NCBI GenBank assembly: GCA_947629945.1
Contig: CANRFR010000001.1
Span: forward strand, 1 to 64,000
Direction of reading: 5' to 3'
Source: an uncultured Clostridia bacterium
GTDB taxonomy: Bacteria; Bacillota; Clostridia; Oscillospirales; Ruminococcaceae
DNA: 64,000 nucleotides
Position 1 is the first letter of the stretch; every line of letters begins with the position of its first letter. A model generated the notes under the pieces. It was not told the origin of the DNA and did no database searches. It worked only from the letters and a program-made list of their open reading frames with translations. This document shows, piece by piece, positions 1-64,000 of the stretch. Both the position numbers and the translations under genes were made by a program.

Positions 1-2
1 CT

Positions 3-74
3 ACAGACGACCCGACCGATGATCCTACAGACGACCCGACCGATGATCCTACAGATGATCCCACGGACGATCCT
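3..74 (+). repeat. Tandem 12-bp repeat encoding TDDP (six units)
   Basis: aca/acc-gac/gat-gac/gat-ccg/cct read six times in frame. Confidence 0.9.
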
Positions 75-641
75 TCGGATAATTCCAATGTAGCTCCGGG
101 TTCTACCGATGATCCTACCGATAAGCCCGTAACTTCTAACGCAAATATTCCGAATGTTGATAGTAAAAGCGGTATTGAGGGCGAGGCACTCAACAAGATT
201 TTGTTCGGCGACAGCGGCAAAACTTGGGCTGACGTAGAGAGCGTAGTATTTACTGCGGCAGATCCGTTCTCGGTACAGTTCTCCACTGCTGACGGCGGTT
301 GGTTTGAGATGGGCAAGAGCGAGCTTCCCGCGGCAAGAGCCGACGAGGACGATGCTAAGTGGGCAACCAAGTGGGAACTCACAAGCGATTACCTTGCTAC
401 TTTTGATACAACTAAGCCCGGCGGCGGTTATGTAAAGGTTATTGCAAAGGATAAGACCACTGATGTTACTGCTGTGGTTACATATAAGAAAGCTGCTTCT
501 GACGGAAACAACAGCAATGGCGACAACGGCAACAATGCCGGCACAGACACTAACAAGCCTACCGGTATTGCGCTTGCTGTAGCTCCTGTTATACTTGCGG
601 GCGCTGCTGTTGCGGTAGTTGCAAGCAAGAAGAGAAAGTAA
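3..641 (+). CDS. C-terminal part of a surface protein: (TDDP)n linker, small domain, C-terminal TM anchor with KPTG and KKRK tail; 5' end outside window
   Basis: Frame open from position 3 upstream of the listed ORF start (201, TTG); encodes TDDPTDDP... then ...TNKPTGIALAVAPVILAGAAVAVVASKKRK; hairpin + T-run follows. Confidence 0.75.
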   Translation, partial: TDDPTDDPTDDPTDDPTDDPTDDPSDNSNVAPGSTDDPTDKPVTSNANIPNVDSKSGIEGEALNKILFGDSGKTWADVESVVFTAADPFSVQFSTADGGWFEMGKSELPAARADEDDAKWATKWELTSDYLATFDTTKPGGGYVKVIAKDKTTDVTAVVTYKKAASDGNNSNGDNGNNAGTDTNKPTGIALAVAPVILAGAAVAVVASKKRK

Positions 642-682
642 TTTCTCTGTTGTTGGAAAACCAAGACTTTATAAGCATTTTT

Positions 683-713
683 ACGCCCTCGAGTTTCGAG
701 GGCGTTTTTTTAT
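683..713 (+). terminator. Intrinsic terminator
   Basis: acgccctcgagtttcgagggcgttttttt. Confidence 0.85.
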
Positions 714-804
714 ATTATTTTATAGATTTGTGCGATATGACAAATTCAGATGAAAAATACTTGCACTTTTTTACATTAAAAATCTCAATTTTACATAAAA
801 TGTC

Positions 805-833
805 TTGAAATGTCGCATTAAATATGGTATAAT
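805..833 (+). promoter_or_regulatory. Sigma-A-type promoter for the 916 CDS
   Basis: TTGAAA - 17 bp - TATAAT. Confidence 0.7.
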
Positions 834-915
834 TAAAGTTGGGGAATGGTATGACCGTAGGGGAATTACGGTTCGTGCCAATAATAGAAAGAGCATGGCT
901 AATGGAGGACAATTT

Positions 916-1239
916 ATGAAGATGAAATCTGTTTTGGCGGCTGCTGCCGCTGCGGCAGTGGTTTCGTGCGCCTCGGTGTGCGCGTTTGCCGAATCTGCCG
1001 ATGTACAGTCAACAAGCGCTGACGATGTTTCCGCAGCGGAGACTTCCGAAACAAATGAGACGGAATCTGCCGCTGAAAGCAAGACGGACGACGTTTCCGC
1101 AGTTTCTGCGGTTTCCGAGGCTGCCGATCCTATTGATAAGAACAACCCGGGCACAGGTGTTCGGGGCGTTGCGGCAGTTGCGGGCATTGTGATTGTTGCG
1201 GGCGCGGCTTTGGTTATCTCACATAAGCGTGAGCACTAA
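916..1239 (+). CDS. Small secreted Ala/Ser/Glu-rich protein with NPGTG-type C-terminal anchor
   Basis: RBS ggagga; MKMKSVLAAAAAAAVVSCASVCAFA signal peptide; NNPGTG + hydrophobic segment + SHKREH. Confidence 0.75.
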   Translation: MKMKSVLAAAAAAAVVSCASVCAFAESADVQSTSADDVSAAETSETNETESAAESKTDDVSAVSAVSEAADPIDKNNPGTGVRGVAAVAGIVIVAGAALVISHKREH

Positions 1240-1249
1240 GATACATAAA

Positions 1250-1291
1250 GCGTTATCCTGCGTGTTTTCGCACGCGGGATATTTTTTATAA
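1250..1291 (+). terminator. Intrinsic terminator
   Basis: tatcctgcgtgttttcgcacgcgggatatttttta. Confidence 0.75.
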
Positions 1292-1297
1292 AAAACC

Positions 1298-1326
1298 TTG
1301 ACTAAATTGTAAAACAGTGCTATAAT
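1298..1326 (+). promoter_or_regulatory. Promoter for flavodiiron protein gene
   Basis: TTGACT - 17 bp - TATAAT. Confidence 0.75.
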
Positions 1327-1376
1327 CATAATGGCAAGTGTTTTTAACGTTTAAAAATTTTCAGGAGGTAATTTTT

Positions 1377-2525
1377 ATGAACATTACAAACGATATTAAA
1401 TACATCGGCGTGGACGATCACAATATCGACCTTTTCGAGGGACAGTACGACGTTCCGAACGGTATGGCTTATAATTCTTATGTGATAACCGATGAAAAAA
1501 TCGCGGTTTTTGATACCGTTGACGCTCATTTTGGAGATAAGTGGCTGGAAAATCTGGACGGCGCGCTTGGCGGGAAGTCGCCCGATTATCTTATCGTTCA
1601 GCACATGGAGCCTGATCATTCCGCGAACATCAAGGTTTTTGCGGAGAAATTCCCCGAGGCGAAGATCGTCGCTTCAAAGCAGGCTTTTGTGATGATGAAG
1701 CAGTTTTTCGGTTCGGATTTCGCGGACAGGCAGATAGTTGTCGGCGAGGGCAGTACGCTGGAGCTTGGTCGGCACACCTTAAAATTTATTGTCGCGCCGA
1801 TGGTGCACTGGCCCGAAGTAATTATGACTTATGACAACACGGACAAGGCGTTGTTTTCCGCGGACGCTTTCGGAAAATTCGGTGCGCGTGACACCGATGA
1901 GGACTGGGCTTGCGAGGCTCGCCGCTACTATTTCGGTATAGTCGGGAAGTACGGCGCACAGGTTCAGGCGGTTTTGAAAAAGGCGGCGGCTTTGGATATT
2001 CAGAAGATTCTTCCGCTGCACGGTCCCATTCTTACGGAAAATCTCGCTTATCATATCGACCTCTACAAAACTTGGAGCAGCTACGGCGTGGAGAGCGAGG
2101 GCGTTGTTATCGCGTACACGTCCGTTTACGGACACACAAAAGAAGCGGCAGAGATTCTCGCTAAAAAGCTTGAGGGTAAGGGCTGCCCGAAAGTATCCGT
2201 CACCGACCTTGCCCGCGACGATATGGCGGAGGCTGTTGAGGACGCGTTCCGCTACGGCAAACTGGTTTTGGCGACCACTACCTACAATATGGATGTTTTC
2301 CCGTTTATGAGAGAATTTATCGAACATCTTACCGAGCGCAACTATCAAAACCGCACATTGGCGATTATCGAAAACGGTTCTTGGTCGCCGAACGCCGCGA
2401 AAGTTATCAAGGGAATATTTGAGAACAGCAAAAACATCACGTTCCTTGACACCGTGACGATAAAGTCCGCGCTCACCGATGAAAACACCGAGCAGCTTGA
2501 GGCTCTCGCGAACGCGCTTGTTTAA
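1377..2525 (+). CDS. FprA family A-type flavoprotein (flavodiiron NO/O2 reductase)
   Basis: RBS aggagg; HMEPDHS metallo-beta-lactamase-like diiron motif; C-terminal flavodoxin domain (YTSVYGHTKEAAE). Confidence 0.92.
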   Translation: MNITNDIKYIGVDDHNIDLFEGQYDVPNGMAYNSYVITDEKIAVFDTVDAHFGDKWLENLDGALGGKSPDYLIVQHMEPDHSANIKVFAEKFPEAKIVASKQAFVMMKQFFGSDFADRQIVVGEGSTLELGRHTLKFIVAPMVHWPEVIMTYDNTDKALFSADAFGKFGARDTDEDWACEARRYYFGIVGKYGAQVQAVLKKAAALDIQKILPLHGPILTENLAYHIDLYKTWSSYGVESEGVVIAYTSVYGHTKEAAEILAKKLEGKGCPKVSVTDLARDDMAEAVEDAFRYGKLVLATTTYNMDVFPFMREFIEHLTERNYQNRTLAIIENGSWSPNAAKVIKGIFENSKNITFLDTVTIKSALTDENTEQLEALANALV

Positions 2526-2554
2526 GCTGCGGCTATTGAGCGAAAAAAATATGA

Positions 2555-2594
2555 AATTTCCCCGACGATTTAAACCGTCGGGGGTTTTTGTGTT
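2555..2594 (+). terminator. Intrinsic terminator
   Basis: ccccgacgatttaaaccgtcgggggttttt. Confidence 0.8.
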
Positions 2595-2608
2595 CGGCGC
2601 GTTTGCTC

Positions 2609-2637
2609 TTGACTTTTCGGGCGTGATTTGCTATAAT
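2609..2637 (+). promoter_or_regulatory. Promoter upstream of dusB-like gene
   Basis: TTGACT - 17 bp - TATAAT, immediately upstream of repeat element. Confidence 0.75.
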
Positions 2638-2643
2638 AAGTAT

Positions 2644-2822
2644 ATAGGCAACACCGCACAAAGACCGCGCTTCGCGCTTTGTCGTCCGCTTGCTTGCATC
2701 TTTTCCGCCATCTTGCACAAATCTTCCTTGACGGGCGTCAGCCCGTCTGCGTCAGATTTATACAATCTGACGAAAAATCTGCGGCGCAATCGAACAACAA
2801 TCTCTGTGCGGTATTGCTTATA
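2644..2822. repeat. MITE-like dispersed repeat, copy 1 (inverted termini, conserved arms, variable centre)
   Basis: Left end ggcaacaccgcacaaagaccgcg..., right end ...caatcgaacaacaatctctgtgcggtattgc; arms match 16935..17115 in opposite orientation. Confidence 0.8.
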
Positions 2823-2844
2823 CTTTTCGGTCGGAGGGGCGTTT

Positions 2845-3819
2845 ATGGGCAAATTTTTCCGAAAATATTACAAGCCGCTGAAAATTGGGAGCGTCACGCT
2901 TGACGGAAACGTGCTTATGGCTCCGCTTGCGGGATACACGTGTTTTCCGTTTCGATTGATGGCGAGACGGCTGGGCGCGGCGCTGGCGTTTACCGAAATG
3001 ACGAGCGCCAACGGTTTGAAATACCGCGATGAAGCTACACGAAAGCTGCTGTTTACAAACGACTTTGAAGAGCCAAAAGCGGTGCAGCTTTTGGGTGCGG
3101 AGCCTAACATATTCGAGCACGCGTGCAGAAGCGGCTTCGTTGAGCCTTTCGATATTGTGGATATCAATATGGGCTGCCCGGTGCCGAATGTTATCAAAAG
3201 CGGCGAGGGCTGCGCGCTTATGTCCAAGCCCGATACCGCCGCAAGAATAATCGAAGCGTGTAAGCGAAGCGGTAAAACAGTCACCGTGAAATGCCGTTTG
3301 GGGCTGTCCGACAGCGAAAACGCCGCAGAGTTCGCGAAGATTTGCGAGAATGCGGGCGCGGATATGATAACCGTCCATGGAAGAACAAGAAATATGATGT
3401 ACAGCGGAGCGCCGCTGTATGAAAGAATTGCCGAGGTGAAGTCCGTCGTGAGTATCCCGGTAATAGCCAACGGCGGTATATTTTCCGAGGAGAGCGCGGT
3501 CGAAATGATGAGCAGAACAGGCGCGGACGGCGTTATGCTTGCGAGATACGGCTTTGAAAATCCGCTTATTTTTTCCGAGCTTTCCGGAAAAACGACGGGG
3601 GAAACAAAATATGAGCTGCTGTTGGAACAAATAGATATCACACAAAAATATTTTGACGAAACTTTTTTGCTGAGTTACATAAAAAAATTAACGTCCTATT
3701 TTATGAAGAAAAAACCCGGAACAAAACAATTTCGTCAGGAACTTTACCGCTGCGGCGAAGTCGGTGAGTTGAAGCGCGTTATCGGAGAGATATTCGCCGA
3801 GAACCGTGGAGGGGGGTGA
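2845..3819 (+). CDS. dusB: tRNA-dihydrouridine synthase (DusB/NifR3 family)
   Basis: RBS ggagggg; MAPLAGYT, DINMGCPVPNVIKSGEGCALM, ITVHGRTR, NGGI motifs. Confidence 0.93.
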   Translation: MGKFFRKYYKPLKIGSVTLDGNVLMAPLAGYTCFPFRLMARRLGAALAFTEMTSANGLKYRDEATRKLLFTNDFEEPKAVQLLGAEPNIFEHACRSGFVEPFDIVDINMGCPVPNVIKSGEGCALMSKPDTAARIIEACKRSGKTVTVKCRLGLSDSENAAEFAKICENAGADMITVHGRTRNMMYSGAPLYERIAEVKSVVSIPVIANGGIFSEESAVEMMSRTGADGVMLARYGFENPLIFSELSGKTTGETKYELLLEQIDITQKYFDETFLLSYIKKLTSYFMKKKPGTKQFRQELYRCGEVGELKRVIGEIFAENRGGG

Positions 3820-3825
3820 AACATT

Positions 3826-6800
3826 TTGAGCACATTTTTTGAAATTGAAAACGGTCGGTTGAAGTCTTGTCAAACCACGGAAACCGCGATAGTTATTCCC
3901 GAAAACGTTCGCGTTATAGGCGAATTTGTGTTTAAAGGCAAACGAAAACTTGAAAAGATAACGCTGCCGAAAACTCTGGAAAAGATAGAGGCGGAAGCGT
4001 TCAAGGGCTGCACGGCGCTTAAAGAGCTTGTTCTTCCGCAAACGCTTTCGGAGATAGGCGCGGAAGCGTTTAAGGGATGTATGTCGCTTTGTCATATCAA
4101 TTTTCCCGACGCGCTCGCCGAGATTGGCGACTACGCGTTTCACCGCTGTCATTCGCTTAAAGCCGCCGATCTTCCCGACAGCTTGGAAAGGCTCGGAAAA
4201 TGCGCGTTTTTATACTGCGACGGAATGGAAAGGGTATCTATCGGCGGTGTGAAGCGCCTTGGGCGGCAGACGTTCGCCAACTGCACGAGCTTGCGGGAAA
4301 TTCGCCTTAACAGCTCGCTGGAAACGGATAATCTCGGCGACGACATTTTTACGGGCTGCGTAAACATCAAGAAGATTTGTCTTACGGACGGGAAGTCCCT
4401 TGAGTTTGAAAATCTTGCCGTTATTATCGGCACAAACGCCCACCCGACGGCTCAGGCAGTGGCGAAAAGCGTTTATCAGACAATGAAGCTGGAAAACGGC
4501 GTTTTGTACAAGCTGGCGGTCAATCTGAAAAGCTTCTCCGTGCCCGAGGGGATAGTCCGCATTGAGAAAAGCTGCTTTTACAACAAAAAGGGAATAGTGC
4601 AAATAATTCTGCCGAAAAGTCTTTGCGAGATAGGCGCGAACGCTTTCGGGAACTGCATAAATCTTGAAGAGATAGTTTTTCAAAGCTCCGAGGTCGAGAT
4701 AGACGGCAAAGCCTTTAAGGGCTGCAATAATCTGGAGCGGGCGGTTTTGGGCGGCGAGGTCTTTTATCCGAAAAAATGCGTGTCCGACGGTTCGCTTCCC
4801 GAGCTTGTCCGCAAAATAGGCGAACAGGTCTTAAGCGATTTTTACATAAGCGGCACGGTGCTTATGAAATACCGCGGCAGAGAACAGCGCGTGTGCGTTC
4901 CCGAAGCGGTGAGCGTCATAGGCGAGAGCTGCTTTGAAAACAACGACGCGATAGACAGAGTGATACTGCCCGACAGCGTGCGCGAGATACGCGAAAACGC
5001 TTTTAAGGGCTGTGTTTCAATGCAGACGATAAAACTTTCGGAGGGGCTTGAAAGCGTCGAAAGGGGCGCGCTTGAAAACTGCAAACGGCTGCTGGCGGTC
5101 GTTCTTCCGCAAAACGTTAAGAGACTGGGAGAATCGGCGTTCAAGCGCTGCTTCAAACTTGCTGATTTTAAAATCAACCCCGCGCTCGCAGAAATAGGCG
5201 ATATGGCTTTTTACGGCTGCAAAGCGCTGAAAAGCCTTGATATACCGCGGCAAACCGAAATAAAGGGCAGGCTGACGTTTTTCAACAGCGGTCTCGATAA
5301 CTCGCCCGAGAGAGCCGAAAAAATTTCGGATAAGTCGGACGGGCTTCCCGAAAACGCCGTGCCGCCGTATAAATTCCGCAAAAACAGCGATGTGGTCTCG
5401 CTGAAAATAACAGATAAGAGCTATATCGGAAAGTACGCCTTTTCCGCCTGTCCCGAGCTTCGCGAGGTGGTTATCGACGCTCCCGAATGTGTTGTCGGCG
5501 AACGCGCTTTTGAAAAATGTCCGCGGCTTAAAAGCGTAAAGCTGAACGTCAAAAAAATGGGAAAGGGCGCGTTTTCGTTTTGCCGGGAACTTGAAAGAGT
5601 CGAGATAGGAACCGCAGAAGCTGTTGGGGAAATGGCTTTTTTCGGCTGCGGTAAACTCGCTGAGGTCGCGCTTTCGGAAAGCGTGACGGAGCTTGGCGCT
5701 CGATGCTTTGAGGAATGCGTTTCGCTGGAGGATTTTGACTTTGGCAGCATAAAAATTATAGGCGAGCGGGCTTTTTCGCGCTGCGAGGGGCTTCGCTCGG
5801 TAGAACTGCCCGCTCTTCGCGTTTGCCGCCGCGCGTTCGAGGACTGCTGCAATTTAAAAAAGCTCTCGCTTTCTTTCGATACGGAGCTTAAAAGCGGCGC
5901 GTTTTTCGGTTGCACGAATTTGGCGGAGATAGTTCTCGACGGCGGCGAATACTTTATAAACGCGTTTTCGCAAAGCGTGCGCGGATTTTCCAACACTCTG
6001 CCCGACAGGATACAGGAAATAGCGGCAAGCGCGTATTCCTGCTTTGAGGTAGGCGAGGATCTCGTCCTGAAAAAATACGCGGGCAACGCGGCGAGCGTAA
6101 AAATTCCCGACGATATCGCCGCGCTGGGCGACGAGGCGTTCAGAGACCGCATACGCACCGTATTCATCGATATCCCCGAGGGCGTAAACAATATCGGAAA
6201 GCTGACGTTCGCGGGCTGCGGCTGGCTCGATAAAATGAGAACGCAAAACAAAATAACGGTCGTAAACGGTATGATAGTCGACGCGTTGAACTGCGGGGAA
6301 ACAGCCGTAATACCCGCCGACGTCAAGCGCGTTTGCAGCTGGTCGTTCGCGGGGAACACCGAGCTTCGCGAGGTTAGATTTCTCGGCGGCAAAACCGTCG
6401 TTGACGAATACGCGTTTCGGAACTGCATAAGGCTTCGGCGCGTTATCGACGAAAACGGGAACGTTTTTGAAGCGGTCGGGATATCCTCGAAAGACGACCC
6501 GGCGCTTCCCGAATATGTACGCAAAATTTTCGCCGAGTGCTTCAACTGCTTCAAGACCGACAAAAACGGAACGCTTTTTGAAAGCACGGGAAACATAAAG
6601 GATCTCGCGCTGGTAAGCGGCATAAAAGCTGTCGGCGAGCGGGTCTATAAGGACTGCAACTTGCTTTGCGAGATCGAGCTTTGCGAGGAAACGGAATCTA
6701 TCGGCGAAAGCGCGTTTGAAAACGTCAAGTGGCTGAAACGCGTAAAAAACGCGGTCGGCGTAAAGCGTATTGAGACTCTCGCGTTTTGCGGCTGCCAAAG

Positions 6801-7149
6801 TCTTGAGACGATCGAGCTTTCCGACGCGCTTGAACATATCGGAAAACGCGCGTTCGAGCACTGCTGTCGTCTGCGCGGAATTCTCATTCCGGAGGGTGTG
6901 CGCGTGCTGCGCGAACGGACTTTTTTTCGCTGCAAGAGCTTAAAGCGCGTTGTTTTGCCGTCGACGCTTGAAATTATCGAAAAAGAGACGTTCGCTTTTT
7001 GCGCCGAGCTGGAGGAGGTCGTTTTTCCGTCGGGGCTGAAGGTCGTTGAGGAACGGGCGTTCGCAAACTGTCCGAAATTAAAGCGTTGTGCGCTTCCGCA
7101 AAGCGCCGATATCGCGGTAAACGCTTTTGATGGCGGTGAGGTCAAATGA
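3826..7149 (+). CDS. Large leucine-rich-repeat protein (LRR_5/BspA-like) with no signal peptide
   Basis: TTG start with ggaggggggtg RBS; many I-x-x-xAFxxC-xxLxxVxLPxxLxxIGxxAF repeats; N-terminus MSTFFEIENGRLKSCQ is not a signal peptide. Confidence 0.88.
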   Translation: MSTFFEIENGRLKSCQTTETAIVIPENVRVIGEFVFKGKRKLEKITLPKTLEKIEAEAFKGCTALKELVLPQTLSEIGAEAFKGCMSLCHINFPDALAEIGDYAFHRCHSLKAADLPDSLERLGKCAFLYCDGMERVSIGGVKRLGRQTFANCTSLREIRLNSSLETDNLGDDIFTGCVNIKKICLTDGKSLEFENLAVIIGTNAHPTAQAVAKSVYQTMKLENGVLYKLAVNLKSFSVPEGIVRIEKSCFYNKKGIVQIILPKSLCEIGANAFGNCINLEEIVFQSSEVEIDGKAFKGCNNLERAVLGGEVFYPKKCVSDGSLPELVRKIGEQVLSDFYISGTVLMKYRGREQRVCVPEAVSVIGESCFENNDAIDRVILPDSVREIRENAFKGCVSMQTIKLSEGLESVERGALENCKRLLAVVLPQNVKRLGESAFKRCFKLADFKINPALAEIGDMAFYGCKALKSLDIPRQTEIKGRLTFFNSGLDNSPERAEKISDKSDGLPENAVPPYKFRKNSDVVSLKITDKSYIGKYAFSACPELREVVIDAPECVVGERAFEKCPRLKSVKLNVKKMGKGAFSFCRELERVEIGTAEAVGEMAFFGCGKLAEVALSESVTELGARCFEECVSLEDFDFGSIKIIGERAFSRCEGLRSVELPALRVCRRAFEDCCNLKKLSLSFDTELKSGAFFGCTNLAEIVLDGGEYFINAFSQSVRGFSNTLPDRIQEIAASAYSCFEVGEDLVLKKYAGNAASVKIPDDIAALGDEAFRDRIRTVFIDIPEGVNNIGKLTFAGCGWLDKMRTQNKITVVNGMIVDALNCGETAVIPADVKRVCSWSFAGNTELREVRFLGGKTVVDEYAFRNCIRLRRVIDENGNVFEAVGISSKDDPALPEYVRKIFAECFNCFKTDKNGTLFESTGNIKDLALVSGIKAVGERVYKDCNLLCEIELCEETESIGESAFENVKWLKRVKNAVGVKRIETLAFCGCQSLETIELSDALEHIGKRAFEHCCRLRGILIPEGVRVLRERTFFRCKSLKRVVLPSTLEIIEKETFAFCAELEEVVFPSGLKVVEERAFANCPKLKRCALPQSADIAVNAFDGGEVK

Positions 7150-8216
7150 GATACAGAATGTTGGGAAAAACGGGTCTGCGCGTTTCGGAATTGGGCTTCG
7201 GCACCATACCGATATTAAGCGGCAGCGCTCCCGTGCTGCCAGAATATTTCAGTCCGAATGTTCCCGAGGCAGTGGATATTATGAAACGCGCGTTTGAGCT
7301 GGGCTGTAATATTTTTGATACGGCGGTACCAGAAGAATACGGCGACGCGGAATATAAGCTCGGCGTATTCGCGGGTTATATCAGCGAAAAATTCGGACGT
7401 GATAAAATCGTGATTTCGGATAAAGCGCGTTATTATGACGGAAACGATATTTACAACGCGGTGATAAAAAGCCGCGAAAATCTGAGAACGCGCCCCGATA
7501 TTTATTTCGTACATCAGGTTGACCTTGACAATATGGAGCGCGTATTCGGAAAATACGGCGCTTTGGACGCGTTATGCGATTTGAAAGCCGAGGGCAGGAT
7601 AGGCTTTACGGGTATCGCTTCGCATTATTACGACGTTCTTTTGCGCGGCGCGAAAGACCCGCGCGTAGACGTTCTGCAAGGCAGCGGAAACATTTTTGAG
7701 CGGGGTATGCTCGACAGGATAAGGGACGAGCCGATGTTTTTAGAAAAGGGATTTATTCTGAACAAGGTTTATGCGGCGGGACTGTTGTTCGGCGTTTTTG
7801 ACGTCGGCGAGCTTATCGGCGGCGTTTTGAACTACCCGTTTTCCTCCGCGCTTATAGGGCTGGGAACCGAGGAGCAAGTAAACGCTGCTATGAGCGTCGA
7901 ATTTGAGCTGCGATGTTATTCGTTCGAGCAAGTTGTCGAGCGCGTCAAAACAAAGTTTGACCCTATCCCATGCACACGTTGTCAGCGCTGCGTATGTCCT
8001 TACGGAACGGAAATACACACGCTGTTCAGGCAATATAACTATTATTTTCTCGGAAAAAATTTCTGGGCGCTTAATAAGCTGAACCTAAATATCAAAGACG
8101 CTCGCGAGCGCTGTCTGCGCTGTGAAACGCGCACTTGTGAAAACGACTGTCCCGCGCGGCTGCGTATTCCCGAGCTTATCGAAATTATAGAGCGGCTAAC
8201 CGCGCGGCATACATAA
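7146..8216 (+). CDS. Aldo/keto reductase with C-terminal [4Fe-4S] ferredoxin-like region
   Basis: MRYRMLGKTGLRVSELGFGTIPI; CTRCQRCVCPYG and CLRCETRTCENDCP; overlaps previous stop (ATGA). Confidence 0.9.
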   Translation: MRYRMLGKTGLRVSELGFGTIPILSGSAPVLPEYFSPNVPEAVDIMKRAFELGCNIFDTAVPEEYGDAEYKLGVFAGYISEKFGRDKIVISDKARYYDGNDIYNAVIKSRENLRTRPDIYFVHQVDLDNMERVFGKYGALDALCDLKAEGRIGFTGIASHYYDVLLRGAKDPRVDVLQGSGNIFERGMLDRIRDEPMFLEKGFILNKVYAAGLLFGVFDVGELIGGVLNYPFSSALIGLGTEEQVNAAMSVEFELRCYSFEQVVERVKTKFDPIPCTRCQRCVCPYGTEIHTLFRQYNYYFLGKNFWALNKLNLNIKDARERCLRCETRTCENDCPARLRIPELIEIIERLTARHT

Positions 8217-8237
8217 GCCGCGCGGTTTCCTTTTTTA
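8198..8237 (+). terminator. Intrinsic terminator
   Basis: accgcgcggcatacataagccgcgcggtttcctttttt. Confidence 0.75.
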
Positions 8238-8264
8238 TGCTGTGAGCTTCCATAGATTATTAGA

Positions 8265-8546
8265 TCAGCTTTTTAAACTCAAAACGTCCTTTGCCTCATC
8301 GGATGTAAGACGAACGCACGATTCGGCGGCGACTGTAATATCGATCTTCAAAGCCATACAAATCTTTACCCAGGTAGTCCATGGTGCGGCGTATTCGCCC
8401 TTTTCTATTGCTCGGCAGTATTCCGGGCTTGTTCCGATCGTCCGAGCAAGTTCGTTATGGGTAACACCTTGTTCCTTGCGCGTTTTACGCATTATCTCGC
8501 CAAATTTCTTTTTTGGTTTCATTATTTTTGACCTCCCAAACATCAT
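8265..8546 (-). CDS. XRE-family HTH transcriptional regulator
   Basis: GEIMRKTRKEQGVTHNELARTIGTSPEYCRAIEKGEYAAP. Confidence 0.85.
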   Translation of the reverse strand: MMFGRSKIMKPKKKFGEIMRKTRKEQGVTHNELARTIGTSPEYCRAIEKGEYAAPWTTWVKICMALKIDITVAAESCVRLTSDEAKDVLSLKS

Positions 8547-8713
8547 TTAACATATAAATAAGTATACAACACTTTTGCGAGGGTTTCAAGAAAATATACT
8601 TTCGTTTTTGGCGTTATACTATAATTTTTTAAACGAATAAAGCCGCATAATCGGAAAAAAGCCGAATGAAAATTGTTCCGATGTTCCGTGTATTACCGCT
8701 ATGTTGTGTCATA

Positions 8714-8755
8714 TAAAAAAATTCGTCCGTGTATTTTGTTGACGGACGAATTTGA
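8714..8755 (-). terminator. Terminator for 10029..8786 operon
   Basis: aaattcgtccgtcaacaaaatacacggacgaattttttt on minus strand. Confidence 0.75.
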
Positions 8756-8785
8756 TTGGAATTACTTAACTTTTGCGAATATAAA

Positions 8786-9103
8786 TTATTCCCCGTAAAT
8801 CTCTTCGATAATCGGAAACGTGCTCCATGCTTTAGGCCAGCCGCAGTAGAACGCCAACTGAGTAATTACCTCGACCAGTTCCTCCTTGGTTATGCCGTGC
8901 TCTTTTCCTATGGCGATGTGCGACTTTAATTGCGGATAAAGACCCGCCGAAAAAAGCGCCGCTATAGTCACCATGCTTCTGTCGCGCGCCGACAGTTTAT
9001 CCTCACGCGACCACACCTCGCCAAATAAAACGTCGTCGTTGAGCCGCGCAAATTCGGGAGCCAATTGTCCCAGATTATCCCGTCCCGCTGTTTGTTTTTT
9101 CAT
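8786..9103 (-). CDS. Carboxymuconolactone decarboxylase / AhpD-like family protein
   Basis: SARDRSMVTIAALFSAGLYPQLKSHIAIGKEHGITKEELVEVITQLAFYCGWP; RBS ggaggg. Confidence 0.9.
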   Translation of the reverse strand: MKKQTAGRDNLGQLAPEFARLNDDVLFGEVWSREDKLSARDRSMVTIAALFSAGLYPQLKSHIAIGKEHGITKEELVEVITQLAFYCGWPKAWSTFPIIEEIYGE

Positions 9104-9105
9104 AG

Positions 9106-9513
9106 TTATCCCTCCAGTTTGCCGTATTCCTCGTCTGTAACTTGCTCGCACCATTCCGTGCTGCAATTTTCGCCCGGCACCTCTACAGCAAGGTGCTGAA
9201 ACCAAGAGCCGCTTGCCGCTCCGTGCCAGTGCTTGACGTTCGCGGGAATGTTGACTACGTCGCCCGCTTTCAGCTTTTGCGCGGGTTTGCCCCACTCCTG
9301 ATACCAGCCCTCGCCCGCCGTTACAAGCAGCATTTGACCGCCGCCTTTGTCCGCGTGATGAATGTGCCAGTTGTTACGGCAGCGCGGTTCAAAAGTCACG
9401 TTGCCGATCGGTACTTGCTCCGTTGAAAGCATATTCAAATAGCTTTGGCCCACAAAATATTTCGCAAACGTGTCGTTCTTTCCGCCTGTTTTAAAAACGC
9501 TTAATTCTTCCAT
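9106..9513 (-). CDS. Cupin domain protein
   Basis: FEPRCRNNWHIHHADKGGGQMLLVTAGEGWYQEWG...KAGDVVNIPANVKHWHGA. Confidence 0.9.
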   Translation of the reverse strand: MEELSVFKTGGKNDTFAKYFVGQSYLNMLSTEQVPIGNVTFEPRCRNNWHIHHADKGGGQMLLVTAGEGWYQEWGKPAQKLKAGDVVNIPANVKHWHGAASGSWFQHLAVEVPGENCSTEWCEQVTDEEYGKLEG

Positions 9514-9516
9514 AAT

Positions 9517-10029
9517 TCAGTCCTCCCCGCACCATTTCTCAATATCTTTTATCGAACGCTCCACGCCGCCTCCGCGTATCGCCAATCCCCTTTTCACCGT
9601 GGAATTTGGGCAGAGCGTTTTGATATCGCTCTCGCTTTTTCCCATTCCGCTGCCCTCGTGAGTGCAAAACGGTTTTATCGTTTTCCCCGAAAAATCGAAT
9701 TTCTCCAAAAACGTAAACACTGCCATCGGCATTGTGCTCCAGTAATTCGGAAAACCCAAATAAATCTCGCCGTATTTTTCCACGCTTGCCAAACAGCTTT
9801 TTAGTTCGGGACGCGCGTTTCGTTTTTGGTCCGCCTGAGCCTCGGCGATACACTCGTTGTAGCTTTTGGAGTATGGTACGCTTTGTTCGATTTTAAAAAG
9901 ATCGCCGCCCGTAAGTTCCGCTATTTTTTTTGCGGCAAGCTCGGTGTTTCCTACGGTCAGCTCTTTTATCTCGCCGTTTACGTAATTCTCGTCGGCTCTG
10001 GAATAGTAAGCTATCAGAATTTCGGACAT
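9517..10029 (-). CDS. Flavodoxin-like protein
   Basis: MSEILIAYYSRADENY...; GFPNYWSTMPMAVFTFLEKFDFSGKTIKPFCTHEGSGMG. Confidence 0.9.
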   Translation of the reverse strand: MSEILIAYYSRADENYVNGEIKELTVGNTELAAKKIAELTGGDLFKIEQSVPYSKSYNECIAEAQADQKRNARPELKSCLASVEKYGEIYLGFPNYWSTMPMAVFTFLEKFDFSGKTIKPFCTHEGSGMGKSESDIKTLCPNSTVKRGLAIRGGGVERSIKDIEKWCGED

Positions 10030-10119
10030 AAACAAACTCCTTTCGTATTATTGGCTCTTTCCCGAAAAACGGGAAAAGAATTTTGCATTTCTCTTAACCC
10101 TATTATATCATCAAAAGTC

Positions 10120-10148
10120 TTGACACGGAATATCCGATATGTTATAAT
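10120..10148 (+). promoter_or_regulatory. Promoter for LysR-family regulator
   Basis: TTGACA - 17 bp - TATAAT. Confidence 0.8.
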
Positions 10149-10179
10149 AGCATTAACCAATAGTTTACGGAGGTGCGGT

Positions 10180-11064
10180 ATGTACGATCTAACGCTGGAA
10201 ACATTTATCGCGGCGGCAGACTGCGGCAGCTTTACAAAGGCGGCGGAACGGCTGTTTATTTCGCCTACCGCCGTTATGAAGCAGATAAACGCTCTTGAGA
10301 ACCGCCTGGAATTAAAACTTGTCGAGCGAAGTTCAAGCGGAGTTAAACTAACTCCCGCAGGCGGAGTTATCTACAAAAACGCAAAGTTCATCATCGAATA
10401 TTCGCAAAAATCCATAGCGGAAGCGCGTGTGGCGGCTTCAAATTACGACACGATGTTCTGTGTGGGAACCTCTCTGCTGAACCCCGCGAAGCCGTTTATG
10501 GATTTGTGGTACGAGCTGAACAGCGAGTTTTCCGATTACAAGCTGAGACTGGTGCCGTTTGAGGACAATCACGAGGGCATATTATCCGAAATAGGGAGTC
10601 TCGGCAGAAAATTCGATTTTTTGATAGGCGTATGCGATTCAAAGCAATGGCTGTCGCTGTGCAATTTCGAGCCGCTGGGAAGTTATAAGAAAATGATAGC
10701 CGTTCCGCGCGAACACCGTTTGGCGCAAAAAAGCTCGGTGAAACCCGAAGAGCTTCATGGGGAAACATTGATAATGGTAAAGCGCGGAGATTCCGAAACG
10801 AACGACATTATCCGCGCCGATTTGGAGAAAAATCACCCCGAAATAAACATAGAGGACGCTCCGCAATTTTACGACCTCAACGTATTCAACCGCGCCGTTC
10901 AGGCAAACAGCGTTCTGCTTACGCTGGAGTGCTGGCAGGAGGTACACTCCGCGCTTGTATCAATTCCCGTGGAGTGGGATTACAGCATACCCTACGGCAT
11001 TCTGTATTCTTTGAATCCGCCCGACGACGTTTTGAGATTTATCGAGTGTGTAAGGAATTCGTGA
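10180..11064 (+). CDS. LysR-family transcriptional regulator, divergent from flavodoxin/cupin/CMD operon
   Basis: MYDLTLETFIAAADCGSFTKAAERLFISPTAVMKQINALENRL HTH; ATG with gaggtg RBS. Confidence 0.92.
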   Translation: MYDLTLETFIAAADCGSFTKAAERLFISPTAVMKQINALENRLELKLVERSSSGVKLTPAGGVIYKNAKFIIEYSQKSIAEARVAASNYDTMFCVGTSLLNPAKPFMDLWYELNSEFSDYKLRLVPFEDNHEGILSEIGSLGRKFDFLIGVCDSKQWLSLCNFEPLGSYKKMIAVPREHRLAQKSSVKPEELHGETLIMVKRGDSETNDIIRADLEKNHPEINIEDAPQFYDLNVFNRAVQANSVLLTLECWQEVHSALVSIPVEWDYSIPYGILYSLNPPDDVLRFIECVRNS

Positions 11065-11075
11065 ATAAATAAAAA

Positions 11076-11108
11076 CCGCGCTTTAAAAAAGGAGCGCGGA
11101 TTTTTACT
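11076..11108. terminator. Intrinsic terminator between convergent genes
   Basis: aaaaaccgcgctttaaaaaaggagcgcggattttta. Confidence 0.7.
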
Positions 11109-11110
11109 TG

Positions 11111-13129
11111 TCAATCAAATGTGAACGGCTGTCCGCAGATAGTAACGCTTTCAATGTCGTCCGTATTTACGGGGTAAGTCCAATGCAGAGACAGCGCGCT
11201 TGCCGACTGTTTTTCCAAATCGTAGTCGTCGCCGAAATCCATACCCGGATCAAAACCGTAGTACTCGGTAATGTAGCGCTTCTGGTCAAACGCGGAGAGG
11301 TCGCGTTCGGTGCCGTCCTTGAAAGTTATTTTGAAGTTTAGCCGACTTTCCCAATCGAGGTGCTGCTCGAAATATTTATCGACTTTCTTACCGTCATCCC
11401 AAACGAACGTCATCATTATTCCGAACGGCGAAGAGGAGATGTACTTTACCTTGCCGGAGCCGTATTCCTCGGTGGTGATCTTCGCGTCGGGCTCAAGCGT
11501 CTTGGAGTTCACAAGGGTGTCGAAGTCAAACGTTATCGAGAACTCGCAGCTGCTCTCGACGATCTGCTCCTGTATATTGTTCTTAATGATACGCAGCCCT
11601 TCCGTTTCAAAATTTATCGTTCTGCCTTGAAGCGGAACGCCCGGACTTAATTCCGCGAAGCAATGCGCGATATTGTCTTCCATACTCAGGCAGCTGTTCA
11701 TCGTGTAGCCGCTGTACACGCGGTGCTCACCGTCCTTTTCGGTATCCCACTTGGTACGGTGGGACGGTCTTATAAATTCGCATACTCCGTCGCACTCGGG
11801 GAGTTTAAAGCCTTCGTCGAGGATAACGTCGTACATAACATACGCGGTGTAGCGGTCGGCGGTAACGCCTTTGAACGCTATCTTGTAGCCGTCGCAGCCG
11901 AACACGTCGTTAAGCTCCTTACCCTCAAGATTTTGGAAGTCGAAGTCCTTGAAAGTTTTCGGCGCGGGCGTAACAACAGCGTCGGAAAACTTGAACGTCT
12001 CGCCGCAGAGCGTTACGCTTACGATATCGTCTACGTTTACGGGGTATTTCCAATGCGGGAACATCGAAGTTTTCATCTTACCGTCGTCGAGATCGTCCAG
12101 TACGAAGCTGCCTACGCGCCCGCCCTCTAACGCTTCAAGACCTTTTTCCGTGCCGTCCTTGAACAGCACCTTGAAACCGAGCGCTTCTTCCCACCTTTCA
12201 TCGCCGCCGTTATCGGCGCTCTCGTTGAAGCTGCCGATATACTCAGATGTCTTTACTCTGTCGTCCCAGAGCGCGTCAAAGGCAAGACCGAACGACGACG
12301 CGGTAATAGAAGTAATCTTGCCGCCGCCAAGTTCCTCGGAGGAGAATTTCTTGTTCGGCGTGAGGGTTTTGGAGTTCGCCTCCGTGTCGAAGTCGAACGT
12401 TACAGAGTATTCGCAGTTTTCGGTCGTTGTTTGCTCCTCCGTGCCGTCCGCTTTTATGCGGGAAAGCCCGTCAAACGAGAGCTTCATAGTCTTGCCTTGA
12501 AGAGGGTGACCTGTTACTATCTCGGTATAGCAATGCGCGATAGCGCCCGTTTCTTCGGTGGCTTCGTCCATTCCCAAAAAGCCGTTCTGATAGTGTCCCC
12601 ACGAAAGCGGCTTATCGCCTTTTGCTTCGCTGTCCCATTCGTAAAGGTTGGTCTGCGTCCAAAGCGCGTTCCACTCCTCGCCGGGTTTAAGTTCGCAGTC
12701 AAAATCGTTGTCGAACTCAATATCGTAGATAAGGAATGCGGTATACTTATCCGCAGCCACGCCTTTAAGCGAGATGTAATAGTTTTGGAACGGCAGATCG
12801 CGCCAAAGTTCTTTGCCTTTAAGATTTTCAAAGCCGAGCTGCTTAAAGGTATCGCCGACTGGTTGTAACTCGTTTTTCTTGCCGAAAATGTTCCTCATAA
12901 CGTCGGACATCGCGCCCGTAAGGTTCCAGCCGTTTGCGGCGGACACGCCTACAGTCGTCACGGCGAGTGCCGCCGCTATCAGCGCGGATATCATAATCGT
13001 TTTCTTTGAGCGCTTTTTGGTTTTTCCGTTCATGGTGTTCTCCTTTTGTGCAATAACCGCGCGGAGCAGTTCATCATCGCTCTTTTGAGGAGTGAGCTTG
13101 TCAAATATCGCGTTGTATTCCGTTTTCAT
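11111..13129 (-). CDS. Membrane-anchored anti-sigma-like protein (DUF4179-type) with duplicated extracytoplasmic domain
   Basis: Short cytoplasmic N-terminus, TM KKTIMISALIAAALAVTTVGVSAANGW; two about 285-aa homologous halves; overlaps upstream ECF sigma gene. Confidence 0.75.
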   Translation of the reverse strand: MKTEYNAIFDKLTPQKSDDELLRAVIAQKENTMNGKTKKRSKKTIMISALIAAALAVTTVGVSAANGWNLTGAMSDVMRNIFGKKNELQPVGDTFKQLGFENLKGKELWRDLPFQNYYISLKGVAADKYTAFLIYDIEFDNDFDCELKPGEEWNALWTQTNLYEWDSEAKGDKPLSWGHYQNGFLGMDEATEETGAIAHCYTEIVTGHPLQGKTMKLSFDGLSRIKADGTEEQTTTENCEYSVTFDFDTEANSKTLTPNKKFSSEELGGGKITSITASSFGLAFDALWDDRVKTSEYIGSFNESADNGGDERWEEALGFKVLFKDGTEKGLEALEGGRVGSFVLDDLDDGKMKTSMFPHWKYPVNVDDIVSVTLCGETFKFSDAVVTPAPKTFKDFDFQNLEGKELNDVFGCDGYKIAFKGVTADRYTAYVMYDVILDEGFKLPECDGVCEFIRPSHRTKWDTEKDGEHRVYSGYTMNSCLSMEDNIAHCFAELSPGVPLQGRTINFETEGLRIIKNNIQEQIVESSCEFSITFDFDTLVNSKTLEPDAKITTEEYGSGKVKYISSSPFGIMMTFVWDDGKKVDKYFEQHLDWESRLNFKITFKDGTERDLSAFDQKRYITEYYGFDPGMDFGDDYDLEKQSASALSLHWTYPVNTDDIESVTICGQPFTFD

Positions 13130-13616
13130 CGTATACCCCTCCTTTAATGAGCAAAGTTTTCAGTTTTTCACGCGCTCTCGCAAGCCTTGTCGTTACCGCC
13201 GAAACCGAATCGCCCGTCATATCCGCTATTTCTTTAACAGAATACCCCTCATAGTAGTACAAGTGAATTGCGGCGCGGTATTTGGGCGCAAGCTTCGAGA
13301 CCGTTTCCCATAGAATGGTTTCCTTTTCGGTTAAGTCATTCATTGCGGGAATGTTTTCGTCAAGTTCCCCCAGCTGTGCTGTTCGCGAGAAACGCGTAGA
13401 TTTAAGAAGATTTTTCGAGAGATTTACCGTCACGCGGAACAGCCACGCCTTACAGTTCTCGGGAGTTTCAAACTCGCCGCCGTAATCGAGCAGCCTGCAG
13501 AACGCGTTCTGGCAAATGTCCTCCGCCTCCGCTTCATTATGTACTATACTTAAAGCAAGTCTGTAAACGGCTTTGTGAAACAGACCGATGTAATGTTCCA
13601 GATCTGCGGCTGTCAT
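13101..13616 (-). CDS. ECF RNA polymerase sigma factor
   Basis: ALSIVHNEAEAEDICQNAFCRLL (region 2) and AAIHLYYYEGYSVKEIADMTGDSVSAVTTRLARAREKLK (region 4). Confidence 0.93.
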   Translation of the reverse strand: MTAADLEHYIGLFHKAVYRLALSIVHNEAEAEDICQNAFCRLLDYGGEFETPENCKAWLFRVTVNLSKNLLKSTRFSRTAQLGELDENIPAMNDLTEKETILWETVSKLAPKYRAAIHLYYYEGYSVKEIADMTGDSVSAVTTRLARAREKLKTLLIKGGVYDENGIQRDI

Positions 13617-13750
13617 TCTCTCATCTCCTTTAAAAGCGCTTTCGATTATAAGACAATCGAGAACGGAAAAATGTCACATCTTTTTAAAAATTTTTTCGGA
13701 GACCTTAAACGATCATACCGGCTAAAGAGACCTTTAGCCGGTATTGTATA

Positions 13751-14425
13751 TTATTTCATCATATTAAGGTTAGGCGTTACGTTGACATTCGCACGCATAT
13801 ATTTCACATTGCTTATTGCGAATGTCCAAGCGCCGCCGAGAATTACGACCGCCGCGAATATCGCCGCCGAGACGGGCAAAGACAGCCCGAAGCCGTTTTT
13901 TCTGTAATGTTTGCCGAAAAATCCCACAAAGCCCCAAATCGGCAGATAGCACAGCCAAATCGACATAACGCCGCCGTTCGGCACAGTCGCGACAAGCGGC
14001 ATTACGATAAGCGGCGGTAAATTCATAACCGCGCCGCAAATAAGCGCGTCGGCATAATGCGCGGTCTCCGCTCCAATGAACTTCAGGAAGATAAAGTAAG
14101 CCGCCATAATAACACAAGACAGCCCCGCGGTCAAAATCAAAATAAACGCGGGCGCGGAGCGCGTGTAAAGCTGTTTGGCTATTGGCACGGAGCGCGTTAA
14201 TTTGTTGCCCCAAATCGAGCGAAATCCGCAAATTAAGCCCAGCATAGCCATAAAAAACGGCATACCGAATAAAAACAGCTTGCAAATTATGTAGTCCTCC
14301 GAACCGAGCGGCTCGTGCATTATAAACGGGAGCAGCGCAAGCCCTATCGCGCACAGTCCGCAGAAGATGTGAAGAAATATCGGAAAAGACCGCCATTCTC
14401 TAAACAAAAGTTTCAGTCCGCGCAT
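13751..14425 (-). CDS. Hydrophobic ABC-transporter membrane protein
   Basis: Multiple TM segments; overlaps 14413..15072; downstream of ABC ATPase. Confidence 0.65.
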   Translation of the reverse strand: MRGLKLLFREWRSFPIFLHIFCGLCAIGLALLPFIMHEPLGSEDYIICKLFLFGMPFFMAMLGLICGFRSIWGNKLTRSVPIAKQLYTRSAPAFILILTAGLSCVIMAAYFIFLKFIGAETAHYADALICGAVMNLPPLIVMPLVATVPNGGVMSIWLCYLPIWGFVGFFGKHYRKNGFGLSLPVSAAIFAAVVILGGAWTFAISNVKYMRANVNVTPNLNMMK

Positions 14426-15072
14426 TTTTTGTCCTCCTTATTCCAAGCTCGTTTTGCGTTCAAGACCGCATACGCCGTACCCGCAATGTAAATCACTGCG
14501 GCAACGATAGCCGCGATTGTAAAGAACACCGTAAAATCAGCGTTCTCGCCGTCCTCCGCGACGTCTTGACTAACGCCCACGTAAAATCCCACTATACCGC
14601 CAACTACGGCAAGCGGCAATATGCGAAATATCACGTTCTTTACGTAAGCCGTGAAATTCAAGAAACCCAACCCGAACAGCACAAGCGCCGCCATTTGAAG
14701 CGCGTCGTCAAAGAAAGCGGCGAGTACCGCACAGTCGCTGAGAACCACGCCCAGCGAGAAGATGTTTCCGAAAACCACTGCGTTTTGAAAATGCCGCGTG
14801 GAATTAGGTATCGAATGAAGATATTTGTAGCCGTTGGGCTGATCGGAACAGTTTGCGTTATACACCATCGACAGCGTGACTATCGACAGGCTTGGCAGCA
14901 TACACATAATAAAAATCGGTAAAAAGCTTGATATAAAAAGGTTGAACCAGCCAAAGTCGAAGCTTTTGTTGATTATCCCGAACGCCGCCGTCAAAACCAG
15001 CAAGACCGCGAAAACTGTTATGTTCTTCTTTATCTGTCTTTTCTCCGTAAAAAGTCTGTATGAACTTATCAT
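14413..15072 (-). CDS. ABC-transporter membrane protein (ABC-2-like)
   Basis: Multiple TM segments; overlaps ATPase stop. Confidence 0.65.
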   Translation of the reverse strand: MISSYRLFTEKRQIKKNITVFAVLLVLTAAFGIINKSFDFGWFNLFISSFLPIFIMCMLPSLSIVTLSMVYNANCSDQPNGYKYLHSIPNSTRHFQNAVVFGNIFSLGVVLSDCAVLAAFFDDALQMAALVLFGLGFLNFTAYVKNVIFRILPLAVVGGIVGFYVGVSQDVAEDGENADFTVFFTIAAIVAAVIYIAGTAYAVLNAKRAWNKEDKKCAD

Positions 15073-15953
15073 CTCGTCTCCTCCGCGCGTTTAAGCAGTT
15101 CGACGCTTAACTGCTGTAAGGTCGGGCGTTCGCACACAGCGCCGAACTCCTCAAAGTTCCGCGAGTTCGCCGACAGCGCCAACCCCGAAAACGTAGTATT
15201 ATTTACGTTGTGTGACAGCAAAAGCGCTTTCGCCTTGTCGTAATCGGACGGTTCGCCGCGAACTATCACGTACTTGTCTTTCAAATCCTCAACAAAACCG
15301 CGCTCTATTATTTTTCCATTGTCCATAAAAATAGCGTAGTCGGCGGCATTTTCCATGTCCGCGATATTGTGAGTTGAGAACAGAATGGACTTTTCTCCGC
15401 TGCCCTCGTCGAGATACGCGCGCATACGGTCACAGAGACGGTCGCGCATTAACGGGTCGAGAGAGCTGCCCGGTTCGTCCAAAATCAATAAATCGGTCTC
15501 CCGAGCGAACACCGCCGCCAACGCTGTTCTCATACGGTTTCCGTCCGATTGTTTATACATCTGCCGAGCCTTTTTGGTGGTCTCATTGTCAACATCCATT
15601 TCTCGGCAAAGAACATTGAATTTCTTGCGGTCGAATTTTCTGTACGCTATCGACATCGATTCCGCAATATCGCGCGGTCTCCATGTGGCGGGGAAAAAAC
15701 CTTGAGCCGCGCAGTAGCCGATGCGTTCCCGAACCGTTTCTTTGTCGATATCGGTCTCTTTCCCGAAATACGTCACCTCGCCCGACGTTTTGTGAATAAC
15801 GCCGCAAAGCGCGTCGATAAGCGTGGTCTTGCCCGCGCCGTTCGCTCCGATAAGAGCGGTAGCAAAGCCTTTCGGCAGCTCGAAATTCAACTCGCCGAGA
15901 ATGAATTTCGGGTATTCTTTTGTAAGTCTTTGCGCTGTCAGAATGTTTTCCAT
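15069..15953 (-). CDS. ABC transporter ATP-binding protein
   Basis: Walker A GANGAGKTTL; DLLILDEPGSSLDP Walker B. Confidence 0.95.
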   Translation of the reverse strand: MENILTAQRLTKEYPKFILGELNFELPKGFATALIGANGAGKTTLIDALCGVIHKTSGEVTYFGKETDIDKETVRERIGYCAAQGFFPATWRPRDIAESMSIAYRKFDRKKFNVLCREMDVDNETTKKARQMYKQSDGNRMRTALAAVFARETDLLILDEPGSSLDPLMRDRLCDRMRAYLDEGSGEKSILFSTHNIADMENAADYAIFMDNGKIIERGFVEDLKDKYVIVRGEPSDYDKAKALLLSHNVNNTTFSGLALSANSRNFEEFGAVCERPTLQQLSVELLKRAEETR

Positions 15954-15964
15954 ATCGTCACCTC

Positions 15965-16195
15965 TTAATCGAATTTGTAGAATTTCGCGCCGCTTTCAAA
16001 CGCTTGGAACGCATTTTCCAAAGCGTCGATTGCCGTTTTCTCGTCGGCGAACACCGCCGCGACTACAGCCTGCAAATCGTGACCGTTTTCCGCGATTATA
16101 CAGTACTTTTCTTCCTTTTTGCCGCCAAAATTCTTTGAAATTGAAAGTTTTATTGCCTTTATTATCGTTTTTCTGTCAAGCGAATAAATATACAT
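15965..16195 (-). CDS. Small hypothetical protein in the GntR-ABC operon
   Basis: 76 aa, RBS aaggaggc upstream of ATG, 11 nt from ABC ATPase start. Confidence 0.6.
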   Translation of the reverse strand: MYIYSLDRKTIIKAIKLSISKNFGGKKEEKYCIIAENGHDLQAVVAAVFADEKTAIDALENAFQAFESGAKFYKFD

Positions 16196-16406
16196 AATTA
16201 TGCCTCCTTAACATCGCAGTCTCATTATAGCAATCCACACAATTATAGCAACATTAGTGCTTTTACGCCCACACCTCTCATTATAACGTTTAATTGAACT
16301 GTAGCGTTATTTTCGTGGATTTGCTATAGGTTTGAATATCATCAACTAAATATCGTTATCACAATCGTTTTGCAAATCGAGCTTTTCGGAATAACTGCAA
16401 TAGCTG

Positions 16407-16775
16407 TCAGTTGATTTCATAAAGTACATTTATCATCTTAATAAGCTCCTCGCGCGAGACTCCGGCGAGTTTCGCCGATTCCATAGCGTTTTGCAAATGC
16501 TGCTCAAGCAGCCGCAAATGCTGTTCGCGAACCATCTCGCGATCTTGCGGATTTACAATGTAACCTTTTCCTTGAACCGCCGATACCAGTCCTTCTTCGG
16601 TAAGCTGTTCATAAGCCTTCATCGTTGTTATCACGCTGATCTTGAGATCGCGAGCCAAGCCGCGTATCGATGGCAGATATTCGCCCTCGGCAATTTTGCC
16701 GTTCATGATCTCCTCTTTAAATTGCGAGGCTATCTGCTTATAAATAGGCTCATCGCTGTTTTGAGTAATCTTCAA
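16407..16775 (-). CDS. GntR-family (YtrA-like) transcriptional regulator
   Basis: TTG start with AGGAGGTGCAGACAATTG; SDEPIYKQIASQFKEEIMNGKIAEGEYLPSIRGLARDLKISVITTMKAYEQLTEEGLV. Confidence 0.9.
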   Translation of the reverse strand: MKITQNSDEPIYKQIASQFKEEIMNGKIAEGEYLPSIRGLARDLKISVITTMKAYEQLTEEGLVSAVQGKGYIVNPQDREMVREQHLRLLEQHLQNAMESAKLAGVSREELIKMINVLYEIN

Positions 16776-16826
16776 TTGTCTGCACCTCCTAAAAAAAAGT
16801 TGCAACTGTTTATGTGGTATATATAC

Positions 16827-16855
16827 AGTGTAATCTCTTTTCCTCAATTTGTCAA
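16827..16855 (-). promoter_or_regulatory. GntR promoter; palindrome GTATATATAC at 16817-16826 just downstream of -10
   Basis: Minus-strand TTGACA - 17 bp - TACACT, then palindrome. Confidence 0.5.
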
Positions 16856-16934
16856 GTACTTTTTTGAAATTTTTAAAAGAATTTTTATTTAAAGCGCGTG
16901 TTAAGGGTATATGTGTGGATTTTCCGCTGTAAGT

Positions 16935-17115
16935 TAAGGCAACACCGCACAGAGATTGTTGTTCGATTGCGCCGCAGATTTTGTCTGTCGGTCAACCCCT
17001 CTGCTCCCCCACCGGGGGAGATCACGTCAGATTGTACAAATCTTCCTTGACGGAAAGGATGCAAACAAGCGGACGACAAAGCGTGAAGCGCGGTCTTTGT
17101 GCGGTGTTGCCTTAA
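16935..17115. repeat. MITE-like dispersed repeat, copy 2
   Basis: Perfect 18-bp inverted termini TTAAGGCAACACCGCACA...TGTGCGGTGTTGCCTTAA; arms match 2644..2822. Confidence 0.88.
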
Positions 17116-17151
17116 GTGATTTTAACGCAGTCAACTGTAAATTTAAGTGTA

Positions 17152-17186
17152 AAAAATGGCGCACGCTCGAAACCGAGTGTGCGCAG
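17152..17186 (-). terminator. Terminator of LRR/NPNTG gene
   Basis: gcgcacactcggtttcgagcgtgcgccatttttt on minus strand. Confidence 0.75.
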
Positions 17187-17209
17187 AATGGGGAAATATT
17201 TATAAAAGA

Positions 17210-18483
17210 TTACTTTCTTTTCTTAAGAACGACTACAGCCGCGCCCGCGAGAATTACGGGTGCTACTGCAATGGCTATGCCCGTGTTGGGATTGCCGTTG
17301 GGTTCGGACGTGCCGTCGCTTACCGCGTTTGTATCGCCGTTAGGTTTGGACGTGCTCTCGTTTACTGCGTCTGTATCGCCCGGATTTACCGTTTCGCCTA
17401 GTTCATCGGCTGTCACTACATAGGTGCTGAAGTGGTCGGTGTCGAATACGAGATAGCCGTTTTCTACCTTTGCGTTCATGCTTACATACTTGCCGTCCTG
17501 CAAGTGGTATACTTTGAGAGTATCGGCAATATCGCGCATTGTGATCGGCACGGGAATTCTTACCGTTACCGTTTCGGTCGGCTCGTAATCTGCGCCGTTG
17601 TAGGTGAAGAAGCAGTTGTATGCAATACGGGTGTCGGTGGTGTTTTCATCGTCAAGGCGAACGGAGAAATGAGCTTCCTTGGGGATAGCATTCGGCTTAG
17701 CGATAACCTGAACATCTGCCGCGCCGTCCGGGTCGTTAAAAGTGTTGGGCGTGTCGGTGTCGTCGGGTTTGCTAGTGTCATCGGGTTCGGGAGCAGTTCT
17801 TTCCTTAAAGGCATAACCGTTTTCCTTGGCAAAAGTTTCCGCATAAGAACCCGCCTTGCCCGTGATGGTCTTTAACGCGGCGCTGTCAAACGCGTGAGCG
17901 TCGATAGCCGTTACCGATTCGGGTATGTAAAGCGAGGTGAACGCGGTCGCCTCAAACGCCCACTTGCCAATAGTCTTTAATGTAGACGGCAGATTTACGG
18001 ATTTAAGCGCGGTTGCGTAAGAGAACGCGTTCTCGGGGAGTTCCTCAACGCCCTCGGGGATTGTGACGGAAGTCAAATTAAGGCTGCTGCCGAAAGACGC
18101 GTCCGCAATTTTGTTTACATCGGAGGGTATATCGTATGTATTGCCGCTCTTTGCGGGGGGATAGGAAACGATAGTCTTGGGATATCAATTGTTTCCCCCT
18201 TATGAGCTCCGTAATAATTGGCAATAGGAGCGGTAGCAACACCCAGCGTTCCGTCAGCCAATACCTTACACTTTAAAGAATCATAAGGTTCCGGATCATC
18301 GTAAGATAATACCCAATCGGTGCCACCTTTAGAAGAGGTAGCCGCATAAAACTCATCGCCTACCTTGTATTCCGCCGCGCTTGCCGTTACACCGAGCAGG
18401 TTCGGTAAAACGCTTGATATCGGTGCTGCGGCAGCCAGCACCGCCGCAGTCATTACGACTGCGGAAATTTTTTTGATTTTCAT
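17210..18483 (-). pseudogene. BspA-like LRR surface protein with NPNTG C-terminal anchor; reading frame broken near 18176-18186
   Basis: MKIKKISAVVMTAAVLAAAAPISSVLPNLLGVTASA signal peptide in 18115..18483; LRR + NPNTGIAIAVAPVILAGAAVVVLKKRK in 17210..18076 frame, which extends upstream as KTIVSYPPAKSGNTYDIPSDVNKIADASFGSSLNLTSVTIP. Confidence 0.75.
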
Positions 18484-18629
18484 ATACTTTTTCCTCCATA
18501 TATATTCATAATTTGACGCTTTTCTGCGTCTGATTAATATTATAACACTATTGTTATTGTTTATCAATATCTATTGTTGATTTTTTATTTCTTTTGAATA
18601 GGTTATACTATAACAAAGGAAGTGATTTT

Positions 18630-18965
18630 GTGGATATTGGCAACACCGAAGTTGGAAAAAGAATATATAGCACAAGAAAATGCGGAGGTTATACAAGAGA
18701 AAAGCTCTCGGAGCTTGCCGACGTTTCCGTTCAGTTTCTCGCCGACATTGAAAAGGGGAGGAAATCAATGACGGTATCAACGCTGCGGCGAATAGTCTTT
18801 GCCTTGAATGTAACTACCGATTATATTGTAAACGGTTCGGAACCTTTTTCCGAAAACGAGAACATAAACAAGATACTTGCGGCGTTATCACCGTATCAAA
18901 GGGAACAGGCGGAAAAATTGCTGCAGTTGTTTGCGGAAACCATAAGTCATAACGAGAAATTCTAA
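18630..18965 (+). CDS. XRE-family HTH regulator
   Basis: GTG start with aaaggaag RBS; IGNTEVGKRIYSTRKCGGYTREKLSELADVSVQFLADIEKGRKSMTVSTLRRI. Confidence 0.85.
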   Translation: MDIGNTEVGKRIYSTRKCGGYTREKLSELADVSVQFLADIEKGRKSMTVSTLRRIVFALNVTTDYIVNGSEPFSENENINKILAALSPYQREQAEKLLQLFAETISHNEKF

Positions 18966-19130
18966 GAGCCTGTTTAGTATCTGGAGAAGTGCCGGATTTA
19001 CCCGGATTTTCGTGCCGTACAACGGCAATTTTTCGCTGATGTACTGTATGTACTTCAAGAAAAATTGCCTAAGTACGGTGCGAAAGGACGGGTGAAGACG
19101 GTGCTTCGGAAGATACCAAACAGGCTCTAA
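18964..19130. repeat. Long imperfect fold-back (about 165 bp), MITE-like or large hairpin
   Basis: agagcctgtttagtatct...agataccaaacaggctct with arms paired along nearly the full length (e.g. ggcaatttttc / gaaaaattgcc). Confidence 0.8.
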
Positions 19131-19263
19131 GTGCAGTCAGCAATTAAAGAAACGCATGAAAACGGTTTGCCGCCGAGATTTTACTCTCGGCGGCAGGAAA
19201 TGAGATTAATCAATTAGAGAAGTTGTCTGAATTAAAAATCTTTAGGCGCTCGCAACCGGGTTC

Positions 19264-21255
19264 TTATCTTTTTTTAAGAACGAATTTGTTTGTGAGATCC
19301 TGAAGCGCGTTCGCTTGACCGTTAAGTTCCTCGGAGGACGCCGCGGACTGCTCGGCGGTAGCGGAGTTGGTCTGAACAACAGACGAAATTTGTTCTACGC
19401 CCACGTTCACCTGTTCAATCATTGCTGCTTGCTCAGAGGAAGCAGTCCAAATGTCGTTTATCAGTTTAATTGTCTGATTTGTAACACCAACGGACGAGTT
19501 AAGCGCATCCGCAGTTTCTTCGGCAATATGCGAACCGCTTTCAACCGCTTGAATGGTTTGCTGAATAAGTTTGGTTGTGTTGGTGGCAGCCTCCGCCGAC
19601 TTGGAAGCAAGGTTTCTGACCTCGTCCGCAACAACGGCAAATCCCTTGCCTGCGGTACCCGCTCTTGCAGCCTCGATAGCGGCGTTAAGCGCGAGAATGT
19701 TGGTTTGAAACGCAATATCTTCGATTGTTTTAATTATGTTTGAGATTTCGTTAGATTTATCGGAAATGTTGTTCATTGCAACAACCATTTCTTTCATGTG
19801 CATATTGGAAAGCGACATCTTTTCGCCTGTTTGATTTGCTTTAAGGTTCGCTTCTTCGGCATTTTTTGCGTTAGTGTTAACTTTGTCTTTAAGCGTTAGG
19901 ATAATGCCGGCAAGTTCTTCAATGGAAGAAGCCTGTTCGGTAGCTCCCGACGCAAGAGACGTAGCTCCGTTGGATATTTGCTCAGCGCCTTGACTGACGT
20001 GCGCGGCAGAAATATCGATTTGCTCCATAGTATCCGACAGTCCGTATGCAAGACTGTCCAGCGCTTTGATTATGCTTACGAAATCGCCGTTAAATTCTAT
20101 CTGCCGGTGAATGTTGAAATTGCCGTCCGCAAGCTGCTTGCAAAGACGCGAAATTTCATCAACATAACCGTTTAGCGATGTTATTGTGCTGTTGATCGAA
20201 TCGGCAAGCTGACCCGTTTCATCATCGGACGTATGTTCAACACTAACGCTAAGGTCGCCCGAAGCCACCGCGTTCATAGTGTCAACCGTCTTTTTGATCG
20301 GCTTTGCAATGCCGTTTGAGGTGAAAATACATATAAAAATGGAATCCGCAATAACAAAAAGACTTACAATGATTGTAATAATGATAGCGGTTTTTGTTTC
20401 GCTCATCCACTCATTAACCTCGGTCGAAACTCCGATTACCCAACCGTCCGTTCCGCCGATCCGAGAATAGGCAAGATATCTGTTTATACCGCCGCCGCTG
20501 ACTCGTCCATATACGGTGGCATTGTCATCGGTCATCGAGATCGCCTGTTCTTCAAGCTCACTGCGGCAGTCATATTCGGTGTTGTCTTTGTGAGTATGAT
20601 TGACATTGTTCATGCTTTCGTCGACATATTTCTGTTCCATACAAGCGATATATGTACCGTTTTCGTCCATTATGTAGGTCTTTCCCGTCTTGCCGACATG
20701 GATCTCATCAATAATATCGTGAAGCATCGCACTGTCGATACCGAAATAAACAACACCGTCAAGTTCGCCGTTATTTACGCCGCCCTTTTTAATGGGAGCG
20801 CAAAAATATATGATCGGTCTGCCGCTGACATCTTGCGGACCGAACACAAATTCCACGTTGCCCATACCTTTTAAATAGCAATGGTCGGTTCTGTAATCAA
20901 TGGTGTCGTCAAGGGTTTCGTATCCCCAGCCGTCCTTGTCGATATAACCGCGTTCGGCGAAGCCGTAGGTATCGGCTCTTTCTTGCAGAAACTCAAGCTT
21001 TTCTTCTATGGAATGATTTTCGTCCATTCGCGGATCCATGCCGACTTCCTTGACAATCGCAACATAGCGTGACAAGCGGTTTTCCAAACGCACACTCGTT
21101 TGATAAGCGATTTCCGAAAGCGTGGTCTCAATCGTGTTTTGAGTGCTTTGGAAATTCTGATAGCTGCCCAAAATTCCAAGCGCAATAATGCCGAGAATAA
21201 CCACTGTTAAAATTCTCACAAGCAGCTTGGCTTTAAAAGTCTTATAGATCTTCAT
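19264..21255 (-). CDS. Methyl-accepting chemotaxis protein with extracytoplasmic Cache-type sensor
   Basis: N-terminal TM, sensor ([17 protein letters not shown]), second TM, HAMP, MCP tip [19 protein letters not shown]. Confidence 0.95.
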
Positions 21256-21469
21256 GTCATGCCCTCTTTTCTTGTAATTTTATTAAAATTATGCCGTTTC
21301 CTATATGACGCTATATTAATTATAACATAACCTATGTTTTACTTCAAGATTTTGCACTTAATTGACAAAAAAATCACTTAATTGACATAAAGACGCCCTG
21401 ATCAAATATGTTGTTTGAAAAATCGCCGCCGCAATTTTCTTGCGGCGGCTCCGATTTGTGTTAAATATG

Positions 21470-21640
21470 CGGTTAGAGCATGTATTCATAATATATTGCA
21501 CGCGTCTTTTCGGCAGATTTTATCGTTGACTGCGTTAAAATTTCTTGACTTGCGACAGCAAGCCCGCGAAAATTTGCCTTGTCAGCGACAAAATCTGCTT
21601 GAAAATCCACGCACAAATCCTATGAACACAAGCTCTTACT
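21470..21640. repeat. Long imperfect fold-back element
   Basis: agagcatgtattcataat...gcagattttatcg / cgacaaaatctgc...cctatgaacacaagctct. Confidence 0.65.
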
Positions 21641-22193
21641 TTTCTTTTTTGTCCTTTTTACTCTTGTTGTTTTTGAGAGTCTCATCGGATTTTTCGGTTT
21701 TAAGTTTGTCATCTTTTTTTTCGGACTTGCTTTCGTTTTTGGGCTTAAACTCTTCGCCGCTTATTTTCGCATAGAACTTCAGCGCGCCGTCGATTTCCTC
21801 GTCGTTAGGGTGTACTTTGGTTTTGCCGCCGAACAGCTTAAATCCGCCGATCACGTTTCCGCCCGCACAGCCGTATTTTCCCACGACCTCGCAGTTTTTG
21901 AAATGCGCGGTGCCCTCTATCTCTTCGCAGTAGCAGTCTTTATTCACCGTGTAGGTGTAAAGGAAAAATATTTTCTTGTCGCGCGGCATCCAGTTTGCGG
22001 CAAAGGACGCTATGTCGCGGTAAAATCCGTCGTCCTCTACCTCGGACGCGAAGCCGATAAGCTCGTATTCCGAAAGATTTGCCGAACGCGTTTGAGTAAC
22101 GTTTATAATGTCGGCGTGAAATTTTTCCTCGATAGCTTTAACAAGCTTCAAAACGCTCTCGTCCTTTGATTCGTAACAAATAACCGTTTTCAT
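21636..22193 (-). CDS. Flavodoxin-like protein with Lys/Glu-rich C-terminal tail
   Basis: MKTVICYESKDESVLKLVKAIEEKFHADIIN; tail KPKNESKSEKKDDKLKTEKSDETLKNNKSKKDKKEK. Confidence 0.65.
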   Translation of the reverse strand: MKTVICYESKDESVLKLVKAIEEKFHADIINVTQTRSANLSEYELIGFASEVEDDGFYRDIASFAANWMPRDKKIFFLYTYTVNKDCYCEEIEGTAHFKNCEVVGKYGCAGGNVIGGFKLFGGKTKVHPNDEEIDGALKFYAKISGEEFKPKNESKSEKKDDKLKTEKSDETLKNNKSKKDKKEK

Positions 22194-22232
22194 TTTCTTT
22201 ACCTCTTTACTTTAGTATTTTCCACACGGGAA

Positions 22233-22601
22233 TCAATAAAAATCATATTTTTCCGCACTCTCGTTTGTGCGGTATTCGTGCTTTTCGTAATAACCTATAA
22301 GCTCGCCCGAATCGTTTCTCAGAGCGATCATATAAACGTCCTTGTTTTCCTTTTCGTTTCGGAAAGTGTAGACCTTGTTGTGCGACTTGTCCGCCTTGAA
22401 CCACTCAAGAACGCGCCGTATTTTTTCGTTGGAGTCGGCATTGTGACAATCCTCAAGGCTTTTGCCCGTAAGGTCGCCGTGCTTTTTGTAGCGCTCTCTC
22501 GCGGCGGGGTTCATATAGATTACAGTGTTTTGCAGATTGCAGATAACGACGGGCGCTTTGTCGCTGTCTATCACGCTTTTAAAAAATATATCAAGATTCA
22601 T
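22233..22601 (-). CDS. Stand-alone PAS-domain protein
   Basis: VVICNLQNTVIYMNPAARERYKKHGDLTGKSLEDCHN...GELIGYYEKHEY. Confidence 0.75.
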   Translation of the reverse strand: MNLDIFFKSVIDSDKAPVVICNLQNTVIYMNPAARERYKKHGDLTGKSLEDCHNADSNEKIRRVLEWFKADKSHNKVYTFRNEKENKDVYMIALRNDSGELIGYYEKHEYRTNESAEKYDFY

Positions 22602-22610
22602 ATTATTACC

Positions 22611-22958
22611 TCAAACTCCTAATATAGAGAACTCTCCGTCCTCGGAAAGCCCCTTTTCAACAAACGTCTCGATTTCCGAAAACAGCTCGCCGACCTCGTC
22701 GCCCGCGTCATGGGCTTTCGAGAGTATATCGTTCCAAAGTTCGCGAGTGACAACGTTGGCGCCCCAGCGGTTGAATTTCAGTCCTTGCACCTCAAACGCG
22801 GGCTTGAGCACCAACTCGTAAAGTCTCATATCGCTGAGGATATCGTCGCGCAAATAAAGGCTGTTGTCGTTCCAGAACGTGCTGCCGTCCCATTTTCCGC
22901 GCGTGAACTCATGATAGCACGTTCCGCGCCGTTCAAAGTTATCCGTAAAATATTTCAT
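22611..22958 (-). CDS. Hypothetical protein
   Basis: 115 aa ORF in same-strand gene row. Confidence 0.5.
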   Translation of the reverse strand: MKYFTDNFERRGTCYHEFTRGKWDGSTFWNDNSLYLRDDILSDMRLYELVLKPAFEVQGLKFNRWGANVVTRELWNDILSKAHDAGDEVGELFSEIETFVEKGLSEDGEFSILGV

Positions 22959-22969
22959 TTGATCACCCG

Positions 22970-24199
22970 TTATTTTCGTATTCTTCTTGCTTCGCAGTAA
23001 AACCGTTTGTCGTGCGCGTGACCCATTGAGAATGTCTTTCTCGGCAGCGCACCGTCCTTTATTACAGTGGGGAACAGTTCCTCTTTTTGCATACTCGGCA
23101 GCAGAAATCCTATGGTATTCGGCTGCTTGCAGAGCGACCGCACCACGTCCTCGCCGTGAATATAGTCGATATTACCGCCGTTCTTCTTTAAGTACTCGTC
23201 AAGGAATGTCTGAAGCGAACCTACCGTGAGATTTGAAGTCGGCTTTGTTATACTGAATTTGCGTTCCTCGCCGTCGATTATCGCGGTAAATTTTTGCGCA
23301 CCATCATCGGAAAGTCCCAAAGCGCCTGTCATTTCGCTTAGGAGTTTTTTCGTATCAATATCCGTAACCACGCGGTGGATAGCTTCAAACTCAAGAGCGG
23401 GGGAGTGCAGATTTACTATCTCGACAAGCGCGTAACGCGCAAGCTCCGTGTCGGGAGAGCCGTCGCGTTTTTTCTGCTCGTAGCACTCTTTAGCCGTGGC
23501 AAGCGAGTGATTTCCGTCGCCCATGGCGAACAGCAGAACGTCTCCGATGTCGTCCGTGTTTTTTTCCGCGAGCCTGTCCAGAGCGTTAAGAACTCTTTCA
23601 GCGGCTTCTCCGTTCACCAAAGCTCCCGAAAGGTGCCCGCCGTTCTGCATAAGCTCGAAATCGTAGAGCGCCCGCAAGTCCTTATCGAGAAGCGGCTCTA
23701 TAACGGTGTTTTCGGGGTCGTCAATAAGTATCATTATGTGCGGAAGCTCCAAAGGCGCGTTCATACGTATCTTAACGCGCGGCGGTATCCGAGAAGCTAC
23801 GGTAGCTTCTGTCGCGCGGACTTGAGACCGGCTGTCTTTGTTGTAGTCGTACATTTCCAAATCAATAGCGCCCACCAAGCCCGCTCTAAGTCTGCCGTCC
23901 GCCTGAACGCGCTTTGTTAAAATAAAACAGTCCTTGTACTCGTCAAACAAGCCGCTGTTCAGATATTCGCTCATAGCGGCGTTTATTTTCTCGATACGTT
24001 TTTCGCAGTCGGGCTGTTCAAGGTATATTTCGGGCAGAATGAGCCGCAAGGTTGACGGCGCGTTTCCAACCGTATCGTAAACGGCTTTCCAGTATTCCGG
24101 TTCGCCCGTGTACTGGTCGCACGCGACCACCGCCCATTTCTCCATTCCGGTTTCATCAAGCTTAGGCAGAAGTATATCGGTTTTTACGAATGCGTTCAT
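22970..24199 (-). CDS. DUF1015-family protein
   Basis: VACDQYTGEPEYW; RATEATVASRIPPR; FAMGDGNHSLATAK. Confidence 0.88.
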   Translation of the reverse strand: MNAFVKTDILLPKLDETGMEKWAVVACDQYTGEPEYWKAVYDTVGNAPSTLRLILPEIYLEQPDCEKRIEKINAAMSEYLNSGLFDEYKDCFILTKRVQADGRLRAGLVGAIDLEMYDYNKDSRSQVRATEATVASRIPPRVKIRMNAPLELPHIMILIDDPENTVIEPLLDKDLRALYDFELMQNGGHLSGALVNGEAAERVLNALDRLAEKNTDDIGDVLLFAMGDGNHSLATAKECYEQKKRDGSPDTELARYALVEIVNLHSPALEFEAIHRVVTDIDTKKLLSEMTGALGLSDDGAQKFTAIIDGEERKFSITKPTSNLTVGSLQTFLDEYLKKNGGNIDYIHGEDVVRSLCKQPNTIGFLLPSMQKEELFPTVIKDGALPRKTFSMGHAHDKRFYCEARRIRK

Positions 24200-24211
24200 A
24201 GTGTACCTCCG

Positions 24212-26347
24212 TTAGTTCTTTATAATTCCGACCGCCTTGTAGCGTTTAAGCGGATATTCCCGCACGGGAACTCCTTTTTCGAGAGCAAGCTCCACAAGGT
24301 GCGAGGTCAAGGGGTCGTTCATCGAGCGCAGTAAGACGATTTCGGGCGCTCGGCGCAATAACACGCGCGTAGCTTCGCCTATGCTCGGTTTAACAAGATT
24401 GAGGTCGATCACGCCGAATTCTTCGGCAATTTGGCGCGTTTCCTCCAGTCCCTCTCCGTGCGGCTGTAAACATTCGCTCGGGGAATACGGCGGCAGAGAT
24501 ATCAATTCGCGCTCTATCGCGTTGATGAAATCGTAAGTTCTGTCCGTTTCGCGGAATTTATCGAAATAAAACGCGCCGTGAAAGTCTCCGGGGAATATCA
24601 GGTCATTTCGAAGTACCGTCCGCGAAAACAGTCCCGAAGCAACGCTGTTAAGGCAGGAGCAGGGAATGAACACGTCCTCGCGGGTGCCGCAGATATCGCA
24701 AACACCCGCCGGGTCGGCGAGAACCGCTGGTCGGCAGTCTATCTCGGGATAATCGGATAACGCTTCGGCAAGCTGCCGAGTTATCGCGCCTTTGCCCGTC
24801 CAGCCGTCCACGAACTGTATGCATTTTGCCGAGTGACGGGCGAGAATGTATTCAAGCGCCGCCTTGTCGATGCCGCGACCTCGGATAATGGAAATTGAGT
24901 AGTGGGCGGAATGAATTCCGTGTGCCAATTCCAGATAGCGCTTTATCAGCACGCCTATCGGAGTGCCCGCGCGAGCCAGCGACACGATAACAACGTTTTC
25001 TCCTTTGGCGCGCAGCATTTGCTCGGATATCGACCGCACCGCCAAAGCCGTCTGCCGCCCCCAAGTTTTGAGTCCTTGTTCGTAAAGCTTTATATACTCC
25101 GCGCTCGGCTCATATTCCTCGGGGAGCAGTTCGCAGTAGTGAACGCCTCGGTGCAGCTTTTCTTGACGTTCCTCGGCGTTCATCGGGGAAATTTTCCCCG
25201 TAACGTCCTTTAACAGTAGTCGGCAGTCGTTCGATTTCAGAGAAGTACGCATAGACTTGCCGCGCCAGCGAACAACAACGATACGAGAGCCGCCGCAGGC
25301 TCCGCAGGTGAGATTTAAGGCTGTCTCGTCGATATTCTCCGCGTCCGTCATTACTATTGTAACGCCGCTCGTCACTTTGTTGTATAGATAAACCGTTCGT
25401 GAGCCGTCGTACAGACTTGGCAAAACCGCTCGGTTCTTTATCGGGTAGCCCTCCGTCAAATTCGGCAGAACGGGGCTTCTGGTCACTCCGTGGACAAACG
25501 TCTTATACCCTTTATCCGCAAGCATTTTTCCAAGAATAAGCGGCGGCAGACATAGTTCTTCGGTGCCGATAAGCTCCACGGTCTCAGTATTGCGGAGAAC
25601 GTCGGATAGGCGCTCCGAAATATCGCCGCAAAGCCGTTCACATTCCTCGAAATATTTCGCGCAGCCGACTCCCAAACGAATGTCGTACAGCGCGTTAAGG
25701 CTGATATCAAGGTCGGGAACTTTTGAGAGCGGCGGCTCGTTTTCGCCGAATTTCTCGGGAAAATCGGCGGCGGTAATACTGTCGTATAAGAATTTCGCGT
25801 GAACGTCAACGCTTATCTCCGCGAGATTATCAACGCTTTCTCGGGTCGCCGCGAACGCGTGCGCGGAGATAGCCGCGGAGGTTTTTGTCTGAAGCAGCTT
25901 TGCCAGCGCCTTTACAGTGTTCCCCGTAGTAAATTCATCGTCTATTATAAATATATGTGCAAATTCGGATAAGTCAACGTCCGCGCGGCAGCAAAGTTTG
26001 TGAGTGGGCGCGTGACTGTGCGTTTCCTCAAACGAAACGCTTTCGCACCAATCGGGCAGCTCTTCGCGCGTGGTGCTTATCAAAAAGCAGCGCTCTCCAA
26101 GAGCTTTCGCAGCAAGCGCTCCGATACCCACTGCAGTTTCCGCGAAAACTATCGTAAGACATTTTCCTTCGGTGCAAATCCGCTTCATTTCTTCGCCCAT
26201 TTCGGCGCAGTGTAAAGCGGTTTCGCGCGGGTCGGAGGGGTAGTGCTTCGATTGGAATTTGTTGACTATCAAAAAGTCGCGGCGCGGGTTGTTTTCGCGT
26301 TTGGCGATACCGAATTTATCGGGTATCGTTGTAAGATCGTTAGACAT
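24212..26347 (-). CDS. Fused PRTase_2-TRSP-PRTase_1 (StiP)-PELOTA_1-like protein (tellurite/stress-associated family)
   Basis: PRPP-loop-like IIDDEFTTGNT; second PRTase-like VSLARAGTPIGVLIKR...DGWTGKGAI; C-terminal VKPSIGEATRVLLRR...HLVELALEKGVPVREYPLKRYKAVGIIK. Confidence 0.75.
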   Translation of the reverse strand: MSNDLTTIPDKFGIAKRENNPRRDFLIVNKFQSKHYPSDPRETALHCAEMGEEMKRICTEGKCLTIVFAETAVGIGALAAKALGERCFLISTTREELPDWCESVSFEETHSHAPTHKLCCRADVDLSEFAHIFIIDDEFTTGNTVKALAKLLQTKTSAAISAHAFAATRESVDNLAEISVDVHAKFLYDSITAADFPEKFGENEPPLSKVPDLDISLNALYDIRLGVGCAKYFEECERLCGDISERLSDVLRNTETVELIGTEELCLPPLILGKMLADKGYKTFVHGVTRSPVLPNLTEGYPIKNRAVLPSLYDGSRTVYLYNKVTSGVTIVMTDAENIDETALNLTCGACGGSRIVVVRWRGKSMRTSLKSNDCRLLLKDVTGKISPMNAEERQEKLHRGVHYCELLPEEYEPSAEYIKLYEQGLKTWGRQTALAVRSISEQMLRAKGENVVIVSLARAGTPIGVLIKRYLELAHGIHSAHYSISIIRGRGIDKAALEYILARHSAKCIQFVDGWTGKGAITRQLAEALSDYPEIDCRPAVLADPAGVCDICGTREDVFIPCSCLNSVASGLFSRTVLRNDLIFPGDFHGAFYFDKFRETDRTYDFINAIERELISLPPYSPSECLQPHGEGLEETRQIAEEFGVIDLNLVKPSIGEATRVLLRRAPEIVLLRSMNDPLTSHLVELALEKGVPVREYPLKRYKAVGIIKN

Positions 26348-26379
26348 TTTATGGTTATTCTCCGTCTAAAATATATGTT

Positions 26380-27084
26380 TTATGTGCGGCGTTCGTTATT
26401 CAACAGCTTTACAGAGCCGTTCAATATCATTCTTAAATAGTCCTCGGGCGAACGTATCGGCTCGGGTGTAAGAACGCCGCCGCCCGCTATTTCCCCAACG
26501 CTGTGGACGTCCGAGCCGCCGGTCTGCGGCAGTCCGTATGATTCGGCGTAAGCCCGGGCGCGGTCGTTCCAAACCGCAGAGCCGCCGAACAACGGCTTGG
26601 AGTTCCGCAGATTGACGGCTTCTACCGCGTCGACGTGGTGGGGATAGAGACTGATGTGCGGAATGTAGTCCGCTTCGCGAAACGGATGTGCCTGAACAAT
26701 GAATCCCCCCGTTTTGCGAACCTCGTCAAAAAGCTCTGTCTCGCGGGCGTTCATCAAAAGATACTCGTTGTCTTTCAGCCATTGCTTATCCTTGTTGTAT
26801 ATAAGGAGGTCCGCGCCGTTTATCGTCCATTCAACCCCGAAGAAAACGGCAAGTCCTATCTTCGCGCCCTCTTCACGAGCGTTTTCGTAGCCCTTGCAAT
26901 AAAGGTCAATGCGCTGTTCCCACGGCAGGTCTTGGGGCACGGTGGTGCTGGAGTTGAAGAAGTGGTCGGTGACGAATATCCCGTCGTAGCCGCGCTCCTT
27001 GTGCGCCCGAGCCATTTCCGCGCCCGTGGAGGAAGCGCACGCGCTGCTCTCCGAGGTATGCAGATGTGTTTCGTATTTATACAA
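26380..27084 (-). CDS. PHP-domain metal-dependent phosphoesterase
   Basis: MYKYETHLHTSESSACA...GYDGIFVTDHF; VQAHPFREA; TGGSDVHSVGEI. Confidence 0.9.
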   Translation of the reverse strand: MYKYETHLHTSESSACASSTGAEMARAHKERGYDGIFVTDHFFNSSTTVPQDLPWEQRIDLYCKGYENAREEGAKIGLAVFFGVEWTINGADLLIYNKDKQWLKDNEYLLMNARETELFDEVRKTGGFIVQAHPFREADYIPHISLYPHHVDAVEAVNLRNSKPLFGGSAVWNDRARAYAESYGLPQTGGSDVHSVGEIAGGGVLTPEPIRSPEDYLRMILNGSVKLLNNERRT

Positions 27085-27126
27085 ATTATGTTATCTCCTT
27101 GATTTGTTCAATTAAAGTTCGGTTGA

Positions 27127-29646
27127 TCAGTGGGTGTCAAACCACGAGCGTCCGCTTTTTGCGTCGACGATCAGCGGCACCGACAGCTCCGCCGCCGCCT
27201 GCATTTCCTCTCTGAGAATTTGCAGAGCCTTGTCAGCCTGTTTCTCGGGCGCTTCCACGATAAGCTCGTCGTGTACTTGAAGAATTAGACGAGCCTCGAG
27301 CAGCTCCGCTTTCAGCCGTTTGTAAACGCGTATCATCGCAATCTTGATAATGTCTGCGGCAGTGCCCTGAATGGGCGTGTTCATCGCTATGCGCTGCCCC
27401 AGCGCCTTAACCACTTTGTTGGAGGACAGTATCTCGGGGATAAACCGTCTCCGACCGAACATCGTCACAGCGTAACCGTCCGCTTCGGCAGAGGATTTCA
27501 CGCGCTCCATATAAGCCTTGACTCCAGAAAAATGCGTAAGATAATCGTCAATGTAACGTTTTGCGTCCGCAACCGTAGTGCCGATGTCTTTGGCGAGCGA
27601 GAACGCGCCTATACCGTAAACGATACCGAAATTTACCGCCTTAGCCTTGCGGCGAAGGTCGGGGTCGGATTGCCCCGCCGTTTTGCGGAACACGCTTTCG
27701 GCGGTTTCCGCGTGAATGTCGCGGTTCTGTTTAAACGTATCTATCATCACTTTATCATCTGAAAGCGACGCCAGCACGCGCAGCTCTATCTGCGAGTAGT
27801 CCGCGTCGCAAAGCACGTAACCGTCGCCAGCCACAAAGAACTTGCGGAAATTGCGCCCAAGCTCCGTCCGCACGGGAATGTTCTGTATATTAGGCTCCGC
27901 CGAACTTATTCTGCCCGTTCGTGTCTCAGTCTGCTTGAAAGTCGTATACATTCTGCTGTCGGGCGCGACGGCGTTTTGCAGCCCCTTAACGTAGGTGTTA
28001 TAGAGCTTCGTAAGTTTTCTGTATTCCAACAGCGGCTTAATTATCGGGTGCTTGTCGATAAGCCCCTCAAGCGTTTCACTGTCCGTGGAGTAGCCCGTTT
28101 TGCGCTTTTTACCCGCGGGAAGTCCCAGCTCTTCAAAAAGCACCGCAGAAAGCTGCTTCGGACTGCCGAGATTAAACTTGCGTCCCGCAAGCGAACACAC
28201 CTCGTCCTCCAGTTCGGCGATACGCGGACGTATCTCGTCGCCGAATTTCGCCAAACTTTCGCAGTCCATAGCTATTCCATAGTGCTCCATAGAAGCCAGC
28301 ACCTCGGAAAGCGGTATCTCGATGTCGCGCAGAACTTTCAGCATACCCGCAGAGCAAATCTCCGTATAAAGAGCCTTGTTAAGCTCGATAAGCGATTTTA
28401 CAGGCTCGTCTTTGCGGAATTCTATTGAATACTTTCCGCAAAGACGCTCGATTTCGTAGTCCGAAGCGTTCACGTCCAGCAGATAAGCCGCCAACGTCAT
28501 ATCAAATGTAACGCACGGCGGTTTAATGTCAAGATTTATACATTTTGTATAAAAAGTTTTTGAGTTTTCCGTGTGTATACTATCGGCGCTTTCCAGAATT
28601 GACTTGACGTCTCCGTCCATTTGCTCCGTTCCGCGATAAACGACTATCTCATCATTTAAGATTAGCACGTTCAGAGTGTTCTCGTCATAAGGCTCGGTAT
28701 CTGCGGTGACCGAGTGTGCGCTTTCGTTGTTTTCCGATTTTTGTGTGGAGCCTTTGGCGGCTGTTATCTCGACTTTATTTCCCGCAACGCTCTCCAACCC
28801 CAGCTTCTTCACAGCGGAGTTCATTCCAAGCTCGCGCAGAATACCGACGAGCGCGGCTTTGTCGCCGCCTTTGACCTCGTAGTCGTCAAGCTTCTCGGAA
28901 ACGGGAGCCGTAAGGCATATCTCACCGAGCGTTCGCGACAGCTCCGCGCTTTCGCGGCCTTTTTCCAGCTTCGTGCGAACGCCTTTTGTTATATCGAGTT
29001 GTGATAAATTGTCGAAAATATACTCTATGTTATGATATTTTTGGATAAGTCCGAGCGCCGTTTTCTCGCCGATACCAGCAACGCCCGGGATATTGTCGGA
29101 GCTGTCGCCCATCAGCGCCTTGACCTCCAACATTTCGCGCGGCGAGACCCCATAGACCTCCGCTATCTTATCGGGAGTGTAAAATACGTCCTCCTTGTTG
29201 GAAGCAAGCCGCACGGTGACGCGCTCGTTCACTAGCTGAAAGCTGTCGCGGTCGCCCGTCATAATAACGCAGTCCGCGTCCTGTTCATAGGCGGCGCGCG
29301 AGAGCGTTCCGATGATGTCGTCAGCTTCGTAACCCTCGCGTTCCGTTACGGTCACACCCAGCGCTTTCAGGATATCCTTTATGAGCGGCATTTGCGCGGC
29401 GAGTTCATCGGGCATTGCGTGGCGCGTTCCCTTATACTCGGCGTATAATTTGTGCCGAAATGTCGGAGCTTTCAAATCAAACGCCGCGCAAATTCTGTCG
29501 GGCTGTTCCTCTTTAATAAGCTTCATATAAATGTTCATAAAGCCCGTAAGCGCGTTTGTCGGCACGCCCTTTGGAGACGTCAGCAGACGTATTCCGTAAA
29601 ACGCGCGGTTCATTATACTGTTTCCATCGATCAGTAAAAGCTTCAT
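27127..29646 (-). CDS. polA: DNA polymerase I
   Basis: 5'-3' exonuclease N-terminus (MKLLLIDGNSIMNRAFYG); DADYSQIELRVLA; VNFGIVYGIGAFSL; QVHDELIVEAP. Confidence 0.97.
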   Translation of the reverse strand: MKLLLIDGNSIMNRAFYGIRLLTSPKGVPTNALTGFMNIYMKLIKEEQPDRICAAFDLKAPTFRHKLYAEYKGTRHAMPDELAAQMPLIKDILKALGVTVTEREGYEADDIIGTLSRAAYEQDADCVIMTGDRDSFQLVNERVTVRLASNKEDVFYTPDKIAEVYGVSPREMLEVKALMGDSSDNIPGVAGIGEKTALGLIQKYHNIEYIFDNLSQLDITKGVRTKLEKGRESAELSRTLGEICLTAPVSEKLDDYEVKGGDKAALVGILRELGMNSAVKKLGLESVAGNKVEITAAKGSTQKSENNESAHSVTADTEPYDENTLNVLILNDEIVVYRGTEQMDGDVKSILESADSIHTENSKTFYTKCINLDIKPPCVTFDMTLAAYLLDVNASDYEIERLCGKYSIEFRKDEPVKSLIELNKALYTEICSAGMLKVLRDIEIPLSEVLASMEHYGIAMDCESLAKFGDEIRPRIAELEDEVCSLAGRKFNLGSPKQLSAVLFEELGLPAGKKRKTGYSTDSETLEGLIDKHPIIKPLLEYRKLTKLYNTYVKGLQNAVAPDSRMYTTFKQTETRTGRISSAEPNIQNIPVRTELGRNFRKFFVAGDGYVLCDADYSQIELRVLASLSDDKVMIDTFKQNRDIHAETAESVFRKTAGQSDPDLRRKAKAVNFGIVYGIGAFSLAKDIGTTVADAKRYIDDYLTHFSGVKAYMERVKSSAEADGYAVTMFGRRRFIPEILSSNKVVKALGQRIAMNTPIQGTAADIIKIAMIRVYKRLKAELLEARLILQVHDELIVEAPEKQADKALQILREEMQAAAELSVPLIVDAKSGRSWFDTH

Positions 29647-30287
29647 TTTGACGTACCCCTTTCATCACTGCACAAAATACCCTTCAGTTTATCCGAAAGC
29701 TCTTTGAATTCGCTTTTCGGCGGCGGTACGGCAATCGGTTCCTCCGGCAAATCCGGCAGTTCGGGTATATCGGGAGCCATCGTATCCGCCGCGGGCGTAA
29801 AACTCGGCAGCTTTGAGAAATGCTCGCGCTTTAGTTTTCCGAGAGGAAAGCTTTCAAGATACGCGCGGAAATACGCCGCAAAAAATGCTGCAAGAGCCGT
29901 AAGAGCAGTTACAACAGAGAGTACGGCTATCGCCAAAAGCGCCGGTTCGTTGTTTCCGAGCGCTCTCGTGATGAACATTGCTGCAGCGAACGCGCCGTCT
30001 CCGCAGAAAAGCAAGACTTTAAATGCCACCATATCACCTACCGAGAGGAACGCCGTTCCCACAAGGATGATTTCACACACCGCTGTTGACGCTATCACCG
30101 CCGCGCCCGTACGCAGCGCCGCCGCAAGGACTATGCAGACTGCGGCAACCGCGAGATGAATATAGAAGCAAAGTCGTATAAACCGCCGAAATTTGGATAT
30201 CTTCCGTGTTCGTGCTGCGTTAAAATCCTCTTCGATATTACCCGCTGTATAAAAATGAAGAAGTTTTCGTTCAATGGTATTGTTCAT
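29643..30287 (-). CDS. Hypothetical membrane protein
   Basis: About four TM segments; start coupled upstream of polA. Confidence 0.6.
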   Translation of the reverse strand: MNNTIERKLLHFYTAGNIEEDFNAARTRKISKFRRFIRLCFYIHLAVAAVCIVLAAALRTGAAVIASTAVCEIILVGTAFLSVGDMVAFKVLLFCGDGAFAAAMFITRALGNNEPALLAIAVLSVVTALTALAAFFAAYFRAYLESFPLGKLKREHFSKLPSFTPAADTMAPDIPELPDLPEEPIAVPPPKSEFKELSDKLKGILCSDERGTSK

Positions 30288-30306
30288 ATTGGCTCCCGGT
30301 TTTAAT

Positions 30307-32229
30307 TTAAATAATTTCATCAAGCTCTTTGAGCCAAAGCGCTGCTGCCGCGTCCGATGGCATTCGCCAGTCGCCGCGCGGCGAGAGCGTCACCGAGCCG
30401 ACTTTCACGCCGTCCGGCAGACAGCTCCGCTTAAACTGCTGCGAGAAAAATCTGCGGTAGAACGTCTTTTCCCATTTGAGTATCGTTGCGTCGTCAAACT
30501 CCCCCGCGAACGCGTTTTTCGCCAGCCTGAACACCTTTTTAGGCGGGAACGCCCAGCGTATGCCGTTGTAAAGGAAGAAGTCGTGCAGTTCGTAAGGTCC
30601 CACCAGATCCTCGGTTATTTGGGATATCTCGCCGTCCTTTGGAGGTATCAGCTCCGGCGAAACGGGCGTATTGAATATGTCCAGAAGAACTTTCTTGAGT
30701 TCTTCATTTCCGCAAGTCATTGCGTAAAAGTAAACAATATGCCTTACCAACGTTTTCGGTACGGACGAATTTACGCCGTACATACTCATGTGATCGCCGT
30801 TGTAGGTCGCCCAACCGAGCGCCAGTTCGGATAAATCGCCCGTGCCGATGACCATTCCGCCATCTTTGTTTGCGATATCCATTAAAACTTGAGTGCGCTC
30901 GCGGGCTTGACCGTTCTCGTAAGTTACATCGTGAACATTCTCGTCCTGTCCGATATCCTTAAAGTGAGAGCGCACGCTATCGGAAATATCGATAACGCGC
31001 AAGTCCGTGCCGAGAATGCCGCACAGCTTCTCCGCGTTGGACTTAGTGCGCTTTGTAGTGCCGAAGCACGGCATTGTGACAGTGATGATATCGTGAGCCG
31101 AACGTCCGAGCAGCTTCATAGCCTCCACGCATACAAGCAGAGCCAGACAACTGTCCAACCCGCCCGAAATGCCCACGACTACAGACTTGCAGTTTGTGTG
31201 TTCAATCCGTTTTGAAAGTCCGTGCGCCTGCATAGTCAAAATGTCGCGGCAGCGTTTCGCTTTTTCGTCCTCCTGCGACGGCACGAACGGGCGCGGTTCA
31301 AATTTCCGAGTAAGTTCGGTAATGCGCGGCTCCATATTGAACCATATCTCCTGAATATCTTCGCTGTTTGCTTGGAACGACGTGTTGCGCTGACGTTCAA
31401 GCGCCATTTTCCGCACGTCTATTTCGCTTATCGTAAGACCCGTAGTGAACAGTTCGCTTTCGGCAAGCACCGCTCCGTTTTCGGCTATCATACGCTTGCC
31501 GCCGAATACGAGGTCTTGGGTGCTCTCGCCGTCGCCAGCGGACGCGAAAATATATCCGCAGAGCAGTCGTGCGGACTGCCCCGAAACTAACTCGCGGCGG
31601 TACAAGTCCTTGCCTATCGTTTCATTGGAAGCAGACAAGTTCGCGATTATCGTTGCTCCGCCAAGCGCCAATTTAATGGACGGCGGTTCGGGCGACCACA
31701 AGTCCTCGCATATTTCCACAGCGAACTTAAAATCGGTGAACTCCGCGCACACAAAAACAAGATTTGTGCCAAACTCGCGGTACTCGCCGTCCAACGTAAT
31801 GGGGTGATACGCCTTGTCGTCGGGTGCGGGCGTAAATTGCCGCATTTCATAGAACTCGTTGTAGTTCGGGAGATATTTCTTAGGCACAACGCCCTTTATT
31901 TCGCCGCTTTGGAATATCACCGCGCAATTATACAGTTTGCCATATCCATCGTGCACCAATGGACAGCCCACCGTCACGAGCATATCCGAGCCTTTGCTCG
32001 CTTTTACGATACGCGAAAGTGCCGCCTTCGCTCCGTCAAGCAGAGTTTTTTGATAAAACAGATCGTGGCAAGTATAGCCCGTAACGCACAGCTCCGGGAA
32101 TACAAGTATATTCACGCCCTTGGCTTTTGCTTCATTCATCAGCGCTATTATTGCGTCCGCGTTGTATTCGCAATCCGCGACGCGTATTTTGGGCGTTGCC
32201 GCCGCGACCTTTATAAATCCATCAAACAT
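30307..32229 (-). CDS. nadE: Glutamine-dependent NAD+ synthetase
   Basis: N-terminal nitrilase domain (FPELCVTGYTC) and ISGGLDSCLALLV synthetase domain. Confidence 0.95.
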   Translation of the reverse strand: MFDGFIKVAAATPKIRVADCEYNADAIIALMNEAKAKGVNILVFPELCVTGYTCHDLFYQKTLLDGAKAALSRIVKASKGSDMLVTVGCPLVHDGYGKLYNCAVIFQSGEIKGVVPKKYLPNYNEFYEMRQFTPAPDDKAYHPITLDGEYREFGTNLVFVCAEFTDFKFAVEICEDLWSPEPPSIKLALGGATIIANLSASNETIGKDLYRRELVSGQSARLLCGYIFASAGDGESTQDLVFGGKRMIAENGAVLAESELFTTGLTISEIDVRKMALERQRNTSFQANSEDIQEIWFNMEPRITELTRKFEPRPFVPSQEDEKAKRCRDILTMQAHGLSKRIEHTNCKSVVVGISGGLDSCLALLVCVEAMKLLGRSAHDIITVTMPCFGTTKRTKSNAEKLCGILGTDLRVIDISDSVRSHFKDIGQDENVHDVTYENGQARERTQVLMDIANKDGGMVIGTGDLSELALGWATYNGDHMSMYGVNSSVPKTLVRHIVYFYAMTCGNEELKKVLLDIFNTPVSPELIPPKDGEISQITEDLVGPYELHDFFLYNGIRWAFPPKKVFRLAKNAFAGEFDDATILKWEKTFYRRFFSQQFKRSCLPDGVKVGSVTLSPRGDWRMPSDAAAALWLKELDEII

Positions 32230-32363
32230 TTTTTCTCCTTAGGCAATCTCTATAAACTCTTTGCTCTCTGCTCCGTTGTACAGCTAAAATTAAATTTATT
32301 CTTTGCATATCACAACATACCATTTTAATTATACACCATTCCGCACGTTTTATCAATAGGAAA

Positions 32364-32397
32364 AACGAAAAGCCCCGTGTTGAACGGGACTTTTTGT
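32364..32397 (-). terminator. Intrinsic terminator for PocR-MCP gene
   Basis: aaaaagtcccgttcaacacggggcttttcgttttt on minus strand. Confidence 0.65.
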
Positions 32398-32423
32398 GCA
32401 TATTTACTAAATTTATCCAATAA

Positions 32424-33449
32424 TTATTGATGTGCCGCTTGAGCCGCCTTTTCGGCTTCGGCAGCCGCCACGGAGATATCGTTCATCGAATCGGAAATGT
32501 TCTCAATATCGCTGAAAAGCGTACGAATTTGGTTGTTAATTTCGTTCATCGATTTCTTGATACCCGCCAGCGTGTGCTCAATCTCGGTGGCTTGCTTGCT
32601 GTTCTTATCGGCAAGAGTGCGCACCTCCTGCGCGATAACGTTAAAGCCCGCACCCGCAGAACCCGCGCGTTTCGCTTCAATAGACGCGTTAAAGCCGATA
32701 AGCGTGAGCTGCGTAGACGCGTTCTCAATGGTCTTTACGAAAGCGTCAGTGTTGTCGACGGATTTCACGGAGCGCGCAACAGCTTCCTTAATGTGCTCGC
32801 AGTCGCGTTCGATACATTCCACGGCGTTCACGGCGTCGCTGATTTTCTGACCAAACGCGGAAGCGGAGGAGGCTCCGTCCAAATCAATACGCGCCTCTTC
32901 AGCTCTCTTTGCAGAAAGCGTCCGCATATAACCCGATTCAGCCATTTCGCTGACCATTTGCGAAAGCAGCTCCGCCGCTGCGGCAACGCGCTGTTCCGGC
33001 ATAACTTCCATCTTGCCGGCTGCTGCGGAGTATTCCGTGGCGGAGATGCCGAGATTTTTTGCGTTAGAAGCGTTTTGGCGCTCGTTGGGCTTTGTCGTGA
33101 AAACCTGTCCGCCGATTATAACGCCCACGCATACTCCGCGAACAACTACGGGCACTGCGAACTCGGCGGCTCCGGTGCGGCAAACCTCCGTTGCGGGACG
33201 CAGCAAGTGCTTTGCTGTATCGATTAGTTTGCGGCTAAAGGTTTTGCAATGTTCCGCGCCCATAGTCGACCGCTTCACGCAGTTCGCGCAAAAGTCGGGC
33301 TGACCGCACCAATATGTAGAGCTTGAAACATCCTCGTCCTTGCCCAAAGCCGCCGCAGACATCCCCGTTGCCTCCGAAAAAGATTCCATAAGTGAGCGCA
33401 GCGCACTCGATTCGATTACATCGTTAAGTTTGAGATCTTCAATTTCCAT
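32424..33449 (-). CDS. Soluble chemoreceptor-like protein: PocR sensor + MCP signalling domain
   Basis: PocR-like (YWCGQPDFCANCVKRSTMGAEHCKTF...VCVGVIIGGQVFT), MCP tip-like LTLIGFNASIEAKRAGSAGAGFNVIAQEVRTLAD; no TM. Confidence 0.85.
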   Translation of the reverse strand: MEIEDLKLNDVIESSALRSLMESFSEATGMSAAALGKDEDVSSSTYWCGQPDFCANCVKRSTMGAEHCKTFSRKLIDTAKHLLRPATEVCRTGAAEFAVPVVVRGVCVGVIIGGQVFTTKPNERQNASNAKNLGISATEYSAAAGKMEVMPEQRVAAAAELLSQMVSEMAESGYMRTLSAKRAEEARIDLDGASSASAFGQKISDAVNAVECIERDCEHIKEAVARSVKSVDNTDAFVKTIENASTQLTLIGFNASIEAKRAGSAGAGFNVIAQEVRTLADKNSKQATEIEHTLAGIKKSMNEINNQIRTLFSDIENISDSMNDISVAAAEAEKAAQAAHQ

Positions 33450-33705
33450 TTTTTTACTCCCGAATCGGTTTTAAAAACCGTTGTTGTTATAAATTTTACA
33501 TAAAACAACTTGCTTGTTTTGTAATACATTTATTATACTACTGTTGCTAAAATAAATCAAGGGGATTTTTCTATATTTGGACAATTTGAACAAAATAAAC
33601 CGCGTCGTTTTTGCTATTTAGCAGTATAAATTTTTTTCGGAGAAAATACAGAAGCGGCTGCGGCGGCAGAAAACGGCAAGTTCTATGATTTTATCCAAAA
33701 AACCC

Positions 33706-33734
33706 TTGAAAAAAAATCGGAAATGTAGTATAAT
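33706..33734 (+). promoter_or_regulatory. Promoter
   Basis: TTGAAA - 17 bp - TATAAT. Confidence 0.65.
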
Positions 33735-33803
33735 ATATATTGTGTATATTTCGGCGTTCCGTCCATCGGCGCGTCAACGGACTTTTAAAATCGGAGGTTT
33801 GTT

Positions 33804-34430
33804 ATGGAGTTTATCAGCGAGCGAACCGCGTATACGATGATTTCCGATACAGTAGTCAAAGCGGGGGTTTCTCTGTTCAACGCGGTAAAATACGTTTATA
33901 TGATAGCCGACAAGGATTTTTACAATATCAGCGTAAAGGACATTTTCAAGATAACCTTAAAGAACATCACGGACACCGCCGCTCTCTACAATACAGGCAT
34001 TAAGCTTGACAAAGAACGCTGCCGTGAGATGAGTTCGCCGGAGTACGAGCGCGTTTTGTCGCTTATGGTGTATTCGTTCGCGGTGCGGCTGCCAATGCTC
34101 AAGGATGTGAAAACGCCGTCGGGATCGCTTACCGACAAGCAGATAAAGACCATCTACGATATGGCAATATCAAAGGGCGCGGGTAATTTTGAAAACGTTA
34201 TCACCGACGATTTCGAGGAGATACGCCGTATGGTGAAGCTGGGAAGAGCTGTTCCCGCTTATGACGCGGAGTGGTACAAAAGCTATATATACGGATATGT
34301 ACCGGCTCTGGCGGCGGTCAACAATCGGAATATGTTTCTGTTGGGCTGCTGCGACATTTTGTTCACGTTGTTTTACGGCGCTCTTGAGGAACAGCTTGAA
34401 GCGCTGCTGAATAAGCTGTCGGGAACTTGA
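33804..34430 (+). CDS. Hypothetical protein
   Basis: ATG with ggagg RBS, promoter upstream. Confidence 0.65.
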   Translation: MEFISERTAYTMISDTVVKAGVSLFNAVKYVYMIADKDFYNISVKDIFKITLKNITDTAALYNTGIKLDKERCREMSSPEYERVLSLMVYSFAVRLPMLKDVKTPSGSLTDKQIKTIYDMAISKGAGNFENVITDDFEEIRRMVKLGRAVPAYDAEWYKSYIYGYVPALAAVNNRNMFLLGCCDILFTLFYGALEEQLEALLNKLSGT

Positions 34431-34458
34431 TGTTTCCGAAAAAGGAGGAGGCTCGATA

Positions 34459-35292
34459 ATGGTAAAAATTTGCGCCGACAGCGTCTGCGACCTGTCGGAG
34501 GAGTTGAAAAAGCGCTATGACATAAGCGTTGTGCCGCTTTATGTAAACGCGGACGGCAAGGCTTTCAAGGACGGCGTTGAGATAACGCAGAAAGACGTGT
34601 TCAAGCACTACCGTGAAACGGGGAATTTGTGCTCCACAGCAGCCGTGAACGTTGAGGATTTCAAAACGTTTTTTGAGAAAGAGCTTAAAGGCTATGACGA
34701 ACTTATTATTATCACTATCAGTTCGGAATTCTCGGGTTGTTTTCAGAACGCCAACATAGCCGCCGAGGATTTCCCGAATGTCCGCGTTGTGGATTCCCGA
34801 AATTTGTCGACGGGCGAGGGGCTGGTGGCTGTTTCGGCAGCTAAATTGGCTCAGCGGGGGCTTTCGGCGGACGAGATAGTCGGCAAACTTTCGGGAATTA
34901 TACCGAAAGTGGACGCGTCGTTTTTCGTTGCGAACGTTGAATATCTGCATAAGGGCGGGCGGTGCTCGTCTATCGCGGCTCTCGGAGCAAATCTGTTGAA
35001 ATTAAAGCCGTGTATCGAGGTTCGCGGCGGTAAAATGACGGTGTCGAAAAAATACCGCGGCAGCATTGAAAAGACGATACAAAATTACATTAAGGATCGT
35101 CTGGAAAACGCCGACGTCGACGATGATTTGATTTTCATAACCCACACCACCTCTAAGGAAAATACCGAGCTTGCCGCGCGTGAGATCAAAAAGTACAAGA
35201 ACTTCAAGGAGATTGACGCTACCGACGCGGGGTGCACGGTGGCGTGTCATTGCGGAGAGGACACGCTCGGGATACTGTTTATCCGCAAGTGA
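34459..35292 (+). CDS. DegV-family fatty-acid-binding protein
   Basis: MVKICADSVCDLSEE; SSEFSGCFQNA; VDSRNLSTGEG; LHKGGRCS. Confidence 0.93.
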   Translation: MVKICADSVCDLSEELKKRYDISVVPLYVNADGKAFKDGVEITQKDVFKHYRETGNLCSTAAVNVEDFKTFFEKELKGYDELIIITISSEFSGCFQNANIAAEDFPNVRVVDSRNLSTGEGLVAVSAAKLAQRGLSADEIVGKLSGIIPKVDASFFVANVEYLHKGGRCSSIAALGANLLKLKPCIEVRGGKMTVSKKYRGSIEKTIQNYIKDRLENADVDDDLIFITHTTSKENTELAAREIKKYKNFKEIDATDAGCTVACHCGEDTLGILFIRK

Positions 35293-35420
35293 GGTGCGCT
35301 GTGCTCCGAACGCGGCGGGAGACCGGATGTCACGGCGGAACGAATTCTCGCCGAACGGCTGCACAGCTTTCGGGTAATAGAGACGAGCCGTCGAGCATAT
35401 AATGTCACGAGGTGATTTTT

Positions 35421-35822
35421 ATGCAGAATATACAAACGGTCGGAAAGTATTCGTTTATTAAACAGGACAGACCTGTTCTTAAAGCGGAGCTTCGCGGCGG
35501 CGCCGAGTTTCCGAATCTTCACGGGGACGTTTATGTTTACACTTTGCCCTCGGGAATTTATATTCAGGGAGATTTTGAGGGCTTGCCCGTAACGGAGGAG
35601 CTGCCGTTTCACGTTCACGATGGTCTGATGTGCGAGGAGCATGGCGAGAAGATATTGTTGCTGCCCGATGTGATGTCGGACGCGGAGGGCGCCGCTTCGG
35701 CGCAAATCTACCTTGACCGTGTTAATTCCACGCAGATAGCGGGCAAACCGATCGTTATGCATCTTCATCGCGGAGATAAAGATGTTGAATTGGCTTGCGG
35801 GCTTTTGGAGCGCGTTTTGTGA
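35421..35822 (+). CDS. Minimal superoxide dismutase (Cu/Zn SodC-like) fold protein
   Basis: GDVYVYTLPSGIYIQGDFEGLP...FHVHDGLMC...LPDVMSDAEGAASAQIYLDRVNSTQIAGKPIVMHLHRGD..ACGLLER. Confidence 0.6.
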   Translation: MQNIQTVGKYSFIKQDRPVLKAELRGGAEFPNLHGDVYVYTLPSGIYIQGDFEGLPVTEELPFHVHDGLMCEEHGEKILLLPDVMSDAEGAASAQIYLDRVNSTQIAGKPIVMHLHRGDKDVELACGLLERVL

Positions 35823-35916
35823 AACCGTAATGCCGTCGTAATCGGGCGTTACGGAACTTTTTAAAAGGAAAGTGTTCCCGTAATGAGGGAAAAATAAAAT
35901 TAAGGAGAAAACAAAA

Positions 35917-37170
35917 ATGAGTGAAGTGAGAGACGAAACTTTGTGGGAAAGCGGCGAACGCAAGATTGAGTGGGTAAAGCGCAATATGCCGCTGCTTAAC
36001 GGTATTGAGAAAGAGTTCGCGGCGGAAAAGCCGTTCGCGGGAAAGAAAGTCGCGCTTTCGGTGCATTTGGAGGCTAAGACCGCGTATCTGTGCAAGGTGC
36101 TTGCGGCGGGCGGCGCAGAAATGTTCGTAACTGGCTCGAATCCTCTTTCCACACAGGACGACGTGGCGGCGGCGCTGGCTCACGACGGACTTAACGTGTT
36201 CGCGTGGCACGGCGCTACGGACGAGGAGTATCACGCGCACATCGCGAAAGTTATCGAGGCGGCGCCGAACATCATCATAGACGACGGCGGAGATTTGGTG
36301 AACCTGATACACAACGAGCGTCCCGACCTTATCACGAACGTGCTCGGCGGCTGCGAGGAAACTACGACGGGTATAATAAGACTGCTTGCGATGGACAAGG
36401 CAAAGGCGCTGAAGTTCCCGATGGTGCTCGTGAACGACGCGGATTGCAAGCACCTGTTTGACAACCGTTACGGTACGGGTCAGTCCGTTTGGGACGGCAT
36501 CAACCGCACGACTAACCTTATCGTAGCGGGCAAACAGGTGGTAGTCGCGGGCTACGGCTGGTGCGGAAAGGGCGTGGCTATGCGCGCTAAAGGCTTGGGC
36601 GCGGAGGTCGTCGTTACGGAGATAGATCCTATTAAGGCTATGGAAGCGGTAATGGACGGCTTCAAGGTAATGCCTATGCGTGAAGCGGCTAAAATCGGCG
36701 ACTTTTTTGTGACCGTTACGGGCTGCGCGGACGTTATCGGCGAGGAAGCTTTCAACAATATGAAAGACGGCGCTATATGCTGCAACGCGGGACATTTCGA
36801 CGTTGAGGTCAATATGGCGAAGCTCCGTGAGATCGCCGTTGACAGCTATCAGGCGCGCAATAACATTATGGGATACAAGCTGAAAAACGGCAATACGATA
36901 TTTGTCATTGCCGAGGGCAGACTTGTAAACCTTGCGGCGGGCGACGGTCACCCGGCGGAAATTATGGATATGTCTTTTGCAATTCAGGCGCTCTCCGCCG
37001 AGTATATCGCGAAGAACGCGGACAAGCTCAAGGCTCGTGAGCAAATGACGGTAAACGTACCCAAGGAAATAGACAGAAAAGTTGCCGAGCGCAAACTTGC
37101 CGCGTGGGGCTTTGAGATAGACAAGCTTACTCCCGAACAGGAGAAATATCTTGGAAGCTGGGAAGTTTGA
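35917..37170 (+). CDS. ahcY: Adenosylhomocysteinase
   Basis: SVHLEAKTAYLCKVL; GCEETTTG; NDADCKHLFDNRYGTGQSVWDGI; VAGYGWCGKGVAMRAKGLGA. Confidence 0.95.
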   Translation: MSEVRDETLWESGERKIEWVKRNMPLLNGIEKEFAAEKPFAGKKVALSVHLEAKTAYLCKVLAAGGAEMFVTGSNPLSTQDDVAAALAHDGLNVFAWHGATDEEYHAHIAKVIEAAPNIIIDDGGDLVNLIHNERPDLITNVLGGCEETTTGIIRLLAMDKAKALKFPMVLVNDADCKHLFDNRYGTGQSVWDGINRTTNLIVAGKQVVVAGYGWCGKGVAMRAKGLGAEVVVTEIDPIKAMEAVMDGFKVMPMREAAKIGDFFVTVTGCADVIGEEAFNNMKDGAICCNAGHFDVEVNMAKLREIAVDSYQARNNIMGYKLKNGNTIFVIAEGRLVNLAAGDGHPAEIMDMSFAIQALSAEYIAKNADKLKAREQMTVNVPKEIDRKVAERKLAAWGFEIDKLTPEQEKYLGSWEV

Positions 37171-37894
37171 CGCGCTTTTTTCCGATATCGACGGAACGCT
37201 GATATTCTCCGCGAAACGTTGCCGCGAGGGCGATACGGTTATCGAATACAAGAACGGCGAGCCTATCTCCTGCATAACGGAAGTTCAAGCGGAGTTGTTT
37301 TCAAAGCTTCAAAACGTCATTCCGGTGACTACAAGAAGTATCGAGCAATATAAGCGCATTGAATTCGCGAAGTTCGGCTTTAGGCCGCGGTACGCGCTGT
37401 GCGATAACGGCGGCACGCTTCTTGTGAACGGCGAACCGGACAAGACATGGTCGGAGTGGTCGGCGGGTATATATGATGAGTGTGCGGATGAACTGAGGCG
37501 GTTTAAAGAGCTGCTTGAACGGGATAAGCGCCGCAGTTTTGAGATACGTTTAGTGGACGGGCTGTTTCTGTTTACAAAAAGCTCCGCGCCCGACGAAACG
37601 CTGAAAGCGCTCGGATGCGGCGGGTTGTGCGAGAGTTTTTCAACGGGAGAAAAAGTGTACGTCGTGCCTAAAGCGCTTAATAAAGGTTCGGCAATGCGTA
37701 AGCTGGCAAGACGATTGAATGTTTCGGATTACGCGGCGGCGGGCGATTCGCTTATGGATCTGTCAATGCTGAACGCGGCGGATACGGCGGTCTTTCCGAG
37801 CGATCTCGATGGCTCGGTAACTGCTCAAAGCAAGTTTATGTTCGGTCGTGAGCGGTTTCCGGAGCGTTTGACGCAATGGGCGGCGAAAGCATAA
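37151..37894 (+). CDS. HAD-superfamily hydrolase (Cof-like)
   Basis: ALFSDIDGTLIFSAKR; ALCDNGGTLLVNG; AAGDSLMDLSMLNAAD; TTG start overlapping ahcY. Confidence 0.88.
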   Translation: MEAGKFDALFSDIDGTLIFSAKRCREGDTVIEYKNGEPISCITEVQAELFSKLQNVIPVTTRSIEQYKRIEFAKFGFRPRYALCDNGGTLLVNGEPDKTWSEWSAGIYDECADELRRFKELLERDKRRSFEIRLVDGLFLFTKSSAPDETLKALGCGGLCESFSTGEKVYVVPKALNKGSAMRKLARRLNVSDYAAAGDSLMDLSMLNAADTAVFPSDLDGSVTAQSKFMFGRERFPERLTQWAAKA

Positions 37895-38022
37895 ATAAAG
37901 CGTTAAGGCTTTGCGCAGCGGAATTTCTACAGGTCTTGAGTTTGAAGCGCAGCCGAGGGAGCGCAGCCGGTGCGTTGCCGCAAGCGGCAATCTTTCAAAC
38001 TCAAGATTTTGTGTTTATTTAG
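37893..38022. repeat. Intergenic fold-back element
   Basis: taaataaa...cttgagtttgaa / ttcaaactcaag...tttattta. Confidence 0.65.
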
Positions 38023-38035
38023 TTAAGGAGATCCA

Positions 38036-38710
38036 ATGTTCAATATTTTAGTGGCAGACGACCAGGAGCATATCAGGCGGCTTTACGAGTTCACGCTGGA
38101 GAAGAACGGATACAAGACGTTCGCGGCGGAAAACGGGGAGCAGGTTCTGGAAATAATGTCGGAAGAGCGGATAGACCTGGTGATATTGGACGTGATGATG
38201 CCAAAGATGGACGGCTATGAGACGTTGAAAGCTCTGCGTGAAAGCGGCAGCGACGTGCCCGTGCTGATAATCACGGCAAAGGACGCGTCGGAAGACGTGC
38301 GGCGTTCGTTTGTGCTGGGCACGGACGACTATATGACAAAGCCCGTGGACGAGATAGAAATGCTTTTGCGTATAAAAGCGCTTTTGCGCCGAAGCAAAAT
38401 CAGCGAGGAAAAGCGGCTTACTGTAGGCGGCACGGAGTTGGTTTACGATTCGTTTACGGTAATTCGCGGCGGCGAAACGACCGTTTTGCCGCGCAAGGAG
38501 TTTCAGATCCTGTTTAAATTGCTTTCCTACCCGAACAAAACGTTTACCCGTCAAAGTATTATGGACGAATTTTGGGATATGAGCTCCGACAGCGAAGCAC
38601 GCACGGTCGACGTGCATATAAACCGTCTCCGCGAGCGCTTTAAGGACAATCCCGATTTTTCAATTGTAACGGTGCGGGGACTTGGATATAAGGCTATCAA
38701 AAATGTTTAG
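38036..38710 (+). CDS. OmpR-family response regulator
   Basis: ILVADDQEHIRRL; LVILDVMMPKMDG; C-terminal winged helix RTVDVHINRLRERF. Confidence 0.96.
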   Translation: MFNILVADDQEHIRRLYEFTLEKNGYKTFAAENGEQVLEIMSEERIDLVILDVMMPKMDGYETLKALRESGSDVPVLIITAKDASEDVRRSFVLGTDDYMTKPVDEIEMLLRIKALLRRSKISEEKRLTVGGTELVYDSFTVIRGGETTVLPRKEFQILFKLLSYPNKTFTRQSIMDEFWDMSSDSEARTVDVHINRLRERFKDNPDFSIVTVRGLGYKAIKNV

Positions 38711-38813
38711 GACGGCTTTAAACACTTCGGCGGATTTTGCAGAGTAATGCGTTAAAAGTTGCGCTCGAAAATCCGCTCGCCCTATGAGAACAGGTTCTTA
38801 TTTTGAGGACATT

Positions 38814-39869
38814 ATGAGGAAAAAGAAAAATCCGTTTTTGGTTGTAAACCGCATAGGAATGAAGCTGACGATACTTTCTGCGCTGATAATACTGGCGGCG
38901 GAAATATTGGGCTTTACGGCAACGATAGTCATAGGCTTTCTGACGGACGGTACCAACAACACCGTTCAGGTGCTCGGTTCAATAATCGCGAGTATATTTA
39001 TTGGAGCGCTGCTGGCGTTCATAATCGGAAACAACGTCTTGAAGCCGCTGTCGGAGCTTGTAAAGGCGACGCGGCGCGTCACGAACGGCGATTTTGACGT
39101 AACTCTGGATATCGGCTGGGCGGAGCGCCACACGATAAAGGAGCTTTACGAGCTTATCCGCGACTTCAACGAAATGACCGAGGAACTGCGCCGTACCGAG
39201 CTTTTCCGTAAGGACTTCATATCGAATTTTTCGCACGAGTTCAAAACGCCGCTGGTATCGATACGCGGCTTTGCGCGGCAGCTTTACGAGGGAGATCTAA
39301 CGCCCGAGCAGCAAAAGGAGTTTTCAAAAATAATCCTCGACGAGACCGAGTATCTGTCAAAGCTTTCGCAGAACACGCTGCTGATGACAAATCTGGAGAA
39401 CAAAGACATCATCACCGATAAAACAAGCTTCTCGCTCGACGAACAGCTCCGAAACTGTATGATACGTTTGGAGCCGCAGTGGAGCGCCAAAAATATCGAT
39501 ATAAATATGGATTTGGACGAGATATGTTATTATTGGAACGAGCCTATGCTGGCGCACGTCTGGAACAATCTGTTCGACAACGCCGTAAAGTTCACAATCG
39601 TCGGCGGAAGCATTGGCGTTTCGCTTAAAAGAAAGGACGGGCTTATCGTTGTGAGAATATCCGACAGCGGCTGCGGTATTCCCGAGGAAGCGCTTTCGCA
39701 TATTTTCGAGAAGTTCTATCAGGCGGACAGTTCTCACGCGACTAAAGGAAACGGCTTGGGACTGTCGCTTGTCAAAAAGATAGTCGAGTTGTGCGAGGGT
39801 GATATTTCGGTGTCGTCGGAGGTCGGCAAGGGCACCGAGTTTACAGTCGAACTGAGGGATAAACGATGA
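38814..39869 (+). CDS. Sensor histidine kinase
   Basis: Two TM, HAMP, FISNFSHEFKTPLVSIRGF H-box, NNLFDNAVKFT, DSGCGIP, GNGLGLSLVKKI. Confidence 0.95.
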   Translation: MRKKKNPFLVVNRIGMKLTILSALIILAAEILGFTATIVIGFLTDGTNNTVQVLGSIIASIFIGALLAFIIGNNVLKPLSELVKATRRVTNGDFDVTLDIGWAERHTIKELYELIRDFNEMTEELRRTELFRKDFISNFSHEFKTPLVSIRGFARQLYEGDLTPEQQKEFSKIILDETEYLSKLSQNTLLMTNLENKDIITDKTSFSLDEQLRNCMIRLEPQWSAKNIDINMDLDEICYYWNEPMLAHVWNNLFDNAVKFTIVGGSIGVSLKRKDGLIVVRISDSGCGIPEEALSHIFEKFYQADSSHATKGNGLGLSLVKKIVELCEGDISVSSEVGKGTEFTVELRDKR

Positions 39870-40294
39870 CATATTCAAATTCCAAAATGCAAAAGCTTTT
39901 AAGCTTTCACGACGATGAGCAAGGAGCCGACAAGCAGCTTGATAAGCTCTTTGAAAAATGCAAAGCCGCTCTCGGAAGTTATAAAACGGTGCGTAAATTT
40001 GAGGAAAAGCTGATACTCCGCAATCTTTTCTTTATTGACGGACGGCTTGACGTTAAGCGATATAGGTCAACGGGTATGTCGCTCGGCGAGTTATCGCAAA
40101 TACCGGATTTTCAGTGTGTTATCCTCTTTTCCGCGCCGAACGTTCCGCCGATAAAGTGCCGCTTTAAACGCGCTTTGCAGAGCCTTAACGAAATTATGCA
40201 AGTTTCGGCAGTATTTTGGATAATGAACGAACGTTTTAATTATGTTGTCGAATTTTACCGCGGAACAGCTTCCGTTTGCGAATTGAGGAATTAG
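39866..40294 (+). CDS. Hypothetical protein, translationally coupled to histidine kinase
   Basis: ATGA overlap with HK stop. Confidence 0.55.
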   Translation: MTYSNSKMQKLLSFHDDEQGADKQLDKLFEKCKAALGSYKTVRKFEEKLILRNLFFIDGRLDVKRYRSTGMSLGELSQIPDFQCVILFSAPNVPPIKCRFKRALQSLNEIMQVSAVFWIMNERFNYVVEFYRGTASVCELRN

Positions 40295-40323
40295 TTTACG
40301 GTGCTGTTTAAAGGAGATTATGA

Positions 40324-40686
40324 ATGGCTGATTTAACAGGCGGGGAATATTTCCGCTCGTGGCGATTGCAGGGAATATTGAATTTGGAGATAGCTGCCGG
40401 CAATTACATAGCGAAAACCATATTCACTGCGATCCAAACCGTGGTGATATTGGAAGTGCCGTATATGTCGCCCATCGTCGAGAACGACAGCGTTGTCGTT
40501 TATGGCGAACGCGACTTGGGTAATGATGTTTTTAAGATGTCGTATTTAGATGTTGAAACAGATGAGATACTCGCGTGTTTTTTGCGAAAAAACATTATGG
40601 AAAAACTCGGCGGCAGAGCGAAAAAAATCGGTAAGTGGTTTAAGGACGAGATAAAACGCATTAAGCATGACGCGTTTTTAAAGTGA
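40324..40686 (+). CDS. Hypothetical protein
   Basis: ATG with aaaggag RBS, 29 nt after previous stop. Confidence 0.55.
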   Translation: MADLTGGEYFRSWRLQGILNLEIAAGNYIAKTIFTAIQTVVILEVPYMSPIVENDSVVVYGERDLGNDVFKMSYLDVETDEILACFLRKNIMEKLGGRAKKIGKWFKDEIKRIKHDAFLK

Positions 40687-40696
40687 GGTACATAAT

Positions 40697-41530
40697 ATGA
40701 ACGACTGGAACAGCGAACAGTATCTGAAATTCAAAGCGCAGAGAACGCAGCCCGCTGTTGACTTGGCGGCGCGGCTAGGCGGCAGTCCGAGCGGCAGCCG
40801 GAGCGAAATTATAGACCTCGGGTGCGGTCCGGGAAATTCAACGCGCGTGCTGAAAAACCGTTTTCCGAACGCGCATATCGTCGGAGCGGACAGCAGCGAA
40901 AATATGCTTGAAAAAGCCCGTGCGGAAAATCCCGATTTGGAGTTTATTCGGTTGGACTTGAACGAGGATATGAGCAGATTGAACGGTAAATTCGACGTGG
41001 TTTTCTCAAACGCGTGCTTTCAGTGGCTGCCAAACCATCGAGAACTGCTTCCGCGGGTTTTCTCTCTTTTGAAGAGCGGCGGCGCACTTGCCGTGCAGAT
41101 ACCTATGAATTATGACGAGCCTGTTCACAAAATAATTCGGCGCGTTTCCGAAAGTTCAAAGTGGAGCGATAAATTCCACGAAAAGCGTATTTTCGGCACG
41201 CTGACCATACCCGAATATCACGATGTTTTAAGCGGACTTACCGACGATTTTGAGATGTGGCAGACGGTTTACTGTCACCGTATGCCGAGTATAGAAAGCA
41301 TAATCGAATGGTACCGCGCGACGGGACTGCGACCGTACCTTAACGCGCTTTCCGAAGCGGACGGAGCGGAATTTACAGCGGAAGTTTCCAAAGAACTGGA
41401 AAAGGAGTATCCAAAACAGAAAAACGGCGAAATTATTTTCAGATTTCCCAGATTTTTCTTTATTGCGAAAAATAAATTAACGGAGGTATTTTATGAACGA
41501 AGTTTACGAAAAGCTTATGAAGTGTTATGA
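40697..41530 (+). CDS. Trans-aconitate 2-methyltransferase-like SAM-dependent methyltransferase
   Basis: DWNSEQYLKFKAQRTQPAVDLAARL; IIDLGCGPGNST; VFSNACFQWLPNH. Confidence 0.9.
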   Translation: MNDWNSEQYLKFKAQRTQPAVDLAARLGGSPSGSRSEIIDLGCGPGNSTRVLKNRFPNAHIVGADSSENMLEKARAENPDLEFIRLDLNEDMSRLNGKFDVVFSNACFQWLPNHRELLPRVFSLLKSGGALAVQIPMNYDEPVHKIIRRVSESSKWSDKFHEKRIFGTLTIPEYHDVLSGLTDDFEMWQTVYCHRMPSIESIIEWYRATGLRPYLNALSEADGAEFTAEVSKELEKEYPKQKNGEIIFRFPRFFFIAKNKLTEVFYERSLRKAYEVL

Positions 41531-42332
41531 GGCGGTCGAGAAAAAGACGTCGTTTAAGCCCGAGCTGGCGCTTATTCTTGGCAGCGGTCTGGGCGATTTC
41601 TGCGACACGATGGACGTTAAGGAAACTCTGTCCTACAGCGAGATACCGGGCTTTCCGACTTCCACAGTGGCAGGGCATAAGGGACAGTTCGTGTTCGGCT
41701 ATTCGGGCGAAGTTCCGATTGTCGCAATGCAGGGCAGAGTGCATTATTACGAGGGATACTCGGTACAGGACGTGGTGCTCCCCACAAGGCTTATGAAGCT
41801 GATGGGCGCGAAAACGCTGTTTCTGACCAATGCCGCAGGCGGTATTAATCCGTCGTTTCACGCGGGTGACTTTATGCTTATCTGCGACCATATTTCGAGT
41901 CTCGTGCCGTCGCCGCTAATCGGCGCTAACATTGAAGAACTCGGCACGCGTTTTCCCGATATGAGCGAGGTTTACAGCCGCCGCTTGCGCACGATTATCG
42001 AAAACTCCGCGGCTGCCGAGGGAGTTCCGCTTCAGCGCGGGGTGTATATCCAGACCACGGGTCCCAATTACGAAACTCCCGCCGAAATACGCGCTTACGG
42101 GCGCTTGGGCGCGGACGCAGTGGGAATGTCCACCGCTGTTGAAGCGATAGCCGCGCGCCATTGCGGAATGGAGATCTGCGGAATTTCCTGTATTTCCAAC
42201 CTTGCTGCGGGTATCTCGAGCAACCCGCTCTCACATAAGGAGGTTCAAGAGACCGCCGACCGCGTCGCACCGCTGTTCAAGAAGCTGGTGAAGCGCGCGA
42301 TAAATGATATTTCCAAATCTTCCCAAGCGTAA
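41493..42332 (+). CDS. Purine-nucleoside phosphorylase
   Basis: LILGSGLGDFCD; GRVHYYEGY; LTNAAGGIN; GPNYETPAEIRAYGRLGADAVGMSTAVEAIAARHCGM. Confidence 0.95.
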   Translation: MNEVYEKLMKCYEAVEKKTSFKPELALILGSGLGDFCDTMDVKETLSYSEIPGFPTSTVAGHKGQFVFGYSGEVPIVAMQGRVHYYEGYSVQDVVLPTRLMKLMGAKTLFLTNAAGGINPSFHAGDFMLICDHISSLVPSPLIGANIEELGTRFPDMSEVYSRRLRTIIENSAAAEGVPLQRGVYIQTTGPNYETPAEIRAYGRLGADAVGMSTAVEAIAARHCGMEICGISCISNLAAGISSNPLSHKEVQETADRVAPLFKKLVKRAINDISKSSQA

Positions 42333-42377
42333 ATGTCGTATAAGATAAAACTTCCCTTTAAAATCAGCTATATATTT

Positions 42378-42417
42378 TTGCTCTCAGCCGCAATTCAGGT
42401 GGCTGAGAGTTTTTATA
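42378..42417 (+). terminator. Intrinsic terminator
   Basis: gctctcagccgcaattcaggtggctgagagttttta. Confidence 0.75.
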
Positions 42418-42785
42418 TGAAATTATTGTATAAATCGTATTTTTGTTTTTTGCAACAAGCATAGAAAGTGTTATTAAATCATCGGTTCTTTAGTATTATG
42501 AAATTTTAGTTTTATTAAAAATTAGAATGCGCCTATAGCTGATTCTTTTATAAGTTTATAATTAAAATTTTTTACTTTCCGTGCAAACTAATTAAGCAAA
42601 TGACCTTATTAGCTATTTTGGATAATATATTAATTTACTTAATGGATTATATGATAATTTTCCTTATGTGATGATTTGACAAAAACTTTTCTGATTGGTG
42701 TATAATATATGACAAAAATTCCAAAAATGCACATATAATTTTGGCGCGAAATTGTAATAAACAGAGAAAATAAGTAAACGAATAA

Positions 42786-42797
42786 GTAAACGTTTAC
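42786..42797. promoter_or_regulatory. Palindromic operator GTAAACGTTTAC (LacI/GalR-type candidate), copy 1
   Basis: Perfect 12-bp palindrome 19 nt upstream of -35; extra half-like gtaaacg at 42774-42780. Confidence 0.65.
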
Positions 42798-42816
42798 GTT
42801 AATTGTATAAATCCTA

Positions 42817-42845
42817 TTGATTTAAAAGAAAAGTTATGTTACAAT
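42817..42845 (+). promoter_or_regulatory. Promoter of mannanase gene 1
   Basis: TTGATT - 17 bp - TACAAT. Confidence 0.75.
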
Positions 42846-42928
42846 AAATTAACAGCTAAAGTATAAGATTAGTTGTAAACGATTACTAAAGCTAGCGGTT
42901 GAATGAATAATTTAAGGAGGAAATTTCG

Positions 42929-45900
42929 GTGGCTACTAATTTTTTGAAACGGTTCATATCCGGAACAGTGGCGGCAATAGTTGTTGGATCGTCAATTCCG
43001 TTGGTGGATCGTCCCGCGTCGGCGGCAGCATATCCCGAGGGATTTGTTTATGCTGACAACGGAAAATTTATGTGCGATGGTGCGCCTTATTATTACGGCG
43101 GCACCAACTGTTACTATTTGACGTATAAGTCGGACAGCGAAGTCAAGAACGTTTTTGACAACGCACAGGAAATGGGTCTCAAGGTAATAAGAGTTTGGGG
43201 CAATCTTGACGTAGGTAAAAAAACAGGCGAAACTGATGGAAACGGTCATCCGGTATTTGAGGGCAACAACGACGGCGAGGGTCAAAAAGACGGCATATAC
43301 TTCCAGTATTGGGACGATGAACAGAAAAAGCCCGTTGTAAACGATGGCGCGGACGGTCTGCAAAAACTGGACTACGTAATTAAAGAAGCCGAAGAGCATG
43401 ATATGAAGCTTATTATTACGTTCACCAACTATTGGGAAGCGTTCGGCGGTATGGGTCAGTACGTAAAATGGCTTCAAATGAAGAACGGTGAGAGTGTTTC
43501 AAGCGGTCAAGTCAGCGGAAGTGATTGCTGCAAATTCTACACCGATGAAACACTCAAGGGCTGGTACAAAGACTACATAAAAGCTCTCCTTAATCACGAA
43601 AATCATTACACTAAAGAAAAGCTGATGAATTCCGAGGCTGTGTTCGCTTGGGAGCTTTCCAACGAACCGAGATGCGGTATTGACAAAGAATGCGGTAATG
43701 ATATCTTGTACAACTGGGCATCGGAAATGAGCGCTTATGTTAAGTCGCTTGATCCGTATCACATGGTTTCCGTGGGGGATGAAGGCTTCTTTAATTGGAA
43801 ATATGAAGACGCAACGGCTCAAAACCGTAATCATTATGTTTATGCGGGCGCAGAAGGCGTTGACTTTGAAAAACTTATGTCTATTGAAAACATCGACTTT
43901 GGAACGCCTCACATGTATATGGAAGACTGGGGCGTTTCAAATGAAAACGGTGATGTAAACTGGATTACCGACCATGCAGAGGTAGCCGCTGCGGTAAACA
44001 AGCCCGTTATTATGGAGGAGTTTGGCGAAAAGGATAGAAGCGCACGCGATAAGAACATGACCACATGGCTCGGTCTTATGGTCGACAAGTATCAGGGCTT
44101 CAACTACTGGATGATCGCGTCTTATCTCGATGACGGTACACTTTATGAGGATTATGACCATTACACCGTTTACGGTCCCGAAGGTACGGAAACCGACAGC
44201 ACAAGAACCATTATTATGGACGCTGCTGCCAAAATGGCAAAAAAGAATCTCCTTAATTTCACCGACAAATCCAATTACGATTACGATCGTTCGGTCGGCA
44301 AGGATGTAACGATCAAAATGACTATTGGTGAAGGAACGATAAGCGGCGTTGAGTTTAACGGCAATGCGCTTACAAGTTCCGATTACACCATAGAAGGTAC
44401 TACAATTTACATCAAGGACTCTTTCCTGAAAAAGCAGGAGCTTGGTAAATATTCGGCAAAAATCCTTATGACTGCGGGCAACTCTCCTAAGTTCACAGTA
44501 ACAACTATGGACCCCACGCTTGAAATGCCCGAGATATCTCCGACGGAAGCTTCGGTAGACATAAATCCCAAGGTTTGCAATGGCGTTGCCATTAGCATGG
44601 ATAAGAAAACAAGTGAGTTCAGAGGTCTTGTGTATAACGGCGAAAAGCTTACCGAAGACGTTGATTACACTGTTGACGGCAACGTTGTAAAAATTAACGC
44701 GTCGTTCCTTAGAACTCTTAGCACGGGCAAAGCGGAAATCACTTTCGACTTCTATGAAGGTGCGGACTGCATATTGAAATTGACCATATCCGACAGCACC
44801 GGAAAAGACGAGCTTGATACCTTTGAGAAGTATGCCGACGACGATGCTCTTTGGAAAGCGTATTCCAAGAACTCAAGCGGTAATGAAGTCGGTTTGAGCC
44901 TTGTTACCAAGAACGGCAGCAAGAAGCTTGCGTTTGATTATAATGTAGGCTCCCCCAATTATTGCGGTGTTAATCACCCGATAGCAGCTAGAGATTTGAG
45001 CGCGTTTGATGGTATCAAATTTGAGATCGAAGGCAACGACTCCGGCAACAGCTTCACGCTTCAGTTGAAAGACATCAACGATAATTATTTTGAAAAAGAG
45101 ATCAAGGTAGACTTTACGGGCGTTAAAGAGATTAAGGTGCCTTTTGAAGAGTTTACTCCTCCGAGCTGGCAGACCAACGGAGCTAAGCTTGATACCACTA
45201 AAATCAACCAGTTCTCGTTCTACGCGGGTACGGGCGATGGTCAAACAACCACGGGTACCTACTATCTCGACGATGTCCTGGCGTATGGTGCTGAGCCTGT
45301 TGTTGACCCCTATATTGTCAACAAAACCGGAACCTATGACGGAAACGATGATGTAACAGTAAATCTTGTCCTCAATGACAACCAAGTGAAGTCCGTTTCC
45401 TACAACGACAAAGAACTTACCAACAACGGTGATTACACCGTGGACGGCAATCGGGTAATTTTGAAGAATGAGTTTCTTGCCACGCTTGAAAACGGCACTC
45501 ACAAGTTCGTGTTCAAGTTCAGCAATGATTCGGTTGATACGTTTACGCTTACCGTAAACAAGGGCGGAGATCATACCCACAAATACACTTCCGAGGTAAC
45601 AAAGGCTGCTACTTGCACCGAAAAGGGAATTAAAACATTTACCTGCGAGTGCGGCGATACATATACCGAGGTAATTCCCGCGAAAGGTCATACCGCAAGC
45701 GGTTGGATCGTTGATAAGCAGCCTACTAACAAGGAAAGCGGTTCCAGACACACCGAATGTACGGTTTGCGGAACTATTCTTGATACTGAGACAATCGCTC
45801 CTCTTCCCGGCGGCGACGAAGCGACTGTAAAGAACTCTTCCAAGTACATCACTGTTAAGAATGGCAGCGTTGAGGTTAAAGACGGTGCCAAGGTTAAAGT

Positions 45901-47038
45901 TGGCGACACCCTTACTATCACAGTATTCCCGAACATTGGCTGGAAGGTTGCTTCCGCTACTGTAAACGGCAAGGCAATAACAACTCACAAGGGCAATGTA
46001 TACACCTATAAAGTAGTTTCCGACGGTACTCTTAATATAGCTGCTAAGTTCGCTCAAATGAACGCCAATGTTGTATTTAACAACAAATACTTTACTGTTA
46101 AGAAAGGTAATACCGTTCTTAATACCGGCGACGCTGTAAAGGGCGGAGATACTCTTTCGATTACCGTAAGGGCAAACGTTGGCTGGAAAGTTGCCAATGC
46201 TTTCGTAAATGGCAATGCTATCACATCTCGCAGCGGCAATACGTTTACCTACAAAGTAAATTCCGATGGAGATCTCAAGCTGACTGTCAAGTACACGCAG
46301 ATGAACGCAAAGGTTACATTCAGCAGCAACTATTTGACTGTTAAGAATGGAAGCACAACCCTTAAGACCGGCGACGCTGTAAAGGGCGGCGATACTCTTA
46401 CAATTACCGCCAGAGTTAATACCGGCTGGAAGGTTGCAAATGTTACTGTAAACGACAAGGCAATCACATCCCGCAATGGCAATACGTTTACTTACAAGGT
46501 AGATTCCGAGGGCACTCTTAAGCTGGCTCCCAAGTATACACAGATGAATGCAAAGGTTGCGTTTAACAGCAACTACTTGACCGTTAAGAAAGGCAGCACT
46601 GTACTTAAAACCGGTAATGCTGTAAAGGGCGGCGATACTCTTACAATTACCGCCAGAGTTAATACCGGCTGGAAGGTTGCAAATGTTACTGTGAACGGCA
46701 AGGCTGTCACATCTCGCAGTGGAAACACATTTACTTACAAGGTAGATTCTGAGGGCACTCTCAATCTCGCTGTTAAGTACACACAGAAAACCGCAAAACT
46801 TAACAATCCAAAGACCTTCATAACCGTTAAAAAGGGTACTACCGTTCTTAAGACGGGTGCTGCTTTGAAGGGCGGCGATACTCTTACTATTACTGTAACA
46901 CCCAACAAGGGCTTCAAGGTTACTGACCTGACGATCAACGGCGTGGTTGTTAATGCGACCCGCAAGGGCAACGTTTTCACCTACAAGGTAGACGTTGAGG
47001 GAACTTGCACAGTTGGTGCAAAGTTTACAAAGGTTTAA
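42929..47038 (+). CDS. Secreted GH5 (subfamily 7-like) beta-mannanase, multimodular: GH5, two X2-like, CBM-like, X2-like, CxxC module, five 81-aa repeats
   Basis: GTG start with aaggagg RBS; VYADNGKFMCDGAPYYYGGTNCYYL; ELSNEPR acid/base; VIMEEFGEKD nucleophile; no dockerin or anchor. Confidence 0.88.
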   Translation: MATNFLKRFISGTVAAIVVGSSIPLVDRPASAAAYPEGFVYADNGKFMCDGAPYYYGGTNCYYLTYKSDSEVKNVFDNAQEMGLKVIRVWGNLDVGKKTGETDGNGHPVFEGNNDGEGQKDGIYFQYWDDEQKKPVVNDGADGLQKLDYVIKEAEEHDMKLIITFTNYWEAFGGMGQYVKWLQMKNGESVSSGQVSGSDCCKFYTDETLKGWYKDYIKALLNHENHYTKEKLMNSEAVFAWELSNEPRCGIDKECGNDILYNWASEMSAYVKSLDPYHMVSVGDEGFFNWKYEDATAQNRNHYVYAGAEGVDFEKLMSIENIDFGTPHMYMEDWGVSNENGDVNWITDHAEVAAAVNKPVIMEEFGEKDRSARDKNMTTWLGLMVDKYQGFNYWMIASYLDDGTLYEDYDHYTVYGPEGTETDSTRTIIMDAAAKMAKKNLLNFTDKSNYDYDRSVGKDVTIKMTIGEGTISGVEFNGNALTSSDYTIEGTTIYIKDSFLKKQELGKYSAKILMTAGNSPKFTVTTMDPTLEMPEISPTEASVDINPKVCNGVAISMDKKTSEFRGLVYNGEKLTEDVDYTVDGNVVKINASFLRTLSTGKAEITFDFYEGADCILKLTISDSTGKDELDTFEKYADDDALWKAYSKNSSGNEVGLSLVTKNGSKKLAFDYNVGSPNYCGVNHPIAARDLSAFDGIKFEIEGNDSGNSFTLQLKDINDNYFEKEIKVDFTGVKEIKVPFEEFTPPSWQTNGAKLDTTKINQFSFYAGTGDGQTTTGTYYLDDVLAYGAEPVVDPYIVNKTGTYDGNDDVTVNLVLNDNQVKSVSYNDKELTNNGDYTVDGNRVILKNEFLATLENGTHKFVFKFSNDSVDTFTLTVNKGGDHTHKYTSEVTKAATCTEKGIKTFTCECGDTYTEVIPAKGHTASGWIVDKQPTNKESGSRHTECTVCGTILDTETIAPLPGGDEATVKNSSKYITVKNGSVEVKDGAKVKVGDTLTITVFPNIGWKVASATVNGKAITTHKGNVYTYKVVSDGTLNIAAKFAQMNANVVFNNKYFTVKKGNTVLNTGDAVKGGDTLSITVRANVGWKVANAFVNGNAITSRSGNTFTYKVNSDGDLKLTVKYTQMNAKVTFSSNYLTVKNGSTTLKTGDAVKGGDTLTITARVNTGWKVANVTVNDKAITSRNGNTFTYKVDSEGTLKLAPKYTQMNAKVAFNSNYLTVKKGSTVLKTGNAVKGGDTLTITARVNTGWKVANVTVNGKAVTSRSGNTFTYKVDSEGTLNLAVKYTQKTAKLNNPKTFITVKKGTTVLKTGAALKGGDTLTITVTPNKGFKVTDLTINGVVVNATRKGNVFTYKVDVEGTCTVGAKFTKV
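45815..47035 (+). repeat. Five in-frame 243-bp (81-aa) tandem repeats at mannanase 1 C-terminus
   Basis: Boundaries at 45815, 46058, 46301, 46544, 46787; 74-bp identical run at 46376-46449 and 46619-46692. Confidence 0.9.
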
Positions 47039-47070
47039 GTTTTGATTACCGTTAATTGGTAAAACAGCGC

Positions 47071-47101
47071 GAAAGCCGCCTCAAATGGGGCGGCTTTTTG
47101 T
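47071..47101 (+). terminator. Intrinsic terminator after mannanase 1
   Basis: gaaagccgcctcaaatggggcggctttttg. Confidence 0.85.
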
Positions 47102-47358
47102 TGTGCGTAATATTAAATGCAAGAAAAATATTGTCCGACGAGCGGCTGAAAGTCAAATCGGCTTTGATTAATAAAGGAAAAAATTAAGTAAAACTTAATG
47201 ATATTTACTTAACTTCGTTGTTGTAATTTACTTAAAATATTAGCTAATCTTTGTGATGTTTTACCTAAAACATTCTACTCGGTCAATAATATATAGCAAT
47301 GTTTGACAAACAGCCTACCATAAATTTGACACGCAATTGTCACAAACATAGAAAAGGT

Positions 47359-47370
47359 GTAAACGTTTAC
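47359..47370. promoter_or_regulatory. Palindromic operator GTAAACGTTTAC, copy 2
   Basis: Same 12-bp palindrome with the same 19-nt spacing to -35. Confidence 0.65.
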
Positions 47371-47389
47371 TCTTTTTTTTGAATCTCTA

Positions 47390-47418
47390 TTGACTTAAAA
47401 TGAAAGTTATGTTAAAAT
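47390..47418 (+). promoter_or_regulatory. Promoter of mannanase gene 2
   Basis: TTGACT - 17 bp - TAAAAT. Confidence 0.75.
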
Positions 47419-47497
47419 AAATTAACAGCTAAGATTTAGGTTAGTTGTAAAAGACTATTGAAGATGTGTTTAAGTGATTAAAAAGGAGGAAATTTCA

Positions 47498-50400
47498 GTG
47501 GCTACTACTAAATTTATGAAACGGTTGATATCCGGAACAGTGGCGGCGGTCGTTGTTGCAGGCTCGATCCCGCTGGTAAACCGTCTTTCTTCCGCGCAGT
47601 CTTATCCCGAGGGATTTGTATATGCGGATAACGGAAAGTTTATGTGCGACGGTGCGCCTTATTATTACGGAGGAACCAACTGTTACTATTTGACTTATAA
47701 GTCCGACAGCGAAGTCAAGAACGTTTTTGATAACGCTCAGGATATGGGACTTAAAGTAATAAGAGTTTGGGGCAACCTTGATGTCGGAAGAAAAACCGGC
47801 ACGACCGATAAAGACGGTCATCAAGTATTTGAGGGCAATAACGACGGCGACGGTCAAAAGGACGGTATCTATTTCCAGTATTGGGATGACGTCGCAGACA
47901 GACCCGTTGTAAACGAAGAGGCGGACGGTCTTCGCAAACTGGACTACGTAATTAAAGAAGCCGAGAAGCACGATATGAAGCTCATCATAACGTTCACCAA
48001 CTATTGGGAAGCTTTCGGCGGTATGGGTCAGTACGTAAAATGGCTTCAGATGAAAGACGGCAAGTCCGTATCAAACGGCAAGGTTCAACCCAATGATGTT
48101 TGCCAGTTCTATACCAACGAGACGATAAAGGGTTGGTATAAGGATTATGTTAAAACACTCCTTAATCACGAAAATTATTATACTAAAACAGCGCTTAAAG
48201 ATTCTCCCGCCGTATTCGCTTGGGAGCTTTCCAACGAACCGCGCTGCCCCGCTGACGCGCATTGCGAGGACGATATACTTTATAACTGGGCAAAGGAAAT
48301 GAGCGCGTACGTTAAATCGCTCGATCCCAACCATATGGTATCCGTCGGCGACGAGGGCTTCTACAATTTGAGCGGCAACGAGATAAACTCCAACAAGCTT
48401 CCGAATTATCCTTACAGCGGTTACGAGGGCGCTGACTTCGACAAGCTGATGTCTCTTAAAACCGTAGACTTCGGTACTCCGCATATGTACGTTGACCAGT
48501 GGGGTTTGAAGTTCGGCGACAGCGGCGACGACGATACTCAGTGGATAAAGCGCCACGCTGAGACCACTCAGAAATACAAAAAGCCCGTTATCTTTGAGGA
48601 ATTCGGACTTACCGATAAGACCAAGCGCGACGCTACATATCAGAAGTGGATGGATATTGTTACCGGAGACACTTTCGACGGCATTGAATATCAGGGCTTC
48701 AACTATTGGATGATAGCTTCTTATCTTGACGACGGTTCACTCTATCAGGATTATGACGGCTATACCGTTTACGGTCCCAAGGGCGCGGTTACGGACAGCA
48801 CAAGAACGCTTCTTATGGAGGCGGCTGCTGAGATGACGAAGAAAAACATCGTAAATTTCACCGACAAATCCGAATACGATTACGATCGTTCGGCGGGACA
48901 AGATGTTACAATTAAGGTGACAGTTCAGGAGGGCAGCATAGACGGAGTGGAGTTTAACGGCAAAAAACTTTCTAGCTCCGATTATACCAAGAGCGGCAAC
49001 ACGATAAAGATCAAGAACTCGTTCCTGAAGAAGCAAGAGCTTGGTATGTATTCCGCGAAGATTTTGATGACTGCGGGCAACTCTCCGAAGTTCACCGTAA
49101 GAACAACGGACAGCACGCTCGAAATGCCCGAAATCAACCCGACCGATGTTTCGATTGACGTAAATCCCAAGATCTGCAGCGATGTTTCCATTAGTATGGA
49201 TAAGAAAACAAGCGAGTTCAGAGGACTTATATACAACGGCACAAAGCTTACCGAAAACACCGATTACACTGTTGACGGTGATGTAGTTAAGATCAACGCG
49301 TCGTTCCTCAAGACTCTTGAAGCGGGCGCAGTTGAGATAACGTTTGATTTCTATGAGGGCGAAGATCGTATCTTGAATATCGCCGTATCCGACAGCACAG
49401 GCGCAGACGAACTTGACACCTTTGAGCAGTACGACAGCGACGACGATCTTTGGAACGCATATTCCAAGAACGAGGGCGGCAACGATGTAGGCTTGAAGCT
49501 CGTTACCGAGAACGGCAGCAAGAAGCTTGCGTTCACTTATAACGTTGGTGGTTCCAACAATTACTGCGGCGTAAACCATCCTATGGCAGTTAAAGATTTG
49601 AGTTCGTTTGACGGCATCGAGTTTGAAATCGAGGGCAACGGCTCCGGCAACAGCTTTACGCTCCAGCTTAGAGACGCTAACGACGCGTACTTTGAGAAAG
49701 AGATTAAAGTAGACTTTACAGGCGTTAAGAAAATCCAAGTTCCGTTCAGCGAGTTCGTTTCTCCGAGCTGGGACACCAATGCGGGCGAACTTGATGTTAC
49801 TAAGATTAACCAGTTCTCTTTCTACGCAGGCAAGGGCACAGGTGAAACCACCACAGGTACCTACTATATTGATGAGGTTATGGGATACTACGGTGTTCCG
49901 ATTGTTGACCCGTATATTGTAAATAAGACCGGAACCTATGACGGCACAAATCCCGTAAGAGTTGATCTTGTTCTTAATGGAAAATATGTAGATTCTGTTT
50001 CCTACAACGGCAAAGAACTCACCGGCAGCGTTGATTATTCTGTAAACGGCGGTCAGGCTATTATGAGCGACAAACTGCTGTCTACACTGGGTAACGGTAA
50101 TCACGAGTTCGTATTTAAGTTCAGCAACGGTAAAGAAGATACGTTTACGCTCACCGTTAAGAAGGGCGAAGACGTTCATACTCACAGCTACACTTCCAAG
50201 GTAACTAAGGCTGCTACTTGCACAGAAAAGGGCATTGAGACTTTCACTTGCTCTTGCGGCGATACCTATACCAAGGAAATTCCTTCGCTCGGTCATAAGT
50301 GGACATTTGTAAATAAGGTTGAGCCGACCGAGACAGAACAGGGCTACTCCGTATACAAGTGCGAAAATTGCGGCGAAACCAAGAAAGACGATTTCACGGC

Positions 50401-51448
50401 TCCTACAGGGCACACTCACAACTACACTTCCGAAATCACTAAGAACGCGACCTGCACGACAGACGGCGTTATCACCTATACTTGCTCTTGCGGCGAAACC
50501 TATACCGAAACTATCCACGCAACAGGTCATACCGAAAGCGATTGGATAATCGACAAGGCAGCAACAACCGAGGAAAGCGGTTCTAAGCACACCGAGTGCA
50601 CGGTTTGCGGCGCTGTTCTCAAGACAGAGATCATCGACAAGCTTCCCGAGGAAGATGAGACCAGCGTTAATTTCTTCAAGGGCAACGCGACTTGCGGCTC
50701 TTGGAGTCAGGCAGTATCCTTTGACGTTAAGAAAAACGGCGGCAGCTTCGATCCGTCCATATTCAAGAAAGACGGTTATGTTTACGTTGAGTACGCTGCG
50801 GGCGGCGGCAATATGGAAATAATTCTGCAAAGCTGGTCAGGCGCAGCAGGTTGGGCGCGCGTAGCACCGTGTGATACGGGCGACGTAAATGGTCACAAGT
50901 TCGCTAAGTTCAGCTATGACGATATGGTAAGCGCATTCGGTTCTTCCGACTTCACAGGCAAACTTGACAAGTTCTATCTTGCGGCTGCGGAATATGGTAT
51001 CTCCGTATACAGCGCAAGCTATGTAAGCGGCAACAATTCCGGCGATAACGATGATGACGATGACGACAACAACGAAAGCGATCCTTACGTATCCGCTTTC
51101 TGGGGCGAGGCTTCTTGCGGCTCATGGGGTCAGGCTGTAAGCGTTGACACAGCAAAGAACGGCGGCAGCTTCAGCGCGGATTCCATCACGGACAACAGCT
51201 ACTTCTATGTAGAGTACACAGGTTCCGATGTTGAGCTTATCCTCCAGAGCTGGTCCGGCGGCGAGAACTGGGCTAAGGTACAGGCGTTCACCACAGGTAC
51301 CGCTAACGGTCACAATTTCGCTAAGTTCAGCTACAAGGATATAGTAAACGCGTTCGGTTCTGATTTCGGCAAACTCGACAGAATCTATGTTGGCGCGAAA
51401 GACGGCGGTATCACGGTTTATTCCGTTTGCTGCTGCTATCCGAGATAA
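47498..51448 (+). CDS. Secreted GH5 (subfamily 7-like) beta-mannanase paralog with different C-terminal modules (CxxC modules + two CBM-like domains)
   Basis: GTG start after aaaggagg; same GH5/X2/CBM core as 42929..47038; C-terminal twin GSWSQAVSFDVKKNGGSF / GSWGQAVSVDTAKNGGSF modules. Confidence 0.88.
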   Translation: MATTKFMKRLISGTVAAVVVAGSIPLVNRLSSAQSYPEGFVYADNGKFMCDGAPYYYGGTNCYYLTYKSDSEVKNVFDNAQDMGLKVIRVWGNLDVGRKTGTTDKDGHQVFEGNNDGDGQKDGIYFQYWDDVADRPVVNEEADGLRKLDYVIKEAEKHDMKLIITFTNYWEAFGGMGQYVKWLQMKDGKSVSNGKVQPNDVCQFYTNETIKGWYKDYVKTLLNHENYYTKTALKDSPAVFAWELSNEPRCPADAHCEDDILYNWAKEMSAYVKSLDPNHMVSVGDEGFYNLSGNEINSNKLPNYPYSGYEGADFDKLMSLKTVDFGTPHMYVDQWGLKFGDSGDDDTQWIKRHAETTQKYKKPVIFEEFGLTDKTKRDATYQKWMDIVTGDTFDGIEYQGFNYWMIASYLDDGSLYQDYDGYTVYGPKGAVTDSTRTLLMEAAAEMTKKNIVNFTDKSEYDYDRSAGQDVTIKVTVQEGSIDGVEFNGKKLSSSDYTKSGNTIKIKNSFLKKQELGMYSAKILMTAGNSPKFTVRTTDSTLEMPEINPTDVSIDVNPKICSDVSISMDKKTSEFRGLIYNGTKLTENTDYTVDGDVVKINASFLKTLEAGAVEITFDFYEGEDRILNIAVSDSTGADELDTFEQYDSDDDLWNAYSKNEGGNDVGLKLVTENGSKKLAFTYNVGGSNNYCGVNHPMAVKDLSSFDGIEFEIEGNGSGNSFTLQLRDANDAYFEKEIKVDFTGVKKIQVPFSEFVSPSWDTNAGELDVTKINQFSFYAGKGTGETTTGTYYIDEVMGYYGVPIVDPYIVNKTGTYDGTNPVRVDLVLNGKYVDSVSYNGKELTGSVDYSVNGGQAIMSDKLLSTLGNGNHEFVFKFSNGKEDTFTLTVKKGEDVHTHSYTSKVTKAATCTEKGIETFTCSCGDTYTKEIPSLGHKWTFVNKVEPTETEQGYSVYKCENCGETKKDDFTAPTGHTHNYTSEITKNATCTTDGVITYTCSCGETYTETIHATGHTESDWIIDKAATTEESGSKHTECTVCGAVLKTEIIDKLPEEDETSVNFFKGNATCGSWSQAVSFDVKKNGGSFDPSIFKKDGYVYVEYAAGGGNMEIILQSWSGAAGWARVAPCDTGDVNGHKFAKFSYDDMVSAFGSSDFTGKLDKFYLAAAEYGISVYSASYVSGNNSGDNDDDDDDNNESDPYVSAFWGEASCGSWGQAVSVDTAKNGGSFSADSITDNSYFYVEYTGSDVELILQSWSGGENWAKVQAFTTGTANGHNFAKFSYKDIVNAFGSDFGKLDRIYVGAKDGGITVYSVCCCYPR

Positions 51449-51462
51449 TTTCATAACTCCTA

Positions 51463-51512
51463 AATAAAAAACCGGCGCGGGGGCATAAGCTCCCGCGCTT
51501 CGGTTTTTTGTT
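51463..51512. terminator. Bidirectional terminator between convergent genes
   Basis: aaaaaaccggcgcgggggcataagctcccgcgcttcggtttttt. Confidence 0.85.
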
Positions 51513-51534
51513 GATTTTCATAACGCGAAATCTC

Positions 51535-52068
51535 TCACGTAACGAGCTTGATCCGCTTTTCGGCGCGTCCGCCCAAATGACTTGCGTAAAGACTTCGGTA
51601 TTCCTCAAACGTTACGGGCTTGCCCGCAGTCAGCACTTCCAGATTTGTAAAGAAAACGTGCGCGGTAAAGCCCGCGGGCTTCATACCGTTTCTAAGGTAG
51701 AACTCGCGGCGTTTTTGGCGGGCTTCGAGGTTTTTGCAAGGTACGTCTACCGATTCTATCTCAAGAATAAAGCGGCTGTCCGAGTACTTTTTCATAAGCG
51801 CATTAAGCGCTTTCGAGCCTACTCCCTTGCCTCGAAGCTTCGGGGACACCGCGAAATAATCCAACATAACGACATCGTCGTGCTTTACGACGAAAGCCAG
51901 TCCCGCGAATTTGCCGTCGTTCGTTTTAATGGCGAAAAGTTCCGCCTCGCCCTTTTCGCGCTGCTTCAGAATAAATCGAAACGGCTTGCGCTCGACGCGC
52001 GGGAATGCGGCTCGGTACAGCCGTTTTATCTTGACAAGCGTTTCGTTGTCGGGATTTACAAGTTTCAT
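51535..52068 (-). CDS. GNAT-family N-acetyltransferase
   Basis: VMLDYFAVSPKLRGKGVGSKALNALMKKY. Confidence 0.88.
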   Translation of the reverse strand: MKLVNPDNETLVKIKRLYRAAFPRVERKPFRFILKQREKGEAELFAIKTNDGKFAGLAFVVKHDDVVMLDYFAVSPKLRGKGVGSKALNALMKKYSDSRFILEIESVDVPCKNLEARQKRREFYLRNGMKPAGFTAHVFFTNLEVLTAGKPVTFEEYRSLYASHLGGRAEKRIKLVT

Positions 52069-52261
52069 AATATACCTCGTTAAAATCAAGTTTCTTGCAT
52101 TTATACTATTATAGCATTATCTCTGCTGTTTGTCAACAGAGGAGATATTTTGAAACTTTGTTGTTTGGGGTTGAATGGGCAGTTTGACAAAGATATATGT
52201 TATATTTTCCAAATAATGAAACAATATTTTGTTAATGTTTCACAAAAATTAACTAATTGGC

Positions 52262-52290
52262 TTGACAAACCGTCAAAAATGCTATATAAT
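52262..52290 (+). promoter_or_regulatory. Consensus promoter for PAP2-GntR-ABC operon
   Basis: TTGACA - 17 bp - TATAAT. Confidence 0.88.
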
Positions 52291-52332
52291 TGTACTAGTA
52301 ATAATAGCACAATTGGAATCAAGAGGTGAAAA

Positions 52333-52902
52333 ATGGAACTTATCCAAAAGGTGGATCTAAACATTTTAAATTGGATACAGACACATTTGAAATGCGTTTT
52401 TTTGGACGTTATAATGCCCGCGTTAAGCGCGTTGTGCGACAACGGAGAGATTTGGCTGGCGTGCGGTTTGGGTTTGATAATTTTGAGAAAATACCGAAAA
52501 CAGGGTATTCTTATGGCAGTGAGCATTATGGTGTGCGTTATCATCGGCAATCTGGTTTTGAAGCAAGCCGCAGCAAGACCGCGCCCGTGTTGGATAAACG
52601 AAAGCGTTCCATTGCTGATTGAAAGCCCGTCGGATTATTCGTTCCCGTCGGGACATACGCTTATTTCTGCGGCGGGCGCCGTCTCGGTGTTTATGGCAAA
52701 CCGCAAATTCGGGTGGGCAGCGTTTCCGTTGGCGGCTTTGATAGCGTTTTCGCGGCTGTATCTTTACGTTCATTTTCCGTCCGACGTGCTTGTCGGGGCG
52801 GCGATCGGTACGTTTGTGACGATCGTAATATTTAAATTCGGAGGTAAACTTTACGATCATATCTTGGAAGAATTCAACAAACTGCGAAAGGAGCTGCAAT
52901 GA
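52333..52902 (+). CDS. PAP2-family phosphatase (undecaprenyl-diphosphatase-like)
   Basis: KQAAARPRPCW; SYSFPSGHT-like DYSFPSGHTLISAAG; SRLYLYVHFPSDVLVG. Confidence 0.92.
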   Translation: MELIQKVDLNILNWIQTHLKCVFLDVIMPALSALCDNGEIWLACGLGLIILRKYRKQGILMAVSIMVCVIIGNLVLKQAAARPRPCWINESVPLLIESPSDYSFPSGHTLISAAGAVSVFMANRKFGWAAFPLAALIAFSRLYLYVHFPSDVLVGAAIGTFVTIVIFKFGGKLYDHILEEFNKLRKELQ

Positions 52903-53258
52903 TAAGTATAGATGTTACGGGCAGAACGCCTATCTACGAGCAGATCTACCGCGCGGTGTGCGGAGAGATAGCACGCGGCGTTCTTAAAGAAAACGACAGG
53001 ATCACCGCCTCGCGGACTTTGGCGCAGCAGCTCGGCTTAAACCCGAACACGGTCGCGAAAGCCTATCAAATGCTGGAGCGCGACGGGATAATCTACACTG
53101 TGTCGGGACGCGGCAGCTTTGTGGCGGCGGCTGACGGCAAGGCGAATTCCGCTTTAACAAAGGATTTTGAGGAAAAAGCGCGTGAAGCGCTGAAAGCGGG
53201 AGCTTCGGCGGAGACGCTTATCGGCATCATAGAACGCTTGAAAGGAGAACTGCAATGA
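52899..53258 (+). CDS. GntR-family (YtrA-like) regulator
   Basis: GRTPIYEQIYRAVCGEIARGVLKENDRITASRTLAQQLGLNPNTVAKAYQMLERDGII. Confidence 0.93.
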   Translation: MISIDVTGRTPIYEQIYRAVCGEIARGVLKENDRITASRTLAQQLGLNPNTVAKAYQMLERDGIIYTVSGRGSFVAAADGKANSALTKDFEEKAREALKAGASAETLIGIIERLKGELQ

Positions 53259-54193
53259 TCGAGATCAACAACGCGAGTATGATATTCGCGAAAAAGGGCT
53301 TGGGAAAAGCCGAACCAAACGACGGATTTAAAGCTCTCGACAACATATCGCTCACTATTCCGGACGGCTGCATTTACGGGTTTCTCGGCTCCAACGGCGC
53401 GGGAAAATCGACGCTGCTGCGAATGATGTGCGGTGTTTACAGAACGGAGCAGGGCAGCGTAAAGATAGACGGCGAGGACGTTTTCGACAACCCTGTCGCG
53501 AAAGCGAAGATATTCTTCGTAAACGACGAGACTGTTCAGTTTACTAAATTCACTTTGGACGGCTTGGCAAGATACTACGCGAGTTATTTCGACAGCTTTT
53601 CCTACGCGACTTACGACCGCTTGGTAACAAAGCTGCAATTGCCGCGCAAAAAGCGTATGAGCGAGTTCTCGAAAGGTATGAAGCGGCAGGCGGTCGTGAT
53701 AATAGGACTGGCGTGCAACACCAAATATCTGCTGTTGGACGAAGCGTTCGACGGTCTCGACCCCGCGATGAGAAAATTCATCAAGCAAATAATCGTAAAC
53801 GAGCTTATCGACCGTCAGGCGACGATGGTGGTGTCATCGCACAATATTGTGGAGATAAACGAGCTGTGCGACCGCGCTATGCTGATACATCAAGGTCAGA
53901 TGATATTTGCTGATGAAATCGACAACATCAAGAGCGGCTTCGGAAAAATTCAGCTTGCGAGGGGCAGCGGCGCGGTAACGGAAGCGGAAATGAAAGCCGC
54001 GGGACTTGCGGTTATGCAGTATTCCGTAATGGGCAGCGTGGCACAGGCGGTTGTGCGCGGTTCGAAGGAATGGATAACCGAGAAAATGGGTACGCTTAAC
54101 TGCGACATCAGCGAGTTCATTCCGCTGACTTTGGAAGAAATATTTATTTATGAATTGGAGGCGAGAGGCTATGGAGCAAATATCATCGGTTAA
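53255..54193 (+). CDS. ABC transporter ATP-binding protein
   Basis: GSNGAGKSTLLRMM; LLLDEAFDGLDP. Confidence 0.95.
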   Translation: MIEINNASMIFAKKGLGKAEPNDGFKALDNISLTIPDGCIYGFLGSNGAGKSTLLRMMCGVYRTEQGSVKIDGEDVFDNPVAKAKIFFVNDETVQFTKFTLDGLARYYASYFDSFSYATYDRLVTKLQLPRKKRMSEFSKGMKRQAVVIIGLACNTKYLLLDEAFDGLDPAMRKFIKQIIVNELIDRQATMVVSSHNIVEINELCDRAMLIHQGQMIFADEIDNIKSGFGKIQLARGSGAVTEAEMKAAGLAVMQYSVMGSVAQAVVRGSKEWITEKMGTLNCDISEFIPLTLEEIFIYELEARGYGANIIG

Positions 54194-55793
54194 AACTAAC
54201 TCAACAAACGGCTATAAGATAACATTTAAGAAAATCGCGCGTGCCGCCGCCGCGGAGGTTCGCGTTCACAAAAAACTCGCCATAATCACGTTCGTGCTGT
54301 ACGGCGTGGCGTTTCTGCTATTCGCGTTCAATGGGTATGTATTTGGACGACCGGATAAAGTTATTCCCGGCGATATCGACACCTACGGAACTTTTGAGCC
54401 TTCGGGCTGGGGTACGGCGTTCGCAGTGGGCGGCATTATCGTAAGCTTCTTTACGGCGCTGAACGTTTTCCGCGACGCAAATAATCAGCAGCTCTGCGAT
54501 GTGGCGATGGCTCTGCCGATAAAGGCTGTCGAGCGCTTTTTCTCGAAGCTGCTGTGCCTGTTTTATATCCAGACAGCGCCGCTTATCGTTTCTGTATTGG
54601 GCGGCAATGCCATAGCCATTCTGTTCGGCAGTATACAGTTTGACGGGTTCTTAAGACCGGATGTATCAACGACGTTGTTTTTGATGACTGTCGGTATGTT
54701 GGCGATGAGTTTGTACACGATGTCGATAGTGACGCTGTGCGCGTGCTGCTGCGGCGCAGTTGCCGAGAGCGCGTATTTCTCGATAATTCTGATGTTTATA
54801 ACGAACGCGCTGCCTATTGCTTTTGTCGATAACATAATGGCGCGAACCTCGGGCTTCTCGCATAATTACATCCTTTTTTCATCAAATAATATGGGTATCA
54901 ACGTGAAGTTCTGGGGCTTCTTGAGTCTTTTCGGCGGTGACGAGGAACAGGTACTGTTTCAGTGCGGTATAAGCTGTCTTATCTCGCTTGCCGTAATGTT
55001 TTCCGCGATATTCATTTACAAAAAGCGCGACGCGCGTACGGTCGGAAAGCCGATAGCAAGCCGCGTGTTCTTTGAGATAATTATGGCGGCAAGCTGTTTT
55101 ACCGTATTCATGCTGGGCGCTATGAGCGAGGGCGCGATGTGGGGCGTGCTGATAGCGGCAGTGGCGTATGTGATCGTAAATATCATAGTGACACGCGCAA
55201 AAATCAACTTTAAATCGTTCTTAATATGGTCGGGAAAGTTTTTGGCGACGCTGGCGGCTTTTACCGTGCTGATGGTTGCTACAGTTAAGACCGGCGCGTT
55301 CGGGTTTTACAAAACGCGTCCCGAAACCAAGTATCTGGAGGATGCGGTGTTTACGGTAAACATTTACGACTACTCTAACGACTATTTCCACGTTTACAAC
55401 AAGGAATTATGCTCCGGCGTTTTGACTGCCGAGCAGGCGGACGAGGTTATGAAGATATGCCAAAAGCACATTTCTCACGGCATTATGAACGTTAATCCCC
55501 TAAACGTTATATTCGATCAAAGAACCTCTGTCGTGTGCGTGGACGCTAACAGCGACAAATATTACACGCCTTGTCCTCGTCCGAGTTTCCAGTTCGACAA
55601 TCATTATGACAGTTCGCACTTTATCAGGTATAACGATGCTTTTTCGCTGAATTACTCGCAGCGCATTCGCGTCAGCCCAAAGGACGCTGCCGCGCTTCTT
55701 AAGGAGCTTAAAGACAGCGGTCTCTTTGATGATGTACTCAATGACGACGCATACGACGACAGCGCTTACCCGGAAACGGCGCTCCCCGTTTAA
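54171..55793 (+). CDS. ABC-2-type transporter permease
   Basis: Multiple TM; RBS ggaggcgag; overlaps ATPase 3' end. Confidence 0.85.
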   Translation: MEQISSVKTNSTNGYKITFKKIARAAAAEVRVHKKLAIITFVLYGVAFLLFAFNGYVFGRPDKVIPGDIDTYGTFEPSGWGTAFAVGGIIVSFFTALNVFRDANNQQLCDVAMALPIKAVERFFSKLLCLFYIQTAPLIVSVLGGNAIAILFGSIQFDGFLRPDVSTTLFLMTVGMLAMSLYTMSIVTLCACCCGAVAESAYFSIILMFITNALPIAFVDNIMARTSGFSHNYILFSSNNMGINVKFWGFLSLFGGDEEQVLFQCGISCLISLAVMFSAIFIYKKRDARTVGKPIASRVFFEIIMAASCFTVFMLGAMSEGAMWGVLIAAVAYVIVNIIVTRAKINFKSFLIWSGKFLATLAAFTVLMVATVKTGAFGFYKTRPETKYLEDAVFTVNIYDYSNDYFHVYNKELCSGVLTAEQADEVMKICQKHISHGIMNVNPLNVIFDQRTSVVCVDANSDKYYTPCPRPSFQFDNHYDSSHFIRYNDAFSLNYSQRIRVSPKDAAALLKELKDSGLFDDVLNDDAYDDSAYPETALPV

Positions 55794-55796
55794 ACT

Positions 55797-55835
55797 TATA
55801 AAAGGCTTTGCGTTAAAAGCGCGGAGCCTTTTCTC
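55797..55835 (+). terminator. Intrinsic terminator
   Basis: aaaaggctttgcgttaaaagcgcggagccttttct. Confidence 0.7.
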
Positions 55836-55864
55836 TTGACAGAACTCTTTCAAAGCTGTATAAT
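55836..55864 (+). promoter_or_regulatory. Promoter for clostripain-like gene
   Basis: TTGACA - 17 bp - TATAAT. Confidence 0.85.
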
Positions 55865-55916
55865 ATATAGGGAAGCCTTGATTTAATCAGCACTTCCATA
55901 GAAAGGAACAGTCGAT

Positions 55917-57938
55917 ATGAGATTTAAAAGGATAGCGGCGGGCGTGCTGTGCGCCGCGCTTGGGATAACGCTGGGCGGCTGCGGAAAAATTCCCGAACTG
56001 TCCGAGGACGGCTCTCCGCCGAAAGAAGCGTCGGTGAAAACCGTCAAGCTTTCCGACAGCGGAGAGCTTGACATCACGCGAAAGGATATCGGAAATACGC
56101 CGATGGGCGAGGACGGCTCTTGGACGGTGTTCGTTTATATGAGCGGCTCCAATCTGGAAAGCGCCGCGGGCAAGGCAACAGAGGACTTGAACGAAATGCT
56201 TGCCGCTGCCACGGGGAAGAACGTGCGCTTTATAATCCAAACCGGCGGTGCGGCGGCTTGGAAAAATGATTTTGTGACCGCCGACAAGCTCTGTCGATTT
56301 GAAATAAGCGGCAGCAAGCGCAAAGAATTGGCGCGGCTTCCGTCCGCTTCTATGGCGAAGGGCGCGACCTTGCGGAGTTTTTTGAAATGGGGCGTGGAGA
56401 ATTATCCCGCCGCCAAAATGGGAGTTGTGTTCTGGGGTCACGGCAAGGGCGCTCTTGGCGGAGTTTGCAAGGATAACCGCTTCGACGAAGATTATTTGCA
56501 GCTTTCCGACTTAAACAACGCGCTTGCGGAAGTCAGCGAAAATATGACGGACAAATTCGAGTTTCTGGGCTTCGACAACTGCTATATGGGAACTCTGGAG
56601 ACTGCCGACATTGCCGCGTCTTACGCGAGGTATATGATAGGCTCCGAGGAACTGGAACCCGCGGGAGGGTGGGATTACACGGCTCTCGGAAATCTTCTCG
56701 GCGAACAGCCCGAAGCCGATTGGGACGTTATTTCCAAAACGCTTTGCGACGGCTTTTTTGACTCGAACTTTGACAGCGAAATAGCTGCCGGAGCGACCTT
56801 TTCGGTAACGGAGCTTTCAAAGCTGGACGATATCGTGTGCGAGTTGAACGGCTATTCCGCCGAACTGTGTGAAAAGCTAAAAGACAGGAAAACTCTTGCA
56901 GAATTTCAAAGCGCTCTTGAAAATGCCGAACACTTTGGCGATGACGGCGGTTACGACGGTTTTGGCAACACCGCCGACCTCGCGGACTTTGCGCGCGCGG
57001 GCAAATCGCTTTCCAAAAGAGCGGACGAGCTTTTGAACGCGATAGAAGCCGCAACGGTCTATAAACGGCTCGGGGAGGAGCACCCGAACGCCTGCGGACT
57101 TTCGGTGTACTACCCGTTTAAGCCCAACGGCGCCGAGGAAATGCGGAAGTTCGCGGACATCTCGGTTTGCCCGTACTATTTTGCACAAGCGGAGCTTACG
57201 CTCCGAGCCGCCTCGCCCGCAATGGAACTTTCGGATTTTGATAAAAACGAGACCACGAGTCTGTGGTGCGGCGATAGCAACGAAAATTCTCACGAGTTGT
57301 ACGGACTTTTCGGTGAAGAACTCGGCAAAAACAAGGACGGAAGCCGCATAAGTTCGCTTATTGAATTCAGCAAACAGCCCGAACTTAAAAACGAGCAGTA
57401 TTCTTTGACCGTAAAGCCCGAGTCGCTGAAATACATTAAAAGCGTCGGAATGAACGTTTGCAGTGCGCAAGCCGACCACAAGTTCTACGAGTTGGGCACG
57501 AAAAGCTGCGCTAACGCCGATTGGAGCGGCGGGGAGTTTTCGGACACTTTTAACGGAAAATGGTTCTTGCTGCCTAATAAAGAGCCGCTGCCCACAAAGC
57601 CGAAAAGCTTCGGCGGTTACGTCGCGAGGGTGAGCGAGAACGGCATAGAATGTGCTTTGAGCTTCACAAGCGCTCAAAACGAAGTCAGCCTTTTGGGTGA
57701 ATGGAGAAACCGCACCGTTTCTGCGTGCTATGATGTTTGCACTTATGACAATGACAGGTTCTCAACGGAAACGGGAACCGAGTATACCTTTGGCGAAAGC
57801 CCTCAACTTGTTTACGGTGATTTGAGCGACGGCGATTATTTCTATCTGATTGCGGTAACGGATATCTGGGGCGGCGAATATCATTCGGAAATCGTGAATT
57901 TCTCAATTAAAAACGGCAGTTTGATTTTTCAAAACTAA
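55917..57938 (+). CDS. Clostripain-family (C11) cysteine peptidase lipoprotein
   Basis: Lipobox ITLGGCG; WTVFVYMSGSNLESAAGKATEDLNEML; VVFWGHGKGALGG; FEFLGFDNCYMGTLE. Confidence 0.92.
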   Translation: MRFKRIAAGVLCAALGITLGGCGKIPELSEDGSPPKEASVKTVKLSDSGELDITRKDIGNTPMGEDGSWTVFVYMSGSNLESAAGKATEDLNEMLAAATGKNVRFIIQTGGAAAWKNDFVTADKLCRFEISGSKRKELARLPSASMAKGATLRSFLKWGVENYPAAKMGVVFWGHGKGALGGVCKDNRFDEDYLQLSDLNNALAEVSENMTDKFEFLGFDNCYMGTLETADIAASYARYMIGSEELEPAGGWDYTALGNLLGEQPEADWDVISKTLCDGFFDSNFDSEIAAGATFSVTELSKLDDIVCELNGYSAELCEKLKDRKTLAEFQSALENAEHFGDDGGYDGFGNTADLADFARAGKSLSKRADELLNAIEAATVYKRLGEEHPNACGLSVYYPFKPNGAEEMRKFADISVCPYYFAQAELTLRAASPAMELSDFDKNETTSLWCGDSNENSHELYGLFGEELGKNKDGSRISSLIEFSKQPELKNEQYSLTVKPESLKYIKSVGMNVCSAQADHKFYELGTKSCANADWSGGEFSDTFNGKWFLLPNKEPLPTKPKSFGGYVARVSENGIECALSFTSAQNEVSLLGEWRNRTVSACYDVCTYDNDRFSTETGTEYTFGESPQLVYGDLSDGDYFYLIAVTDIWGGEYHSEIVNFSIKNGSLIFQN

Positions 57939-57945
57939 AAATAAT

Positions 57946-57988
57946 AAACAAACGCGTCTTCCGTATCAAACGGGAGACGCGTTTATGT
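57946..57988. terminator. Terminator between convergent genes
   Basis: aaacgcgtcttccgtatcaaacgggagacgcgttt. Confidence 0.75.
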
Positions 57989-58024
57989 TTATTTTGCTTT
58001 TAAATTACCGCAAGGATCAAGCTG

Positions 58025-61000
58025 TCAAAATCCATTCAGGTGATGTGCTTTAATGTATTTTGAATAGTCAACATAGCCTGTGTCCAAATCGCAGTCAAAT
58101 TCCACGCCGCTTACGTATCCCGCGTCATACTGCCACATTCCAAAAGCGGAGGTGTAGTAGCAGTTTCCGCGGTAATCCGCTATCCAAGCGGGACGTTTCA
58201 GCCGAACGCTGTCATCGACAAAATTTGTGTACCAATATGTAGAGGAGTAAACTCCCGCGTAGTAACCCGCTTTTTCAAGCGTTCCGCAGAACGTTTCCAC
58301 AAGTTGTGTGCAGAATTCCTTGCCTAAGGCGAATTGGTCGCTTTCCTCAATATCGAAATAAACGGGGAACTCGAACTTCTTGCCTTTCATTGCCGCGATG
58401 AACGCCTGAGCTTCTTGTCGTCCTTGTTCAAGAGTAGTCGCGGTGCTGTACCAGTAAGCGCCGACCATAAGTCCCGCTTTCTTTGCGTTCGCGTAGTTTA
58501 TTTCCCAAGTATCAACCGTAGATGTGGAGTAGCCCGCCTTAACTATAACGAAGTCAACTCCGCTTGCCTTTACCTTTTTGAAATCTATAGTGCCTTGATA
58601 TCCGGAAACGTCAATGCCTTTCATCATAACGTTTACGCCTGAAAGCTCCGCTGCTTTATTTGTGGAGGATGACGCAGCCGCTGTTTTTATCGTCACCGTG
58701 TTGTTTGCTGCGGTCGCGCTTTTTGTTGTCACGCTTACCGCAGCGTATGCTCCGTAGTCGCTGCCCTTGAGGGCGAACACTCTAAACTTGTAAGTGGTTG
58801 ACGCGCTGAGACCCTGCACTGTATAAGATGTGTTCTTTATCGTGCAAAGCCGTACCCAGCCGCCGTTTTTATAGATATATGCGCGGTAGCTGTCAGCGGT
58901 CGTGTTCTTGTTCCAGGAAAGAGTAACGGAATCGGTGGTGGAAACAGCCTTTAAGTTCGCAACGGTACCGGGTTTGCCCGAAGCCGCCGTAGTGTTGACG
59001 TTCGCGGAAACCGCGCCGCTGCTGAGCGAGCCTTTCACTGCAGTTATTCTGAATTGATAAGCCGAAGCGGGGGAAAGCTTTGAAACGGTGTAAGACGTTC
59101 CCGCAGCAGCCCCGATATTCACCCAATTGCCGTTTTTGTATTGATGTATGCGGAAAATGTCGGCAGATGTGTTTTTGTTCCACGAAAGTTTTACGTAATT
59201 TGCGCCCGACACGGCTTTAACGCCTGTCACTGCGGACGGTTTTGTCAGCGCGCTTACCGCTGCGTATGCACCATACTCGCTGCCTTTAAGTGCGAATACT
59301 CGGAATTTATATGTCGTCGAAGAATTGAGACCGCTCACCGTATAAGAAGTGTTTTTGATGGTGCAAAGCCGTACCCAGTTGCCGTTTTTCCAGATATATG
59401 CGCGGTAGCTGTCGGCAGTGGTGTTTTTGCTCCACGAAAGAGTAACGGAGTTCGCGGTGGGGAACGCTCTCAGGTCCGCGACTGTTCCGGGTTTGCCCGA
59501 AGCCGCGGCAGTGTTGGCGTTCACATAAGTCGGAGTGCTGTAAACATTGCCTTTGAAGGCGTATATTCTGAATCGAAAAGCTGAAGCCGCAGAGAGCTTT
59601 GAAATAGTGTAGGACGTGCCGGTCGTACGTGCAGCATATACCCATTTGCCGTCCTTGTATTGGTCGATCTGGTATTTGTCGGCAGAAGTGTTCCTATTCC
59701 ACGAGAGCTTTATGTAATTACCGCCCGAAACTGTCTTCACGCCTTTGACATCATCGGGCTTGGTAAACGCGTTTACAGCCGTGTACGCGCCGTAGACGCT
59801 GCCCTTGAGGGCGAATACTCTGAACTTATAAGAAGTTGAAGCATTAAGCCCGCTGACCGTATAAGAAGTGTTTTTTATGGTGCAAAGCCGTACCCATGCA
59901 TCGTTTTTATAAATATACGCGCGGTAGCTGTCCGCGTTGGAGACTTTATTCCATGAAAGGGTAACGGAATTCGCAGTGACTGCGGCTTTTAAGTTTGTAA
60001 CAGCTCGTGGTTTCGTTGCTGCGTTTACGGCGGCGTATGCTCCATAGCTGCTGCCTTTCAGGGCAAACACTCTGAATTTATAAAGCGTCGCGGTGCTGAG
60101 ACCGTTTACAGTATAAGTGTTGGTTTTAATAGTACAAAGTCTGACCCACCCGCCGTTTTTGTAAATATATATGCGGTAACTGTCTGCACCGGAAGCTTTA
60201 TTCCAGGAAAGTGTAACAGAGTTCGTGGTGACCTCGGTTTTTAAGTTCGTAACGGTTCCGGGTTTCGTTACCGCGCTTATGGCGGCATACGCTCCGTAGT
60301 CGCTGCCCTTTAGAGCGAATACTCTGAACTTATAAGAAGTTGAAGCGTTAAGACCGCTCACTGTATAAGAAGTGTTTTTTATAGTGCAAAGTCTGACCCA
60401 GCCGCCGTTTTTGTAAATATACACTCGATAGCTGTCCGCATCGGGAACTTTATTCCACGAAAGGGCAACATTGTTCGCAGTGACTGCGGCTTTTAAGTTC
60501 GTAACGGTTCCCGGCTTTGAGGAAGCGGCTGTTTTAAAAGTAACTTTTGCTGCCGCAGAGACGGTGTTGCCAACATAATACATTATTCTGAACGTGTACT
60601 CCGTCGAACCCGAAAGTCCTTTAACGTTGTATGTTGTCGCCGACCCCAACGGTGAAGCGACATTTGACCACTTTCCGTTTTCCAGAACGTCTATTTGGTA
60701 TTTATCGGCGGAGTTAACTTTGCTCCAACTCAATTTAACGTTTGCGGGATCTGTTGTTGCCGTGAAATTTTTCGGAGCGGTCATTTTGGTTTTGACCGTT
60801 ATCTTTGCCGACGAACTGTAAATGTTCTTCGCGTATGCGAATACTCTGAATTGATAAGAGGTGTTGGGCGACAGACCCGTTACAGTGTATGTCGTTGTAT
60901 TGGCGTTCGTTACGCCAAGTCCTACCCACGCTCCGTTTTTGTACATATCCACCTGATAGCTTGTGGCGATATCGTTTTTGCCCCATGTCAATTTGACGGA

Positions 61001-62384
61001 GTTGGCGGCGGACGCCGCTTTCAGTGATGTTACGGCGGCGGGTTTTTTCGGTTCCTGTGCCGCTGTGGGCGTAACTTTCAGCAACGGTGTGTTTTCGCTC
61101 TTAACCGTGACCTTTGCCCAGTCGGCGGCAGAGCCGCTCAAATTAACGGTTTTGATCTTAGAACAACCGTAAAACGCTCCCAATTCGATAAGTTTAAGAC
61201 TTTTCGGAAGTTTAACGGTGCTGAGATTTACGCAAAGTCTGAACGCGTCCTCGCCGATTTTCTGAACGCCCTCGGGCACGGTTATCGAGCTGAGAGCGCC
61301 GCACCCGAAGAAAGCGTCGCTGCCTATGGTTTTGAGGGTATTGGGCAGAGAAACGCTTTTCAGCTTTTCACAGTTGATGAACGCCATATCCGCTATAGCT
61401 GTTGTGCCGTTTTTAACCGTGGCGCTCGTTATGCTGCCGACCGCTTCCACAAGTACGCTGCCCGCGTATTTTAAATTTCCTTGCGAGGTTAAGAACGGCG
61501 TTTCGGCGAACGCGCGTCCTCCGATATCAATATTGCCTGAGCCGATCTTTACGCTGCCGGCTTTAAGCTTGGAGTTTTCAAACGCGCCCTTGCCGATTTT
61601 AGTTACCGTGTTGGGGATAGTTACCGTAGAAAGGCTCGTATCGCTAAACGCATAAGCGCCGACGCTTGTAATACCGCTCGGAACAGTTATCGAAGTCAGC
61701 GACTTGCATCCCGCGAAAACGCCGCTGCCGATGGTTTTGAGACCTGCGGGAATGTTCACGGTAGTGAGCTTTGAGCAGCTGCTGAACGTCATAGAACCTA
61801 TATTTAGCAGTCCCGATGGAAGAACGGCTTTTTCCAGATTTTCGGCGGTGGCGAACAATTTGTCCGCAAGTCCTAATGTTCCCGCCTTGACGGAAACGCT
61901 CACAGCGTTGTCGCTGCACCAAACAGCCACCTTGCCGGCATATTTCACCGAGCCGCTTTGATTCTCCAGAAAAGGAGTGCCCTCAAAAGCGTGAGCGCCC
62001 GCGCCGATAACGCTGTTCGGCACCGTGATCTTTGTGAGCTTGTCGCAGTTCGCAAAGCCCGCTTCCGCTATACGCGTAACGCGTTTTCCGTTGACCGTTT
62101 CGGGGATTGTCACGCTCCCCGAGGGCTTGCTGCCGTTCACAAAGTTGTATCCGACCTCGTATGTACCGTCCTCAAGCTCGGTATATTTAAGTCCGTTTTT
62201 CACGAAGCTGCTACCGAGTGCCAGACTTTTTCGCTCCACCGTTTCGCTTACGACGACCTCATCGTCTATGTGCGCGTAAGACTTTTTTTCAAAAGCGAAC
62301 ACGGGCAGTTCCAAAGAACACAGTTCTATGGCTGCTGCCAAAATGATTGAAAGCATTTTTTTCATTTTTGATATTTCCCCCATT
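58025..62384 (-). CDS. Secreted LRR (BspA-like) - nine FN3 domains - GH25 lysozyme/muramidase protein
   Basis: Signal peptide MKKMLSIILAAAIELCSLELPVFA; LRR_5 repeats; nine KPGTVTNLKA...SYTVSGLNASTSYKFRVFALKG-type FN3 units; C-terminal MKGIDVSGYQGTIDFKKVKASGVDFVIVKAGYS...FPVYFDIEESD. Confidence 0.92.
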
Positions 62385-62479
62385 TTTTGACCTCGTTCAC
62401 AAACGCATAAATTTTGTGACAACAGGTTCTTCATTACCCCAAACAAATATCATTGTACCGTTTCATTGCTTGCCGCTTG

Positions 62480-64000
62480 TCAGTTGTTTTTTATAACCTT
62501 TTCAAGCGCACTCAACAGTTTTTCTGTATCTATCGGCTTTGCCAAATGACCGTTCATACCCGCGTTTAAAGCGTCCTGCTTGTCTTCGGCAAACGCATTG
62601 GCTGTCATTGCTATTATCGGAATATTTCGAAGCGATTTGTTTTTTAGCCCTCTTATCTGCTTTGTAGCCTCATAGCCGTTGAGAACCGGCATTTGAACGT
62701 CCATAAGAACAACCTTGTAATAACCGGGCTTTGAGTTCTTAACCTTATCCGCCGCGATCTGACCGTTTTCAGCCACATCAACCTCAAATCCGGCTTCTGT
62801 AAGCAGCGTAAGCGCTATTTCTTGATTAAGCTCGTTATCTTCCGCCAGTAGGATCCTTCCCGAGTAAGAGAAATTATTTTTTGAAGTCGTAACTTCGCCG
62901 CTGTCGAAGAGCTTTTTTAGACAATTTTTCAATTCCGATATAAACAGCGGTTTTGCACAGAACTCCGAAATCACTGAAGTGCTTATATCATCTTCCAATT
63001 CCGTCTTATCTTTATCCGTCACCGCGATTATCGGCGTCTCGCCGCCAACCTCGCAACGAATCTGTTTTGCAAGTTCTTTGCCGTTGATATCCGGCAGGTC
63101 AAAATCCAGCGTGTAAAACTCGTAAGAGTTTTGCTTAATACAAGAAGCCGCGTCTGCTTCCGACGATACCGATTCCGCTTTTATTCCCAGTTTTTTGAAC
63201 ATAGCCGCGGTGTTGTTGCGGAATTTGACATCGCCGCTTATCACCAGCGCCCGTTTTCCGCAATAATCGGAATGCGTTTCGGTTTCATCTTGGTCGGACG
63301 GCGTTTTGAACTCAAACTCCACCGTCACAGTCGTGCCCTTATTCGGTACGCTTTGTACGTTGATGGAGCCGTTCATCATATCCGTTATTCTTTTTGTGAT
63401 AGCCATTCCAAGTCCCGTGCCCTGAATGCCGCTCGCAGTGGTGTTGCGTTCACGCTCAAACGGCTCGAAGATATGCTCCGCGAATTCGGGACTCATTCCA
63501 ATCCCGTTGTCGCTCACCGTAAAAATATAAACGGAGTGTCCGCTCTTATACGACGGCAGCTGCTCCGTCAAAAACGTTATCGCACCGTTTTCCGGAGTGT
63601 ATTTCACCGCGTTTGAAAGCAGATTCAGCAAGACCTGATTTAAACGGAGCTTATCGCAGATCATATTTTCGTTGTGAACGTTGACCGCGTCCATTTTAAA
63701 ATCAATCATCTTTTTCCGAGCGTCGGGACGGATCATATTCTGCAGCTCCCATAGAATTTCAGGCAGCGAACAAAGCTTTTCGTCGAGGTGAATCTTGCCG
63801 TTTTCGATGGAGCTCATATCCAGAATGTCGTTAATGAGACTCAGCAAATGCTCTCCCGAATTCATTATCTTGTTAAGATAACTCTCGACGCGGTCTTGGT
63901 TATCAATATGCGTCAGCGCCAGAGACGTAAATCCGATTATGGCGTTCATCGGCGTCCGTATATCATGTGACATATTGGACAGGAACACGCTTTTTGCCTC
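62480..64000 (-). CDS. Hybrid sensor histidine kinase with two receiver domains; N-terminus beyond window
   Basis: FLSNMSHDIRTPMNAIIGFT H-box; HATPase motifs; REC1; REC2 ILLAEDNELNQEIA...VVLMDVQMPVLNG. Confidence 0.95.
   Translation of the reverse strand, partial: EAKSVFLSNMSHDIRTPMNAIIGFTSLALTHIDNQDRVESYLNKIMNSGEHLLSLINDILDMSSIENGKIHLDEKLCSLPEILWELQNMIRPDARKKMIDFKMDAVNVHNENMICDKLRLNQVLLNLLSNAVKYTPENGAITFLTEQLPSYKSGHSVYIFTVSDNGIGMSPEFAEHIFEPFERERNTTASGIQGTGLGMAITKRITDMMNGSINVQSVPNKGTTVTVEFEFKTPSDQDETETHSDYCGKRALVISGDVKFRNNTAAMFKKLGIKAESVSSEADAASCIKQNSYEFYTLDFDLPDINGKELAKQIRCEVGGETPIIAVTDKDKTELEDDISTSVISEFCAKPLFISELKNCLKKLFDSGEVTTSKNNFSYSGRILLAEDNELNQEIALTLLTEAGFEVDVAENGQIAADKVKNSKPGYYKVVLMDVQMPVLNGYEATKQIRGLKNKSLRNIPIIAMTANAFAEDKQDALNAGMNGHLAKPIDTEKLLSALEKVIKNN

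Follow-up and report, generated by a model that had tools for sequence, protein, structure and literature searches.

The window, meaning the whole stretch of 64,000 nucleotides that was analyzed (contig CANRFR010000001.1 of assembly GCA_947629945.1, from an uncultured Clostridia bacterium), carries a minus-strand row of genes for NAD synthase, a 226-aa protein, polA, a PHP-family phosphoesterase, a fused phosphoribosyltransferase-type (PRTase) protein and DUF1015, followed by three small genes; the members of this row lie 9-42 nt apart or overlap slightly. The neighbours agree with an earlier sequence-only reading, which placed the fusion between DUF1015 and PHP in a row with polA. The same reading listed TerD, TelA and ATP-grasp as absent from the window, and a search of the window matched neither TerD, TelA or a ter ATP-grasp nor YceG or the C-C lyase; the reading's list of window genes missed a ter-type HAD phosphatase. 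The features are as follows.

22970..24199, minus strand: DUF1015 gene, downstream of the fusion; a neighbour, not a consistent partner
24212..26347, minus strand: fused PRTase_2-TRSP-StiP-PELOTA_1 protein, 711 aa, ATG start
24215..24451, minus strand: PELOTA_1 domain, aa 633-711 (Pfam E 3e-27), L7Ae/L30e-like fold
24515..25243, minus strand: StiP domain, aa 369-611 (Pfam E 4e-89)
24788..24808, minus strand: second PRPP-loop-like motif DGWTGKG in the StiP half, aa 514-520 (from the alignment)
25250..25252, minus strand: junction Met366, the apparent former StiP start codon (from comparison with unfused homologues)
25358..25642, minus strand: TRSP domain, aa 236-330 (Pfam E 3e-13), TRSP motif intact
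25874..26314, minus strand: PRTase_2 domain, aa 12-158 (Pfam E 6e-34)
25916..25948, minus strand: PRPP loop IIDDEFTTGNT in the first half, aa 134-144 (from the homologue alignment)
26380..27084, minus strand: PHP-family phosphoesterase gene (PHP/PHP_C), upstream of the fusion; a neighbour, not a consistent partner
35917..37170, plus strand: S-adenosylhomocysteine hydrolase (SAHH) gene, directly upstream of HAD; a positional association only
37151..37894, plus strand: ter-type HAD phosphatase gene, the only copy in the genome; its TTG start overlaps the SAHH gene end

As had been proposed from the sequence, PRTase_2, TRSP, StiP and PELOTA_1 were found in one 711-aa polypeptide; all four matches exceeded the curated Pfam cut-offs, and chance is excluded by E-values down to 4e-89. 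The proteins merged were two rather than four, since PRTase_2-TRSP and StiP-PELOTA_1 are already single proteins elsewhere. Homologue alignments, made separately for these two parts, showed that both PRPP-loop motifs picked out earlier are conserved, with D137, E138, T141 and T144 of the first loop invariant across 20-22 homologues and the D, G, W, G, K and G of the DGWTGKG motif invariant in the StiP alignment. These are components of the ter biosynthetic module predicted by Anantharaman, Iyer and Aravind in 2012, which according to the papers citing it comprises PRTase_2-TRSP, StiP-PELOTA_1, C-C_Bond_Lyase, ATPgrasp_Ter and HAD (cited in PMC7824862 and PMC5571608); the PRTases and HAD were predicted to make a nucleoside or nucleotide derivative, and TerB/TerD might sense the product (PMC7824862, PMC5512222). 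For the first component both domains, the PRPP loop and the TRSP motif were present, and for the second both domains and the conserved motifs. The window resembles the predicted module in the usual two-gene order of the four domains and in HAD type, but differs in that the two proteins are fused, the lyase and ter ATP-grasp were not found and the genes are ter-unlinked.

The structure model of residues 1-365 (pLDDT 91.5) matched adenine PRTases (Foldseek E ~1e-6, TM 0.72-0.76 by target length), and in this model the first half is APRT-like, with the Type I PRTase fold and the PRPP loop. With respect to residues 366-711 (pLDDT 89.3), no fold match reached E 0.001; a match to PyrR (E ~4e-3, TM ~0.5) would make the StiP domain weakly PRTase-like (PyrR-type), and L7Ae/L30e-type proteins were also matched across ~90 residues. 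A sequence search against the PDB gave only weak matches, mostly to BRCA1, which were dismissed as chance at E 0.02 and worse. If StiP were the cysteine protease of its database name, the fusion would couple a protease to a PRTase. We find this scarcely credible: the Pfam name alone supports it, but the label is unsupported by the sequences because an alignment of 30 StiP sequences has no invariant Cys, C565 (the best-conserved column with a window Cys) being I or L in 5 of the 30, and the 50 fold matches listed for the model included no protease. At the end of the protein, a C-terminal Cys was found in 25 of 30 PELOTA_1 ends; at this position, residue 706, five members of the fused clade described below have V or A instead.

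Most relatives encode PRTase_2-TRSP and StiP-PELOTA_1 in two neighbouring genes, and in several unfused pairs these lie in different frames with a 13-16 nt overlap. At the window junction the TRSP half ends ...VVRWR and is followed by a 3-residue linker, GKS, and then MRTSL; several unfused PRTase_2-TRSP homologues have similar ends (...EWR or ...KWR), the unfused StiP of locus L034 begins MRTSY, and Met366 is retained in all four close species. By this comparison the two parts meet with hardly a seam, and residue 366 is what was once the start Met of StiP. Internal re-initiation at Met366 was rejected, as a Shine-Dalgarno sequence before it was neither clear nor conserved. We infer that two overlapping genes were brought into one reading frame in a single ancestor of a small clade of Oscillospiraceae, either after these genes had left the ter locus or at the same time.

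Any match to the fusion components was found in 11/295 genomes of the order sample, 13/391 of the class sample and 36/398 of the family sample, counts which are not independent because the samples overlap. One-frame fusions were seen in the window's own genome (G000) and in G895, G985, G1019, G849, G397 and G607, as well as in three further MAG records at 68-75% identity. Trees of both halves united the window, L025-L027, G895 and G985 in a fused clade of six species of uncultured, gut-type Clostridia (support 100/99 for PRT-TRSP and 100/98 for StiP-PELOTA), in all of which the fusion reading frame is open; the closest four share 61-67% identity in the PRT half and 76-84% in the StiP half, with motifs intact. 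The unfused set of G279 (L031) was sister to this clade, with support of 97/94 in the PRT-TRSP tree but only 86/84 in the StiP-PELOTA tree. This set is likewise ter-unlinked and lyase-less, and consists of PRTase_2-TRSP, StiP-PELOTA and HAD only, but its genes are separate, with a 13 nt overlap, and its HAD is adjacent.

Other fusions fell elsewhere in the trees. The G607 fusion was placed far outside the window's clade. G1019 and the unfused G403 formed a pair for either half (100/98 and 100/99), and G849/G397 adjoined this pair for the PRT half (93/90) but not for StiP. From these positions the fusion would have arisen at least three and probably four times, unless G403 re-split; besides the window's fusion there appear to be at least two separate ones and probably a third, some within complete ter loci. 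The fusions of G849/G397 (L172, L173), G1019 (L171) and G607 (L096) share with the window's the domain order and the single frame, but differ in their separate origins and in having lyase and HAD nearby in all, with ATP-grasp nearby in G849/G397/G1019 and TerD nearby in G849/G397 and G607. Because the same two enzymes have been fused repeatedly, PRTase_2-TRSP and StiP-PELOTA_1 would be expected to work together.

No fusion was found among the best 15 of 2567 plasmid records with a match; plasmid ter loci, for example that of Lactococcus pFI430 (NC_025249.1), carry homologous PRTase and StiP genes, but unjoined and as part of a full ter locus. Nor was a fusion found in the one record of the phage collection whose reading frames were examined. 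A match labelled 'Bacteriophage sp.' (MT836648.1, L139; label unverified) was rejected as a phage fusion; its ter locus, which includes YceG, TelA and TerD, is unfused, and the record resembles a clostridial chromosome.

It had been suggested that DUF1015 and PHP are partner enzymes of the fusion, and one explanation of the locus is that they replaced the lost enzymes to form an operon pathway with it. Both are spaced tightly from the fusion (12-32 nt), and the fusion has DUF1015 after it in all four close species and PHP before it in three of them. However, the fusion of G895 lies between an aldose epimerase and TrkH and that of G985 between a GGDEF gene and HAD, with DUF1015 and PHP absent nearby in both, so that the polA-PHP-DUF1015 setting is a feature of the closest four species, one of which (L027) has no adjoining PHP. 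DUF1015 is moreover common in genomes without the fusion, being found in 71/120 family genomes, mostly without it. The partnership was therefore not borne out, and we regard such an operon pathway as very improbable; judged by these neighbourhoods, the presence of DUF1015 and PHP beside the fusion is a position effect.

The HAD phosphatase is, on the same kind of comparison, a better-supported partner than DUF1015/PHP. The window HAD matches HADs located after StiP in ter loci, and lies inside the window but not adjacent to the fusion, ~11 kb away on the opposite strand. One ter-type HAD gene was found in each of four fusion genomes (the G778 match was in pieces on one contig), and in G985 HAD is directly downstream of the fusion, 5 nt from its stop. 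In the HAD tree the window, G777, G779 and G985 sequences grouped with those of congeneric unfused species (98/97), and the fused-clade HADs were thus not shown as a clade of their own. The placing of HAD after SAHH with a 20-nt overlap (35917-37894, plus strand) is kept in G777 and G779.

Genome-wide results for TerD, lyase and ATP-grasp cover four fusion genomes (G000, G777, G778 and G779), and absences are those of draft genomes and MAGs, the window's own being 97.75% complete in 206 contigs. TerD was present in three copies in each of the four. On another contig of G000 the genes for vWA, PP2C, kinase, CaATPase and two TerD proteins were found, the last 726 bases of this contig encoding the start of YceG (91% identity to G777), and in G777, G778 and G779 the vWA-PP2C-kinase-CaATPase-TerD row continues through YceG to TelA. 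With this TerD/YceG row on another contig, the window's genome has a ter locus unlinked to the fusion: ter genes are present, but no TerD, TelA or YceG is linked to the fusion, and no fused-clade member has ter genes near it. On G000 contig 57 (L004, 12120-13496), a 458-aa protein ends in a TerD domain and gave no Pfam match over its N-terminal part; it is conserved in fused genomes.

C-C_Bond_Lyase (PF15617) was absent from the four fusion genomes searched but present in 8/9 comparison genomes, the exception being G279. ATPgrasp_Ter (PF15632) was not found in G000, and G777, G778 and G779 gave only weak matches of carbamoyl-phosphate-synthase type (E ~1e-9 to 1e-7); a strong match was obtained only in G247, G249 and G124. 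The weak matches elsewhere lay mostly in long frames of ~1,060-1,110 aa and are read as carbamoyl-phosphate synthase, as this frame length would predict. As 6/9 comparison genomes also have no strong match, the ter ATP-grasp would seem optional in the module. The sequence-only reading had described a reduced, ter-independent pathway; 'reduced' stands, with lyase and ter ATP-grasp not found, while 'ter-independent' does not, given three TerD copies per genome and an unlinked locus. It had also named as counter-evidence a full ter locus in another part of the genome encoding the missing enzymes: a ter locus exists, but the enzymes were not found.

We favor, with rather better than even confidence, the explanation that the PRTases of the ter module have been fused, are ter-unlinked, and work with HAD toward a nucleoside-like compound for ter proteins. 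The fusion would join two phosphoribosyltransferase-type enzymes of the module (PRTase_2-TRSP and StiP-PELOTA_1), whose PRTase domains may have a substrate in common, worked on within a pseudo-heterodimer or passed from one to the other; HAD would remove phosphate from the product, and the resulting compound may act through TerD/YceG/TelA encoded elsewhere. The ter-unlinked module thus reads best as two PRTases and HAD, which probably provide ter proteins encoded elsewhere with a nucleoside-like metabolite, a functional link suggested by co-occurrence.

It is unlikely that the fusion is instead a purine/adenine salvage enzyme unconnected with ter, with HAD beside SAHH as a nucleotidase. The APRT-like fold of the first half, the HAD-SAHH tandem in three genomes and the lack of ter genes near any fused-clade fusion are in keeping with salvage, but TRSP, StiP and PELOTA motifs are retained, TerD occurs in 4/4 fusion-bearing genomes tested, and the gene is too sparse in the family for a housekeeping gene. 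Less probable still is a decaying relic that lost two enzymes and works no longer; the missing lyase and ATP-grasp would fit, as would the replacement of the C-terminal Cys that is usual elsewhere, but the open frames in six species, and the identities and intact motifs of the closest four, argue against decay.

Within the favored reading of a fused, ter-unlinked module, the loss of lyase and ATP-grasp in the fused clade suggests that the two PRTases and HAD form the core of the ter module. A stronger form, which we put forward only tentatively and hold well short of even, is that the fused double PRTase and HAD make up a minimal but complete synthase whose product, a nucleoside-like signal, acts in trans on ter proteins, with lyase and ATP-grasp merely decorating it. 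The product of the module is a long-standing question, and the slimmed pathway offers a small system for its identification, with two soluble proteins, one of them bifunctional, that is easier to test in the laboratory.

In two further species of the window's genus (L030 and L174; G249 and G944), unfused PRTase and StiP genes were found together with HAD and a ter ATP-grasp. The PRTase and StiP of these species come from a different lineage, although the HADs lie close to that of the window, a pattern suggesting that the PRTase genes were replaced within the genus.
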